Of a DNA stretch of 64,000 nucleotides, positions 1 to 64,000 are shown piece after piece. Every line of letters starts with the position of its first letter. The first letter of the stretch is position 1. Source of the DNA: Viola odorata. Its lineage: Eukaryota > Streptophyta > Magnoliopsida > Malpighiales > Violaceae. The notes beneath the pieces are model-generated. The model was given only the letters and a program-made list of their open reading frames with translations. It was not told where the DNA came from and did not search any database. The DNA lies in NCBI GenBank assembly GCA_963691705.1, contig OY829544.1, positions 193,501 to 257,500 on the forward strand. Reading direction: 5' to 3'. Both the position numbers and the translations under genes were made by a program.

Positions 1-7
1 CCGATCA

Positions 8-16
8 ATTACAAAT
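8..16. repeat. Target-site duplication, left copy
   Basis: The 9-mer ATTACAAAT lies immediately outside the left TIR and is repeated exactly at 6148-6156. The bases beyond each copy differ, so the direct repeat is exactly 9 bp. Confidence 0.92.
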
Positions 17-251
17 GAGTAATGATATTTGGGAGGAATTCCCAAGAGGAATTCACAAGAGAAATGACGTGGCCACGTCATTCCGTAATTACAAGTTTGC
101 CATTGGGAGTAAATTTACCAAATTACCCCGTTTTCAAAATCCATACCCTCTCTTCCTTTCCCAATTTTTAGGGTTTATTGCTCTTCATTTGCTTCAAACG
201 GCTGCTGCTGCTCCGCTTCTTGCTTCATTTCTTTTCTTATTAAACAAATCC
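17..251 (+). repeat. MULE left terminal inverted repeat (235 bp)
   Basis: Starts GAGTAATGATATTTGGGAGG and matches the reverse complement of 5913-6147 with no length difference. I noticed one mismatch (A/G at 62). It contains the 20-bp palindrome AATGACGTGGCCACGTCATT at 63-82, with two divergent ACGT cores. Long TIRs usually carry the transposase binding site and promoter in Mutator elements. Confidence 0.93.
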
Positions 252-301
252 CCTCTCTTCCTCAGTCCGATCTAGGGTTCCTTGCAAGTTGCAATGCTCT
301 C

Positions 302-495
302 TCCTCTCCCTCCATTCGCGACCTCCCTTCCTCCCTCCTCCATTCGCGGCCTCCCTCCTCCATTCGCGATCTCCCTCCTCTCCATTCGCGGCCTCCCTCC
401 TCCATTCGCGACCTCCCTCCTCTCCATTCGCGACCTCCCTCCTCCATTCGCGGCCTCCCTCCTCTCCATTCGCGGCCTCCCCCTCCTCCATTCGC
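302..495. repeat. Subterminal minisatellite, CATTCGCG core, 9 copies
   Basis: CATTCGC cores start at 313, 341, 361, 383, 403, 425, 445, 467 and 489. After the first, longer spacing they alternate 20 and 22 bp, giving a 42-bp higher-order unit. Linkers are CT-rich (CCTCCCTCCT). A stray copy lies at 1187, inside the same element. The long ORFs here are by-products of the repeat. Confidence 0.9.
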
Positions 496-550
496 TTACA
501 TTAGCTTATGTCGCGGTGAAGATTTTGACAAAAATGGTGAGTGTGAGGTT

Positions 551-1442
551 TTGAGCTTGTGTTTTCCAGATTTGGTGCACATTTGGGTCATAGGTAAAGT
601 TGGGGACGATTTGGGATTGTTTTTCCCAGTTGTTAGTGCTAGGGATCGTGAAAGGCTGGTTAGTGAGGGTTGTACAGTTGGGTCGTTAGCTGGGGTTGTT
701 ATGATTGAGTGTCTTCTGCTCAGTCTGTGCTTGAAGTTTGGGTGTGGGATTTCAAGAGCAGAAATCCAGAAAGAGCTGTGTAGTTCTGCTGTTCTGGTGA
801 TTGAGGCCTTCCGTAGCTATCACTTTATTGGTAAGTATTGGTTCTTTTGTTTGAGCTGTTGATTGACTTGTAATGGTATGCTTAGCCTATGGCATGTTTA
901 AGCTATTGTTGTTTGTGTGTGGCTCAGATGTTGGATTTTTTGGTTAAATTTGTCTATGGCTCCAAGTCCAAAATTACTTCTTGTAATGGGCGTAATCATA
1001 TGTAAACTTGGTTTTTATAACATATTGTTTTCACGTAATTTGCTCTGGTTAGTAGATAGTGAGTAGGTCAGGTAGGTTGGTAATCTTGAATCCACCAAGT
1101 TTGATGTCATAGTCTTTTGCAATCCTTTTCTTCTTTTACTCTCAATTGTGATGTTCGTGGTTTTTGATTACTTGTTATCACTTGGCCATTCGCGGCCTCC
1201 CTTCCTGCCACTGCCTGTTGACTAGATGTGGAGTTATTTTACGCTTCTATTCTTTTATTGAGTATTGCAATATTGCTATGATGAAAATGAGGTTTGCTGA
1301 TTTTGATTTATTGTGCAGAGCTAATGCACAGCAGCCAAAGCTTGATGATTATTCTCAGTCGGTGGTGCTAGTAAAGATTGTCCTGTTTTCTGATCGCTTC
1401 CCTGTGGTATTGCAACTGACTACAAGCATCTCTCTCCCTTAA
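551..1442 (+). pseudogene. Captured gene fragment, two exon-like pieces, unidentified
   Basis: An open stretch ending at 830 reads like real protein (for example VIGKVGDDLGLFFPVVSARD, then ARDRERLVSEGCTVGSLAGV). It stops at a good donor (GTAAGT at 831). An acceptor at about 1317 (TTGTGCAG) precedes a second open stretch containing ANAQQPKLDDYSQSVVLVK. Lying inside a MULE next to another captured exon, it is best read as transduplicated host sequence. I do not recognise the parent gene. The stretch between the pieces (831-1317) looks like an intron. From about 1442 to 1735 I see nothing codable. Confidence 0.4.
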
Positions 1443-1938
1443 CTGTCATCAATTTATCTATGTGGAATATAGCTAGGATTTCTGTTATTGCTCTGCTAGT
1501 CATTAAATTGAAAGTGATTATGTGTGTTTTGATTGAGAGTGAGCCAGTTTTATTGGTTGAATTTTGTGGAAATGAATTTTGGAACTAGAATGCAACAGAA
1601 AAGAACTATTTCATAGTGATTGTTTTCGTTTCAATTAGGAGGTTTGCAGTTGTGGAAATGAGTAAGAGTGCAAGACGTGGGCTATTTTTATTTCTGAATA
1701 TCTAATTGTTTTTCCGTCTTGCTGGAGATTTGCCTGCTAATTCCCCCACCTCACTGGACTTATATCGTGCTTATGTATTTTGGCACCTGCCCTATTTATT
1801 CGTTCCGTCTTGCTGGAAATTTGGTATGTTACAACTTTAAGTTGTTGACTAATCAGATCTTCTAATTTGGTATTTGTCAATTTTCTCACGTAGTTTAAAC
1901 CGACACGAAACTTAAAAAACATATGAATCTTTTTATTT

Positions 1939-2021
1939 GGGACATAAAGTGCAAATAACTCAGGAAGACCACTAGTATAACCGTGGCCACCACACAATTT
2001 CCTACATTCCTCAACAACATC
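1939..2021 (-). pseudogene. Captured acyl-CoA oxidase exon fragment
   Basis: On the minus strand an acceptor (TTTGCAG) is followed at 2021 by codons for DVVEECRKLCGGHGY, then TSGLPELFALYVP. This matches the well-conserved GGHGY...SGLPELFAVYVP segment of plant peroxisomal acyl-CoA oxidases, closest in my memory to the long-chain ACX2 type. Similarity stops after YVP; the usual continuation is absent and about 200 bp of unrelated open frame follows. Only one exon edge is present, with no active-site region, so it cannot make an enzyme. It lies in the same orientation as the transposase and is typical transduplicated cargo of a MULE. 2030-2293 shows nothing further. Confidence 0.72.
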
Positions 2022-2293
2022 CTGCAAATGAAATATAATGCATCAAGCTAAATACCCAAAAATATTACCAACTAATCAAGAACCTGAAAGATGGGACTAG
2101 AGAAAAAGAAAATAAGTACGCTCATGAGTGCAATTTAGTGCTCAAAATAAAATGCCTAAAACAATACATAAAATGAACATCTCACTTTCTAAACAAATAT
2201 ATGTAATGTTGGAAACAAATAGGCCAGATTTTGAAAAGGACAAATAGGCCAGAATTATAAAAGGACAACATCCGCTTATGAAATCCTCTTGGC

Positions 2294-4913
2294 CTAAAAA
2301 CAACGTCGTGCTCTACTGTTACTGCAACCGGAGCATTTGAACCGTTTCATATGCTCTGCCCTAGCTGGAGTGATCTGAACACACTTCCCATGGAACCACA
2401 TCTCGCATATGTCACAGCAGATCCAGAATTCATCAGATGCATACTTATCCCCACAAGCAGCACATAACGTCTCTCCATGCTCATCCTCGTCTTCTTGAGC
2501 AACAGTTGCTGGTTCAGACGGTCCAAATACACTCTCTTGAGTTCCAAATTGAAATTCTGACTCAGAAAGATCTTTCTTGCCTTTCCTTGCTTTAACACTC
2601 TATTAGAAAAAAACATTATTGAGAAGTTAAACATCATATACATACAACTTTTAGAAAATACATTATTGAGAAGAAATAATTAACATAAAACCTTTGAGTT
2701 TTTCATACCATTTTATTTTTCATTTTCTGTTCTAGTGTTGACATTTTTCTTTTGGATGGGGGACGCCCTTTTGTTCGCACCTTCAAAGGACTCGTAAATC
2801 TTTGACAGTCTTCTGTCATGATCGTTGAAGAGGTTCCTGCGGACTGTTTTCTCCAATTAGGTGAATCATTGATCGAGAGTTTTGAAGCTGCCTCATCTAA
2901 GGAGCTCAGTAGACACTTATAATTCTCTACAGACTGAGATCCAACCTCTGCAACCTTAGCCCATTCCGAATTCAAATGATTGTATCTCACTCTACATTCA
3001 TCATCCCTGTCGTCATCATAACAATTCCTGACATATGTATGTCTGTGTCTAACATCCTTCCTCCAACGATGCAAGACATATTCAGATGGAACACGGTGTA
3101 TACCTTCCTGAATTAGCACCTTCACAATATGTCTGCAAATAATTCCTTTAAACTGAAACAGAAGGCATGAGCAGCATAAATCTGTATTCGACGGATCATA
3201 ATAAACAGAATATTTCACTTTTCTTCTCAATCCACACTCTTTGCTTTTCAACATTTCAGTTACAATAAATGTCGAAAATGAACCACACCTGTCAATTTCG
3301 TGAAAGGAATCATACAACAGTCATAATTAGCTGAAGTAAAAAGAGAAACTCTAAGAGCATAATGAAATTGATTCGCACCTGTCAATGGTGCCAATATTGA
3401 CGGACAACACACCCCGCACCTCATCCTGAAATAACCGAAACACTTCATTCGTGTAGACATCTTGAAACTGTTTCTCAAAGCTGTAATCAGTTATCAGAGG
3501 AATACAAGAATTGAACGAATCAAAATCTCCTTTCATTTCTTTCTCGATCTTACATTTCAATGCATTATCATACTGCTCTACAAACTGCTTTAAAGACGTC
3601 TTCGGACCAACATACCCATCGAAGAATGCATTCATACTTTCACTTCTTTGGGTTGTAGACATTCCGGCCCAAAAAATTCCTCTTACAAACACTGGAACCC
3701 AACGATGCCGATCTTCATATAAACCATTTAACCATGTATTTTCCTGCAGATCAAAATCATTAATCATGTTACCCCAAATCTCCTCAAATTCTGCCACCTC
3801 AATGGACTCGTAGACAACCTTTTTAAGCACTTTTTTAATTGACTTGTAATCATGACGTGATCCAAGCTTCTCAGGCAACTTCTTCATAATGTGCCATAGG
3901 CAAAGACGATGGTGAGAATTAGGGAAGACAAATTTGACAGCTTTTTGGATAGACCTGCATTGGTCAGTGATAATTGCATTTGGAGGATTTGACATGCACA
4001 TCAACCAAGCTTTAAACAACCAGATGTATGTATCCGCTTCTTCATTTGAGAGTAAACCACACCCCAATAGTACAGTCTGCCTATGGTGATTAACACCAAC
4101 AAATGGTGCAAAATGCATGTCATATCTATTAGTTAAGTACGTTGTATCAAACGATATGACATCACCAAAACTTTCATAAGCTGCTATAGATCGTGCATCT
4201 GCCCAAAATACATTTCTTAATCTACTGTCATCATCAATATCAAGCATATAGAAGAAATTAGGATTCCTTTGTTGCATCCGTGCAAAATACATGCTAAGTG
4301 ATGCTGCATCTCCAACTCCAAGCCTAATTTGTCTAACTTTCTGTAGATGATTTCTACAATCTCTCTCAGTAAATGTCAAATTCTCATACCCCCCTACTTC
4401 CACAGCCAAAGAATGAAAATTATTACTCACACGTATGCCTGCTTCATCATTTGTTTCAAGCCTCCTCTTCGCATACACATCAATGTTTTTATTACACTTA
4501 AAGAAACGTGCTTTTTTGGGACTCAACTCATGATTATGGTCAAGAATAATACGAGAAATTGTGAACACTCCTTCATCATTAATAATAGCGTTGATTTTAG
4601 CCTTACAACCAATTTTTCTTGATGGTCGTGGATTAAAAGCATTTTGGGCCTCAGATTTCCATTTACCTCCTCTACTACACTCAATAGAATAATACCTCGG
4701 CGTCCCATTATCATCTTTCTTCATACTTTTTCTCGTAATACCGAATCCCATTGCACGAGAATACTCAAGATAAAAATTGTAAACTTCTTCTTCTGAATTG
4801 AAGACCATACCTGACATCGGAATCAAACCCTCATCAGGTCCTGACATTTGACCCTCATCGCTTTGAGGTACAGACTCCCGTTGATGCTCATCATTTTGTG
4901 GGAAAAACTCCAT
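2294..4913 (-). CDS. MULE transposase, FAR1-type, with C-terminal ALFIN-like PHD finger
   Basis: Three exons on the minus strand: 4913-3379, 3288-2709 and 2599-2294 (phases agree; 806 residues). Introns are GT-AG, of 90 and 109 bp. Domains in order: FAR1 DNA-binding zinc-finger region (about 35-135, ending DHNHEL); MULE transposase core (about 250-460) with acidic residues in SFDTTY (D256) and IITDQ (D317), CLWH (C338, H341) and RSESMN; SWIM zinc finger (C550, C552, C562, H564); and, encoded by the last exon, an acidic linker and a complete C4HC3 PHD finger (C751, C754, C767, C770, H775, C778, C794, C797) reading [10 protein letters not shown] and WFHGKC, then ITPARAEH. That PHD is the ALFIN-LIKE type. 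Expected role: binds the TIRs and catalyses excision and insertion in the nucleus. A domesticated FAR1/FRS gene is the alternative, but flanking TIRs and a target duplication argue for a transposase. Domain fusion is seen in the sequence; chromatin targeting is inferred. Confidence 0.9.
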
Positions 4914-5724
4914 TACCTCCTAAAAACAACGAATTCATTAGTTGATGAAGGTTGAAAATTAAAATTGAAAGCACCAGTCCTAACATTAAGCAAAGCTAGA
5001 AAAGGAAAAAAATAAGAAAAAAATAAGTAATATCAACTTGTCACTTGTTAATTAGGCTATTTTATATTTTATCCCGTTGAATAATAATTATCCATTACGT
5101 TTTTACTATTTTAGTCTGTAGTTACTATAAAATTAATATAAGCAAGCAATCAGGTGTTTTGAATTACTATAATTCATCTTTAATAATTCCCTAAAAATCT
5201 TTATTGTTGATAATTGTTATTATCATTACTCACTATTGTTCCAATTAATTATTTCTCAACATAGCTTATATTTCATATGTTTATATACTAACAATACACT
5301 AAAAATAGAATATTGTATTAATTTAATATTAATAATATATCTGCATTTCTTAGTTTTTAATGGTAAAATAAAACATTTTCCATTTTCGGATTCTTTCATA
5401 TTTTTTTAAATATTATCATGATTTTTTATAGTTTTTAATATAAGAAATTATTTTTTAAAGCACCGTAAGATTTTCAATTACAAATTCTAACAGAGGGCCA
5501 TATCATCTAGTTGCAAATGGAGCCACTCATGACTTCCTAGACACTTTCTTTTTTTTCCATTATACTATAACTCATGTACAAAAAAAAAACTAATTCGACT
5601 AAAATATTATCCATTTTGAGATAAATAATCAAAATTTGAACCTTACTAACTATCGATTATAATTTATAATATTTATAAACCAAATTTTAATAAACTCCAA
5701 TATTTTTATTTTTATTTAAACCAC

Positions 5725-5758
<34 letters not shown>

Positions 5759-5912
5759 GGTTATATTTTCATACACATAACATTTCATTTTCAAAACTAA
5801 AATAACGGAGGAAGAGGAAGAGGAAAATTACCAAGAGGATTTGTTTAATAAGAAAAGAAATGAAGCAGCAAGAGGAGCAGAGGAAAAGAAATGAAGCAGC
5901 AAGAAGAGCAGA
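4914..5912. other. MULE interior upstream of transposase, AT-rich, no gene
   Basis: AT-rich DNA between the transposase start and the right TIR, with no credible coding sequence. It holds a short ACATAC microsatellite at about 5724-5757 and tandem copies of TIR-edge sequence at 5838-5912. By position it includes the transposase 5' leader; I could not identify a convincing TATA box. Confidence 0.6.
5724..5757. repeat. (ACATAC)n microsatellite
   Basis: About five tandem ACATAC/CATACA units, ending in an ACACAC stretch, inside the MULE upstream of the transposase. Confidence 0.85.
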
Positions 5913-6147
5913 GGATTTGTTTAATAAGAAAAGAAATGAAGCAAGAAGCGGAGCAGCAGCAGCCGTTTGAAGCAAATGAAGAGCAATAAACCCTAAAAAT
6001 TGGGAAAGGAAGAGAGGGTATGGATTTTGAAAACGGGGTAATTTGGTAAATTTACTCCCAATGGCAAACTTGTAATTACGGAATGACGTGGCCACGTCAT
6101 TCCTCTTGTGAATTCCTCTTGGGAATTCCTCCCAAATATCATTACTC
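5913..6147 (-). repeat. MULE right terminal inverted repeat (235 bp)
   Basis: Inverted copy of 17-251. The 20-bp palindrome recurs at 6082-6101. Just inside it (5838-5912), stretches of the TIR's inner edge (an ATTTGTTTAATAAG segment and an AAGAAATGAAGCAGCAAGA segment) are repeated in tandem, so this end has been extended by local duplication. It lies upstream of the transposase gene and may contain its promoter. Confidence 0.93.
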
Positions 6148-6156
6148 ATTACAAAT
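6148..6156. repeat. Target-site duplication, right copy
   Basis: Exact second copy of ATTACAAAT, directly outside the right TIR. It fixes the element boundary at 6147. Confidence 0.92.
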
Positions 6157-7250
6157 TCCTCATTCGATCCAAATTAACCCAAAATTAAATCTCTCTGTCA
6201 AATTAATTCAAAAACCATCTCTGCTAAATTCCAAATCCTTCCCAAACCAATTAAATCAATCACAAATTCAACCAAAATCCAAATCCTGCACAAACCAATT
6301 AAATCAATCACAAATTCAACCAAAATCCATCTCTGCCAAATTCCAAATCAAAAGCCATCTCCCTGCCAAAATCCAAATCAAATCCACCTCTGCCAAATTA
6401 ATTCAAAAACTCTCTCTGTCAAATTAATATCCAAAATTAAACCAATTTCCTTACCAACTACCCAAAAACCAATCTCCAGCCATCTCCTCATCAAACTGTC
6501 CAAAAAACCAAACTTCCGGCCACCCACTACCGATCCACCCAAACTGCCCAAAATCCAAACCTCCAATCTTACCCAAAACCGATCCGCCCAGCTATCATCA
6601 CCATCTCCAAACCAGCCATCCACCCAACCACAGTCAAACCGCCATCGCCGACCGGTCACCAAACCCGAGCCATCACCACTGCCGATCCACTCAATCAACC
6701 ATCGATCTAAACTATCTTCTCAACCGTCCCAACCAAGCGAAGAAGAAAGAAATAAAATAGAAAAGAAACAGAGAAGAAAAGAAATGAGAGGAAAGGAAAG
6801 AAAATTAATAGAAATAGAGGAAGAATGAGGTTGCGGCAATAAAAGAAAAGAGAAAAGGAAGAAAAAGAAATAAAAGAAAAGAGAAAAGGAAAGAAAAAAG
6901 AAAGGAAGAGGAGAGGAGTGAGCAGCATAAATAAGAAAGGAAAAAAGAGAGATTTGATTTGTCTGATTTTGGTTCAGGGAAGAAGAAGAAGGAAAAAAAG
7001 AAAAGAGAAGAGAAGGAAAAGGAAAAAAGGAAAAAAATAATTAATTAACATTGCCACATCTGTGATGACGTGTCAGTCTACGTGGCATGCCACATCGGCA
7101 CTTAATTGTTGACGGTGCACGGAGTTAGTAGGAGGTACCAAATGTGTCATATGTTTTAAGTATAGGTGTCTTTTAAATTATTTTACAAATACAGGTGCTA
7201 AATGTTTCAATCAATACAAGTACAGGTGCCAATTTTATGTTTAAACCATA
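6157..7250. other. Degenerate repeat-derived flank, no gene
   Basis: Starts with pyrimidine/A-rich DNA containing a 48-bp unit repeated twice (about 6233-6328; AAACCAATTAAATCAATC recurs at 6244 and 6292). A purine-rich tract follows (about 6720-7030). At 7050-7130 there is a GC-richer motif cluster (GACGTGTCAGTCTACGTGGC, then ATGCCACATCGGCAC, then GGAGTTAG). The last resembles the end of a transposon and shares motifs with the TIRs at 17909 and 21764. It probably belongs to an older element into which the MULE inserted; no partner end is inside the window. Confidence 0.45.
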
Positions 7251-8123
7251 GAAGAAAACGGGAAAAAGAGTACAGGAAGAAAACTTGGACTCCGTCCTTT
7301 TTACGAAGGAGAGCAGTTGACTGTGCAAACAATTAGCAAGAGGCAATAAGCTTAGCTGTCATTACCCAACTACTCAATGGCGGCGGATGGATCTGTTGGC
7401 GCGTAGTAACCAGTTATATTATATACCAAGGATTTCCCAGCAGGATTTCCCATCTGGAGGGCTTTTTTTTTTGCGTGCGTCTGCTAAGTTCCAGTCAAAG
7501 AAAAAATATTGATATTAGGAGTTAAGCTGAGGAAACTCTTTGTTTCCGCGGAAAATTGAATTCCGTGGACAGAGACCAAGCACGTCTTCTTCGCATCTCT
7601 CAGGATCTCTTTGTTGATATATATAAGACGGATTTCAAGTCCCTTCTTGATGCCAACTGCAAACAGGAATGGTTATCTACCCGTAGAACATGCCCAACCG
7701 TCATCATCTAATAGACTTGACTGTTAGGGCTAATACTAACACAACACCTACTTTATGGCAACACAAAAAACCCTCTCATGCCAACCACAAAGATACAACG
7801 CTGTACTGCGCCCCGTACTTTTTACTTCCTCCCCTCGTGACTTTATTTGTATCTCGAGTGACTTCCCTCGTGTCTCAATGGGCGTCGCACCAATATCTTT
7901 AGTGGATGAAGAACTTGAGCTCACCTGAGTAAAACATCTGCAACTATCATGGGTACCTACCTCTTAAACTATAATCACCTCTTCGTATATATATCCATCC
8001 TACTAGGACCTCAAAATCAATAAAAGGCTTATGTGATAAGTAGAAAATAAAAAATTACAAAAGTAATAACATATCAACTTGTCCTTCAAAAGAAAGGGAG
8101 AAAAAGAGCATCAACTTGATTCA
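7251..8123. other. Intergenic, no feature seen
   Basis: No supported gene, tandem repeat or TIR pair. It is the 3' flank of the NOC4-like gene, so its proximal part is expected to hold that gene's 3' UTR. Confidence 0.5.
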
Positions 8124-11100
8124 TCAACATTCCACCCGCTGGCGTTTTGTGCGGCTCACCTCATTTCCCTCGTGGATATTTAACAAACCATTCTCCCCAT
8201 CCTTCTCCCCTTGATATTTGAAGGTCCAACCAGCAAAATCAGAATCGGAAAATAAAGATGAAGGACTTGCCTTATAGAATGCCAGAGGGGCCTGTTTTAC
8301 CCTTCTCCTCATCTGCAATTTAGAATCATTTACAGTCATTAAGCAAAGCATAAAGAATCACAGTCATAAAAAACAACCCACTCCCCACAACTCTGCTCAT
8401 GGTTCAGATCCTCAGTTAACAAATTGACAAACATTTCCAGTTTCAGCCTTCTTTTTGTGATGACATGGCAGTAAAAAAAAGGTTATGCAACAGTGATGAC
8501 ACAAAGTATAGTAGTGGCCTTTGGTGGAACGAACGCCAAAATGAACAATAGAGACATTAGGATACACCAAAAAAGCAGATAGCTGAATGCTCGATTTCAG
8601 GAAGAGCAGTATAAAGTCAAAATGGGCAATTGTTGTAAACAAATTGCATGTTATGTATTCACGCTTCGAACTACAACTCATAACAAGGCTTCTGCAAAAT
8701 AATGTGCATGGATAATATTACCTCCTGTCCAAATATCGTCCTGTATGAACCAGAACAAAAATCCTCGATATCAACTTCAGTGGTTTTAGCCCTAACAGTC
8801 AAGTCATTCTCAAGGGACAGAACAAACCTAACAAAGCAGGAAAAATAGCATAAGGATCATATGAGCAGGGTTCAATGATCTAGCATGAATGACAACAATA
8901 CATACCTTGAAACAGGAGGACAATAGTGGTGACGGAGGTTGTCAATTTCCCACAGAGAACTTCCTGTTGATTTTCGATTTTGGTTAATACACAAAATAAC
9001 AGTAACAAATTCGAAGGTATCAATGGAAAATTCAGTTTTAAAAAATAAATAAGAAAAAGAGTTAAAAGGAGTTTTGATGCATTGGTGAATAAGAGGTGAC
9101 TACATCAAATGCAAAATAGATGGCAAACAATACTTACTCAAGGCATGAGACTTTGCAGGGTTGCTTTCATTGTTGTCGAAATGATCAGTGCCAGGTTTTG
9201 TGGAAGAAATACCCACCCCAGTTCCAGAGCCATCAATACTTCCTGCATTCCCCTTTTCTGTTCCTGAGTTATCATTTGCACTTCCATAACCTTCTTCCTG
9301 AAAAGTAAACATAGATGTCCATGATTGACTTGGAAATGCAGTTTTCTCTCTATTTTTGTCTACAATTATATGGAACCATTTTTGTTTTAGTAAACATACA
9401 AGTATAACTTGCAGCATAGCATTAGAGTAAACATCAATTTGAAGAAAAGAGATTTAAATGATACAGAAAATATTCAATGTGAAATACAAGAACAGCACGC
9501 TCGAACAAATAACCAAAAGAAATCAGAAAGTGATTATTCTGCATTGTTCATGAGACCGCTACCTGATGCACCAAACAGTTGATTGAAGGATGTCTTCGTA
9601 AAAGGTTGTGAACCAATGCAATAATAACCAAAGCTCCTGAAGGAGGGACCACAAGTGCCAATCTACTCAACTTCTTAGCAAAAGAAGCAGCCAAGTATGC
9701 TGGAAGAAGTGGAGATTTTAGGCAAATATCAAGAAGCTGCAGCAAGACAATAAATAGCACATTAAAATACTTAACATCAAAAGATCAAAGGAGAGCAGCA
9801 GTTCTGTGTGGTATCTTCTTGTGCGTAGATTTGGGTTCACAGAACTTGTGAGGGTGTTTACCAACTTCAGGACCATGAAGAGTCATGTTAATGCCAAGTG
9901 TCCTTAATGCTTTGTTTTGAATTTATACATAATCATTGATCAAAATCACCTTATGTCAAATGAACTATCAAAGCATCAAAGGTTGAGCATGCATGTTAGT
10001 AATCTAACTGAAGCAGACAGACACCCACATCCTCCATGCCGCACAAACCAAACTAATATCAGCATGTTTTACAGGAGCATAATCATCAAAAATTAGAAAA
10101 GGGTCCATCAACAAGGAGGTGTTTTACAATTTTTGCATTTCCGAAAGCCGATAGTTTTTTCTTTGGTATGCATTTATGGACCAAACATACTCTTACACTA
10201 CCAATAGATCTGACACATCTCCGTCATTACCTGAAAAAACTTTGCCCTATGTTTCGCCAAGAAGATAGAAGGTAACAGAAGTGCATATAGTTTTTCATAG
10301 AAGTTGGGATACTCTAAACCGTGGTCAGACATTAGAATGAAGAGACTGCTTAGGGCCATGACACTGACGACACCTCCGATGTCATATGACCTTGTTAAGA
10401 AGTCACTGCATTGCAATGTATCAATGGGATTAAGTCATAAAAAACGATGGGGCACCACAACCACAAAGAAAAAGAGTTGCCAACATACTGTACTGTGTGA
10501 TTGACATGGAAACAACTTTCATAGATTGGTGGGGCAAACTCAAAGAATGAAGCAAGAGCCTAACTAAATAACAAAATTACTAAGCCTACATATCAGAGGG
10601 ATTTCCCGTCAGGATTCCCTAACATAGAGCCTGCAGAATTAGTAATGAAAAAGAAGGCTACATCTGATGCTTAAATAGAAGTATGGCAAAAGCATAGCTT
10701 TTAGATAGAAGAAAAGACACTGCTTAATGCACCCTTTATGATATGCAACCCCATACCTGGAAGCATAAGCATCTTCATTAGGCATTGGGGTCTAAGAGGA
10801 TTACCTCCTTGTATACTTCAAGTGGAAGGGGTAATCTAAGAAATGAAATCCATGCCTTTGTTAACTTTAGTTTGATCTTTTTGGCTAATCTTGCATTAGA
10901 TAAAACCTGAATAACACAACTGCAAAATGGGTAATTGCACAAAAGGTATGCCAGAAGTAGGCAATTGACAAGCAAAAGCAAAATAAAATAAAATGCCTGC
11001 ATGAGCAAATAATTACTTACCTTATCAGTATGATTCTCACTAATAATGTGTTTATTTTTGGTTTTATGGGGCTTAGAAAGGTCTTGTGATTCACCTGCTT

Positions 11101-12657
11101 TTGATGAGAATCCTGGTTCACAAACAAAGCCATCAAACTTAAACTTAGCTAACCACCAAAATAGATAGATAAAATGAAAAAGAAAGGGAAAGAAACTAGC
11201 AAAATGTTACTCAGAGTTTCTGGAATTATGCACCCCTTTGTAACTTCATCTTAATTCAACCCAATAAAGTTTTTGTTTGAGAGAGGGTGAGGTTTGTTGC
11301 ATAAAACATCTGTAACACATCTAGGTATGGAAAAACAAACAATTACCTAAGGAACTCCACAGACCATGTTCAGAATTCTCTGTTTTGCGTTCAAGAGGAG
11401 GGATTCGTGATATAATATTATGCATCTTGTGAATAGCAAGCTCTATGCTGCATGAACAAGGAGCAAATGAGTATGCTATCCTGTGGATATGATAGCCATG
11501 CATCACACTAACCCTGTGGGGATATATTAACAGTCACATATCATAATAACCTTGACCTTGGATGACTCTCATCAATACCATAAGCACTCTTAGTTTTGCC
11601 ACCTGACAATACAGATCATTGAACAATAACTGGTCCACAAGATTTCAAATATGGAGAAGAAAAAAATTGATGACAAGCACTGGTAAAAGAGTGTACCAGA
11701 GATGTCAGTTGACTCCAAATTGTTAGCAAGCTTCTCAAGGCTGATGTAGGTAAAATAACTGTGCCAAGAACAAAATCCAAATTATCATTCAGAAGTGAAA
11801 GAAAAAATGTCTCTCTTATCCAATAGGGAGAGAAGGCATAAACTAATCCTAGCTTTACAAAAGCTTGAGTGCTGGAAAAAACTAAAAAATGGCAGTTTCT
11901 GAACTTACCGAATATCTATATACTTGAAATACTTTGATGCGAGCAAGTCTACTATATCAGTGGTCGCCGAAGAGGTCACCTGCAACATGAACCAAGATAT
12001 ATAAAGAAGAGTAGAAGAACAAAAGAAGAGAAAAGATTATGAGCGGACACCTATCAAAGTAGAAGTTCAAATAAAAAACATCAAAACAATCTGGCTATGG
12101 GGAAACGATGTAACAGAACTTACAAGAGCCACCAGGAATTTATGATAAATAGAAGAATTAAATCTTCCTCCATTTCCCAGCTTCACAAATTCCATAAGCG
12201 TATCCAACACAAGTTCCTGATTAAAATAATTCCGGACACCGCACGATCAAACTACAAGGACAGTAAAATAATGTACAGAGAAGAAGAAAACAGAAAAAGA
12301 GAGGAAAGGACTCACTCTCAAGGCTTCATCGGCTTCTTGAGAGACTAGAATTTCAACAAGCGATCTTACAAACTCATCGAACTTGGAACGAAGCCAAGAG
12401 GCATAAATAAGCTGAGCATCGGTGGAATCAGGATGAGTAAGGCGGGAAGAAGAAGGGAGGTCGGGGAGGACGGAAGCGAAGAAGGAGTGGACAGAGAGGA
12501 GGGATTCGAGGACATGCTGAGGGGGCGATTTGGGGGATATGAAGGTGAGGAGGATGGGGAGATTGTTTACGTGAGCTCTTGAAGTGAGTAGCTGGTGAGC
12601 CAGGGCCTTTACATCTTTCAGTGTGTATTTCGGCTACTTCACAATCGTAGAAGCCAT
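8124..12657 (-). pseudogene. NOC4: NOC4-like (CBF/MAK21 family) nucleolar gene, apparently disabled
   Basis: Exons recognised (minus): 12657-12316, 12216-12124, 11979-11909, 11758-11697, 11602-11557, 11513 (or 11447)-11347, 11112-11021, 10906-10805, 10405-10231, 9736-9563, 9297-9138, 8963-8906, 8827-8722, 8312-8124. The product matches plant NOC4, needed for nuclear export and maturation of pre-40S ribosomal subunits: AKKIKLKLTKAWISFLRLPL, then DFLTRSYDIGGVVSVMAL, LLPAYLAASFAKKLSRLA and HNLLRRHPSIN. Two lesions are seen. Codon 8 is TAG (12636-12634), followed in frame by PKYTLKDVKALAHQLL, which is normal NOC4 sequence with no later ATG in the exon. The conserved segment before CDFLTRS (normally like LHQVVIPHLSNPIML) is only dimly visible at about 10480-10406, with an in-frame TGA (10437-10435) and frame disturbance; joining 10805 directly to 10405 breaks the frame. 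A sequencing error or an unusual start could explain the first lesion, but less easily the second. Confidence 0.82.
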
Positions 12658-13607
12658 TGTTTGGTCGGAGGGAAACACCGGAAGCGGCCGCGCGAGAGGA
12701 AACGAATTTTAGGTTTTTGAGTGGGTTTAAGGTTTTACCGTTTAATCTGTATATTCATGGCAGTGGTGGCGATGGCGATGGCGATGGCGATGGCGATGGC
12801 GCGGCAGACAGACTGGCCTTTCATGTCTATTTTATGGCCTGGGCTTAAGCTTCTGTTTTATAACAGTTAATTGATGGGCCTAAGACTCGCTTCATGGGCC
12901 GGTAAAAGGGCTTAACGCTATTCATCTCTTGTACCGGCATAAACCTCTCAACTCAACCCGTTTTCGTTTAATATTAATTAATACATGTATTTCATAATCT
13001 GCCGTAATTTCCGTTATGGCTCTTGTTATTAATTAATTCATGTATTTCTTTTCTAGGAAGAAATCTGTCTGCCAGTCTCCTTTATAATCCAGATAAAAGA
13101 TGCTATCTACTAAGCTGTCAAAAGAAATGTTCCTCTTCCTGTTTTTGCTGCAGTTCTTTATTGTCCTAAGAAAAGGTAATGTTACAAAATTTATGAGCAC
13201 CTTTTCATTTGCTCATATCATATGGGACGCGATAAGAAGAACACATGCATTTCTTAGAAGAGTTATTTGTCCACGGCCCATCATTAATCAGTAGTAAAAA
13301 CGCCACACAACAATGGTATAAGCAATGACTCATAAAAGTATTCCCACGTCAATCAGCTACTATGTCATCCAGCATCCACTGACGCCAATGTAAACATGAA
13401 CAGGCCTTCCCCCCCTCCCGATCTGTCCAAGTGCACAAAAGCTCTTCTCTCCAGGGAAATCTGTCAAATAAAGAACATGGAGAGGTTTTTCTTTTAGAAT
13501 AAAAGAACATGGATAGTAGCAAGACCTCATAGAATGTGGACCGTTTGATAGCTTTTGAAAACTTTTGACAGCTTGATAGCTTTTGAAAACTAACCTCTAC
13601 ATATAAG
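12658..13607. other. Intergenic between convergently read NOC4 5' end and GnTI 3' end
   Basis: No supported gene. It holds a (GGCGAT)5-6 microsatellite at 12768-12802, just upstream of the NOC4-like start. Near the GnTI stop, a 19-base stretch CCTCATAGAATGTGGACCG occurs twice (about 13525 and 13637), as if a piece of the GnTI last exon had been copied into its 3' flank. Confidence 0.6.
12768..12802. repeat. (GGCGAT)n microsatellite
   Basis: Five to six tandem GGCGAT hexamers. It lies in the 5' flank of the NOC4-like gene and could vary in length. Confidence 0.88.
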
Positions 13608-16600
13608 TTATGAGTATAAAGCATCGATTCCAAGCTCCCTCATAGAATGTGGACCGACAAGGAAAACCCGTCTTGATGTTTGGTATCGGAAAACAACTAC
13701 TCCCTTGAATGACGTTCTCGGTATTCCATCCTAGAGAAATTAAATGAAGGGGTGAAAAATAATAACCCAATAACTTGTGTCATAGTAGCTCTTTTAAAGA
13801 AAATTAAACCTGAGGCAATGGTAATCGAAATAACAATGCAAATACCTTCCATTCTTCAAAAATGCCAAACTGGCTCGCAATGTTTTGAAAGTCTGGCTCG
13901 TCTTTGTACTGAATACGAACATCACCATCTATGTTATATGCTTTAAGGACAGCATCAGTTCCTTGGACTGGCTTAGCTTTTCGCACAAGGTTAGCAAAAT
14001 GCTTTGTATACTTGTCCTGACAAAGAAATACACAGTAATTGACCCAAGTTTCCGAAACAGCTGCTTCACTTAAAATGAGTTTTAAAAGTTGGTTACCTTC
14101 AAGAGGTAGCTTAAGTCCTTTGACCTCCAATCAACCTTTTGGAAGAAGAGAATAGGAAAAATAAGTATTTAAGAAGTAAGATGCGTGCAGAAACTTCAAA
14201 CAAAAGACGTTCACACATGAAAAATAAGTAATCACCTTCACATCATTCAGTTTAATAGGCTCAAGATATTGTTTGAAAAATTGCCCCATGCTAGATCCCT
14301 GTCAAAGCAAATCCAGAGTAAATAGTGTAACAAATCATAACTTACCCAAGACATTTGGAGAAATTTCTACATTTGTTGCAGTAATCTCAGATAAGAGTAC
14401 AACACAATTTGATATTTTAAACGTCAACTCTTAATTATGCTTTATTTCCTTCAAACAAAAAAAGTGAAGTGTTATATACTCTGTAAGCTTCTGGCCTTAG
14501 TAACAAAGAACTCTAGTATCTGGGTGGCACTGCATTTAAATGGTTTCTCAGAGACTAAAATTTATGCGCACAAGTTAGCATCCTATATTAATGTTCTCAA
14601 CTAATAAGTACCAACCACAATACATGTAAAACATCTAAGCCTGAGATTGTGCATGCAAACATCAAATGATGCCCACAGCGGCACAGAGACATACATGCTC
14701 GCCAAAGTTATATGTTCTGCATATTTCAGGACGAATAAACTGTCGACCTTTGTGGTTCTCTTTTAACCTCAACCAGTCATCCCAGTAGGTGAAGTTGTCG
14801 TCAAGGGAAAATGTTAAGAGGCACATGAAAACCGCATTACCAAATGCTGACTTAAAAAGAAGTATAACTGAAAAGGATATGCTTTCGGCCATTTAGGGGA
14901 TAGCTCATCCCATATCGATCTAGTCAGCATCCATCCAAGTCCAGGAAAGAAATCGGATCGATAAAGTTCATCTACAGAGCACATCACATAGTGGATCAGA
15001 AAACAAGAAGGTGATAAAACTTGTTTCAAATTATTATGAATATATAATTTAAACATTTTATAAAAGAGTTGAAGTGCATTATCACACAGACATGCAAGTT
15101 TGCAGAGTGAGAGGTCATAGCGACCAGCTACCACTGTAAGGTAGATGTTGCATATCTCATGTTGGAACAAAAATTGATAAGCTCCTGATAGCCATATTTC
15201 AATTGATAGTTATAAATCAAGTAATGAGAGAAAAAAAGAACTTACAAGGATCGTGCACAAATTGATTCTGTCCATTATCATTCCATGATGAAACAGCCAT
15301 AATGGACCTAACATGGTAAGTATCATTGGAGAAACACATCAGCACTACCAGAAACACAATGCCTAGGTTTTCAATAAATGATAATTTAAAGTGCTGGAAC
15401 TTGACTACATGCGTGAGCATACTTATCCTTGTTAAGGAGAGCTGCTGCAGCCTCAAAGTAATTGAAAAAATCAGGGGAGATTTCCATATCATCTGTATTT
15501 GAAAGCCAAACATTACCACAATTCTGCTAACATAAATTATCAAATAAAAAGAACAAAAGAAATTAGGAAGAAGAAAACCCACCTTCGAGTATAATAACTC
15601 GGCTAAAGTTATGCTTGTAGAACAGCTGATCCAATGCCCATTTGTAATGCCCTAAAGGAGATAGGAACTTAAAAATTTCATGATTTAAGTTTATTACAAG
15701 AGCAATTCACAAGAAAATATTGCTTACGGGCAATCTTGTAGTATGCAATCAACTCCCCAGGCCTTTCTGGATGTACTGGTTCAGAGTCCAAGTGCTGCAA
15801 TAAGAAGATTGCGCCAATGTCAAGGCAATTATTTACTACACTTAATTTTCCAACTCAAACAAAGTCTCCCTAGAGTTTCTTGTGCATATAGCTTGCAGGC
15901 CAGTGTATTCCATGTTTAAGTATACCCAAGAAGCTCAACCTATCGCATGCATTGTTCTCTAGAGAAACAGTAGCATGATTTCTATTTTCACGTTCCAACA
16001 AAACCTGTTTACTACAGAATTATTTTCTTGAGGATATATTTTGTTCATGTCAAATACATATAGCATAGAGTTTACCTGAAGGTACATCAATTGATTATAA
16101 CTCATAGCCTTGCTTTTAACACCTGGGTGTGATCCGTCCTACAATTTTGGAAAAAGAAAAAGAAAACAATGAAATAAATTTCTAGTATGTTTCCATAAAA
16201 TCTAAAAGTAGTAGGTGCAGGATGTAGTTCCCGGATTACTGCAATGATGGACAAAAAGAAGTCAATTTCACCTGAGACACAAAAAGTGGATATTTTGAAG
16301 CAATGGAGCTCTGGTACCTGCAAACTTAGAAATCAGTAAGCTGAAAACATGAGATAGAGTGTGAAGCTCTTGGGAACAGCCCAAAAGAGTGACGAGAAAG
16401 AACATACTTCAGAACAGAATTGATTGTCCTTTCTAGATAATCAGCACGGTTGCAGGCCATTATCACAACTGCTGCCACTGGTACCTAGAGAAATGGTGCA
16501 GAAAATGGCTTGAAAAAGATGAAGATGACTTCAATATATGAATGTTGCTAAAAAGGTCTGAAATCATTGGGACCTGCATCTTGTTAACTACTTTCTGTAG

Positions 16601-17580
16601 GTCTTTTCCTGAAACAAATAAAGGCATTCAATTACTTTGACTGAAAATAACACAAGGAATGAATTTGACAACAGAGATTCTAGCTTGGTGAGAAGAGGAT
16701 GGAAATTGTAGGTGGGAGACTGTTAAACGACAAATCATCAGTTATTTGATGTTGAGACAGCTCTGCCAAAATGAAATCAAAAGCGAGTGCGATGCAAGTC
16801 TGTAAGAATCGTTACTACATTCGTTAATGTCCCCACAAATGGGTACACTTCTTCAGAGTTGAAGCCATGAAGATGATTCCATGGACTTGGAAAGTTGCAA
16901 TTTAGCTATTAATTAGCTATTCCTCATTGAACAAAGCAAAAAGAGCTCTAAGATAACAACCGAAAAGCAAGAAAGCGAAAATAACAAAGTAGGAGGGGTA
17001 AGGAAGAAGGGGACAACATACGTTGAAGATCATCAAGAAGAGCCTTGACTTGTGCAAATTCTTCTCCTTGACGCTTATTGTGCTCTGAAACAATTGTAGC
17101 ATGTTATCAACATACGGAAGGAAGTGAAAGGGGAGAAGAAGAGGGGAAAGTGAAAACCTTCAAGAGAAACAATTCGTTCCTGTTGCATGCTTATTTGATC
17201 AATTAGTAACCGCATTTGACTGGTACAATGGTTCTCAGATTCAACCTGTGCCAAAAGATACTTCATGAAAACGAGAAGTACAGCAGGCGGATACATGAAA
17301 AATTGAATGAGAGAGAGAGACGCACAGCGGCAGCAAGGCGATCAGCATACTCGGATTGTGTAGTGAAAATCCGCATCTAAACCGGAAAACAAAAAGAGAA
17401 TTGAATTGAATTGGAATTGGAATGGAAGGGTTAGTTGTTGATTAAACTCAAAGTAATAAAAAGGACAGTCATGGAGTGATGGGATTGGGAAATTGAAAAT
17501 ACAAAAAGGAGGCACCTGACCTGGAGGTACAAGAATGCAAACACGGCTGGAATAAGAAGACATCGATAATCGCAACCCAT
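13608..17580 (-). CDS. GNTI: Alpha-1,3-mannosyl-glycoprotein 2-beta-N-acetylglucosaminyltransferase (GnT-I)
   Basis: Eighteen exons (minus): 17580-17521, 17376-17326, 17245-17158, 17084-17022, 16608-16574, 16484-16408, 16317-16272, 16138-16076, 15794-15728, 15651-15583, 15492-15423, 15307-15246, 14971-14881, 14788-14695, 14298-14236, 14135-14097, 14016-13846, 13730-13608. All phases agree and give 443 residues, the usual length. The enzyme is a type II Golgi membrane protein that adds the first GlcNAc to Man5GlcNAc2, opening complex N-glycan synthesis. The start at 17580 gives MGCDYRCLLIPAVFAFLYLQ, the short cytosolic tail and membrane anchor; an ORF starting downstream in another frame is wrong. 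A stem region follows, then VPVAAVVIMACNRADYLERT, the metal-binding EDD of ILEDDME (split by an intron), SSWNDNGQ, LGWML and CRTYNFGEH. The intron at 14880-14789 is AT-AC. No lesion seen. Family known as CGL1/MGAT1. Confidence 0.96.
14789..14880 (-). other. U12-type AT-AC intron in GnT-I
   Basis: The exon ends ...AAAGC and the intron begins ATATCCTTTT, exactly the U12 donor consensus. It ends TTCAC just before CTACTGGGATG, restoring PKA|YWDDWL. A branch-site-like TTCCCTTGAC places the likely branch A about 12 bases from the AC end, inside the usual U12 range. Length 92 bp. No GT-AG pair at this junction keeps the conserved peptide. Confidence 0.9.
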
Positions 17581-17908
17581 TCTTCTCATCCCTCTTTAAA
17601 CTTCAGATAGCAAGTGACAAGTGCAGAAGAACGAAGATCAATCGAATTTCTTTTCTTCACCGTATGCTGCTCTGCAAAAAATGGTGTAAGCGTATGCGTA
17701 TAGAAGAAAGCTGCCTGCCTCCTTCCTCCTGATCTACACTGGCAGTCAAGCTCATGCCTGACCAGCTAAAATGCGCCGGTCTTCTCTCTTTCCTTCCTTC
17801 TCCTTATATTTTACCTCCTTTTAATTACTCGAAATTTCATTGAACAAAATTACCCTTCTTTTTATTTATTCAATTAATTATTCGAATTCATTTATTTATT
17901 TTGTCATA

Positions 17909-18164
17909 ATTAAGTGTATTAATTTGGTCCCTCCTCTCATTTTCGGTCATATTTGACACTCGCACTCAAATGATACTTTACATTTGGTCTCTCATAGTGA
18001 CGCCAACTATCGCACTCCGTTAAATATCCGATGTGGCATCACACGTTAGATGTCATGTGTCATTTCACGTCATGCCACGTCAACAAATTTATATTTTTGG
18101 ATTTCTTTTCTGATTTTTTTTTAAATCCTTATTTATTGGTATTTAAAAAATAATAAATATTTTT
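17909..18164 (+). repeat. Left inverted repeat of the 17.9-21.8 kb element
   Basis: Pairs with 21508-21764. Contains the motif series CACTCCGTTAA, GATGTGGCATCACACG and CACGTCATGCCACGTC. Confidence 0.7.
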
Positions 18165-18747
18165 AAACTTATATTTTTCATAAATGGAATAATTGGGTTT
18201 GATAAAAATTTAGGAATAATTGGGTTAGATAAAAATTTCTTATGACATTCATATATTATTGTCATATATATGTTGATAATTTAATATATTTTATATTAAA
18301 TAAAAAAGAAGAACTTAAAAATTATTCATGTTTTTAAAAAAATTATATAAATTGATATAGAAATTAAACTTAAATTCTCTTTAATACATTTTATATTAAA
18401 TAAGAAAAAGGAACTTAAAAATTATATAATTCGTTGTGCTCGTACCGCCCACCTGTTCGACGAATTGCCTCACAGGGACCTCTGCGTTTCACAACGCAAA
18501 ATTTCTGTTTTGCAAAATTTTCAGTTTTTACAAAACAACATAAAATTTTGCAAAATTTTTAATTCTGTTTCACAGTTACAATACGTTTTCTGTTTTGCAA
18601 AATGCATTTTTCAGCCTTAGAAAACTCGAAATCGTATTCACCTAACAACTATTTCTAATTTTTTTGAAAAACAAAAGCTACTACTTTTGTTAAATCAATT
18701 TTATTTTAATTAAAAAACAATGCTAATATTAGCCTATTTTAAATTTG

Positions 18748-20150
18748 TTAAAGATCAAATATAAATATTCTACAACTATTCATGTCTAAATTCAAAAGCA
18801 CAAACCATTTAGGAGAAAAATTAATTTGGAAATTTTTTGAAAATTTTCCAAAAGTTAGAAAATTTTCCAAAATCTGTTTCACAACAACATTTTACAAATG
18901 GGAAATTTTCAGCAAATTTCCGAATTAACACTACAAGTTTAGAAAATTTTGCAAACGCCATATTTGAAGTTTTGCAATTGCAAAACGATTTTTCAGAATT
19001 AAAATTACAAGTTTAGAAAAAATGTAAAAAATGTAAAAAAATGTATAAATTCCCCAAAAAAATGTAAAAAATTCCAAAAAAATGTAAAAATTCTAACAAA
19101 ATTAATCTAAAAATCCTGAAAAAAATTTAAAAATTCTGAAAAGAATGTAAAAATAATAAAAAATAGTCTTGAATTATTTGGACATTAAATTATTTGTTCA
19201 AAAAAATTGTTGAAATCCAAAAGAAAATTAATTAATCAAAAATTTCCAAAAAAATTGTAAAATTCAAAATTGGAATTAAAAATTAAATATAAATATAATA
19301 TTTCCGTTCATGAAAATAAAATACATATAAAATAGTCTTGAATTATTTGTTCATAACATGTATACTACAAATTTAAACTCGATTGAACTAAAAAATATAT
19401 ATTTTTTGTCACTATCCGATCCGGTTCTGATAACTATGGTCCAAGAATATGGACTAAAATTTGTGACTTGGATTTATATTTCTTAATTATTGGTCCAAGT
19501 TGGTAAAGGAAATCTAAGGAGAAGTGGGTTTATCATTATAAAATTCATCATTGGACGAACAACCGTGGCATAAGCAGGATCATCTAGACACAATCAACGG
19601 TCATTGACGTTGACGCCTCCGAAGCAAATAAAAGTCTCCGCGCGCTCTCTTCAGTTGTCAGGAAGCATGCAATAGCGCGTGAGCAAACTAATTGTTCATA
19701 GTATGATTGCAGTCGGGCGGTTGGTAATTCTAACCTCATCTACATTTTTACTGATATTTTTACTACTAATCAAATAACTCATTGACTTCTCCATTCTATA
19801 TTAAATGGTTCTCCCTCCATTCCCAAAAGAATGATATTTACTATTCAGGCACATATCTCAAGGCGGCCGGATGACTCACTATTTGTTAAAGATCAAATAA
19901 AAATATGCTAACTATATTCATGTCTAAATTCAAAAACACAAGCCATTTAGGGAGAAAAAAAATTTGAAAAATTTCCAGAAAAATTTCCAAAATCTGTTTC
20001 ACAACAACATTTTGCAAAAAATAGATTTTCAGAATTAACACTACAAGTTTAGAAAATTTTGCAAACGCCATATTTGAAGTTTTGCAATTGCAAAACGGTT
20101 TTTCAGAATTAACACTACAAGTTTCTAAAAAATGTAAAAATTTCCAAAAA
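18748..20150 (+). repeat. Direct repeat pair inside the TIR element
   Basis: A segment starting TGTTAAAGATCAAATA and continuing through ACACTACAAGTTTAGAAAAT and GCAAACGCCATATTTGAAGT occurs at about 18748-19020 and again at about 19885-20110, both on the plus strand. It is non-coding. This may mark a nested insertion or a partial duplication of the element. Confidence 0.75.
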
Positions 20151-21041
20151 AAGTTAAAAAATCTATAAAAAAAATTAATCTAAAAATCCAGAAAAAATAT
20201 AAAAACTCTAAAAATAATAATTAGGAGTATTTAGTATTTACTTATTTAGTATTTTTTAAACTAATGTTTGTATGTAAATAATGATCTAATTTTATTCGTA
20301 TGAGTTTAATTAGGAGTATTGATTAATTAAAACAATTAGAACATTGAAATCAATTTACCAGGATTAATTTTAGATAAATATAAAAAAATGTGTATCTTTA
20401 GCCATATTTATTCTTATTTGTTTAGGATGTGTGAAGTTATTTATTTTAAATTGAGTTTGTATTTATTTCATAATGTAACTTTCGATAATAACATGATAAA
20501 AAATGTTATTCATTACAATGTTAAACATTGAATTTTACTCATATGATTTTAATTAGAAGCATTAGTTAGTTAAATATCAATTATGAAATATTTTTAGCAT
20601 AATTTGTATCAATTTACATAAATTACAAGGGTAGATATGTTTAAAATAACATTATTATTTTTTTAGATTAATAATATGGATTTATTGAATTAGAGTAAAA
20701 AAAAATTGAAATTTTTTGCAAAACACTTTTGCAAAATTTTCAAGTTTTGCAAAATTTTCAGAAAATTCTCCGTAACTAAACAGCCCCTTACTACCTCGCC
20801 CAACAATTCTAAAACGGAATTGCCTCACAGGAATCTTCTACAACTCAAGCAACAATTCTAAACAACAAATCCAATAATCTATACCTAACCCAATTGCAAA
20901 ACTTAAATAATTACCAAAGACCAAAGTTTGGACAACCTCTAATGACTACAACATGAACCAAGAATTGGCTTCCCAAAAATGAAAAAAACTTCCATTTAAT
21001 AGCACATGAACAAAGTTGAGTAATCCATTGATGCTTGTAAT

Positions 21042-21225
21042 AATCGGCCAAACGACGCTTCTTCCTCTCCCTGCCATCCGCCAAACGATGTCGCTTCTGC
21101 CTCCCTGCAATCCGCCAAACGACGCGTTGCAGCTTCCTCTCCCTGCAATCGGCCCAATGACGTCGCTTCGTCCTGTCCATGCAGTCCGCCGGACGACGCC
21201 GCTTCTTCCATCTCCTCCAAACGAC
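21042..21225. repeat. Minisatellite, 34-38-bp unit, about 5 copies
   Basis: An ATCSGCCAAACGACG-like core recurs at about 21042, 21076, 21110, 21148 and 21183, separated by CT-rich TTCCTCTCCCTGC linkers. It is GC-rich against an AT-rich background. Several ORFs on both strands here are by-products of the repeat. Confidence 0.8.
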
Positions 21226-21507
21226 AAGATCGTAGAAACAACGGCATCAAAACAAAAAATGGCATCATTTAACAAGATTCATGTCAATGGTGAGAAGGAA
21301 ACAAACTAATTAAGACCCGAGGAAGTACCATTTTGAACAGTGAGGACGTCGGAATCTTGCGACGGTAGCGGCGGTGGTGGAGGTAATGGGTTAGGAGGTG
21401 GGGAGGATTGTGACTGGAGATGGGTGGTACTGGGGAGGGCGGTGGCGGTGGTGGTAGTGCTGGTGATTTTGGAGATGCAGAAGTGAAGATCAGAAGTGGA
21501 GAAGATG

Positions 21508-21764
21508 AAAAATATTTATTATTTTTTAAATACCAATAAATAAGAATTTTTAAAAAAACCAGAAAAGAAATCCAAAAATATAAGTTTGTTATAGCTTGGC
21601 ATGACACATCAGCAAAATGACACATGGCATCTGATGTGTCATGCTACGTCGGACACTTAACGGAGTGCGATGGACAACGTCATTATAAGGGGCCAACGAT
21701 TATTTAAGTGTGAGTACCAAATATGACCGGAAATGAGACAATGAGTCAAATCAATACATTTAAT
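21508..21764 (-). repeat. Right inverted repeat of the 17.9-21.8 kb element
   Basis: Inverted partner of 17909-18164. Differences from the left copy are frequent, indicating an old insertion. Confidence 0.7.
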
Positions 21765-22214
21765 CGTGGGGGGTCATTTTTTGTTTTTTTCCCCAAAATA
21801 AATGAGGAAAACGCCTGCGTTGACCTCCAACTGTCAGAACCTTCTAAGCTCATCTGTATTATCTTGTCTTGGAGCAGCCAGTGAGTAGAGCCACCATGTT
21901 TAGACCGTGCAGAGCAAAAGCGGTGATTTTTAGTACTAGTAGTACTAATTATTGGTAAGTGAAAATTTGTTTCTATGAAGGGCATGTGGCGTAATCGTCT
22001 TCTCCACCCTCATTTTATCATCCGCTCGCACGTCCGCCCGTCCTTTCCTCTTCTTTTTTTCTGGATCCTTAATTAGTTCTTCTTTTTCTGGATTCTTAAT
22101 TAATTCTGAGTACCATCATTTCCAAATCTCTCAACCAATCTTCAATTTGACCCACTGCTGCCAAACACCTGGAAATCGAGAAACAGAACAAGAAGAGGAA
22201 GAAGGGCAATAATC
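21765..22214. promoter_or_regulatory. 5' flank of AVT3-type gene
   Basis: 450 bp between the TIR element and the AVT3 start codon. No ORF or repeat of note. It must include the leader and at least the proximal promoter, but I see no convincing TATA box. Confidence 0.4.
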
Positions 22215-23456
22215 ATGGTGTATGAAAACAAGAAACTCTCATCCTCCTCCAAGTCCTTGAAACCAAGAGAAGACTCGCCTCTCCTAGGCAGTCCTACCTC
22301 CAAGCATCTTTCCTCCCCATCCAAGACTCTCGCCAACGTCTTCATTGCAATCGTCGGCGCCGGCGTCCTCGGCCTCCCCTATGCTTTCAAACGCACCGGT
22401 TGGCTCATGAGCATCATCATGCTTTTCTCCGTTGCCGGCCTCACTCATTATTGCATGATGCTCCTCGTCCTTTCTCGCCGCAAGCTCCATTCTATCTCCC
22501 CTGCCACTCTTATTACCTCATTTGGAGACCTGGGTTTTGCCGTTTGTGGCTCCCCAGGCAGGTTCGTGGTTGATATCTTGATTATCTTGTCTCAAACTGG
22601 TTTTTGCGTTGGCTACTTAATTTTCATCGCCAATACTCTGGCTGATCTTTTCAATTCTTCCAAGGCTATATATATATGGGGTTGTTTCCCATTTCAATTG
22701 GGGTTAAGCGCCATTGCAACCTTGACACATTTGGCCCCTCTCAGCATTTTTGCTGATGTTGTTGATCTTGGTGCCATGGGCGTGGTGATTGTGGAGGATA
22801 TTATGCTTATGCTCAGAAATAGGCCGGAGGTGATCGCTTTTGCGGGGTTCTCTGTTTTCTTCTATGGGATTGGTGTGGCCGTCTATGCTTTTGAAGGGAT
22901 TGGCATGGTTCTGCCTCTGGAGTCTGAGATGAGAGACAAGGACAAGTTTGGAAGAATCTTGGCATTGGGTATGCTCTTTATCTCTGTGTTGTATGGATCT
23001 TTTGGCTTATTGGGTTACCTTGCTTTTGGAGATGAAACCAAAGATATTATCACTTCCAATTTAGGGGCTGGGCTTATAAGTAGCTTGGTTCAGTATGGTC
23101 TCTGCATTAATCTGTTCTTCACGTTTCCGGTGATGATGAACCCAGTGTATGAGATACTTGAGAGAAGGTTTTGGGGTGGGAGGTATTGTATGTGGCTTAG
23201 GTGGTTGTTGGTTTTTGCTGTAACCTTGGTGGCTTTGATGGTGCCAAATTTTGCTGACTTCTTGTCGCTGGTGGGAAGTAGTGTATGTTGTGCATTGGGG
23301 TTTGTTTTGCCAGCCTTGTTTCACTTGCTTGTGTTTAAGGAAGAGATGGGTTGGAAAGGATGGTCGCTTGATGTGGGGATTGTGGCCTTAGGCGTTGTTC
23401 TGGCTGTTTCAGGGACTTGGAGTGCTCTCGTAGAGATCTTCTCCGTGAAGGTATAG
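22215..23456 (+). CDS. AVT3: Vacuolar amino acid transporter, AVT3-like (AAAP family)
   Basis: Single-exon gene, 413 residues. The start has a good plant context (ATCATGG). A hydrophilic, Ser-rich N-terminus (about 45 residues) precedes roughly eleven hydrophobic segments. The AAAP signature appears as AIVGAGVLGLPYAFKRTGW near residue 46. Other family segments are FAGFSVFFYGIGVAVYAFEG, NLGAGLISSLVQ and a C-terminal CCALGFVLPALFHLL. AVT3 proteins export neutral amino acids from the vacuole. From memory the Arabidopsis relative AVT3C (At4g38250) sits next to GnT-I (At4g38240), as here. The coding region is intact; the exact substrate is not readable from the sequence. Confidence 0.92.
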   Translation: MVYENKKLSSSSKSLKPREDSPLLGSPTSKHLSSPSKTLANVFIAIVGAGVLGLPYAFKRTGWLMSIIMLFSVAGLTHYCMMLLVLSRRKLHSISPATLITSFGDLGFAVCGSPGRFVVDILIILSQTGFCVGYLIFIANTLADLFNSSKAIYIWGCFPFQLGLSAIATLTHLAPLSIFADVVDLGAMGVVIVEDIMLMLRNRPEVIAFAGFSVFFYGIGVAVYAFEGIGMVLPLESEMRDKDKFGRILALGMLFISVLYGSFGLLGYLAFGDETKDIITSNLGAGLISSLVQYGLCINLFFTFPVMMNPVYEILERRFWGGRYCMWLRWLLVFAVTLVALMVPNFADFLSLVGSSVCCALGFVLPALFHLLVFKEEMGWKGWSLDVGIVALGVVLAVSGTWSALVEIFSVKV

Positions 23457-26400
23457 TGTGCTTTTCGTCTTGATTTACTATAATCTTTTTCTTTTTCTTG
23501 TTTGGTCCATGGAGCATGTAATATAGATTTTGGACCTCTAAAGATTGCACTCATCCTTTGCTATGTTTGATCCTAGCTACTAGACTCCATTCCAATAATG
23601 CATTGGTGAATTAGTAGTCGGTCTTGTTCTTAGTTAACTGTAGCTGGGAAACATTCACTTGTATCTTCTCTCTTGAACTTATTGTGAGTTCCCAATTGTT
23701 GTGTTGGAATTGTTTGCGCGAAGTTATCATCCTGCACACCATCTGCTTCCTTTCCTTTCTCTTTTTTTCTTTTCTTTTTTGGTTCATCTTATATAGCACA
23801 CAGCTGATCAATTGTGATGGTAAAGACTAGAAGGAATTAGAGGACAACAGCTAAGGTCGTGATGGTTGTGCAATCACTTTTGTAGTAATTTAAGTTTGAT
23901 TTGAGGACCTGCAATGATGAAGAAACGTGTTGCGAAACATGTTTTGTTTGATGGTTGTTTATAAACGTTTCGAGGAAATATCTTAAATCCAGAAAAACCG
24001 ACTCTGTTGTAGAAGCAACCTCAGCTTCATTTTGTGTCTTGTGTTGTGTGTGTAAAAAAGAGCCTCGGAAGCTTCTAGTCTTATAGTTGAGAACGTTAAT
24101 CGAGCCCTATATACTGTGTTTGTCCTGTGTAACGTAAGAGCCTGGTTCTGGAGTGTGGTATAGTAGTAAGCAGTAGTTGTCGGGATTGGTAACAGGGTAG
24201 ATAAAGCCTAAAGGTGGTTCCAAAGTCTTACAGGATGAGAAAGAAGCCATGAATTGAGCTACAAAGACTCCCCTGGGAAGAGAAGCAAGCAATACCAATG
24301 ATTTTTGGTGGGTGATATTTAATATAGGTATTCCATTACCTATTTCTCCATAGAATTTTGTTACATTTCAGATGTAATTTTCCTCACCGCTCCCAATAGG
24401 TTGAACCTGTAAGCTGAGTTAGAGAGAACAGTAGCTATGTGCTGAATAATAATCGAGGAAAACACTTGTTTACGTATCAAAGAGGCACTTGATAAGATTT
24501 TAAAAAAAAAAAAAAAAAATACATTGTATCTGTCACAAATTTTTGAACCAGGTCTTGAGTATATCAAAAGGAAGGTTTTCCAGTAGCTAGCGGGATATAA
24601 GACTCTCAGAATGGTTGCTGCAGCTACAATTTTTCAGTGGCTTGGACGCTGGAATCTGATCTTGTATGAATTGTTAGGTAGTACTAGTATGTTTTGGACA
24701 AAAAGTTAAATTCTTTTATTTGGTCTTTTCTGCCATGTTTTGAGTAGGGTTTTTTCCGGGTTAATACAACTCTCATGGAACTAAATGTGTCATTTAATCA
24801 GTCGCAAACGTTTTTTCTCTAATTTTATCAGTCTAAAATATTTTATATGTTAGTTCAATATAGTTCTAACTGTCCAAAAAAAAATGATGAAAATAAATTC
24901 CGTTAGACTATTATTTTAATACTTTTTAAAGGTTTGATCAAAGTTTGACAGAATCGAGATTTTGAAAAAATACGAATCTAGAAAAATCGAGACTATAAAA
25001 TGTACTTTTAATTTTATATAGTATAATATATACACATAAATAATTCATGCAATTAGAATATTAAAATACTTCTACTAAAAAAATATCAAAATACTTATAT
25101 TGCAGATCAAATGACATTTTAAATTATTAAAAAAAACTTAAATATGAACTCATGAATAACTTATGTTGTAACAAATGTATTTGTGACAAAAATGGATGAA
25201 ATTTGTTTCTAGGGACTTCATTCAATTTGATTAAATTTATTACCTTTTATATTATAAAAAAACAATAAATTAAATTTAAAGTTTAGAATGATAAGGTTGT
25301 GATGTATTTTTCAACTAAATTTCTGATTTTAAGTTATATGTACATTAAAGTATTATTTTGATATATTTTAAATAATTATTATTTTGATAAAGTGTATTAA
25401 AAATCTAGGAATATTTCAGATTATACCCATAAATAAAATCTAATTTATTAATGGTCTAAAGTAAAATACGACTGCAATAATTGTAAATTAATTAAATTAA
25501 TATATATTTGGAAGTTGTGAGATTCTAAATCTTTAATGTGAATTAGTTTTATCTATATATGCAAAAATTGAAAAATTATTTGTTATTATAAATTAATTGT
25601 AAATTTGAATTAAAAATTGGTACATAATTGTTAATTTATATGACAATAAAGGAGGATCCATAAAAAACGGATTGATTTTCAAAAAAGAATCGATATAAAT
25701 CTAAATCATTATAGAAAAAAGAAAATACTAGATTTGAAATAATAATCAAATCGCCGGAACCAGGCGAACCAAATCTGAATCAATTGGTTCCTTATTGGAC
25801 TGGACCAGTACATGGGTTTTTTAGTTCAATTTTTACAATCGTGGTTTTGGAGTTGGGCTTCGGATGACAAGATGGTAAACTGTAAAGATTTAAAGTTGTG
25901 TAAATAAAAAATTATAGACTTAATCCTCTATAGTCTAAAAGTTGTAATTTTAGTTTTTTTACTAGTTAAAAAAATTAAAATTAATGATAAATAATTCAAA
26001 AAATTATATAAATTTGAAAAAAAATGTAATAAATATAAAAGAGTTCACTCGACTAAAAAAATAAAAAGAAAACATTTTAAAAAACATTTATAAAGGAATA
26101 AATGAAAAATAAATTGTAAATAAAATTTATTTTATTTTAATTCATCTATTAAGTTTTACCATATTACTATTAGTTAGTACATTATTGGTCCATATTTATA
26201 ATTTTCTGCATTTTTTTACTAATTATTTTAGATTTTAAAATATTTAAAAAGGTAAAATTTTAAATTTTAAAGAATTATAAAGTTAGTAGTTAAGTGGGGC
26301 ATAGAACCTTTTTTTTACAATTACCAAAGAAAAGTTTGAGGTTTAAACTTTAAAGATGGGATGCAGCGAGCACGGTAGTGACGTCAAAACTGAATAATGC

Positions 26401-26606
26401 GTGATGAATGATGGTGAGCGATGCGGTAGAATTTTTCTTTTGTCAAGATTCTATGGAGCATGGGTATATATTTTTTTTTACAGTAAGAAACGGTGTTGGT
26501 GGGATATTTGAAGAATAGATTTGAAGTTTGAAAATGGGAAAGGCGTGAGTGAGTGTGAGGTGGGACTGCCTTCATTAAAGTAAAAGTGGAGATCTGTTCC
26601 GTTCGC
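23457..26606. other. Long intergenic region, AT-rich, no supported gene
   Basis: The first few hundred bases are the AVT3 3' flank (candidate polyadenylation signal AATAATGCA near 23595). 24620-26300 is very AT-rich, with homopolymers and short repeats typical of decayed transposons, but I found no matched ends. A minus-strand open stretch at 24107-24298 has no recognisable similarity. Confidence 0.5.
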
Positions 26607-29131
26607 AATTCGCATTCGCAATTGTCAGAGGACGTTTGGTATGGATTTATTTCACTTAAAATATGAGAGTTCATTTTATTTAAAATTATTTGTACCAAAT
26701 TAGTCGTTTGGTATAGTAAAACATGTGAGAGTTCATTTCCGGTAAGAATTGAACTGTAAATTTTAATGAAGAGTAGAATTCTCCAATAAAAATGTGCTGA
26801 TTGTGGTGGAATTCATTTGACTCTTTTATAATTAATTAGACTATTACTTAAATACCCTCGTTTAAAACATATCCCAGTATCGCCTCTTTTGTTTTTCCTC
26901 CTTGCTTCTCGATTTTTCAAAATCTTCACCATCTCCGCCTTCACGATTCTCCAATCTCCATCCATTTTCTTCATCTCCAATTCCCTTCATATCAAATCCC
27001 TCCGCCAAACTGCAGTTCGGCTGCCCTGGAGACCCAAAGGTGAGTACCATTTCGTCGATTTTGTTAACTTTCTTTTGTGGAATAGTGTTGATTTCTAGTT
27101 CTAGGGTTTATTATCAAAAACATGAATTTTCTTATATAGGTATTGTTCATATAATCATTTTCTATCTTTTTTCTTGTTCATACAAATCTCATATCTCTTG
27201 GGTTTGTGTGATAACAAGAATGACATAGGTTTCATCAAACCTGTAAGTAATTTTTATTGTTTTTATCTGGGTATTGTCCATATATATTTTGGTTTGATTG
27301 CTTATTTTGTTTGGATTGAAAGATTTACTGTATGACAGACTCTATCTTTTTGGCAAATGTTACTCCAGTTTTCTCACTTTTCTTCAAAGTAGATAATACT
27401 TTCAGTTGCTTGTTGTTGCCATTTAAATTGCAATGTTCACGATTTTCAATCTGTTGGAAGAAGAGCACCATGAAAATGGTTAGGCCTGCATAGGTGGTTT
27501 ACACGTAGAGTGAGTACCACATTTAGTTGAAAATCTTAAGCTATTCTGTTCATGGATATTTAACATTTGCTCTTCAATTTTGTTATCCCTAGCTAATTAT
27601 TTGTTTCATCTTAGTGATGAGGAACAGGAGCCTAGTTTTAGTCATTAACTTATGAGTCTTTAAATTTTAAAAGGTCCAGATCAGGAGCTTATGATGTCCT
27701 TAGCTTGCGTAGAACCCTGTGCTCCACTACCAAAATTGATGCAGGACAGCCTAGATCTAAAGAAATATGTAGCCTTTAGAGACTTTTAGGGCTGAAAATT
27801 GGTTTTTGGGTTGTGGGGATCTGCATTCCATGTGCCTTTGTGTAACAGTTATTCATTGTCTGTTGGCTCTGTCGTTGTTTTTTTTTTTGGTATGACAAGA
27901 TAGCTGTTATGCTAGCAAGATTCACCTAAATACTTCACACTGCTTATCTATTCGCTAGAAATGCATTTTCCTTTGTACTTATTTACACCTTATTGATGTC
28001 TCTTTGTAAATTGCAACTTACGTTTTTCCCTCTTGAGGGGTGCAGATAGTGTAACAGTTTGAATGTGGGAGATCTTTTCTACTGTAAAGTAATGTAATAG
28101 TGAAATATTAAAATATCAGCAGACAAAATCTTTTCCATCTAACTTCAACACTTTCTTGTTTGTCATCTATTACTGCAATTTATTGATGTATGACAGACTT
28201 GGTTAAATTCAGCTCCTACTAAGTCACCTTGACTTTGAGAAACAAGTCAAGAGAGTTTTGAGTATTGAGTAACCTTCAACTATCTTGTTCTTGCTGTCAC
28301 TGATATTTTTAGGAAATTAGTAGCTTGTGATTGTTTTCCAGACAAGTGGAGTTTTTCAGTTTCTTAACAAGGACTATTGACAGGTAAATACAATTTTCCA
28401 GCTGCTTTTAGTTGCTGCAGCTCTCCTTCAACCAGAGTTTGGGACTGATGAAACTCAATTGTACATAACGTACTTGAGGTATTCTATTTACCCGTCAAGT
28501 TTTCTCCAAAAGCAATTTTCTTCCAACTTATCCAATTGATTATGAAGTAATTGACCTATTATTCTTTGCCTAAAATTGTTATAGTTGGTTGGTGGCTGGC
28601 ACGACAGTGACTTCAACTGGTGCGTATGGAGCACAATACATGAAGAACAGATCTGCATTACTATCCTATTAAATTAGCTAAAAATTGTCTTCACTCTACT
28701 CATTTCTTGGAAGGAAAAATTGCAGAATTCTTTTTTAAGTTGCAGTGTTGTATTTTCAAGAAAAGTAACCATGTCCTGATCCCCATGTATATGAGATACA
28801 GTACTATATAATTAAGAATAGTCATCTGATCCTAGAGATGTGATAGTGCTTAAAAGCGGTTCAAAATTTATAATTTTTTTTCTTTTATTTTATGAGTAAA
28901 TTTTAATTTAGAGGTATAATGGTCAAATAAGTAAAATAAAATCATTTCTTAGTTATACCAAACAATGTGTTCATTTCAATTCAATTGAATTTTTTTAATT
29001 TTATATTACTATACCAATCGCTAGAGTTCATTAATTAATTCAATTCAATTGAATTCTAATTGAACTCTAGCATGATTTGATACCAAACACTCCGGAGGGA
29101 CAGACAATCGAATGCGAATGCGAATGCGAAT
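26607..29131. mobile_element. Inverted-repeat-bounded unit with exon-like cargo
   Basis: Two ends match in inverted orientation. The left reads ATTCGCATTCGCAATTGTC then GTTTGGTATGG (26608-26643); the right, reversed, reads ATTCGCATTCGATTGTC then GTGTTTGGTATC (29131-29078). Further inside both, GGTATAGTAA and GAGTTCA motifs recur. The interior contains exon-like host sequence with splice signals (26889-27040, 28402-28665) and no transposase. It resembles a non-autonomous gene-carrying (Pack-type) element. Ends are approximate and I did not find a target duplication. Confidence 0.42.
28402..28672 (+). pseudogene. Two exon-like pieces, possible cardiolipin synthase C-terminus
   Basis: After an acceptor (TTTTCCAG) the frame reads [20 protein letters not shown], then YITYLR, up to donor GTATTC at about 28481. 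After a second acceptor (TTGTTATAG, about 28585) it reads WLVAGTTVTSTGAYGAQYMK, then NRSALLSY and a stop. Joined, this is a plausible membrane-protein C-terminus; it reminds me of plant cardiolipin synthase (CDP-alcohol phosphotransferase family), but that is recall only. An upstream exon-like piece ends CCCAAAG|GTGAGT at 27041. No catalytic domain is visible between them, so this is a fragment. Confidence 0.35.
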
Positions 29132-29262
29132 GAGAAAGCTGTGCCCACACTTTGCAGCTGTCTCCAGCCCATTTCCCTCCCATTTCTTTTTCCACTTCCA
29201 CTTCCAATTTCAACCCAACCCTCGTTTACTCAGTAGTGTACTACATCTTTTCCCCTTTAGGT

Positions 29263-29269
29263 TATATAA
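29263..29269 (+). promoter_or_regulatory. TATA box of the EXORDIUM-like gene
   Basis: TATATAA, 134 bp upstream of the ATG at 29403, in a pyrimidine-rich region with TCTCATCTCATCTCATCT leader repeats. Transcription would start near 29295-29300. The preceding inverted-repeat unit ends about 130 bp upstream, so the promoter is compact or uses that DNA. Confidence 0.6.
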
Positions 29270-29402
29270 ACTCCTCCTCCGCCGCTCCTTACTCCCAACT
29301 CATCTCATCTCATCTCATCTCCCCTCCCACCTTTAAATTATTAGCATAACCTATTAGCTCACCCTCCCGCTGAGCTCAGCCCATCTTCTTAGAAACACAA
29401 AA

Positions 29403-30479
29403 ATGTCACTGCAACAACCACTTTTCTCCTCCTCAGTCTTACTGCGCTTGTGCTTATGGTGCTCCATTATTTTATTTAGTACCAATGCGCAAACGCAAAC
29501 CTTGAACATGGACGCCGACGCCGCCAAGCAGTATTACAATGTAAACCCAAAGCTGCCCCCAAGAAGCCTCTCCCTCTCCTCCTCAAAGAAATTCGAGGGT
29601 TCTTCCGACCTGGTCCGCCTCCGCTACCACATGGGCCCCGTCCTCTCCTCCTCCCCCATCAACATCTCCCTCATCTGGTACGGCCGCTGGGCCTCATCCC
29701 ACAAGCTCCTAATCAAAGATTTCATCCACTCCATCTCCCCCTCCGCCCGCGCCCCTCATCCCTCCGTCTCCGATTGGTGGCACACCGTCTCCCTTTACAC
29801 AGATCAGACCGGCGCCAACGTCTCCCGCTCCATCCTCATCGCCGGCGAGTACAACGACCTCGCCTACTCCCACGGAAAACAGCTCACGCGCCTCTCCATC
29901 CAGGAGGTCATAGCCACCGCTGTCCAGTCCGCGCCTTTCCCGGTGGATCACAAGAACGGAGTCTACCTCATCCTCACCGCCGATGACGTGACGATGCAGG
30001 ACTACTGCCGGGCGGTGTGCGGGTTTCACTACTTCACATTCCCGTCGATGGTGGGGTACACGATGCCGTACGCGTGGGTGGGGAACTCCGGGAAGCAGTG
30101 CCCGGAGGTGTGCGCGTACCCGTTTGCGGTGCCCGGGTACATGGGGGGAGGAGGGCCGGGGGCGCTGAAGCCGCCGAATGGGGAGGTTGGGGCGGATGGG
30201 ATGATAAGCGTGATAGGGCATGAGTTGGCGGAGCTGGCGTCGAACCCGCTGGTGAACGCGTGGTATGCAGGGGAGGACCCGACGGCGCCGACGGAGATTG
30301 GGGATTTGTGTGAGGGGCTGTACGGAACGGGAGGGGGAGGAGGGTACATTGGGCAGGTGATGTGGGACAAGGGAGGGAGGACTTTCAATGTGAATGGGAT
30401 TAGGGGGAGGAGGTTCCTGGTGCAGTGGATCTGGAGTCCTCTCCTCAAGGCTTGTGCTGGTCCCAATGCTTTGGATTAA
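29403..30479 (+). CDS. EXL5: EXORDIUM-like secreted protein (PHI-1 family)
   Basis: Intronless, 358 residues. The N-terminal signal peptide is hydrophobic (about residues 10-28, cut near TNAQT). The phosphate-induced-1 domain follows: RLRYHMGPVLSSSPINISLI, then WYGRW, YTDQTGANVSRS, GVYLILTADDVTMQDYCRA, a Cys-rich stretch with CGFHY and GKQCPEVCAYP, and GHELAE, CEGLYG and CSGPN-like AGPN near the end. EXO/EXL proteins act in the cell wall and affect growth and brassinosteroid or sugar responses; no enzymatic activity is established. Third codon positions are strongly GC-biased compared with neighbours (GGGGGAGGAGG runs), which also creates long ORFs in other frames. The symbol EXL5 rests on synteny recalled from Arabidopsis (At2g17230 near NOC4); by sequence it could also be EXL3. 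Confidence 0.9.
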   Translation: MSLQQPLFSSSVLLRLCLWCSIILFSTNAQTQTLNMDADAAKQYYNVNPKLPPRSLSLSSSKKFEGSSDLVRLRYHMGPVLSSSPINISLIWYGRWASSHKLLIKDFIHSISPSARAPHPSVSDWWHTVSLYTDQTGANVSRSILIAGEYNDLAYSHGKQLTRLSIQEVIATAVQSAPFPVDHKNGVYLILTADDVTMQDYCRAVCGFHYFTFPSMVGYTMPYAWVGNSGKQCPEVCAYPFAVPGYMGGGGPGALKPPNGEVGADGMISVIGHELAELASNPLVNAWYAGEDPTAPTEIGDLCEGLYGTGGGGGYIGQVMWDKGGRTFNVNGIRGRRFLVQWIWSPLLKACAGPNALD

Positions 30480-32114
30480 TAGTCGACTAGATTACAATTA
30501 GTACACAAATTACATTATATTAATTCACCCTTTATACATATCCATCTTATATTTTATTTCAACCTTTAGTTTAGGCCATCAGTTCAGGGGCTTACTTATT
30601 TGTAAGCAAAATAAAGAAGTTTTTTTAATCTTCTTAACTCTAGCGTGGGTGTCAATATGCATAAACTTAAAGGCATGGGGTGGTGTGGTGTGGTCCAATT
30701 GAGGGGATTTGGCATGCATTTGTTGGTTTCCAGATGTCATGATGATTCATGACACCGGTTGTAGATGTTAGTACACGTTGAAGTTTGTTATAATCACTTT
30801 TTGTGTTCTTGCCTTCTGCTGCATCTAGAATCTCCGTTCGGTGTGATTCTACTGGTAACTGGTAAGTTAAAAAACAGATGCTCAGTGATTTAGGCGGAGT
30901 TGAGTAGAACAGACCAGTAGAAGAAGAAGTGTTGTGGTAGGGCGGAGGATTAAAGTGTCCGGCCGCCGGGATGCCGCGCCATTGATGATGCCAGTCCCTA
31001 TCCCATGGGCCCATAGCATATAAATTTAGTTGTGGTGGGGCTGGTGTTGCAGGGCCCATTTTGATGGGGGTAAATGAATGAAAAAAAAGGTTTTGATGCT
31101 TTTGGTTTGTTTGTTTGAAGAATCAAGATGCCCTGCCCAGCTGTCCTCCATCTCGTTTCTGTGTTAAAATTTTAGTGTAACTTGTTAGGTGATTGTAATG
31201 TAAATTTTATAAAACTCATGACTATAATGTTAGTTTGATCAATATGTATAAATTAAAAAATGCATAGTATTATTATTTTAGTTTTTTTAATATTCAGATT
31301 AAAGATATATAGAGATGGTCGGGAATTTTGCAGAGTGGAGTGAAGTAACTAGATAATAATTACATATCTATAATTGTGTTTGTGTATGTCAGCTAATTTT
31401 ATAATCTTATTTTTATAACGAGTGGTGCTCATAAATTTTATGTTATTATTATTATAATTATACTAGTAATATAAACTATAAACAAGGAGTGCTGGTATTC
31501 TTAATTATAAAAGAAAAGAATCCACAGGTTTGACCCCACTCCAATTTTGGAACCAACTTCAATGATTGCAGACAAGGTACGCAGGGATATATGGGGATTT
31601 TTTTTTCCTTCAAGGAAATGAAATGAATTCTAGGGGGATTGGTACCTAATGCGTTCTTCTTATATAAGAATTTAAGTCGTCCCTTAGAAGCCAATCTTAA
31701 CATATAACGTCCGCCACCGATTCTCATTTCTGAATTCGATCGGTTTGTTTTGAACAGAATCGGTCAGAATGAAAACCGATCGATATTATCAAATACCAAT
31801 CCATTCACCAAAAGTTAAGGCTGTCCAAATCAGTGAGTTGTAGAAGCACATGCATGCTTCATAATTTTATAGTATATGACTGTATGTTGCTATCTGTGCA
31901 TTCTGCTTTCATCCCTATTAAATGAAAGCTAGAATTTCAAGTTTAACACCTTACATTAGACCATCAGCAGAGGACTTTTCAAGAATTATTTGAGGGATTT
32001 TTTCATGCAGTAGAAGACTAAAAACAAACCAAATGCTGACTAGATGGTTTGGGTATCAAATTTTAATACCCAGATTTTTCTGACGGTGAGATCTACTGTC
32101 GGATTTTCTTTATT

Positions 32115-32240
32115 AAAAAAAGAAGAAGAAGGAAAGAACCAATCAGAGCAAGTCACGAGTGTGCCCGCAGGGCCAGCCCTGCGCACGCAAGCGTGGCGTG
32201 CTCTGATTGGTTTTTCCTTCTTTTTTTTCACTCATTTTTT
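32115..32240. repeat. Foldback with GC-rich loop
   Basis: AACCAATCAGAGCA (about 32138) pairs with TGCTCTGATTGGTT (about 32200), extended by GAAGAAGGAAAG / CTTTCCTTCTTT arms. The loop is GC-rich and contains its own hairpin, GCAGGGC CA GCCCTGC. A small MITE-like element or the core of a larger one. Confidence 0.65.
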
Positions 32241-32713
32241 AAATGTCTTTTTTTTTTATAAAAATTACTTAACATAATTTAAAAAAAAATACCATTATTT
32301 TTAATTTTTTGAGATCTATAAATTGAAATTAGGTTTGTATTATTTGGACACTAAAAAAATCAGAATTTTTTACATTTTTTTTCATTTTCTTATTTTTTAA
32401 ATGCTTTTATTATTTATTATATTATAAAAAGTAATTATTATAGTAATTATAAATTTAATAAGAAAAGGAAATGAAAAATATGGTGGGGTATATGATAAAT
32501 GATGTGGAACGAAGAGAAATTTTTTAACACCCTGAATAATCCCCTGCTGTGAGTGCGTGGGTGTTAAATGCTTTTTGATTGGGTGTTAAGTTGATGTGGC
32601 AGTGAGAGAAAGTGATTAAAATTCTAAATTTAACACCCGTCGCTGTGGATTGTCCTATGTGTGTACGTGTATACCCAAGGCTGAGTTAGTTAATTTATGG
32701 GAGTTGTAATTGT

Positions 32714-32721
32714 CCACGTGG
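32714..32721. promoter_or_regulatory. ABRE/G-box CCACGTGG
   Basis: Perfect palindromic G-box 344 bp upstream of the metallothionein start. Seed-type MT4 genes are known to respond to abscisic acid through ACGT-core elements; function here is inferred from position. Confidence 0.5.
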
Positions 32722-32910
32722 CCTGCAGATGATGCAATACCCGATTTTGTGCAAGAGAGGCCACCGCCACGTACATATATATGCATCCAAGTATCAGGAC
32801 ATGAATGATTCACTTCAGGAGGGCCTCATTCACGAACAACTGGAAACACTTATAATTTCTCCTCCTACGTGTGTGTGTGTGACGGTGTTAGCTATTAAAC
32901 ACGTTGTTGT

Positions 32911-32918
32911 CCACGTGT
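32911..32918. promoter_or_regulatory. ABRE CCACGTGT
   Basis: Second ACGT-core site, 147 bp upstream of the metallothionein ATG. An RY-like ATGCAT lies between the two sites at about 32781. The pair plus RY motif is the usual arrangement in seed-maturation promoters. Confidence 0.5.
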
Positions 32919-33064
32919 TAGCCTTCTGCAGTTTAGATGTGCCACTTGTTAATTAATTAGAGTATCTAAAGTTACTTTATTATTTAAGCAGTGGAGCGAT
33001 GGTTTCTGATTTGTAAAGAGAAATCATTAACAAGACGCAGACGCACAGAAGAAAAAAGAGATCA

Positions 33065-33414
33065 ATGGCAGACATGAGGAAGGAGAAATGCAATGATCGA
33101 TGCGGATGCCCCGTTCCATGCGCCGGTGGAACTACTTGCAGGTCCTATATATACCCTGTCTGTCCTTAATTTGCTTCTGGCCAGTTAATTAAGAAGACAT
33201 GATTGATTAACTTGGCATGTTCGTTTACAGATGCGGACCTGGTGCTGACCAGACAAGCGGTAGCGGGGCTGCTGAGGGGCACAAGCGATGCTCGTGCGGG
33301 GAACACTGTGGGTGTAACCCGTGTACGTGCCCGAAGAGTGTGGTCAGCACTGGGGTCGGGAAAGCCTACTGCAAGTGCGGCGACGCCTGTTCCTGTGCTA
33401 CCTGTGCCTCTTAA
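33065..33414 (+). CDS. MT4: Metallothionein type 4 (Ec type)
   Basis: Two exons, 33065-33141 and 33231-33414, with a GT-AG intron of 89 bp; 86 residues. Seventeen cysteines in three clusters: CNDRCGCPVPC...TCRCG, then RCSCGEHCGCNPCTCPK, then YCKCGDACSCATCAS. This is the standard arrangement of plant Ec/type 4 metallothioneins, small cytosolic proteins that store zinc, mainly in developing seed. The first exon ends within an Arg codon completed by exon 2 (TCR|CGPG), and the start MADMRKEKCNDRCGCP is typical. The overlapping frame that reads LARVRARRVW-type sequence is an artefact. ABRE-like sites upstream fit embryo expression. From memory, Arabidopsis MT4a neighbours AVT3B, another sign of shared ancestry. 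Confidence 0.95.
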
Positions 33415-35068
33415 ATCTTCACTATATTAATATATATATTAAGATGTAGTGCTCTATCCATCTTAATTATATGTTAATTACAATAATTAGTTGCTTGTTT
33501 TTCCGTCTACTCCTCTTTCCTTTGTTATATTGCTTGCATAAATATAACTATATTTTTTGCCAATTGCTACCCTGATTCATTTGATTTTTACTCCAAATGT
33601 ACAGTATGGAAAAAAAGAAAGATTATAAACTACTCTCTGTCGGGAAATAAATAATAAATGTTTTATTTAAAAATGTTGTTCTTATTTAACTGACGTCTTC
33701 AACAATTGTGTCAGCTTATATATTTTTTTTATAAAAATGCTTCGTTTAGTTATTTAACTGCGTGTCAAAAGGTGGCAAAAAAGTGAGTTTGAGTGGGATT
33801 TCAAAATTAGAGTGTCAGAAAAGTCTCTGATATCCATTTACTCCATCATCTTCTTCTCTTTTCTTCAATTTCCTCTCATCTTTCTCTTAAAAAAATTCAG
33901 ATCAAGACAAAATGGAGAGAATTTATTTTGAGGATTTTCACCCGATAGTTATGATCAATTTTAGGATTCGAACGATATATATATCTCTAATATTTCTGAA
34001 GATCTTTAGCCCGATAGCTAAACTCAGCCGCGAAACACCCATCACTGCCACACCTCCTCCTCTCCAATCATCATCCCCACTACAAAATCAATTAACCCAG
34101 TAAACTCAATCCACAATTACAAATCCCCTGTAATTAATTAGTTCAATCTAATACCTCGGTCGATCCAAAAAAAACTCAAAACCCAAACCACCAATTGCCG
34201 ACCACTAATACTAATGGCTCAAATTTAAATCCCGACCATACACCACCTCACCCAAACCTCCAAGCCACTGCACCTCCATCACAAAAAAACCAACCGCCAG
34301 CCGCGAAATACTCATTTCTGTCCTTTTCCGAACTCCAGTCGCATATCGGATCTGCTCCGACGACTGGGAGATCAGGAAAGGGTCAAGTCTGTTTCGTTTA
34401 TTTTGTTTGCTATTTGTTGTTATTGTTGTTTGTTTTGCTATTTGTTTATTAAAGGAGTGAGGTCTGCGGCTAGGAGGAAAGAAAAGGGAAAGAAAGAGAG
34501 GAGAGTGAGGTCGTGAGAAGAAAAAAGAAAGAAAGAAAAGAAAGAAAAAAAGAAGAAGATAAGAGAGGACGACGCGTGGTGTGGTCCGTGTATCCCACAA
34601 ATAGGTTGCAGATAACAACGAACACACGCAGAAGGTTTTTTTAATTTGTGTGATTTACTCCCTCGCCTCGGAGTAATACTGAATCATATACAAACAATTG
34701 GTCACCAATATAGACGGAACAAGTTATCAAGACTCATGCCTCCCAAGTATCTAATGATAAGCAGAACTAAGCGTTTATCAAGACTCATGCCTCCCAAGTA
34801 TCTAATGATAAACAGAACTAAGCGTCTAACTTAGAAGCAAACTCTCATAGAAAACACTAATGTGGGCACCGCAAATAAATAGAGCCATTTGGAGAACAGA
34901 GAGAGGAGGTAGAAGAAAACATATAAATAGAAAACGGCTGTTTGGCGACTAATTATAGGCCTATTAAGGCACCATTTGCTGAAGTGGTTCAGCAACATCG
35001 CCCGTACCTAATTTGACACGAGCATCTACTTAATCAAAATACTGACAAGAATCGGACGTTAAATTCAT
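33415..35068. other. Intergenic, repeat-rich, no gene
   Basis: 3' flank of MT4, then a C/A-rich stretch (34020-34350) followed by a purine-rich tract (about 34470-34560). This pair of compositions is like 6470-7030 and may be the same type of old element. A 51-bp tandem duplication follows at 34724-34825. Confidence 0.5.
34724..34825. repeat. 51-bp tandem duplication
   Basis: Two adjacent 51-bp copies starting TTATCAAGACTCATGCCTCC, differing at a couple of positions (for example AAGCAG against AAACAG). Recent local duplication in non-coding DNA. Confidence 0.92.
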
Positions 35069-35859
35069 TCACTTCTCTATTTGATAACTCACTGTGTGAT
35101 CTTTCCATTCCTCGTTGTCCAAATACCTTTCATACAATTCAACCATTCCACTTGGTTTCACTGACAAAACACAAGTGCTTCTAGTTCCATATCTCCCCTG
35201 CATTTCAAAGAAATTCTTAACAGGTTCAGCTGGGATTAGGTTTGGGATAGGACGAAGAGTAAGAAGGAGGAGTTACCTTTTCCGAGTGCGCATCAACGAA
35301 TATGGAACTTAATTGCTGTTCCCAATCAGCATGATAAATCCCAGGTAGCATGCTCTCATCATCTTTAACTGTGTTCATCATCAGCTTTTCAACCATCTCT
35401 TCAACAGGAATTTCTGCTTCTCCACACTTATCCCATAGATGTTTGAATTTTTGGCCCAATCGCTGAGCTTGTGAAAATTAGTCAATTTAAAACCCAAGTG
35501 ATCAACTTAAAGAGGACAAACAGAGCTTCTTAGGTAATAAGACAGACAAGTCCTGTTGTTATAGCTACAACACATACGTATTAGTGAATAAAGAATACAG
35601 CATTTGTGGCAACATCAAAGATCCCTGAGATTTTTTGGTGTGGAATACCTACCTTAGGCCATGGGGAGTCGAGGCTTGCATTTGTTAAGACATGCATCCC
35701 AGGTGACACCTCTGTGAAGAAGCTGTGTTCTGGTTTTCGTCTATTTGTTAGATACACCATTGATTTAGAACAAATATCAGTCAATACAAGGTTAAACCCC
35801 GAGTATTGATCTGCCTCCTTTAGAAGCTTCATTGCCAACTCCTTGGGATCCTTGTTGCT
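35069..35859 (-). pseudogene. TANGO2/NRDE-like gene fragment, 5' part missing
   Basis: Three minus-strand exons, 35859-35653, 35462-35277 and 35197-35069, with good splice sites. They encode NKDPKELAMKLLKEADQYSG, FNLVLTDICSKSMVYLTNRR, VSPGMHVLTNASLDSPWPK, then KDDESMLPGIY and RYGTRSTCVLSVKPSG up to a stop. This is the C-terminal two thirds of the TANGO2 (Ser/Thr-rich protein T10, DUF833/NRDE) family, linked in animals to Golgi and membrane-lipid/haem homeostasis. The family's start, with the catalytic-type N-terminal Cys and the NRDE motif, should lie upstream of 35859, but that DNA is a plus-strand PPR fragment. No ATG-initiated N-terminus exists within reach. The remaining exons are open, so loss was probably by truncation and fairly recent. 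Confidence 0.78.
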
Positions 35860-35881
35860 CTGTGGCAATGAGAATCAATTT

Positions 35882-36404
35882 ATGATCACCATCCTTTATA
35901 CTGCTGGCAATGGTGGAGGATGAAGGCGTTCAGCTTGGGGTGGAACACTACTCGTGCATGGTAGACATGCTAGGGCGGGTAGGGAGACTAGATGGAGCAA
36001 GATAATTGATGAAGATGATGCCCCAAAGTGTGAGGGATGGGGCAAGAGTATGGGGAGCACTGCTGAGTGGTTGTAGAAACTATGGCGATTCAGAGGTTGG
36101 TGAAGAAGCTGTCATTCATGTTGTTGAGTTGGAGCCTTCGAATTGGGTGGGGTACTTGATGGCGTCAAGCATGCATGCTGCGGATGGGTTGTGGGATGAA
36201 GCAGCTAGGATGAGAAGGTTGGCAAAGGAGAGGGCAGTCAGGGTTGTTCCCGGTTTAAGCTCGGTTAACATACTACATTGCAATGCTCATCAGAGAGGAT
36301 TGCTATATGAGGAGGAGGGAAACCATATACATGCAGTTGGCATTCGAATCGAATTAAATGCTTTTGCTAAATCGCCATTAGATCAGATTTGGAAACAAGC
36401 ATAA
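35882..36404 (+). pseudogene. PPR gene fragment (E-type C-terminus)
   Basis: Plus-strand frame reading VEHYSCMVDMLGRVGRLDGA, a TAA stop, then the same frame continuing MMPQSVRDGARVWGALLSGC and ELEPSNWVGYLMASSMHAADGLWDEAARMRR. These are the last PPR motif and E-domain of a PLS-class organellar RNA-editing factor. It lacks the upstream repeats, has an in-frame stop at about 36001 and runs into unrelated DNA after about 36290. It begins almost exactly where the TANGO2-like fragment stops, so one rearrangement may have created both remnants. Confidence 0.75.
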
Positions 36405-37131
36405 GGACGTTATCCAAACAGAAAAGAAAGATTAGTCTCAGTACACAACAAACAACAAATTGAATGAGAGACTACAGTTGAGTTTCGACAATCAGTGGAA
36501 TTAGTATAGGCCCAAAATGAAGCCGATGTGTTTGTAGGCTGACATATGGTTCTTTGGATAAAATTGAGTTTAGTTTGATGGGCCTTTTTTAAGAATGGGC
36601 TTTCTCGTTGTGAATAGAAGAGAAGGAGAGCAATCACCAACGTAAAACACGAGGAAGGAAGGAGGGATTCTTTTTTGTTTTTTTTTTCTGGAATTGAATT
36701 TGAGGAGTGAAAATTGAATACTGAACGTGTTCGCATCTCATCGCTCCGCTCCTACTTCCGCCAAACTCATGCCCACGTCAGCTTTTTCTTTCTTTTTTTA
36801 TTTGTCGTAATTCTTTTTCTTTCCTTTTTTATCCTGGAAAGAAGAATATCGATTTCGTCTTCCTTCCTCAACCGTCTTCTCGTTAGTCAAAATCCTTTCC
36901 ATCCTTCCTTCCTGCATCTAAACTCAACTCACCCCCTCCGCACTAACTCTTGTCGTAACCGTTTCTCCTCTATCTCAAATTTGTGTGATTCAAAAAAAAA
37001 AAAAACGAAACGATACGATATGCTACCATCTATCAGTATTGTATCACCACTCTTTTCATTCCAGGCAATAGTAATCGAGAATCACTGAAAAGAAATCACT
37101 CATAAGCGGCTGTCTACTGAGCTCTTGATTC
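36405..37131. promoter_or_regulatory. 5' flank of NPC1
   Basis: No gene. It contains T-rich and CT-rich stretches (36780-36960), an A14 run at about 36993, and the presumed NPC1 leader. Specific promoter elements are not evident. Confidence 0.4.
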
Positions 37132-40100
37132 ATGTTTTCGCGACCAAAAATGGGGAGTCTAAGCAACTTGTTCGTGATCCAACAGGTGATCCTGTTCGCG
37201 TCTTTCCTCATTCTCGCTTCACCGACCGCTCACTCTTCTCTCCCTTTACTCTCTGATGATCCCACATATGGCTATGGGTAAGTATCCTCATAACTTCCGT
37301 TCCTCTCTGCCTCACTTCACTGTTTCTGTTTGATCAAACGTGTTTGTGTTGGTTGGTGCTACACTATGCAGGGCAAAGCATTCTAAAGAGTATTGCGCAA
37401 TGTATGATATCTGTGGAGTACGTAGTGACGGAAAAGTACTCAACTGCCCTTATGCTCGCCCATCTGTTAAGGTCTGTACTCACCATCCCTTCTTCCCAAC
37501 TCCCCTCGGTTGCTCTATCACTCTGCCTGACATCTACTTACTTTTCTCCAGCCAGATAGCATTTTCTCTGCCAAGATTCAGAGCTTGTGTCCATCAATAA
37601 CTGGAAATGTTTGTTGCACCCAGACTCAATTCGACACTCTCAAAGGACAGGTCCAGCAGGTAACAACAACTCTTCCTATCTTTTATTTCTACTTGTCTGT
37701 CTACCTTTGCCTTTCTTTTTCCCCATCATATGATAAAACTGTGAATCTGTGCTGTACACAACCAAATTACAGATAATTCCTTTCCTCGTGGGCTGTCCGG
37801 CATGCTTGAGGAACTTCTTGAATCTTTTCTGTGAACTTTCATGCTCAGAGAATCAAAGCCTTTTCATCAATGTTACTTCTACTGCTAAGGTCAACATTGC
37901 TTCTCATGTTGCCCTTTTCTTTTCATCTTTGCTAAATACACTCTTGTTTTGTTTTGTTTTAAAACAATAGTTATTTTAGGCTTTTATGTCACCATTGTGA
38001 GCTAGCTGTTTAAACTTACTAAGGCTTATTGGCATTGCACTACTTGAAGGATGGAAATTTGTTGCTTCTTATAGTATTTAGTTTTTTTGTGTTCTACACT
38101 TGTTGTCATCCTTCACTGTCATTCATCTTACTGGCAGGTTAGTGGCAACTTGACTGTGGATGGTATTGAATATTATGTATCAGATGACTATGGAGAAATG
38201 CTATATAATTCCTGCAAGGAGGTGAAGTTTGGGACTATGAATACCAGAGCCATAGAATTTGTTGGTGGTGGTGCCAAGAGTTTCAAAGGTGACTCATTAT
38301 CTTCTGAGAGTATTTGATCATTCAATATGCTCACTCTTGCCATATGACTTTCCCTGTGATGTCAAACTGTCCTCCTTACCTTTCTGTAAAATCAAGATGG
38401 GTGATCCCTTTAATGAATAACTAAGTCAAAGCTCATGCAAATTCTTGCACTGCATCAAACTAAGAAGTGTGACAGTCATTATTTGTTACAGCGGACCATT
38501 TGTTGGTACAATGCAGTGCCATTTCCATAAGCTTCAGCATCCTTACCGCTGAGAGAAAAGGATGAAGGAGCTTTGTTGTGTGCATTTTATATTTCCGCAA
38601 GTTACTGCACATTTTCTTTTTTTTATGGTCACTTCATTTAAATCATCAATCTTTGATTTTATGCTGCAGTTTTTATCTTTATTTCATGTTCTAATTTCAT
38701 CTTTCTGTTCTTTTAGAATGGTTTGCATTTATTGGTCAGAAGACTCCTCCTGGATCTCCTGGTTCACCTTATGCCATTCATTTTAAGTCAAGTCTTCCTG
38801 ATTCATCGACAATGGAGCTTATGAATACATCTACTTATTCATGTGGAGATAGTTTACTGGGTTGCTCTTGTGGCGATTGCCCGTCATCTCCAGTGTGCTC
38901 TCACTCAGAGCCTCCATCTCCAGATAAGGAAGATTCATGTTCTATTAAAGTTGGACCCCTAAAGGTTTGAATTGTTTAAAGTCATTTACTTTATTGTGTG
39001 TTGGTGGATGGTCCTGTTTTTTTGTGCTAGCAACTGAGATGCTATGGAATAGGTTGGAGATCAAGAGCTAAAATAGTTCATACTTTTTACTACTGCTTGC
39101 AGGTGAAATGTCTTGATTTCTCCTTAGCAATTTTGTATATCGTATTGGTTTCTGCATTTGTGGGATGGGCCATATCTCAGGGGGGAACAGAAAGTCATTG
39201 TTCAGTTGGCACGGAGCCACTGTTGATACCTAGTGATGATGTTGAAACTGATCCTAACAACATTCGAAAGAAGGATGGAAAGGTAGATAAAATTCATTTC
39301 TTGTTCAATTTGTTTTTCTCTTATGCTGGTTCTTCACCCTACCTTCCATCTAGTTGCTGTCTATAATTTTTCTACTTTATCATATAATTTGGATATAAGG
39401 CCTGATTCATGCCTCTCTTCCCATGAATGACAGGTGCATGAGATGTTTCCTCGCCTGACTAATAGGTTTCAGCTTCTTGGTGTTCAAGCATACCTCTCAA
39501 GCTTTTACAGGTGAAATGGATTACTATTTGAACAATTACCATACGCATCTTTTTTGTTCAAGAAACACGGATATAGATTATGTTATCTTAATCTTCCATG
39601 CAGGCACTATGGCTCATGGGTTGCTAGAAATCCCACTCTCGTGCTTTGCTCAACATTGGTGATTGTCCTTGTTCTCTGTGTAGGCTTAGTTCGTTTTAAG
39701 GTGGAGACAAGGCCTGAGAAGGTATCATTTTCTGTGACAGACTGAAAGATTTTCTTTTGCTGCACTTTTTAGGCTTTACTATCAGGCAGCATTTTATTGT
39801 TGTTTTTGCTTGTTTCATAATATGATCATTCTATAGTTCCTTAGTTGTGACAACATGATTACGTAGATATGGGTAGGTCATGGGAGTAAGGCAGCAGAGG
39901 AGAAGCGATTTTTTGACAGCCACCTTGCCCCTTTCTACAGAATTGAGCAGGTCTCACTTTTCCCATAATGTTTCTCTCTCTTTATTCGTCATCAGTGATT
40001 TTCAGTGGTTTATTTCTATGCTTTCTCTACTTGTCATCCCAAACTTTAGGAGCAATGACCAAGCTTCCTTATACATACTGGCAAAAAAAATTACAGAAGC

Positions 40101-43100
40101 AATTAAAATTGGTTGTGGTGCCACCAGAAAAATAAGCATGGCGAGTTATACCTTTATGTGAAAATGTGATGAGCCAATGTGTATTGTTGTGTCTGGCAGC
40201 TTATAATAGCAACCTTGCCAGATCCCAGTGGCAAAAAGAATCCCAGTATTATCACAGATGATAATATCCAGCTGCTTTTTGAAATACAGGAAAAGGTATT
40301 CTGTGTGCTCGGTACTTCTACTTTTCTAATTTAAATATTACCTGTATTACCATGCAATTTTTTTATGTAAATTATTTATATTTTATTTGAAGAAAGTGAG
40401 CATTTCTTTCCTATTTTGCACTTCCTTTCTATACTTTTATTGTCTTCAAATTTACCAGGTTGATAGCATCCGTGCAAATTATTCTGGCTCAACCATATCC
40501 CTAACTGATATTTGCTTGAAGCCTCTTGCCCAAGATTGTGCAACTCAAAGCGTATTACAGGTTTTCTCACATTGCCTTAGATTTGTGGATTTTTGTGTCT
40601 TGAAGTGTGCACTTAAAACATTTATCCAGTGGAGCTAACAAACTGGGGAAAGTTAGAACGTCTAGTGTAGGCCCAGGGAGTTATATGCATTGTCGCTGTG
40701 GCTGTGAGCTCTTGAATGAATTGTTAATTTATCATACAATTAAACTTATGACAATCAGGTTACTCACATGTTTTTTTCCCTTTTCTGATAGTACTTCAAA
40801 ATGGACCCTTATAATTTTGATGAGTATGGAGGGATTGAACATGCTGAGTATTGTTTTCAGGTAAGTCCTGGGATTTTGAAGCTTTGGAATTTGAAAAGCT
40901 GTTTGCTATGAAATTTGTGCACCTGTATCTGTGATTCTTTTGGGTCCGTGGATTCTTATTTTCTATCATCCCCGGCTCTTTTCAATTTTCAGCATTATGC
41001 TAGTGCAGACACGTGTTTGAGTGCATTTGAGGGACCACTTGATCCAAGCACTGCCTTGGGAGGATTTTCTGGGGACAACTATTCAGAGGTAATATGTTCA
41101 AATTTTACCTTGAAATATGGGTTTATGTTAACCCCTTGGTACTTTTGAATCTCAGGCTTCTGCATTTGTTGTCACATACCCAGTTAATAATGCAATTGAT
41201 GAAGTGGGTAATGGAAAAGCGGTTGCATGGGAAAAAGCTTTCATTGCGTTAGTGGAGGTTTGAGTGGCATTCTTCCTTTTGTTTAATTACTTGCACATAT
41301 CAAATTACCCTCCTGTTTGATTGCTTACTGCTTCTAGTAATTCCTTGCAGGAGGAGCTGCTGCCCATGGTTCAGTCTAGAAATCTTAGTCTTTCATACTC
41401 CAGTGAAAGCTCAATTGAGGAAGAATTGAAAAGAGAAAGTACTGCAGATGTCATTACAATAGTGGTAAGAATCTGGAGAACGGATGTATTTGTTATAGTC
41501 AGCCACAGCGGCATAGGTTAATTTGTATTACAGAACCTAATACATGACTCCTTTTGTTTCCCTTCATATCTAACGCTTTTAACTTACTTCAGGTGAGCTA
41601 TGTTGTGATGTTTGCTTATGTATCAATTACTTTGGGAGATGCATCTCGTCTTTCAACCTTCTACCTTTCATCCAAGGTATGGTTGACTGTCACTCCAGCT
41701 CTCCAAGTCTTCTGCATATAAAGGTTAATTACCCATTGTTATACAGTCTACAGAGCCTTTTTTGGTTACGTGATTTCCAGGTATTACTTGGTCTCTCGGG
41801 GGTCATGCTTGTCATGCTTTCTGTCCTTGGATCTGTTGGATTTTTCAGTGCTATTGGAGTCAAATCCACGTTAATTATTATGGAAGTCATTCCGTTCCTG
41901 GTTCTGGCTGTAAGTTCAGTTCCCGGCAATTGCCACTGTCGTGCTAATATATGCCCCTTTATGAAGGTTTTGATATTTGATTGTATTATTTCCAATTGAC
42001 AGTCATTTGAAGCTTACATTGTTTCTATCTTTGGATCCTATCAACTTCTCAGGTTGGAGTAGACAACATGTGTATATTGGTGCATGCTGTAAAACGACAA
42101 TCAATGGAGTTGCCGTTAGAGGAACGAATTAGTAATGCACTAGTTGAAGTTGGTCCGTCGATAACACTTGCTAGTTTGTCTGAGATTCTGGCATTTGCTG
42201 TTGGAAGTTTCACTCCTATGCCAGCATGTTGTGTTTTCTCCATGTTTGCAGGTCCCCATAGTTTCATCGTATTAGAAATTAATGTTGGATCTGACATTCG
42301 TTTGAATTTTGACATTTGCCCTCTGGTTTATCTACAGCTTTGGCTGTTTTATTGGATTTCCTTCTGCAAGTTACTGCTTTTGTTGCACTGATTGTATTTG
42401 ACTGTCGGAGAGCTGAGGATAACAGGATTGACTGTTTTCCATGCATAAAAGTTCCATCTTCTGCTGGGTCTGATGAAGGTAGTTGTTTAAGCATTCTGTC
42501 TTTATTTGTTGCAGTGTTTTAACATAATATTGTACTTTTTCTTTGACTTAGTCATGTATATACTCTTTGATTTAGTAATGTTGATGAAATGTAGGCGCTG
42601 ACCAGAGACCTGGACTCTTGGCTAGGTATATGAAGGTAATTTTTGGATTTTCTAGCTAAATTTTAGTGTATACCATCTACTCTGTCCCTAATTATTCTAA
42701 TTGATTAATTTCCGGAATGGTTTTTCTCTTTTAGTTCATGGAAATGAACAGGTGTGCATATCATCTTGATTTCATCTCCGAAGTAATTTTTGTGGTTTTC
42801 TCCTTTTATAGGAAGTTCATGCACCCATTCTTGGACTTTGGGGAGTAAAAATGGTTGTCATTGCTGTTTTTGCTGCATTTACACTGGCAAGCATTGTAAG
42901 TTTTTCACACTCCTCCTCTTCCACTCCTGTAAATTCAAGTAATTTATTCAATGAGTTTCTGGATGTTGTTCTTGGTAGGGACTGTGCACAAGGATTGACC
43001 CTGGTTTGGAGCAGAAAGTTGTTCTTCCCCGGGATTCTTACCTTCAGGTTGAAGGCAATTTTCTTTTCTTTTTCTTTTCTTTTGGCACCCATTCAGCATT

Positions 43101-46100
43101 CTCCTTCTTGCCTGACTATCTTACTATCTTTGTATTTTCTCTCAGGGATATTTCAACAATATTTCAGAGTATCTGAGAGTTGGACCACCATTATATTTTA
43201 TTGTTAAAGATTATAACTACAGGTATATGATTTGATGTGTTTGTTACTCTTTTTTGTTTATTTGACTGAAGGGAAGTCCACTTTCAATTAACCCTACTCC
43301 AACTTGAAGTGTGGTTAGCTGATATGCATACTTGCATTTGGAGTAGGGATAACAATTGTTGGTGTGGGAATAACATTACTCGTATTAAAATTGAGAAACT
43401 GAAGAAAATGAGTTAGATTGAAAAGAAGGGGTTGATGGTGCGGTATGCTTCTTTAGGGTGGCAGGGAGTGAGGAAACTTGTTCTACTACCATCTAGTGGT
43501 ATCCTATTCTAAGCTTCTGAAGAGTGCAAGGCAGGAGTATAAAACTTGGTAAACCTAGAGTTGGAAATGATTTGAGACTTCATAAAATGAGTGCCACAAA
43601 TGATTTAAAGGAGGAATAATCACTTGAACTGACATGCATTTCCTGGGAGTTTAAAAAATTAAGGCATCTGTATGTTCTTTGCAAGGGAGTCACCCAATAT
43701 TGGGATTACAAACGCATTGAGAAAGAATAAGTAATAGGCAGCCAAAAACAAGGTCTGGCTGTTAGATGGTTAAATCAATCATCCAACAGTCTTATGTTGT
43801 CACTAGTAGTTTAGAGTTAATACTGTTTTTTGTAGGCCAGCTATCCTGATGATTTTTTCCTTGTGTTCCTTTTACTGCTAAGCAACCAAATAGAATGAGC
43901 CTTTTAATACTGATCTGATGTCCAATGACTTTCTTCCTCAGCTTGGGATCGAGACATACAAACCAGTTATGCTCTATCAGTCAGTGTGATTCAAACTCCC
44001 TTTTAAATGAGGTATGTGGCCATTTTATTTCTCCTATAACTTCTGTGATGGTATTTTTCTGCCCCTATTCTAGTTCATCCCACCTATGTTTTTCTACCCC
44101 TTTAAGGGAGCTTCATTTATTTCATCAGAATTGATCCATTTCTTTCATGTGTTATTAGAACTACTTAATGTTGCTAGAGGCTGGAGTCACGCTGTAGAAT
44201 GTACAAAGATTTAGGTGTCTTTTGTTAAAATGTATTCTGTCTAATGGATGGACAATAACATATCTATAACAATAAATTTATGTCCATGGTGTTAACTTTC
44301 ATCTTTTGTTCAAGCCCTTGTAATTGGGAGTTGCAGTTCTTGTTATGTTTAATGATGTGTTAAAGTTTAGTCAACCTAAAGGCCATTAATATACTAGCAC
44401 TTCTAAGTATCAGTCAATAGATGCTACTAAAATTCTACTCTGCTTACACTGAATGGTTAGAAGTGTTTCTGTTGGATAACTTCTTGTGGACTTCAATTAT
44501 GTTGCAGATATCAAGCGCATCTTTAAGTCCTGAATCAAGCTACATTGCAAAGCCTGCTGCTTCATGGCTTGATGACTTTCTTGTGTGGTTATCACCAGAG
44601 GCTTTTGGTTGCTGCCGAAAGTTTATGAACGGTTCTTATTGCCCCCCTGATGATCAGGTGTGAGTTGTGTCAGATGCTAAAACTAAACCCTTTTCTCTTT
44701 TATGGAAAAACTTCCATCTTTCTATTGTTATTTCAGTGCAATTTCTTAGATGACCTACATTCTGTGTCCTTCACTCTCTCTCTTGAATATATGGCCGCAC
44801 ATTGACTCAAACTAAGAAAAGTCATCTATGTTATTATCATTTTGTTTAACGCCTCAATTATAAACAATCCTATTTAATTGCTGCAATATCTTGCTTTTAC
44901 TTATTGGCTGTCCTGGGTAATTAGACAGGCCAAAAAAACACTATTCTTTTTTGTCCTTTATTATGTTTTAATTGTGGTCTGTGTCATTGTGAGTGTGTGT
45001 GTTGATGTGAGTTGTCTGAGTTTTGGGTTTGCAACAATTCGGTTGCATTAAGAGCAACCCAGCTTATAGGCAGTTAATTGTCTGTTTGATACTTGAGGTC
45101 ATGTCATGGTGTATCTCATAGCCCAACCGGTAGACAGTCTTTTTGTATGTTAATCATCACTTTGTATGACCATCCAATTAATGTTTATTAGTCAGGTGGT
45201 TACATGTGCAGTTTACATACTACTTGTAGTAGTGGTTTACATTTACTGAAGCTAAAGTTTGCTTTTCAGCCACCGTGCTGTTCACCTGACGATGGTCCTT
45301 GTGGCTTAGGCGGTATTTGCGAAGACTGCACAACGGTATTGTTTAATCTTTCTCTTTCTTTTTGTGTATGCGTTTATGAATGCTGTAACACTATTGCTAC
45401 TCTTTAGTTGGACGGTTGTATCCAATTGGCTTATTTATTGATGAAAAGCATAAATAACAGTTCATGTAGAATGAATGTGTATGAAAAGCAAAATCTATGC
45501 AATTTAGTTTATCAAGAAGAAAGCTTTCAGGTTCTAACATTTTGGCTGGTGCCAGTGCTTTCTGCACTCAGATTTGGTTAATAATCGCCCATCCACAATC
45601 CAATTCCGTCAGAAACTTCCATGGTTCCTCAATGCTCTGCCTTCTGCTGATTGTGCAAAGGGTGGTCATGGGGCTTACACCAACAGTGTGGAGCTAAATG
45701 GTCAGTGAGAGTAGCATTTCCAGCCTTCCTAAATTACTTCACTTTTCATTTTTTTTTTGTGCAACTTTTCAGGGTATGAGGGTGGTGTCATAAAGGCTTC
45801 AGAGTTTCGTACATACCACACACCTCTTAACAAACAAGTGCGCTTCTTTAACTTATACTTGTATTAAATATTTCTCTTAGCGTGAATCCGTTGAATGTGC
45901 ATTTATGCTTTCCTGTTGTCATTTCCCTCAGGTTGACTTTGTCAACGCAATGCGAGCTGCACGGGAGTTCAGCTCAAAAATGTCTGATTCCTTGAAGGTT
46001 TGTATTCAAATGTGCAGTAGTTTTTAGCTTCGAGGTTTTCCAATAAACTCCATGAATGTCTTTTCTTTCTGTTCCTTTCTGGATTCTGGAGCATGACAAA

Positions 46101-47866
46101 ATGGTAGCTGAGGTGCTTCATATAAACATAGTAATGGATCTTTTGGTCTTTATTATCAGCTATCACTAGTCTCTCCCTTGTTTAATAGACTTAAGCATGG
46201 TGCTTGAGGTGGCAATTACAACATGCAAGCATTCACATCTTAGAAAAGAGATGATTCTGATTTGTTGCATTTGGATTTCTATTATTTAGTTACTTGTGCT
46301 CGTGCTATAATATCATTACTTTAATGATGCAGATGGATATCTTTCCATATTCAGTATTTTATATCTTCTTTGAGCAATATCTGGACATATGGAGAGTCGC
46401 TTTGACCAACATAGCAATAGCACTTGGTTAGTGTTATGAAAAAATCTTGATCAGTTTGAAGCTTATTATCAAGTTTTTTCCTCTAAAAGGAAAAAATAAA
46501 AAAGCTCTTCCCCTATTTCTCAAGTTTGAATCTTGCTTGTTTTTGAAATTGTGGTTGTTCCAGTGCACATTATCCTTGATTCTTATGCTTTTGACATCTG
46601 ATTCCATGTAGGTGCTATATTTGTTGTTTCTCTGGTTATCACTTCCAGGTATTTTGATACCCACTGTAGCTTCTTTATATTTAACTGCCTGCTTGAAATA
46701 TGAGCTCTGGACTGTAAAAAACACTGTCATCCTTAAATTGACACTTTCACTTGATTTCTTCTTGATGCAGTTTTTGGTGTTCAGCAATCATTCTTCTAGT
46801 TTTGGTGATGATTGTTGTAGATCTAATGGTATGAAGATCAGAGAACAAAGATTCTCATACTAGCACACTGTTTTCCTCTCCTTGTCATTTCATGCTCTCT
46901 TATGTGCATTCTCCGTTACTAAACGTATTTTGCTAAATCCTGCAGGGCGTAATGGCAATTCTCGATATCCAACTAAATGCAGTTTCTGTTGTGAACCTTA
47001 TAATGTCAATCGGAATTGGTGTTGAGTTTTGTGTTCACATAGCACATGCCTTCTTGGTCAGTATAAATACTAGTCGTCACAAGTTTGTATTTTCATTTTT
47101 GATGTACTTTTTCCTTCATACCCTTACCATAGATGACTTGCATTTAAATTGTTATTGGAGCACGTAAAATTCCATGCTTTACCTTTTACCTTTTCTGGAA
47201 GCCCAGGGGTGACAACCATGGTTGGTAATATTATTAATTCAATGATAACACAGTTTATCTTCTTTATTTTACTTATACAGGTAAGCCATGGGGATAGGAA
47301 CCACAGGACAAAGGAGGCTCTAAGTACCATGGGAGCTTCTGTCTTCAGGTTGGGTCCATGCATTTTTCCCTCCTGCAATATTATTAGGATTCTTGCAGTT
47401 GTAGCAGTGCTTCATTCACAGCTACACAGATGCAATTATTTATGTATAACCAAAGACTGCTTACTGATTCACACTACTCATGGCAGCGGGATTACACTGA
47501 CAAAGCTTGTTGGCGTGGTTGTCCTTTGTTTTTCAAGATCAGAGATCTTTGTGGTATGCCTTCTCTTTGAGCCTGCCTTGAACAATTGTTGCCTGTTTGG
47601 GAAATAAGAAACAACTTTTTGTTTCTGGGTTTTGCAGGTTTATTACTTTCAGATGTACCTCGCGTTGGTTATCATCGGTTTCTTGCATGGGCTGGTGTTT
47701 CTACCAGTACGTTGATTTCACCCTTAAACTACCACAACTGTTGTAGTTTCACTCCATATGTATTGATTACTTGATGCGACTGTAAGTGAGGACCATTGTT
47801 GTGATTGATTTGTAGGTGGTGCTAAGTTTGATTGGTCCGCCTGCAAGGTATGTCGTAGTTGAGTAA
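37132..47866 (+). CDS. NPC1: NPC1-like intracellular sterol transporter
   Basis: Thirty-eight exons, all GT-AG and in phase, giving 1283 residues, the family's usual length. Exons: 37132-37277, 37372-37471, 37552-37659, 37773-37889, 38138-38288, 38717-38964, 39103-39282, 39434-39510, 39604-39721, 39867-39950, 40200-40295, 40459-40560, 40792-40860, 40993-41088, 41156-41257, 41351-41464, 41593-41676, 41781-41909, 42053-42251, 42338-42478, 42595-42635, 42812-42895, 42979-43047, 43146-43222, 43942-44011, 44508-44657, 45270-45335, 45556-45700, 45773-45837, 45932-45997, 46333-46426, 46612-46648, 46771-46828, 46946-47056, 47281-47348, 47487-47553, 47638-47706, 47813-47866. Signal peptide, Cys-rich N-terminal sterol-binding domain ([14 protein letters not shown]), a sterol-sensing domain (exons 17-20, [16 protein letters not shown]) and a second patched-like membrane half ([14 protein letters not shown]). 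Expected to move sterols out of the vacuole or late endosome and to influence sphingolipids. Intact. Confidence 0.96.
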
Positions 47867-48864
47867 CAAAATCAGCCCTCAACTTCACCGCACTTGAGCT
47901 GATTGGTAATGTTGAGGAAAGGAAGGATGGGCATTTCCTTGGATAGGGCATCATCTACTCAACAAAGAAAGAATACAACGTTACAGTTACAGAGATTACT
48001 CAGTCTTAGGACATATGCAGTTGGATATGATTCTCCATTGTTAACCCTTAACTTTTTCGCTAGGAAAACTAAAAAGAAAAATCACCACCACTAACTGTTA
48101 TCCGATTAAACCAAAGTATTAATTTATTTTATTTTTGGTGTCTGAATATGCTTTATACACTAACAATGATGTTTTTTAAGTGATTGGGGTTTTAAAGTTA
48201 GTGTGTATAACATTACTTGTTTTGACCTAAATTCGACTTCTAAAACAGGAAAAAATTAAAAAGTCAATTTGTGTTTGTAATCACACCTCTAGTTGCAAGT
48301 TATTTAACTTGGATTTTATATTTGCCAATTTTAATAAATTACACTTTAATTTTTTTTTGCCTTACAATATGTTTTGTTTCTCTTTAAAAGCCTTTAAATT
48401 TTACTGATGTGATTAAAAATATTTTTTAATTAAAAAATGATATGAATTTTTTTTTCTTTTACGTTATTTTTTTATAAAGATCTCAATAAGTTTAGATATA
48501 ATTTGGAAATTAGAGTATATCTTTTTTTATCAGAAAAGGAAAAAAATTCTTAATTTTTCTTTTACTAGAGAAGGAAGAAAAATGCACGGAAAAGTATGAC
48601 GTGACACCGAAATCTGGATGTAGAATTAACCTGATGTAAAAGAAATTCGCGAGCAGCATAAAGTTTGGATTGGAAAATAAAAGGCCAAGAAATCTAGTTC
48701 GTCTCTCCCTCCTACAAAACGCTTTGGTTCAGAGGGTTAGAGCCCGAAGACGAAGAGTCAAGCAAGCACATAAGGATGTTTCAGAACAAGAACTAAAAAA
48801 GAAAAAAAACAGAGCTAAATGTGTTGCAAACAGAGCAAAGAATGAAGGGGATGTGGTGCATGCC
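47867..48864. other. Intergenic between NPC1 and PPR gene
   Basis: NPC1 3' flank, then AT-rich DNA. The PPR reading frame is open upstream to 48670, but the only in-frame start there is TTG. The stretch is Lys/Arg-rich and best taken as 5' UTR. Confidence 0.5.
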
Positions 48865-51800
48865 ATGGCGACGGCGGTGACGGTGATGGATCCAACAACA
48901 AAGCTGACCAAAGCTCTCCTCAAGAACACCAGAGATCCGAAGGTAGCATGGCACCTTTTCAAGCGCATCCTCTCCCTCCCGATCTCCGACTGCAATTCCG
49001 ATCACTTCCTCCAGTCCATCCCCATCATCGCCCGTATTCTTATACGCTCTCAAATGCTTCCCCAACTCGACCTCCTTCCTCAACTCCTCCTCGATTCTCA
49101 CCCTCTACCAACTTCTCTCCCTTCTCTGTCCTCTCTTGTCGTCACTTTAGCCAAATTCGGCCTTTTCGATAGGGCCTTCTCCCTTTTCAAATCCTTGCGA
49201 TCTCGCTTCCCTCAACACCCTCCTTCCACCTACCTGTATAATGTTCTCTTAAAATCCTCTGTATACCAGAATCGCGCCCATCATGTTCCTTGGTTGTGCG
49301 AAGATATGGTTCTGTCTAGGGTCCCTCCAGATACTTACACTTTCAATATTTTGATTGGTTTGCTATGTGATTCTGGTCGTTTGGTAGACGCCCAGGAGCT
49401 GTTTGATAAAATGTCTGAGAAAAATTGTAAGCCTAACGAGTTCAGTTTTGGCATCTTGGTTAGTGGGTACTGTAGAGCGGGGCTTTCTGGCAAAGCTTTG
49501 GAGCTGTTGGGTGAAATGAAGAGGTTAGGGTGCCGGCCAAATAGGGTTGTGTACAATACTTTGATTTCGAGCTTCTGTAAGGAAGGTAAGACTGATGATG
49601 CCGAAGAACTGGTAGATAGAATGAGGAAGGATGGTTTGTCTCCAGATGTAGTTACTTTCAATTCTAGGATATCAGCACTCTGCAGAGTAGGCAAGATTCT
49701 AGAAGCTTCTAGGATTTTTAGAGATATGCAAATTGATGAATACTTAGGGCTGCCTCGCCCCAATGTCATTACATATAATCTAATGCTTGAGGGATTCTGC
49801 AAGGAGGGAATGCTGGAGGAAGCCAATTCACTGGTTGAGGCTATGAAAACCAAAGGTAACTTAATGAATATAGAGAGTTATAATCTTTGGTTATTGGGTT
49901 TGGTTAGGAATGGGAAGCTCTTACAGGCTCAATCTGTACTTAAAGAGATGGTAGTTCAGGGCACTGACCCTAATATATACTCGTACAATATTGTGATGGA
50001 TGGGCTATGCAAGAATGGGATGCTTTCCGATGTAAGCCACCTGATGGCTTTAATGACAAGCAGTGGCGTTTCTCCTGATACGGTAACTTACACTACATTA
50101 CTTCATGGATACTGCATTAAAAGAAAGGTACTTGAAGCTAGTGATGTTCTTCATGAGATGATTAAGAATAAATGTTTGCCGAATACTCATACTTGTAACA
50201 TTTTGTTGCACAGCCTGTGGAAGGAGGGGAGAATATCGGAAGCTGAGGGATTGCTTCAAAAGATGAACGAGGGAGGCTATGGTGTGGACACAGTGACCTG
50301 CAATATTGTCATAGATGGTCTATGTAACAGTGGACAATTGGATAAAGCAATTGAAATTGCAAATGGGATGTGGACTCATGGAAGTGTTGCTCTAGGAAAC
50401 TTGGGGAACTCATTTATTGGCCTAGTTGATGACAATAATAACGCAAGAAAATGCATGCCTGATCTGATTACATATTCAACAATAATTAGTGCTTTATGCA
50501 AGGTAGGCAGGCTTGATGAAGCTAAAAAGAAGTTCGTTGAGATGATGGGGAAAAACTTGCAGCCGGATTCTGTCATTTATGACACTTTTATACATAGCTT
50601 CTGCAAAGTGGGCAAGATATCATCTGCATTTCGGGTACTTAGGGACATGGAAAAGAAAGGTTGCAGCAAGACCCTACAAACTTATAACTCTCTGATCCTA
50701 GGATTTGGAAGTAAAAACCAACTATTTGAGGTTTATGGACTGATGGATGAGATGAAAGAAAGGGGAGTATCTCCTAATGTTCTCACATATAATGACGTCC
50801 TTAGGTGTCTTTGTGAAGGAGGTAGGATTACAGATGCCCATTCTGTTTTAGAGGAAATGCTGCAGAATGGCATTTCCCCTAATATTTCCTCCTTCAGAAT
50901 ATTAATAAAAGCTTTCTGCAAGTTTCGTGAATTTACACCAGCATATGAGGTGTTTGAAATTGCTGTAAATGAGTGTGGTCATAAGGAAGTTCTCTATAGT
51001 TTCTTGTTCAATGAGCTACTTGCCGGAGAGGAAATCGCTAAAGCCAAGGAGTTACTCGACAGTGCCTTAGAAAGATGTTTTGATTTGGGGGACTTCATGT
51101 ATAAGGATCTCATCGAGAGGCTCTGTAAGGATGACATGTTGGAGGATGCGAGTGGTATTCTTTGTAAGCTAATTGAGAAAGGTTATCAATTTGATCCTGC
51201 ATCATTCATGCCTGTGATTGATGGCTTTGGTAAAAGGGGAAACAAGCATGAAATGGATGAACTTGCTGAGAAAATGATGGAAATGGCTTCAGAAGGTAGG
51301 GTGGAAAACAAAGTCCACCGAATTGCACAGAATTTCACAGGGAGGAGAAATAATAAGGATGCCAGAAGCGATTGGCAGAACATAGTGCACAGGTATGTTG
51401 ATGAGACGTTGCTGTTTGCAACAGATAAGAGCTTCCTTTTTTACCCGTATCCCTTTGCTTTCTGCATGTTACCTCTAAATAAATGTCATAGCACAGCTTA
51501 TAGAACTGCTTTAGGAAAGTTTCGATCTGGGGAGTCCACCTTTCTAGTGACTGGTAGATCTGATAAACTGGCCATTGAAGTGAGTTTACACTTTACAGAA
51601 TATGAGGAGTTATGTATACCATGGTCTTTTAGTTCCATCTCAATATGCAGTTTGATTGATGGTTTTTTTTTGTTTATCAAAAGCATTTAGAGCTGTGGTT
51701 AATAAAGGTAGTATCTTCCCATACATTTTTTTTTAGTTTTCCTGAGTTTGCGTTTATCTGCTCTTTCACAGAGACGATGGCAGTGGGATAGCACTAAAAG

Positions 51801-51883
51801 CTCTTAGGCGTGTACAGAGAGGCTTGGATCAGGGAAGTGTATCTGGTTTGCAGTCGAAGAAAAATGACCTTGCGGATTATTGA
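48865..51883 (+). CDS. P-class pentatricopeptide repeat protein
   Basis: Two exons, 48865-51392 and 51772-51883 (GT-AG, in phase), 879 residues. The start chosen is the first ATG in frame (CCATGGCG). About sixteen 35-residue PPR motifs run from about residue 145 to 780, for example PPDTYTFNILIGLLCDSGRL, SPDVVTFNSRISALCRVGKI and QPDSVIYDTFIHSFCKVGKI. There is no E or DYW extension, so it is a P-class protein; such proteins bind organellar RNA to stabilise, process or translate it. The last exon gives DDGSGIALKALRRVQRG and ends NDLADY; reading through the intron yields a false hydrophobic tail. From memory this matches Arabidopsis At2g17140, which neighbours NLP1 as here. The transit peptide is not obvious, so the target organelle is uncertain. 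Confidence 0.92.
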
Positions 51884-52923
51884 GCAGTACTAACTATGTT
51901 GGTTCGTTGACACAAACAAAAGATATTTTTTCTGGCAAAAACTGCACTTTTCTGCTCTGGACTGTTTGTTGGACCTCATGATAGGGACTGTGGATCTTAC
52001 TTCATAGAGCCCTTTGTCCTACTTCTGGTTGACAATATCAGGAGTGCACACTGGCCTACTTCTGGTTCTCTCTTGTTCAACCGTCATATGCATTTGTATG
52101 CACTGGGGACTTTGTAGATAGGATTGTGGACAAGCACTACTACCGAGCACTGATTCCTGTGGATTTGCCGTGTTGTACTCGTGGTTTTGTTGGCGCGGTC
52201 TTAGCCAAGTGGGCTGATATAAGAAACCGCAACAAGACAGAGGAATGTTGCTCTATGTAATTTGGAATTGAGGTTGTATTAGAGTATTTCTCACTTTTTC
52301 CTGTTCTTTATTTCCATTTTGCAGTTATCTCACGAGATTAGAAAAGCTTTACTGTATCTAAGAAACTCACGAGATAATCCATCTCCTCATGGCCGAGCCA
52401 ATTTCGTTCCATTTCTAATATCATCTTGATCTGATGAATATGCATATTTGATGGAACGTACATAAAAAGCACCCAGAATGAATTATGATTACCAAAACAA
52501 TGCAAACTTACAAACCAAACATCTTCTCCCCAAATAAAAGCAAAAAAAGGTACTCGTATACAAAATGGTAATGTTCCAAGGAAAGAAAAAGGGGATAACC
52601 CATCACAACTACAAGTTAAAGCATCAAACATCACAAACATCACAGTACTTACATACAACACCCAATTCACTGCTGGAAGTCTCACACAGACAGCTGACGT
52701 AATTACACGATTTATGGGCTATTGATGCGCTTACTCTCAAGTAGTGATCACATCCCTACTGTACTCTTTCATATTATTTGGGGTGGCCACCCATGTTCAA
52801 AATAATGGTGAGTGGCTGTTAACAGAAATTAACCAGAAGATGCCTTGAAGAACCCGCACCGGCGCCAGCACCGTCTCACGCACGGAGAAAATTATAAGCA
52901 CAATTGGAAAATGCATGGTCATA
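51884..52923. other. Convergent 3' ends of PPR and NLP genes
   Basis: No coding sequence supported. It should contain the two 3' UTRs. No repeats of note. Confidence 0.5.
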
Positions 52924-55900
52924 TCATATCCTTCCGCTGCCAGGCCAACTCCCTACACGCAGTTGAGAAGCTTGATGAAGAGATGTTTCGATTGTGTGGC
53001 TTTGGTACAATCTGTAGATATCTTTGCACTCCTCAAGGTCCGCATCGCATGTTAAAAGAACCCACTCATGATCGTCATCCAAATACTTTAAGCCAATTTG
53101 GCAGACATCATCTATCTTGAAACACTTTGCTACCTCTTGTTGCAAGTCTATGAATCCCCAGTTCGGTTGCAGGCTGAACTGTACTTTGTCTACACCAAAT
53201 GTAGCTTTCACTCTAAAGCCTCTCCTTTCTCGTGAAGCCTGGTCACTACTTCCTGGAAGAGGGGGAAGAAGAGCCTCAGGACATGGATGGTTACCAAATG
53301 TTCTGTGGCTTTGAGATCCTGGAAGAAGCTTTAGTTCTTCAACACTGTGTGCTCTCTTGAACACACCAATGCGATCATCTCCCATCAAGGCATCTCCACT
53401 GGCAGTGACATATTTTGTGGTTCGATGCTGCTTTGCTCCAGTGGAACAACATATACTTGACCCAGAGCTCCGACTACATGATGAAAATGGGGAAATTGAA
53501 GCAGGAGGGACTCCATCACTAAGTACACCATGTTGAGGGCATAATCGCCTTGAATCACCGTTCAACTTTGTCGACGAAAAAGGAACATCTCGAGAAGAGG
53601 GCAATTCTGGGAAACTTGTGCAGAACGAACCAATTTGAATGGTACTATTGGCACCTTGAACTGAATCAATCACGGGATGTAGTTTCTTTAAAGAGTGTCC
53701 AACCTTTTTAATCTTTCGAGAGGGCCAACGGTTGATGCCGTATTGCTTACATATCCTCTTAACTCTTAAGAGTAGTAGGGCACACTGCGATAAGAACAAC
53801 AAACTCCATCAGAAGAAACAAACACCACAGTCATATCCCATGTCTACGAGGACAAAATAACTGGTAAAGTGCAAGCAAATACCACAATACCAAGGGTAGT
53901 TGCATCAAGCTGAAGAACCCATTACTATGTGCTCAAACCCAGTTACTAAATTTATCTAAAGGACTTCATTTTTTTCAGCTAAATTTATACAAAGGACTAG
54001 CTTGCACATCCATGGAAGTGCTTTCAGGAAAAATAAAGAAATGATTTTATTTGTTTCCAAATCTAAATTATTTTGCCCTCCTTATCATTTGTCAATTTGA
54101 CTCTTGAGATTATCACCAGATTTTACCAAGCAGTACAGCCTTTGCAACAGCAATTATTTGCATTGTTTCAAAACAAGGCTATCCACAGTTGCACTTTGTT
54201 TTTAAGATCTCCAGCAGAATCCAAGACTGCGATGATCAAGGAAACTTTTAATTTCTTCAGCCACACGTGAATCTTAACTTCTATGCTCATTATTTACTTG
54301 GACAGAAAGTGAAATGAAAAACATGTTGTTGCAATTAAAAAAACTCCTACCACCAATACTCTTAGCAGCATCTTTGAGACTACCGGCAAAGTAGTGCCGC
54401 AGAATTTCCAAATTGATTGTCTTCTCTGTCCTGGTCCGTCTCCTCTCACCAGATCTTCTGCTCAAAGATGGCTGATGCCTGGGAAAGGAAGGGTTTCCAG
54501 CACCCTCAACATGACCACTGGTAGCATAAGTTCTCTGTAGTTTCCCAAACTGTGAATACCTGCTCATCGTGCAATTCCTCCTGAGTCATGTCCCAGTGAG
54601 TTTTAACCTTGAACTGCCCTTTAGGTTCTTCTTTTAGAATGTTCAATGGGACACAAGCATCTCTACTTTTCTGTTGAGCCTCCATCACAGACGCAATCTT
54701 GGATGAACCCTGAGGGAAAGATTCTTTTGATGAAGATGCACTTTTCTGACTTTTTTGCTCATTAAGTCCTGCATTTGAAGTAACTGCCATTTCGAAGCTG
54801 CTATCTTCCTCACACCCCTTCTCCATGGTAACATGCAAACTTCGGCAAGCCTGTTGTAGGGCAATGGGCAGTAAGTCACACATCTGTTTTTGTTTTTGAT
54901 CGGCTTGACAATCCTTTGGCAAGAATAATTCCACGACAAAATCAGTTGATCCTGCGTAGACTCTACGAAGGGGAATTGCTATGGCAGTGTGCAATCCAAA
55001 CATCATAGCACAGTGAGAAAGAGGATAATCTGTTTTGCTAAAGGCAGTTATATCCATTGAAAAACACTGTTTGTCTGTTTCAAATGTTCTCCCAACAATT
55101 CCTTGACCTAAAACAAGGCATTGCTCAGAGCATGCAGTAAAGAACTCCCAAAAGTTCTTATCAGCTACAAAGCATGCAGAATCCACAGTGGAAATACAAT
55201 GAGCATAATTCCCATCAAAATGCTGGCACCCTGCCTTCCCTCGCTCAAAACATGGGGCCCATATTAGTGCTAAAGGAAGCTGATGTGTCTTGCACAAAGA
55301 TCCCAAAATCTCTGAACTCAGGAACTGCAACTTGGGAAAAGTCTTTGAAAGCCTGAGAAGAAGGAAGCAAAATTGTGATTTCAGTATAAATCTTAAATTG
55401 GGGATACTTAGTTCAGGCATATGTAAGATGAAGTACTCTTACCTTTACACAACGAGTGGAGAAATATTGTGAACTTTGTAGATTAACAGCCTGCGCATCA
55501 ATATGATTAGACTGGTTAACTAGAATAAGAGGACAGTTCAGAGGTAGGATTAGTTATGTTATGCATTCAACTGGAAAATTGAGGAATAATGCAGAAAAAA
55601 GGAGAAAAAGGGAAAGAGAGAGGAAACCCAAGGTCATTGGCAAGATAAAGCAAGGAACTGTGTAGCAGAAAATGATGGAGGTATAAGTCATCAGTCTTTC
55701 TATGCAATACATAGTACCATCATGAACTATTATTATGGAGTGAAAGTACTTGTTCTAGAATTCATCTGTCCAGGTAGTTTCTAACTAATTCTAAGTGGAG
55801 AAAGGTTCATAGATTTCATATGCATGCATGTTGGTTAGTGATTAAAGACGAGAGCAAATATCATATATTTGATCTATGTTGCTCACACACAAAATCTGTG

Positions 55901-57052
55901 CTTTCAGATCCTCCTTCAGTCACATTATGATTGTGAGGGTTTCTGTTTTTGTTCCCAAGCTTTAGATATTGGTATAGTGATAAGCCGATGGTTCAAAACA
56001 AAGTTATTCAAGGGAGATCAACTTTTTGAAAGGCATTTCATGAGAAGTACGGGGAAAAAAGACAATAACTAGATTTTCTTGAAAATGTTACAAGTCAAAT
56101 ATGACAATTTCTTTGAAAAGATTAAGTAAAAGATAATGAAGAAGGAGAAGAAGAGATGGTACCTCAAGTGCTTTACAGACATCTTCGAGTTCTTGAAGAT
56201 AGCTGGTCTTTTAAGTGGTTGTCACAACCTCAACAACCCCCAGGCAAGTCCCACTGCCTTGTTCAAAAACTGGGACTGCAAGAGACCCACAGATGTTATA
56301 CTGGTTTGCGTGGTACTTGCGTGGGTACTCATCACAACTAAAGAAACGAACATCTGGAGTCCACTCGGGCAACTTCCTCAAGAACACGCGACCAGGCAAT
56401 CCTACCAACTCCTTGGAACCCTCATCTGCTGGAAAGTGATAATCTTTCGAAACATTTCTGTAACTTGCAAGGCCCTGGCATTTTCTATTAACCAAGTATG
56501 GCTGGCCAACAGTGGTAAGTACTTTGCTTACCTCCTTTCTTTACAGGAACCCATATTTTGATGAGGATATTCTTATCCTTTGTGGATACCTTCAACTGGT
56601 CAACAGCGTGAATTAATCTTTCTCTTACCGAAGAAGATGACACTGGAGTTACGATAGGACCAATCCACCAGCTTCTGCTCAACTCAGTTTCCTCAATTGG
56701 GAATTTTCGTGATTGTACAAAAGACGAGGCAGACTGAACAGCATACCAGTTTTGAGATTTACTGTCTATATTGGTCTCCGTTGTGGGAGTGTCTAGTAGA
56801 GAAGCCTGCTTTTCTTCTGGTTGTGGATGAGGATATAGTTCCAAATTACTGGTGCCGTAGTCCAGAGAAGGGAAGTTTTGTTGAGGATGAATTGGTGCAG
56901 TGGTGGAGGTTGAGACAAAAGGGTGAGTAAGTTTGAAGTGATTAGCAGCCTGAAGCCACCATCCATCAGACAAGAGTTCATGGATGAAATCCAAATCCGC
57001 TGGGGGGCCCAAGGGTAGAATCAGGAGTGAACGGAGCAGCAGCATCACCCAT
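52924..57052 (-). pseudogene. NLP: NIN-like protein (NLP) transcription factor, multiply disabled
   Basis: Minus-strand exons, approximate: 57052-56163, 55490-55443, 55352-54351, 53784-52924. The family features are all recognisable: N-terminal ELLSDGWWLQ; a GAF-like nitrate-response region ([66 protein letters not shown]); RWP-RK domain ([35 protein letters not shown]); and a C-terminal PB1 (FRVKATFGVDKVQFSLQPNW, KYLDDDHEWVLLTCDADLEE). NLPs switch on nitrate-response genes. Lesions: frame shift in the G6 run at 57002-57007 between MGDAAAPFTPDSTLGPP and DLDFIHELL; one extra base at 56523-56525 (GGKQ / VLTTVGQP); TAA at 56213-56211 inside EVVTTT*KTSYLQEL, where Gln is normal; a frame change between 54567 and 54506; and a 7-bp tandem duplication at 53756-53769 inside the RWP-RK motif. 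Several are in homopolymers and could be assembly errors; the stop and the duplication are not easily explained so. Confidence 0.88.
53756..53769. repeat. 7-bp tandem duplication breaking the NLP RWP-RK exon
   Basis: CTCTTAACTCTTAA on the plus strand. Removing one copy restores [20 protein letters not shown] in a single frame; with both copies the frame is lost between CPTTLK and ICKQYG. Confidence 0.85.
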
Positions 57053-57824
57053 AACTTAGCTTTCCTTGGCTTGATTAGGAATTTGCAACTACCAAAGTCT
57101 AGGAATTAAATTGTAGAGATTGATTTAGACAGTAAGCTTGATCATGATCCGAAGCTCAAAAGAAGAGTAAAAATGAAAAACAGGAAGAGGAACTTCCAGG
57201 AAGGGTTGGTTTTGCTTGTATCTGAAAACCCAATTAGGCCTTGTTGCGGAAACATGGTGAACAAAAACTGTTTTGGTGAGTACTGCAATCAGAAATACAT
57301 TTCAGAGGCAGAAACCTACCACAAATTTTACTTTCACAGCTGCTACAGAACAAGTAACATAGGCAAAAACAAATGAATTTCATATATCCAATATCAATTT
57401 TGCTAATTTAAGAAACAATCTTTATATCTTAGAACTTTAGAAAGAAAAGGAGAGGAAAAACCAAACATTTTTGTGGATTTACAGAAATTGAAGCATAGAG
57501 AGGAACTTAAAACCATATGTATGTATCTGGTATATCTGTAGTACTGGTAGCAATGAAAAAGAAAGAACAGAGAAATTCAGGAAGAAGCCATGATTAACTG
57601 CAGCTAATTAATGCCCAACAAACAAACAAACAAAGAGAAAGTAGCAAAAAGAGAAGCGAAGAGAACAAGAGACTCACTATCTTTTCTGTATCAGCTGTGA
57701 AGTGAAGGGTAGAGGGTGGAGTTAAAGTTTGGATTTGGGTTTTGGGGATTAATGCGATTTTGGCTTTTTGGGGGTGGAGTTTTGTTTACGTAATTGCGTT
57801 TGCGTGGGGAGCTCAATTTAAAAA
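57053..57824. other. 5' flank of the NLP pseudogene
   Basis: No gene. A possible leader with a candidate intron; it contains a CAAA/CAAACAAAC run at about 57617. The far edge meets the MITE-like element. Confidence 0.4.
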
Positions 57825-58204
57825 AAAGAGTAATAGGTTAAAATACTCCTGTATTAACCGCGAAAAACAAACTCCTCCCTCGAACTTTAAAAACGCTAAT
57901 ACATCTCCTCTGAATTATGTTGACCGTGTAATTAGCCCCTTCTGTCCATAATTAATTACATTTTTTTGTGATTTTTTGGAATTTTTTACAATATTTCTTT
58001 GATGTTTAGGTTAATTATATTTTTTTTAGAATTTTTACATTTTTTTTAGAATTTTTACAATTTTTTTAAAATTGTAAAAATGTGCATTGAAGGGTCTTTT
58101 TGTCCGAAAACAATAATCCAGGGGAGGTGTATTAGCGTTTTTGAAATTCGAGGGAAGAGTTTATTTTTCGCGGTTAGTACAGGGTTGTTTTAAGCTATTA
58201 CCCT
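57825..58204. mobile_element. MITE-like inverted-repeat element, about 380 bp
   Basis: About 115 bp at each end are inverted copies: GAGTAATAGG...TTAACCGCGAAAAA, AAACTCCTCCCTCGAA and AAAACGCTAATACA on the left, and the reverse of CGCGGTTAGTACAGG...CTATTACCCT on the right. TTTAAAAA flanks both sides (57817-57824 and 58205-58212), consistent with an 8-9-bp duplication and Mutator- or hAT-type origin. The centre is an AT-rich palindromic TTTTTAGAATTTTTAC region. No coding capacity. Confidence 0.75.
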
Positions 58205-58479
58205 TTTAAAAAGAGCTGTACCGTAAGGCTTCTGGTTCGTTCATGGAGAATAGAGAAGAAGAGAGGGAACCTTTGTCTGGTTACTTGATCACTGAATGCT
58301 TCACTTCTTCCTGCGCCTGCACCATCTGTCTCTTCTACGATACTCCAACTTCTTCCTGCGCCTGCACCATCTTCTCTAAGTAGGTCCCACAATACTGTAA
58401 CTGCAAATTAAAATTAAGAGAAAAAGACATGTTAGTCACTGAAGTATAAAAAAAGTATCCATTTAGCCATCAGATTTTT

Positions 58480-59625
58480 AATTTGAATCAATTGACCATC
58501 CATTTTGTATGGATCTTTTTAATAAATTTGGAAAATATGGTCATTGCCTTTGTACTTATCAGTTTTAATCATTGTTGAAAATTGTAAAAATTATAAAAAA
58601 ATAAAGGAAAATTAATAAAAAACTAGGAGCTTTTAAGAAAAATTAGAAAAAACTTGTAAAAATAGCAAAAAATTATGAAAAAATTTAATTTTAAACGAAA
58701 ATTTTTGAAAAAAAATTAAAATTTTCAAAAATATTAAACAATCTAGAAACATAAAAAGAAATGAAAAATTTATAAAAAATTAAAATTAAAATAATTCTAA
58801 GGCCAAACTTTTTAGTTAGTGAACAAATTGCTTCACCATAAGATCTCCATAGGTTCCTACATTATTGTATATTTCTATGAAAGCATTGCATTACTTCCGG
58901 TTCCCTTTCCTCTCAAACTTAAATTTAAAAAAAAAAAATTAATAAAATAAGGAGCTCTTAAGAAAAATTAGATAATTTTTTTAAAATTACTAAAAATTTA
59001 AATATAGCAAAAAATATTGACAAATAATAAAAATTTAAAAATAAAGGAATTTTTTCCAATTTTTTTTAAACTTTCAAAATTATTCTTAAAAAATATTAAA
59101 TAATTCATAAAAATAAAAAATTAGGAATGTTGGTGTCTGTAGTATTTTTTCAATTAATAATCCATAAATATTAGAAAAAAATAAGTAAAATTTTCCTTAT
59201 TTATCATTCTTAAACAAAAAAGAACTTTTCCGGCCAATCTGGACTCTCTTATTAATGCATACAACATGTAGTTAATGTTAGTTTGTTTTGTTGTTTCATA
59301 TTTTAATTTTCTGATTTTCTAATTATTATTTTTATGGATTATTTAATACTTTTTTGAAAGTTTTAAATATTCTTTTGGAAAAAAAATTGTTTATTTTTAA
59401 ATTTTATATCATTTATAAAAGAAATCTATTTTTTTGCTATTTTTAAATTTTATTAAAAGCTCCTATTTTTTATTAATTTTCCTTAATTCTATATTTTTTA
59501 AACAATTTTTTTAATTTTAATATTTTTTAAAGGGGTTAAATGATTAAAATTGACAAGTACAAGGATCAAAATTTTCAAATTTGTTAAATGGATCCACATA
59601 GAATAACCAATTTGTCCATTTCTTA
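58480..59625. mobile_element. Large imperfect inverted repeat (non-coding transposon)
   Basis: 58485-58800 matches the reverse complement of about 59290-59620. Shared blocks are AAATTTGGAAAATATGGTCA-like, AAGGAAAATTAATAAAAAAC and AGGAGCTTTTAA. A third, direct copy of the AAATTAATAAAATAAGGAGC region lies at about 58935, so the unit was rearranged. Extremely AT-rich, no ORF. Ends approximate. Confidence 0.6.
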
Positions 59626-59750
59626 CAAAATGGGTTGCCAATTAGTCTGGATTAAAAGGATGGTGGCACAGGCAACATTGTCTACTTCATCAAAATAATG
59701 ATATAAAAAAATCTTGTTTTGTTTCCAAAGCTCACTAACAGTAAAAATAT

Positions 59751-60014
59751 TACTCCCTCCGTATTCAAATAAATAACGTTTGAAAATCGGGCAAAAAAAA
59801 ATTAAGGTAATGATTAGTGAGATTGTTTTTAATATTACAATCATCTTTCACTTCTATATTAAATAAACTAACCAATAAGAACTATCTCTCTTCTCCATAT
59901 TTAATAAATTAGGAGTGACAAAGCGAGACTACAAATCGAGTTTCGGTAATAAACAAAACTGCCAAATGAATCTTATTTGAGATCAAATTTAAAATGTTAT
60001 TTATTGAAGTGAAG
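59751..60014. mobile_element. Possible Stowaway-like MITE remnant
   Basis: Begins TACTCCCTCCGTATTCAAAT, the classic Stowaway/mariner terminus with a TA target. A degenerate inverted match (ATAAATAACGTTT against AAATGTTATTTAT) lies near 59995-60005. The right terminus is not well preserved. A similar CTCCCTCCATTCCCAAAAG fragment is at about 19809. Confidence 0.4.
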
Positions 60015-60805
60015 ATATAACTAACCAAGATGAGAGTAACGAATCATTCATATTAGCTATGCTCTTCTTCTAATTAAGGTTTAAACAAGAACCATGCTTT
60101 TATATATTCGAGTACGTCTTTAATTAGGCAACTCTCACGGGTGATGCAAACAAGCGAGCGAGTGGGGCAACAAACAGCAAAGGTGCGCATATGTATTAAT
60201 TAAGTGTGGAATGTGTGTAGGAGGAGTGACCAAAATTTGAGATTTGAATGGAATGGCTCCATAAATAAAGGCGTGTTCTGTGTTGTGTTGGTGAAAACAA
60301 AGAAAGAAAGTGCTTTATGGCGCGACTCTCGGATTATTCCATACTCGAATCGAATTAAACAAAATCTGAAAGGACGAGTCCCTATCAATTGATTAATATA
60401 GCATACTTGTATGAATACAAGATAATTACTCTATCGGTAGCAGAGACAAGTTGAAATTGAACTTGAAGCTTAGTTTATAAGAGAATTTGTAAATGTAAGT
60501 AACAGAGTAGCAGTGGTGTTCTGTTTAGGTTATATATGTTAGATGAAGAACAACAGAAGAACGGTTAATCACCACCACCTAGCTATCTATCCTACATAGT
60601 ATTTATATATATGATCGATGCATAGAACACACAGAATGTAAGAAAGGATACCATCTAGCTACCCTGATCCCACTGTTGGAGCTTATACTATATATCATAG
60701 CACTGATCACAAAGTCACAAGTAATTAAGAAGAATATATATAGAGAGCACACTACCTAGCTACCACAACTTACTTAATGAATGCAGAGCAGGGGATGAGT
60801 AGTTA
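60015..60805. other. 3' flank of the C2H2 gene, no gene
   Basis: AT-rich DNA with scattered TATATA stretches (60600-60745). The proximal part should be the 3' UTR of the zinc finger gene. Confidence 0.45.
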
Positions 60806-60967
60806 CTAAAGTCCCAATCTTAAGTCCAATGTGAGGCCTGCAGGATGCTGATCAGGAGAGTATGAGGAGCCATGTTGCTGTTGCTGTAGCTGTAGCTGTT
60901 GATGTTCATGCTGAAGAGGGGATTGCGCTGCTGCTGCAGGCAAATTCAGGTCCAGTGCCCCAGGCAC

Positions 60968-60998
<31 letters not shown>

Positions 60999-61704
60999 GT
61001 AGTAGTAGCAGTAGTAGTAAAGAAGAAAGTGTCCATCACCTGATGATGATCAGCTACCTTCTCCCAGTGGCACCTCTTGTGGCCACCCAGTGCCTGCCCA
61101 CTCAAGAAAACCCTTGAGCAGATGTCACACCTGTGATAATTGTTCAAATTGGTGCTGCTGTTGGTTGCCATCATCTCCTGATGATCATGATCATGATAAA
61201 TAATATGGTGTGCAGGTGGAGGTGGATGATGATCAGGAGCCCTATCCGCATCATTATCATCATCATCCATTATATCATGATGACTGCAGCAGGTGCTCCT
61301 GTTGATTGCAAAACAGCCCTTCACATTCTTGTGGCTTGCCCTGTGCCCCCCAAGCGCCTGATGTGATCCAAACACCTTCTTGCAACTCGAGCACTCGAAC
61401 CGTCCTACACTCCCTCCCAGGCAGTACCTGTCTTGTTGCTGCAATTCCATCTGCTGCTGCACCACCAATGGTAAAAGTGTCGCCGTCCTAATTGCTGCTG
61501 TATCACTGGCGACACCATCAGCACCAGCATTTGTGTTTGTGGCAGAAGTACAAGTAGCATTAGTACTGTTAGACAACATCAACAAGCAGGAGGCCACCTC
61601 CTTGTCCTCCTCCCCATACTCATACTCATCTTTTTGGTGGCTGGGGCTCGGTGCAGGGGTGGGATTCACCACCACCATCATCAAAGGCTTATTAATAATA
61701 TTAC

Positions 61705-61736
<32 letters not shown>

Positions 61737-62176
61737 TTGTTGTTGCGGAAGTGAGGAGGAGGGTTAATCCCACGCCATTGCCGCTCTGGATGGCAACGCA
61801 TGTGACCGAACAGCGCTTTCCACGACCAGAACTTTTTACCACACTCTGTGCAAGTCCTTGTGATCATTGGTACGCTCGACTCCCCCACCACCGCTGCCTT
61901 CCCCTTCCTACTACCTACATTGATGTTGTGTTTCGGGAATTTGGAAGTAGAAGCGGCGGCAGTGCCTGCTGAAGCTTCATTACTCATCTTCATTAATTTG
62001 GTGCTGCTTCGCTTCTTACGGCGTGGTGGTTCTGGTGGTGGTGGCTTCATTTCATTCTCATCATGGTAGGAAGAACAAGTTGTACTAGGGAGGCAGAAAT
62101 CATCATCCTCGGCTTCTGAATGTTCGGGCGTGCTCTTGTTCTTGTTGCTGCTGCTGGTGGTCGTCATCATTATCAT
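60806..62176 (-). CDS. DAZ1: C2H2 zinc finger transcriptional repressor, DAZ-like
   Basis: Intronless, 456 residues. Three C2H2 fingers: 109-129 ([20 protein letters not shown], then H), 262-282 ([20 protein letters not shown], then H) and 350-370 ([20 protein letters not shown], then H). QALGGH is the plant-specific recognition helix; the first finger has the divergent KALFGH form. A Lys/Arg-rich PPRRKKRSS stretch (50-58) is a likely nuclear signal. Two EAR repression motifs: LDLNL at 408-412 and LTLDLRLGL at the C-terminus. An L-rich [11 protein letters not shown] box lies at 194-204. Homopolymer runs of Asn (about 148-157) and His (394-403) come from trinucleotide repeats. The finger layout fits DAZ1/DAZ2, EAR repressors in the male germline; from memory Arabidopsis DAZ1 and DAZ2 each neighbour an NLP gene, as here. 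Other ZAT-type repressors are possible. A start two or three codons later is equally good. Confidence 0.9.
60966..60998. repeat. (GAT)n trinucleotide repeat coding for His run
   Basis: About ten ATG/GAT triplets (CAT/CAC on the coding strand) within the zinc finger gene, encoding a run of about ten His. Confidence 0.9.
61704..61743. repeat. (TTG)n trinucleotide repeat coding for Asn run
   Basis: About ten GTT/TTG triplets (AAC on the coding strand) giving a poly-Asn tract between fingers 1 and 2. Likely length-variable among individuals. Confidence 0.9.
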
Positions 62177-63386
62177 TCAAGCATGAGAAGGGGATTATGG
62201 AATGGAATCCACAAGTACTTCTTCTACCTATAATTATCAAACCAACACAGAAACAACAAGAGGGAAAGGGAAAAAAACCAGAGGAAGTAGGAGAGGTTGG
62301 TTTATGTAGGCGGAGGTGTGCAGTTGGAGCGGTTACTTTAGAATTTGAATCCAAACTACTAATAGTAAAAACTGTTTCCTAATCTGTGTGTCTGTGTGTG
62401 AATTTATGACATGTGGTGATGATGTAGCTGTTTCCAATTCCATCCTTATCTATCTTAATCCAATCCGCAAAACTTGCAAAAGTTGGTTTATAGGATTTAC
62501 AGGAGTACTAGTAGTGAGTGCAAAGGAAAGGAATCTTTTATTATGTAAAATTAGGGCTTTCTTTTTTTAAAAAAAAAATTATTTCTGAAGGTAAAACATA
62601 TAGTATAAAAGTAAATAAAAGAAAAATAAACTACTAGGAACTAGGAAGAAGCAAGGAATGGCCACCGCCCACTACTTCAACTCAACCCACTACTCCAAAA
62701 CATTACTTCCCAACAATCTATTTCTACCCACTTCTGAGTTCTAACAGACATCACACCCTATAATCAATCCCAGTATCCCACTCCCTTACCTTATTATTCA
62801 TACAATATTAATATTAATAATAACCTATATGTGTTGCTGTCCACCAATCCATAACCATATATATATATATTTATGAAAAGTTCTACCTAGGCATTGTCCC
62901 AACTTCAACATATAAAGCCCAGACTCTGTATGTAGCCTAATCTTATAATATACCACAGTATCAGTCAATGCAGCTGATGCTTCATGTTTAATTCCACAAT
63001 GTACAGTCTGCATGCACCCTTCCTTTCTAGAATGTCACCCAAAAAAAGAAAAAACTATATTATATACAAAAGTGAACCTAAAACCATCTGCTACTACATA
63101 ATCCCCGTAGGTAATTAGCAACGTAATGAACAAATAAACATTGATACAAATTGGTACCACTATATTACAACACAGCTACAGATTACAATACAATACCTAC
63201 AACAGCTTTTTGCTCCTACAGCAAGGTCCCCTATCCCTGCTATAGTATAGTATTAGAGCAAACATTTGGTCTACCAGTAATAGCAAGGTTGAACACTCCC
63301 CCAGACCCAGTGGCAACAAAGGGTAAACAGAAAACTCACAGAAGCGTGTATTGTCGTGTTCATCACATCATCTTCTACTTCTCCGG
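62177..63386. other. 5' flank of the C2H2 gene and intergenic DNA
   Basis: No supported gene. It contains a TGTGTGTCTGTGTGTG stretch near 62386, TATATATATATAT at about 62858, and poly-A/T runs. The distal part may be the 3' UTR of the gene ending at 63387. Confidence 0.45.
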
Positions 63387-63460
63387 CTACTGTCCATTAG
63401 CAAAATTCTTCATGGATTTCCCCAAGGCATTTAGAACCCCAACACGTTGCACCTCTTTTG
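63387..63460 (-). CDS. Possible last exon of a gene entering from the right
   Basis: On the minus strand, an acceptor (TTAATTGTTACAG) at 63461 precedes a frame reading KEVQRVGVLNALGKSMKNFA, then NGQ and TAG. The clean peptide, the good polypyrimidine-type acceptor and the intron-like DNA upstream (63461-64000, no ORF) suggest a true terminal exon whose other exons lie beyond 64000. I do not recognise the family. It is short, so chance is a real alternative. Confidence 0.35.
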
Positions 63461-64000
63461 CTGTAACAATTAATGAGTTCAGAATTGGAGTATGATCGTA
63501 TGATATGATATCCATCAATTTCCAGCTATGGCAACACGTTGAAAGGAACCACGTCAAGAGAAACGATAAGAAACCATAAGATATATTATAATATTACAAC
63601 ATATTGGAAGCAACCATTTCATTCTAATCCAACTCACAACACCCACCTGAAAATTGCTCAGCAACCAAATGAAACATGAAACTTTAAGAAGGCAAAATAT
63701 GAAGAAATAACAACAACCCTTGTCATAAAAATCTACTAGTGTGGGGATGCACAAAGTACAAAGGAGCTAATAATTAAGCTTTTACGAAGATACGTCAAAT
63801 GACCTCCATGTAAAGACAAATAGTAGACTGATTAATAGTTCCCTTATTTAGAAAGACCTTAGCCTTCACATTCAAAAAGCTACAATAATATGTTGCATTG
63901 AGGGCCCATCAAACACATAGATTTCACCCACCACCATTCACCCATTTAGGATGACCACATATTTCCTCACTATCACACATACTAGGGCATCCAAAGAGGA

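Follow-up and report, generated by a model that had tools for sequence, protein, structure and literature searches.

The stretch of DNA analysed here, a 64,000-nt window of Viola odorata contig OY829544.1 (positions 193,501 to 257,500; coordinates below are those of the window), carries a complete Mutator-like element (MULE) at 8-6156. Its transposase gene lies on the reverse strand and, as spliced by prediction, ends in a PHD finger of the kind found in plant ALFIN-LIKE proteins. The features of the element are as follows.

8-16, no strand: target site duplication (TSD), left copy (ATTACAAAT), identical to 6148-6156
17-251, forward: terminal inverted repeat (TIR), left, on the 3' side of the transposase gene
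301-495, forward: minisatellite with a unit of about 20/42 bp, just inside the left (3') TIR
497-830, forward: possible second captured gene fragment (tentative), an open frame up to a GTAAGT donor
1920-2021, reverse: captured acyl-CoA oxidase exon fragment (ACOX_C_alpha1), inner border approximate
2294-2494, reverse: exon 3, ALFIN-LIKE-type PHD finger part and stop, as placed by Pfam, 5yc3 and the ALFIN-LIKE consensus
2495-2599, reverse: exon 3, first 35 codons, resembling transposase tails in local alignment
2600-2708, reverse: intron 2, 109 nt, 79% AT, phase 0
2709-3288, reverse: transposase exon 2, with the SWIM zinc finger followed by a KGRPPSKRK tail
3289-3378, reverse: intron 1, 90 nt, GT...AG
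3379-4913, reverse: transposase exon 1, FAR1 domain and MULE DDE domain
5913-6147, reverse: TIR, right, on the 5' side of the transposase gene
6148-6156, no strand: TSD, right copy (ATTACAAAT), matching 8-16 at 9/9 bp

The two 9-bp TSD copies enclose a span of 6,131 bp. A MULE is recognized by TIRs together with a TSD of 8-11 bp, and here the left and right TIRs differ by 1 mismatch over the first 235 nt, the arms in an inverted-repeat comparison extending over 248 nt with 98% complementarity. TIRs this similar, flanked by a TSD without a single difference, point to a recent insertion unless the TIRs have been homogenised, and they speak for a MULE that is structurally complete and recently inserted. 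The right TIR is probably the promoter side of the transposase gene. Searches with the element by blastn and tblastn found no further copy in 6157-64000, and the tentative fragment at 497-830 gave no Pfam match.

The three predicted exons (4913-3379, 3288-2709 and 2599-2294, reverse strand) form one frame of 806 codons with no internal stop, exon 3 contributing 306 nt, that is, 101 codons and the stop. Pfam recognizes four domains in the protein, all above their curated cut-offs: FAR1 (residues 46-131), MULE (252-345), SWIM (540-572) and PHD (751-797). The DDE domain (PF10551, E 8.3e-34) identifies a MULE-type transposase, and the N-terminal FAR1 domain (PF03101), together with a SWIM finger (PF04434) behind the DDE domain, assigns it to the FAR1-type plant MULEs. 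In an alignment of the query with 13 relatives, D256 and D317 are kept in 14/14 rows and E425 in 13/14, and these we take to be the catalytic residues of the transposase; the SWIM residues C551, C553 and H565 are likewise present in 14/14 rows of that alignment, and C563 in 13/14. The best relatives, with 57-60% identity, are FHY3/FAR1-like proteins from, among others, Dioscorea and Rubroshorea, and the 120 listed of 2,629 homologues are FAR1/MULE proteins, from plants wherever an organism is named. Since the FAR1-MULE-SWIM order is common to FRS proteins, the gene might also be read as a domesticated FRS gene, a host transcription factor that happens to lie between unrelated repeats with no transposon involved. 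Yet long, near-identical TIRs and an exact 9-bp TSD flank the gene, and the catalytic D, D and E are intact, which makes a domesticated gene very improbable. With its open frame and young ends, the element is a candidate autonomous transposon.

Among solved structures, the nearest to the PHD finger are those of ALFIN-LIKE 3 (5yc3, E 2.8e-28), 1we9 and ALFIN-LIKE 1 (5y20), and the strength of the ALFIN-LIKE match is far beyond chance. All 8 zinc ligands of a C4HC3 PHD are kept (8/8), along with the DEFWICCD / ITPARAEH signature that, with these ligands, defines the ALFIN-LIKE type. Both had been noticed in an earlier, sequence-only reading of this DNA, and both are borne out by the structural match and by the profile check proposed for exon 3, in which the Pfam PHD match lies above cut-off. 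A host origin of the finger, also proposed earlier, is supported. When 120 ALFIN-LIKE rows are reduced to a consensus, the finger is identical to it at 47 of 59 positions. Pfam finds the Alfin domain (PF12165) neither in the 806-aa protein nor in exon 3, and the element shares only the PHD part with ALFIN-LIKE proteins. Residues Y53, W59 and W68 (exon 3 numbering) are kept and align with residues of the BPTF PHD that presumably form its methyl-lysine cage. Retention of these likely cage residues makes the finger a candidate reader of methylated H3K4. The AlphaFold model of exon 3, built from 20 alignment rows, is of low quality (mean pLDDT 50.8) and carries no weight for or against this. As to which mark might be read, the sequence-only reading took ALFIN-LIKE PHDs to bind H3K4me2/3, which does not hold uniformly, because soybean GmPHD6 reads H3K4me0/1/2 according to a passage in a review (PMC13361950).

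Exon 3 as a whole had been regarded as ALFIN-type. This stands for roughly its last two thirds, from about 2494. The first ~35 codons resemble transposase tails, to which they align, whereas they do not align to ALFIN-LIKE linkers, and for this reason the idea that the whole of exon 3 is a captured ALFIN-LIKE exon was rejected in part. The start of exon 3 was aligned locally to 69 MULE tails and to 120 ALFIN-LIKE linkers, with 200 shuffles for each comparison. For codons 10-35, the best score against the MULE tails (45, with the Carya tail P0123, GTKRSLFGPSE) was reached by 0/200 shuffles, whereas the best score against the linkers was reached by 196/200; with all 35 codons the corresponding figures were 1/200 and 165/200. 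The motif GTQ.[SN], chosen post hoc after it had been noticed, occurs in 13/75 transposase tails where the shuffle mean gives 0.2, and in 2/120 ALFIN-LIKE rows, in both near residue 4 and outside the linker. FGPSE is found in 5/120 listed homologues, all of them with Carya-type tails. The order of GTQ and FGPSE in these tails is only partly collinear with that in exon 3. Because the start of exon 3 resembles transposase tails and not ALFIN-LIKE linkers, it seems that the PHD was joined within the transposase's own last exon, the likeliest position of the join being near window 2494. A join at such a place needs no new splice site to bring the PHD into the protein, and an exon that opens with a transposase-like tail suggests that the splice from exon 2 to exon 3 is probably ancestral.

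Intron 2 has a GTATGA donor, an TTTTTCTAATAG acceptor and a T-rich 3' end, and 2599 is the only one of 7 acceptor positions tried that keeps the PHD frame. The junction of 2709 to 2599 foreseen in the sequence-only reading thus holds as a predicted splice, with donor, acceptor, phase 0 and PHD frame all in place, and so does the in-frame fusion of transposase and PHD, which is present in the sequence as a frame without stops once the predicted introns are removed. It may be, however, that transcripts stop within intron 2, or that exon 2 is spliced directly to 2021, so that the transposase seldom, if ever, includes the PHD. The exon 2 donor (ATG/GTATGA) is presumably a modest match to the consensus, and unspliced read-through of exon 2 meets a stop codon directly behind this donor (...KNKMV, then stop). 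In addition, the acyl-CoA oxidase fragment (Pfam ACOX_C_alpha1, E 1.4e-6; 28.7 bits, cut-off 27) lies behind a TTTGCAG acceptor, would continue the frame of exon 2 were exon 3 skipped, and remains open to 1737. Against a bypass of this kind stand the shortness, AT content and T-rich 3' end of intron 2, as well as the transposase-like start of exon 3 with its probably ancestral splice. We consider the bypass improbable and the gene very likely to encode the FAR1-MULE-SWIM-PHD fusion as drawn; the fused protein itself is a predicted product.

The PHD differs from the ALFIN-LIKE consensus by 12 changes, 5 of which (G7A, K35Q, I44M, Y47F and P50S) fall among the 43 positions with a conservation of 97% or more, where random placement would be expected to put 8.7 (P = 0.011). 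Neutral decay was simulated from the ALFIN-LIKE consensus to 12 changes in 20,000 runs. With mildness left aside, 2.5% of the runs kept frame, ligands and cage, and 0.16% combined the absence of a stop, the ligands and the cage with an equal mildness of change, figures that carry the serious caveat that the donor is assumed to be the consensus, from which the real donor gene may differ. Changes that the donor had acquired before capture would leave a pattern resembling constraint without any selection in the element. The changes in the PHD are nonetheless milder than simulated neutral decay predicts, and we give even odds that the finger has been kept by selection.

Host fragments at this end of the transposase are not confined to Viola. 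In two FRS6-like database gene models of Zingiber officinale, they occupy the same end as the Viola PHD: the C-terminus of P0038 matches plant UBP14 in its UBA domains (1vek E 7.9e-26; 1wiv E 5.7e-13; UBA_7 in Pfam, E 6.5e-21), and that of P0040 a piece of DXS of ~52 aa (7bzx E 6.7e-20; Pfam 1.3e-5). P0037 and P0110 also have long tails, unlike the others, and the domain search of these tails gave no Pfam name, P0110 having PF28138 in the precomputed Pfam column. It thus looks as if this end of the transposase gains host exons again and again. A transposase can scarcely profit from a piece of DXS, which means that there are in-frame host tails with no function, and the presence of other host fragments in two Zingiber relatives means that an in-frame fusion does not by itself imply one. 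The Viola PHD could accordingly be a roleless chance capture, in a fusion that is real and perhaps translated, within a clade that would tolerate almost any host-derived C-terminus. Besides the Zingiber tails, the acyl-CoA oxidase fragment held by the same element and the 5 of 12 PHD changes at nearly invariant positions are consistent with such a passenger tail; it has more difficulty in accounting for a whole domain without a stop in which 8 ligands and the cage are kept, a joint outcome that the neutral simulation puts at 0.0016, with the reservation about the donor made above. We regard a passenger tail as a distinct possibility, short of an even chance.

The reading that we prefer, at a probability of roughly 0.55, is that a FAR1-type MULE captured an ALFIN-LIKE PHD into its own last exon. 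As happens in Pack-MULEs, the element would have taken up host DNA, here with the PHD going into the last transposase exon, and the normal last splice would then yield a FAR1-MULE-SWIM-PHD transposase. It may further be that this PHD is under selection and tethers the transposase at H3K4. Such a protein would bind DNA at the element ends by its own FAR1/SWIM domains while its PHD contacted the histone H3 tail at K4, tethering it to the nucleosomes of active genes, and a longer stay at K4-marked nucleosomes might lead to more insertion or residence there. In maize, Mu insertions are commoner in H3K4me3 regions, as stated in part of one study (PMC2774946), so such chromatin would be a natural MULE target and a tether to it is plausible. 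Yet Mu, which has no known PHD, already prefers these regions, and MULEs evidently get there without such a tether; that the PHD steers insertion is doubtful. A broader account, in which the C-terminus of FAR1-type MULEs acts as a socket for host exons, selection occasionally keeps one of them and the one kept here is an H3K4 tether in cis, appears rather unlikely. While the fusion itself is real in the sequence, the targeting role of the PHD is that of a candidate.

The FAR1-MULE-SWIM-PHD order was not seen among 15 matches to region 700-806 (candidates of about 443-1410 aa), nor among the 120 listed of 2,629 or the 120 listed of 603 matches. A PHD appears in the Pfam column of 0/120 listed homologues (of 2,629), and the PHD-core pattern likewise in 0/120, figures that TE-masked proteome annotation could keep low by hiding further FAR1-MULE-PHD cases. 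The open-licence literature searched yielded no described FAR1-MULE-SWIM-PHD transposase, and a word search of the accessible part of a study of 18,744 FAR1 genes (PMC8599713) gave 0 occurrences of 'phd'. The sequence-only reading knew of no described MULE transposase with a PHD; this was too broad, since Rehavkus has one (PMC6446971, in part), but the exact order reported here is indeed absent from the listed matches.

Comparison with known systems places the element among relatives that each share some of its features. Plant FAR1-type MULEs (the Jittery group as outlined in PMC6446971) and FRS proteins have the same FAR1 N-terminus, MULE DDE domain, SWIM finger and long TIRs, but differ in that no PHD stands in the Pfam column for any of the 120 listed homologues. 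Rehavkus, from insects and annelids, has a 9-bp TSD, a PHD in its transposase and a minisatellite before the 3' TIR in the same outline (PMC6446971), and the Viola element offers a striking parallel with its own 9-bp TSD, PHD and minisatellite (301-495) at the 3' TIR. The Viola transposase is, however, FAR1-type by its matches and its PHD is ALFIN-LIKE, which sets it apart from Rehavkus as described, and the likeness looks convergent. Kaonashi and other ULP1-carrying MULEs, with VANC, are a further case of a host domain captured by plant MULEs, although there, in the portion of the source that treats them, the domain is Ulp1, the elements are non-TIR MULEs and the domain is carried by a gene of its own or by VANC instead of forming a C-terminal PHD on the transposase (PMC13317346). 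In Pack-MULEs, too, the MULE TIRs enclose fragments of host exons (PMC13317346, same portion), and Pack-TYPE elements are described as non-autonomous in an excerpt of another account (PMC8903248). The Viola element differs from Pack-MULEs in having an intact transposase frame, of which one captured fragment forms part. The PHD of RAG2 reads H3K4me3. In RAG1-RAG2 and TransibVDJ a DDE recombinase is again combined with a PHD-bearing partner (PMC4411706, in part), with the difference that there the PHD belongs to RAG2, a separate protein, whereas that of the Viola element is in cis, and that the transposase families are unrelated.

Plant DNA transposons differ in their insertion sites, and explanations of why MULEs prefer active genes still diverge. 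Where a candidate histone reader is part of the transposase itself, sister elements with and without the PHD offer a direct comparison. If the C-terminus collects host domains repeatedly, the clade also amounts to a natural experiment in new DNA-binding fusion proteins, an experiment that is relevant because FRS transcription factors arose from FAR1-type MULE transposases. Should both the socket and the tether prove true, a plant DNA transposon would have gained target choice by domain capture, with a PHD in cis that parallels the service of RAG2 to RAG1 in trans.

In two Tanacetum protein models, P0012 and P0014, one MOM1-like and the other named as a reverse transcriptase, a PHD of ALFIN-LIKE type lies at the C-terminus or close to it, which may be either capture or an artefact of the gene models. 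In the remainder of the window (22110-62176), Pfam places an amino acid transporter (22110), a Phi_1/EXORDIUM-type gene (29358), a PPR gene (48640), NLP-type GAF, RWP-RK and PB1 domains (52927-55438) and a C2H2 zinc finger (60809).
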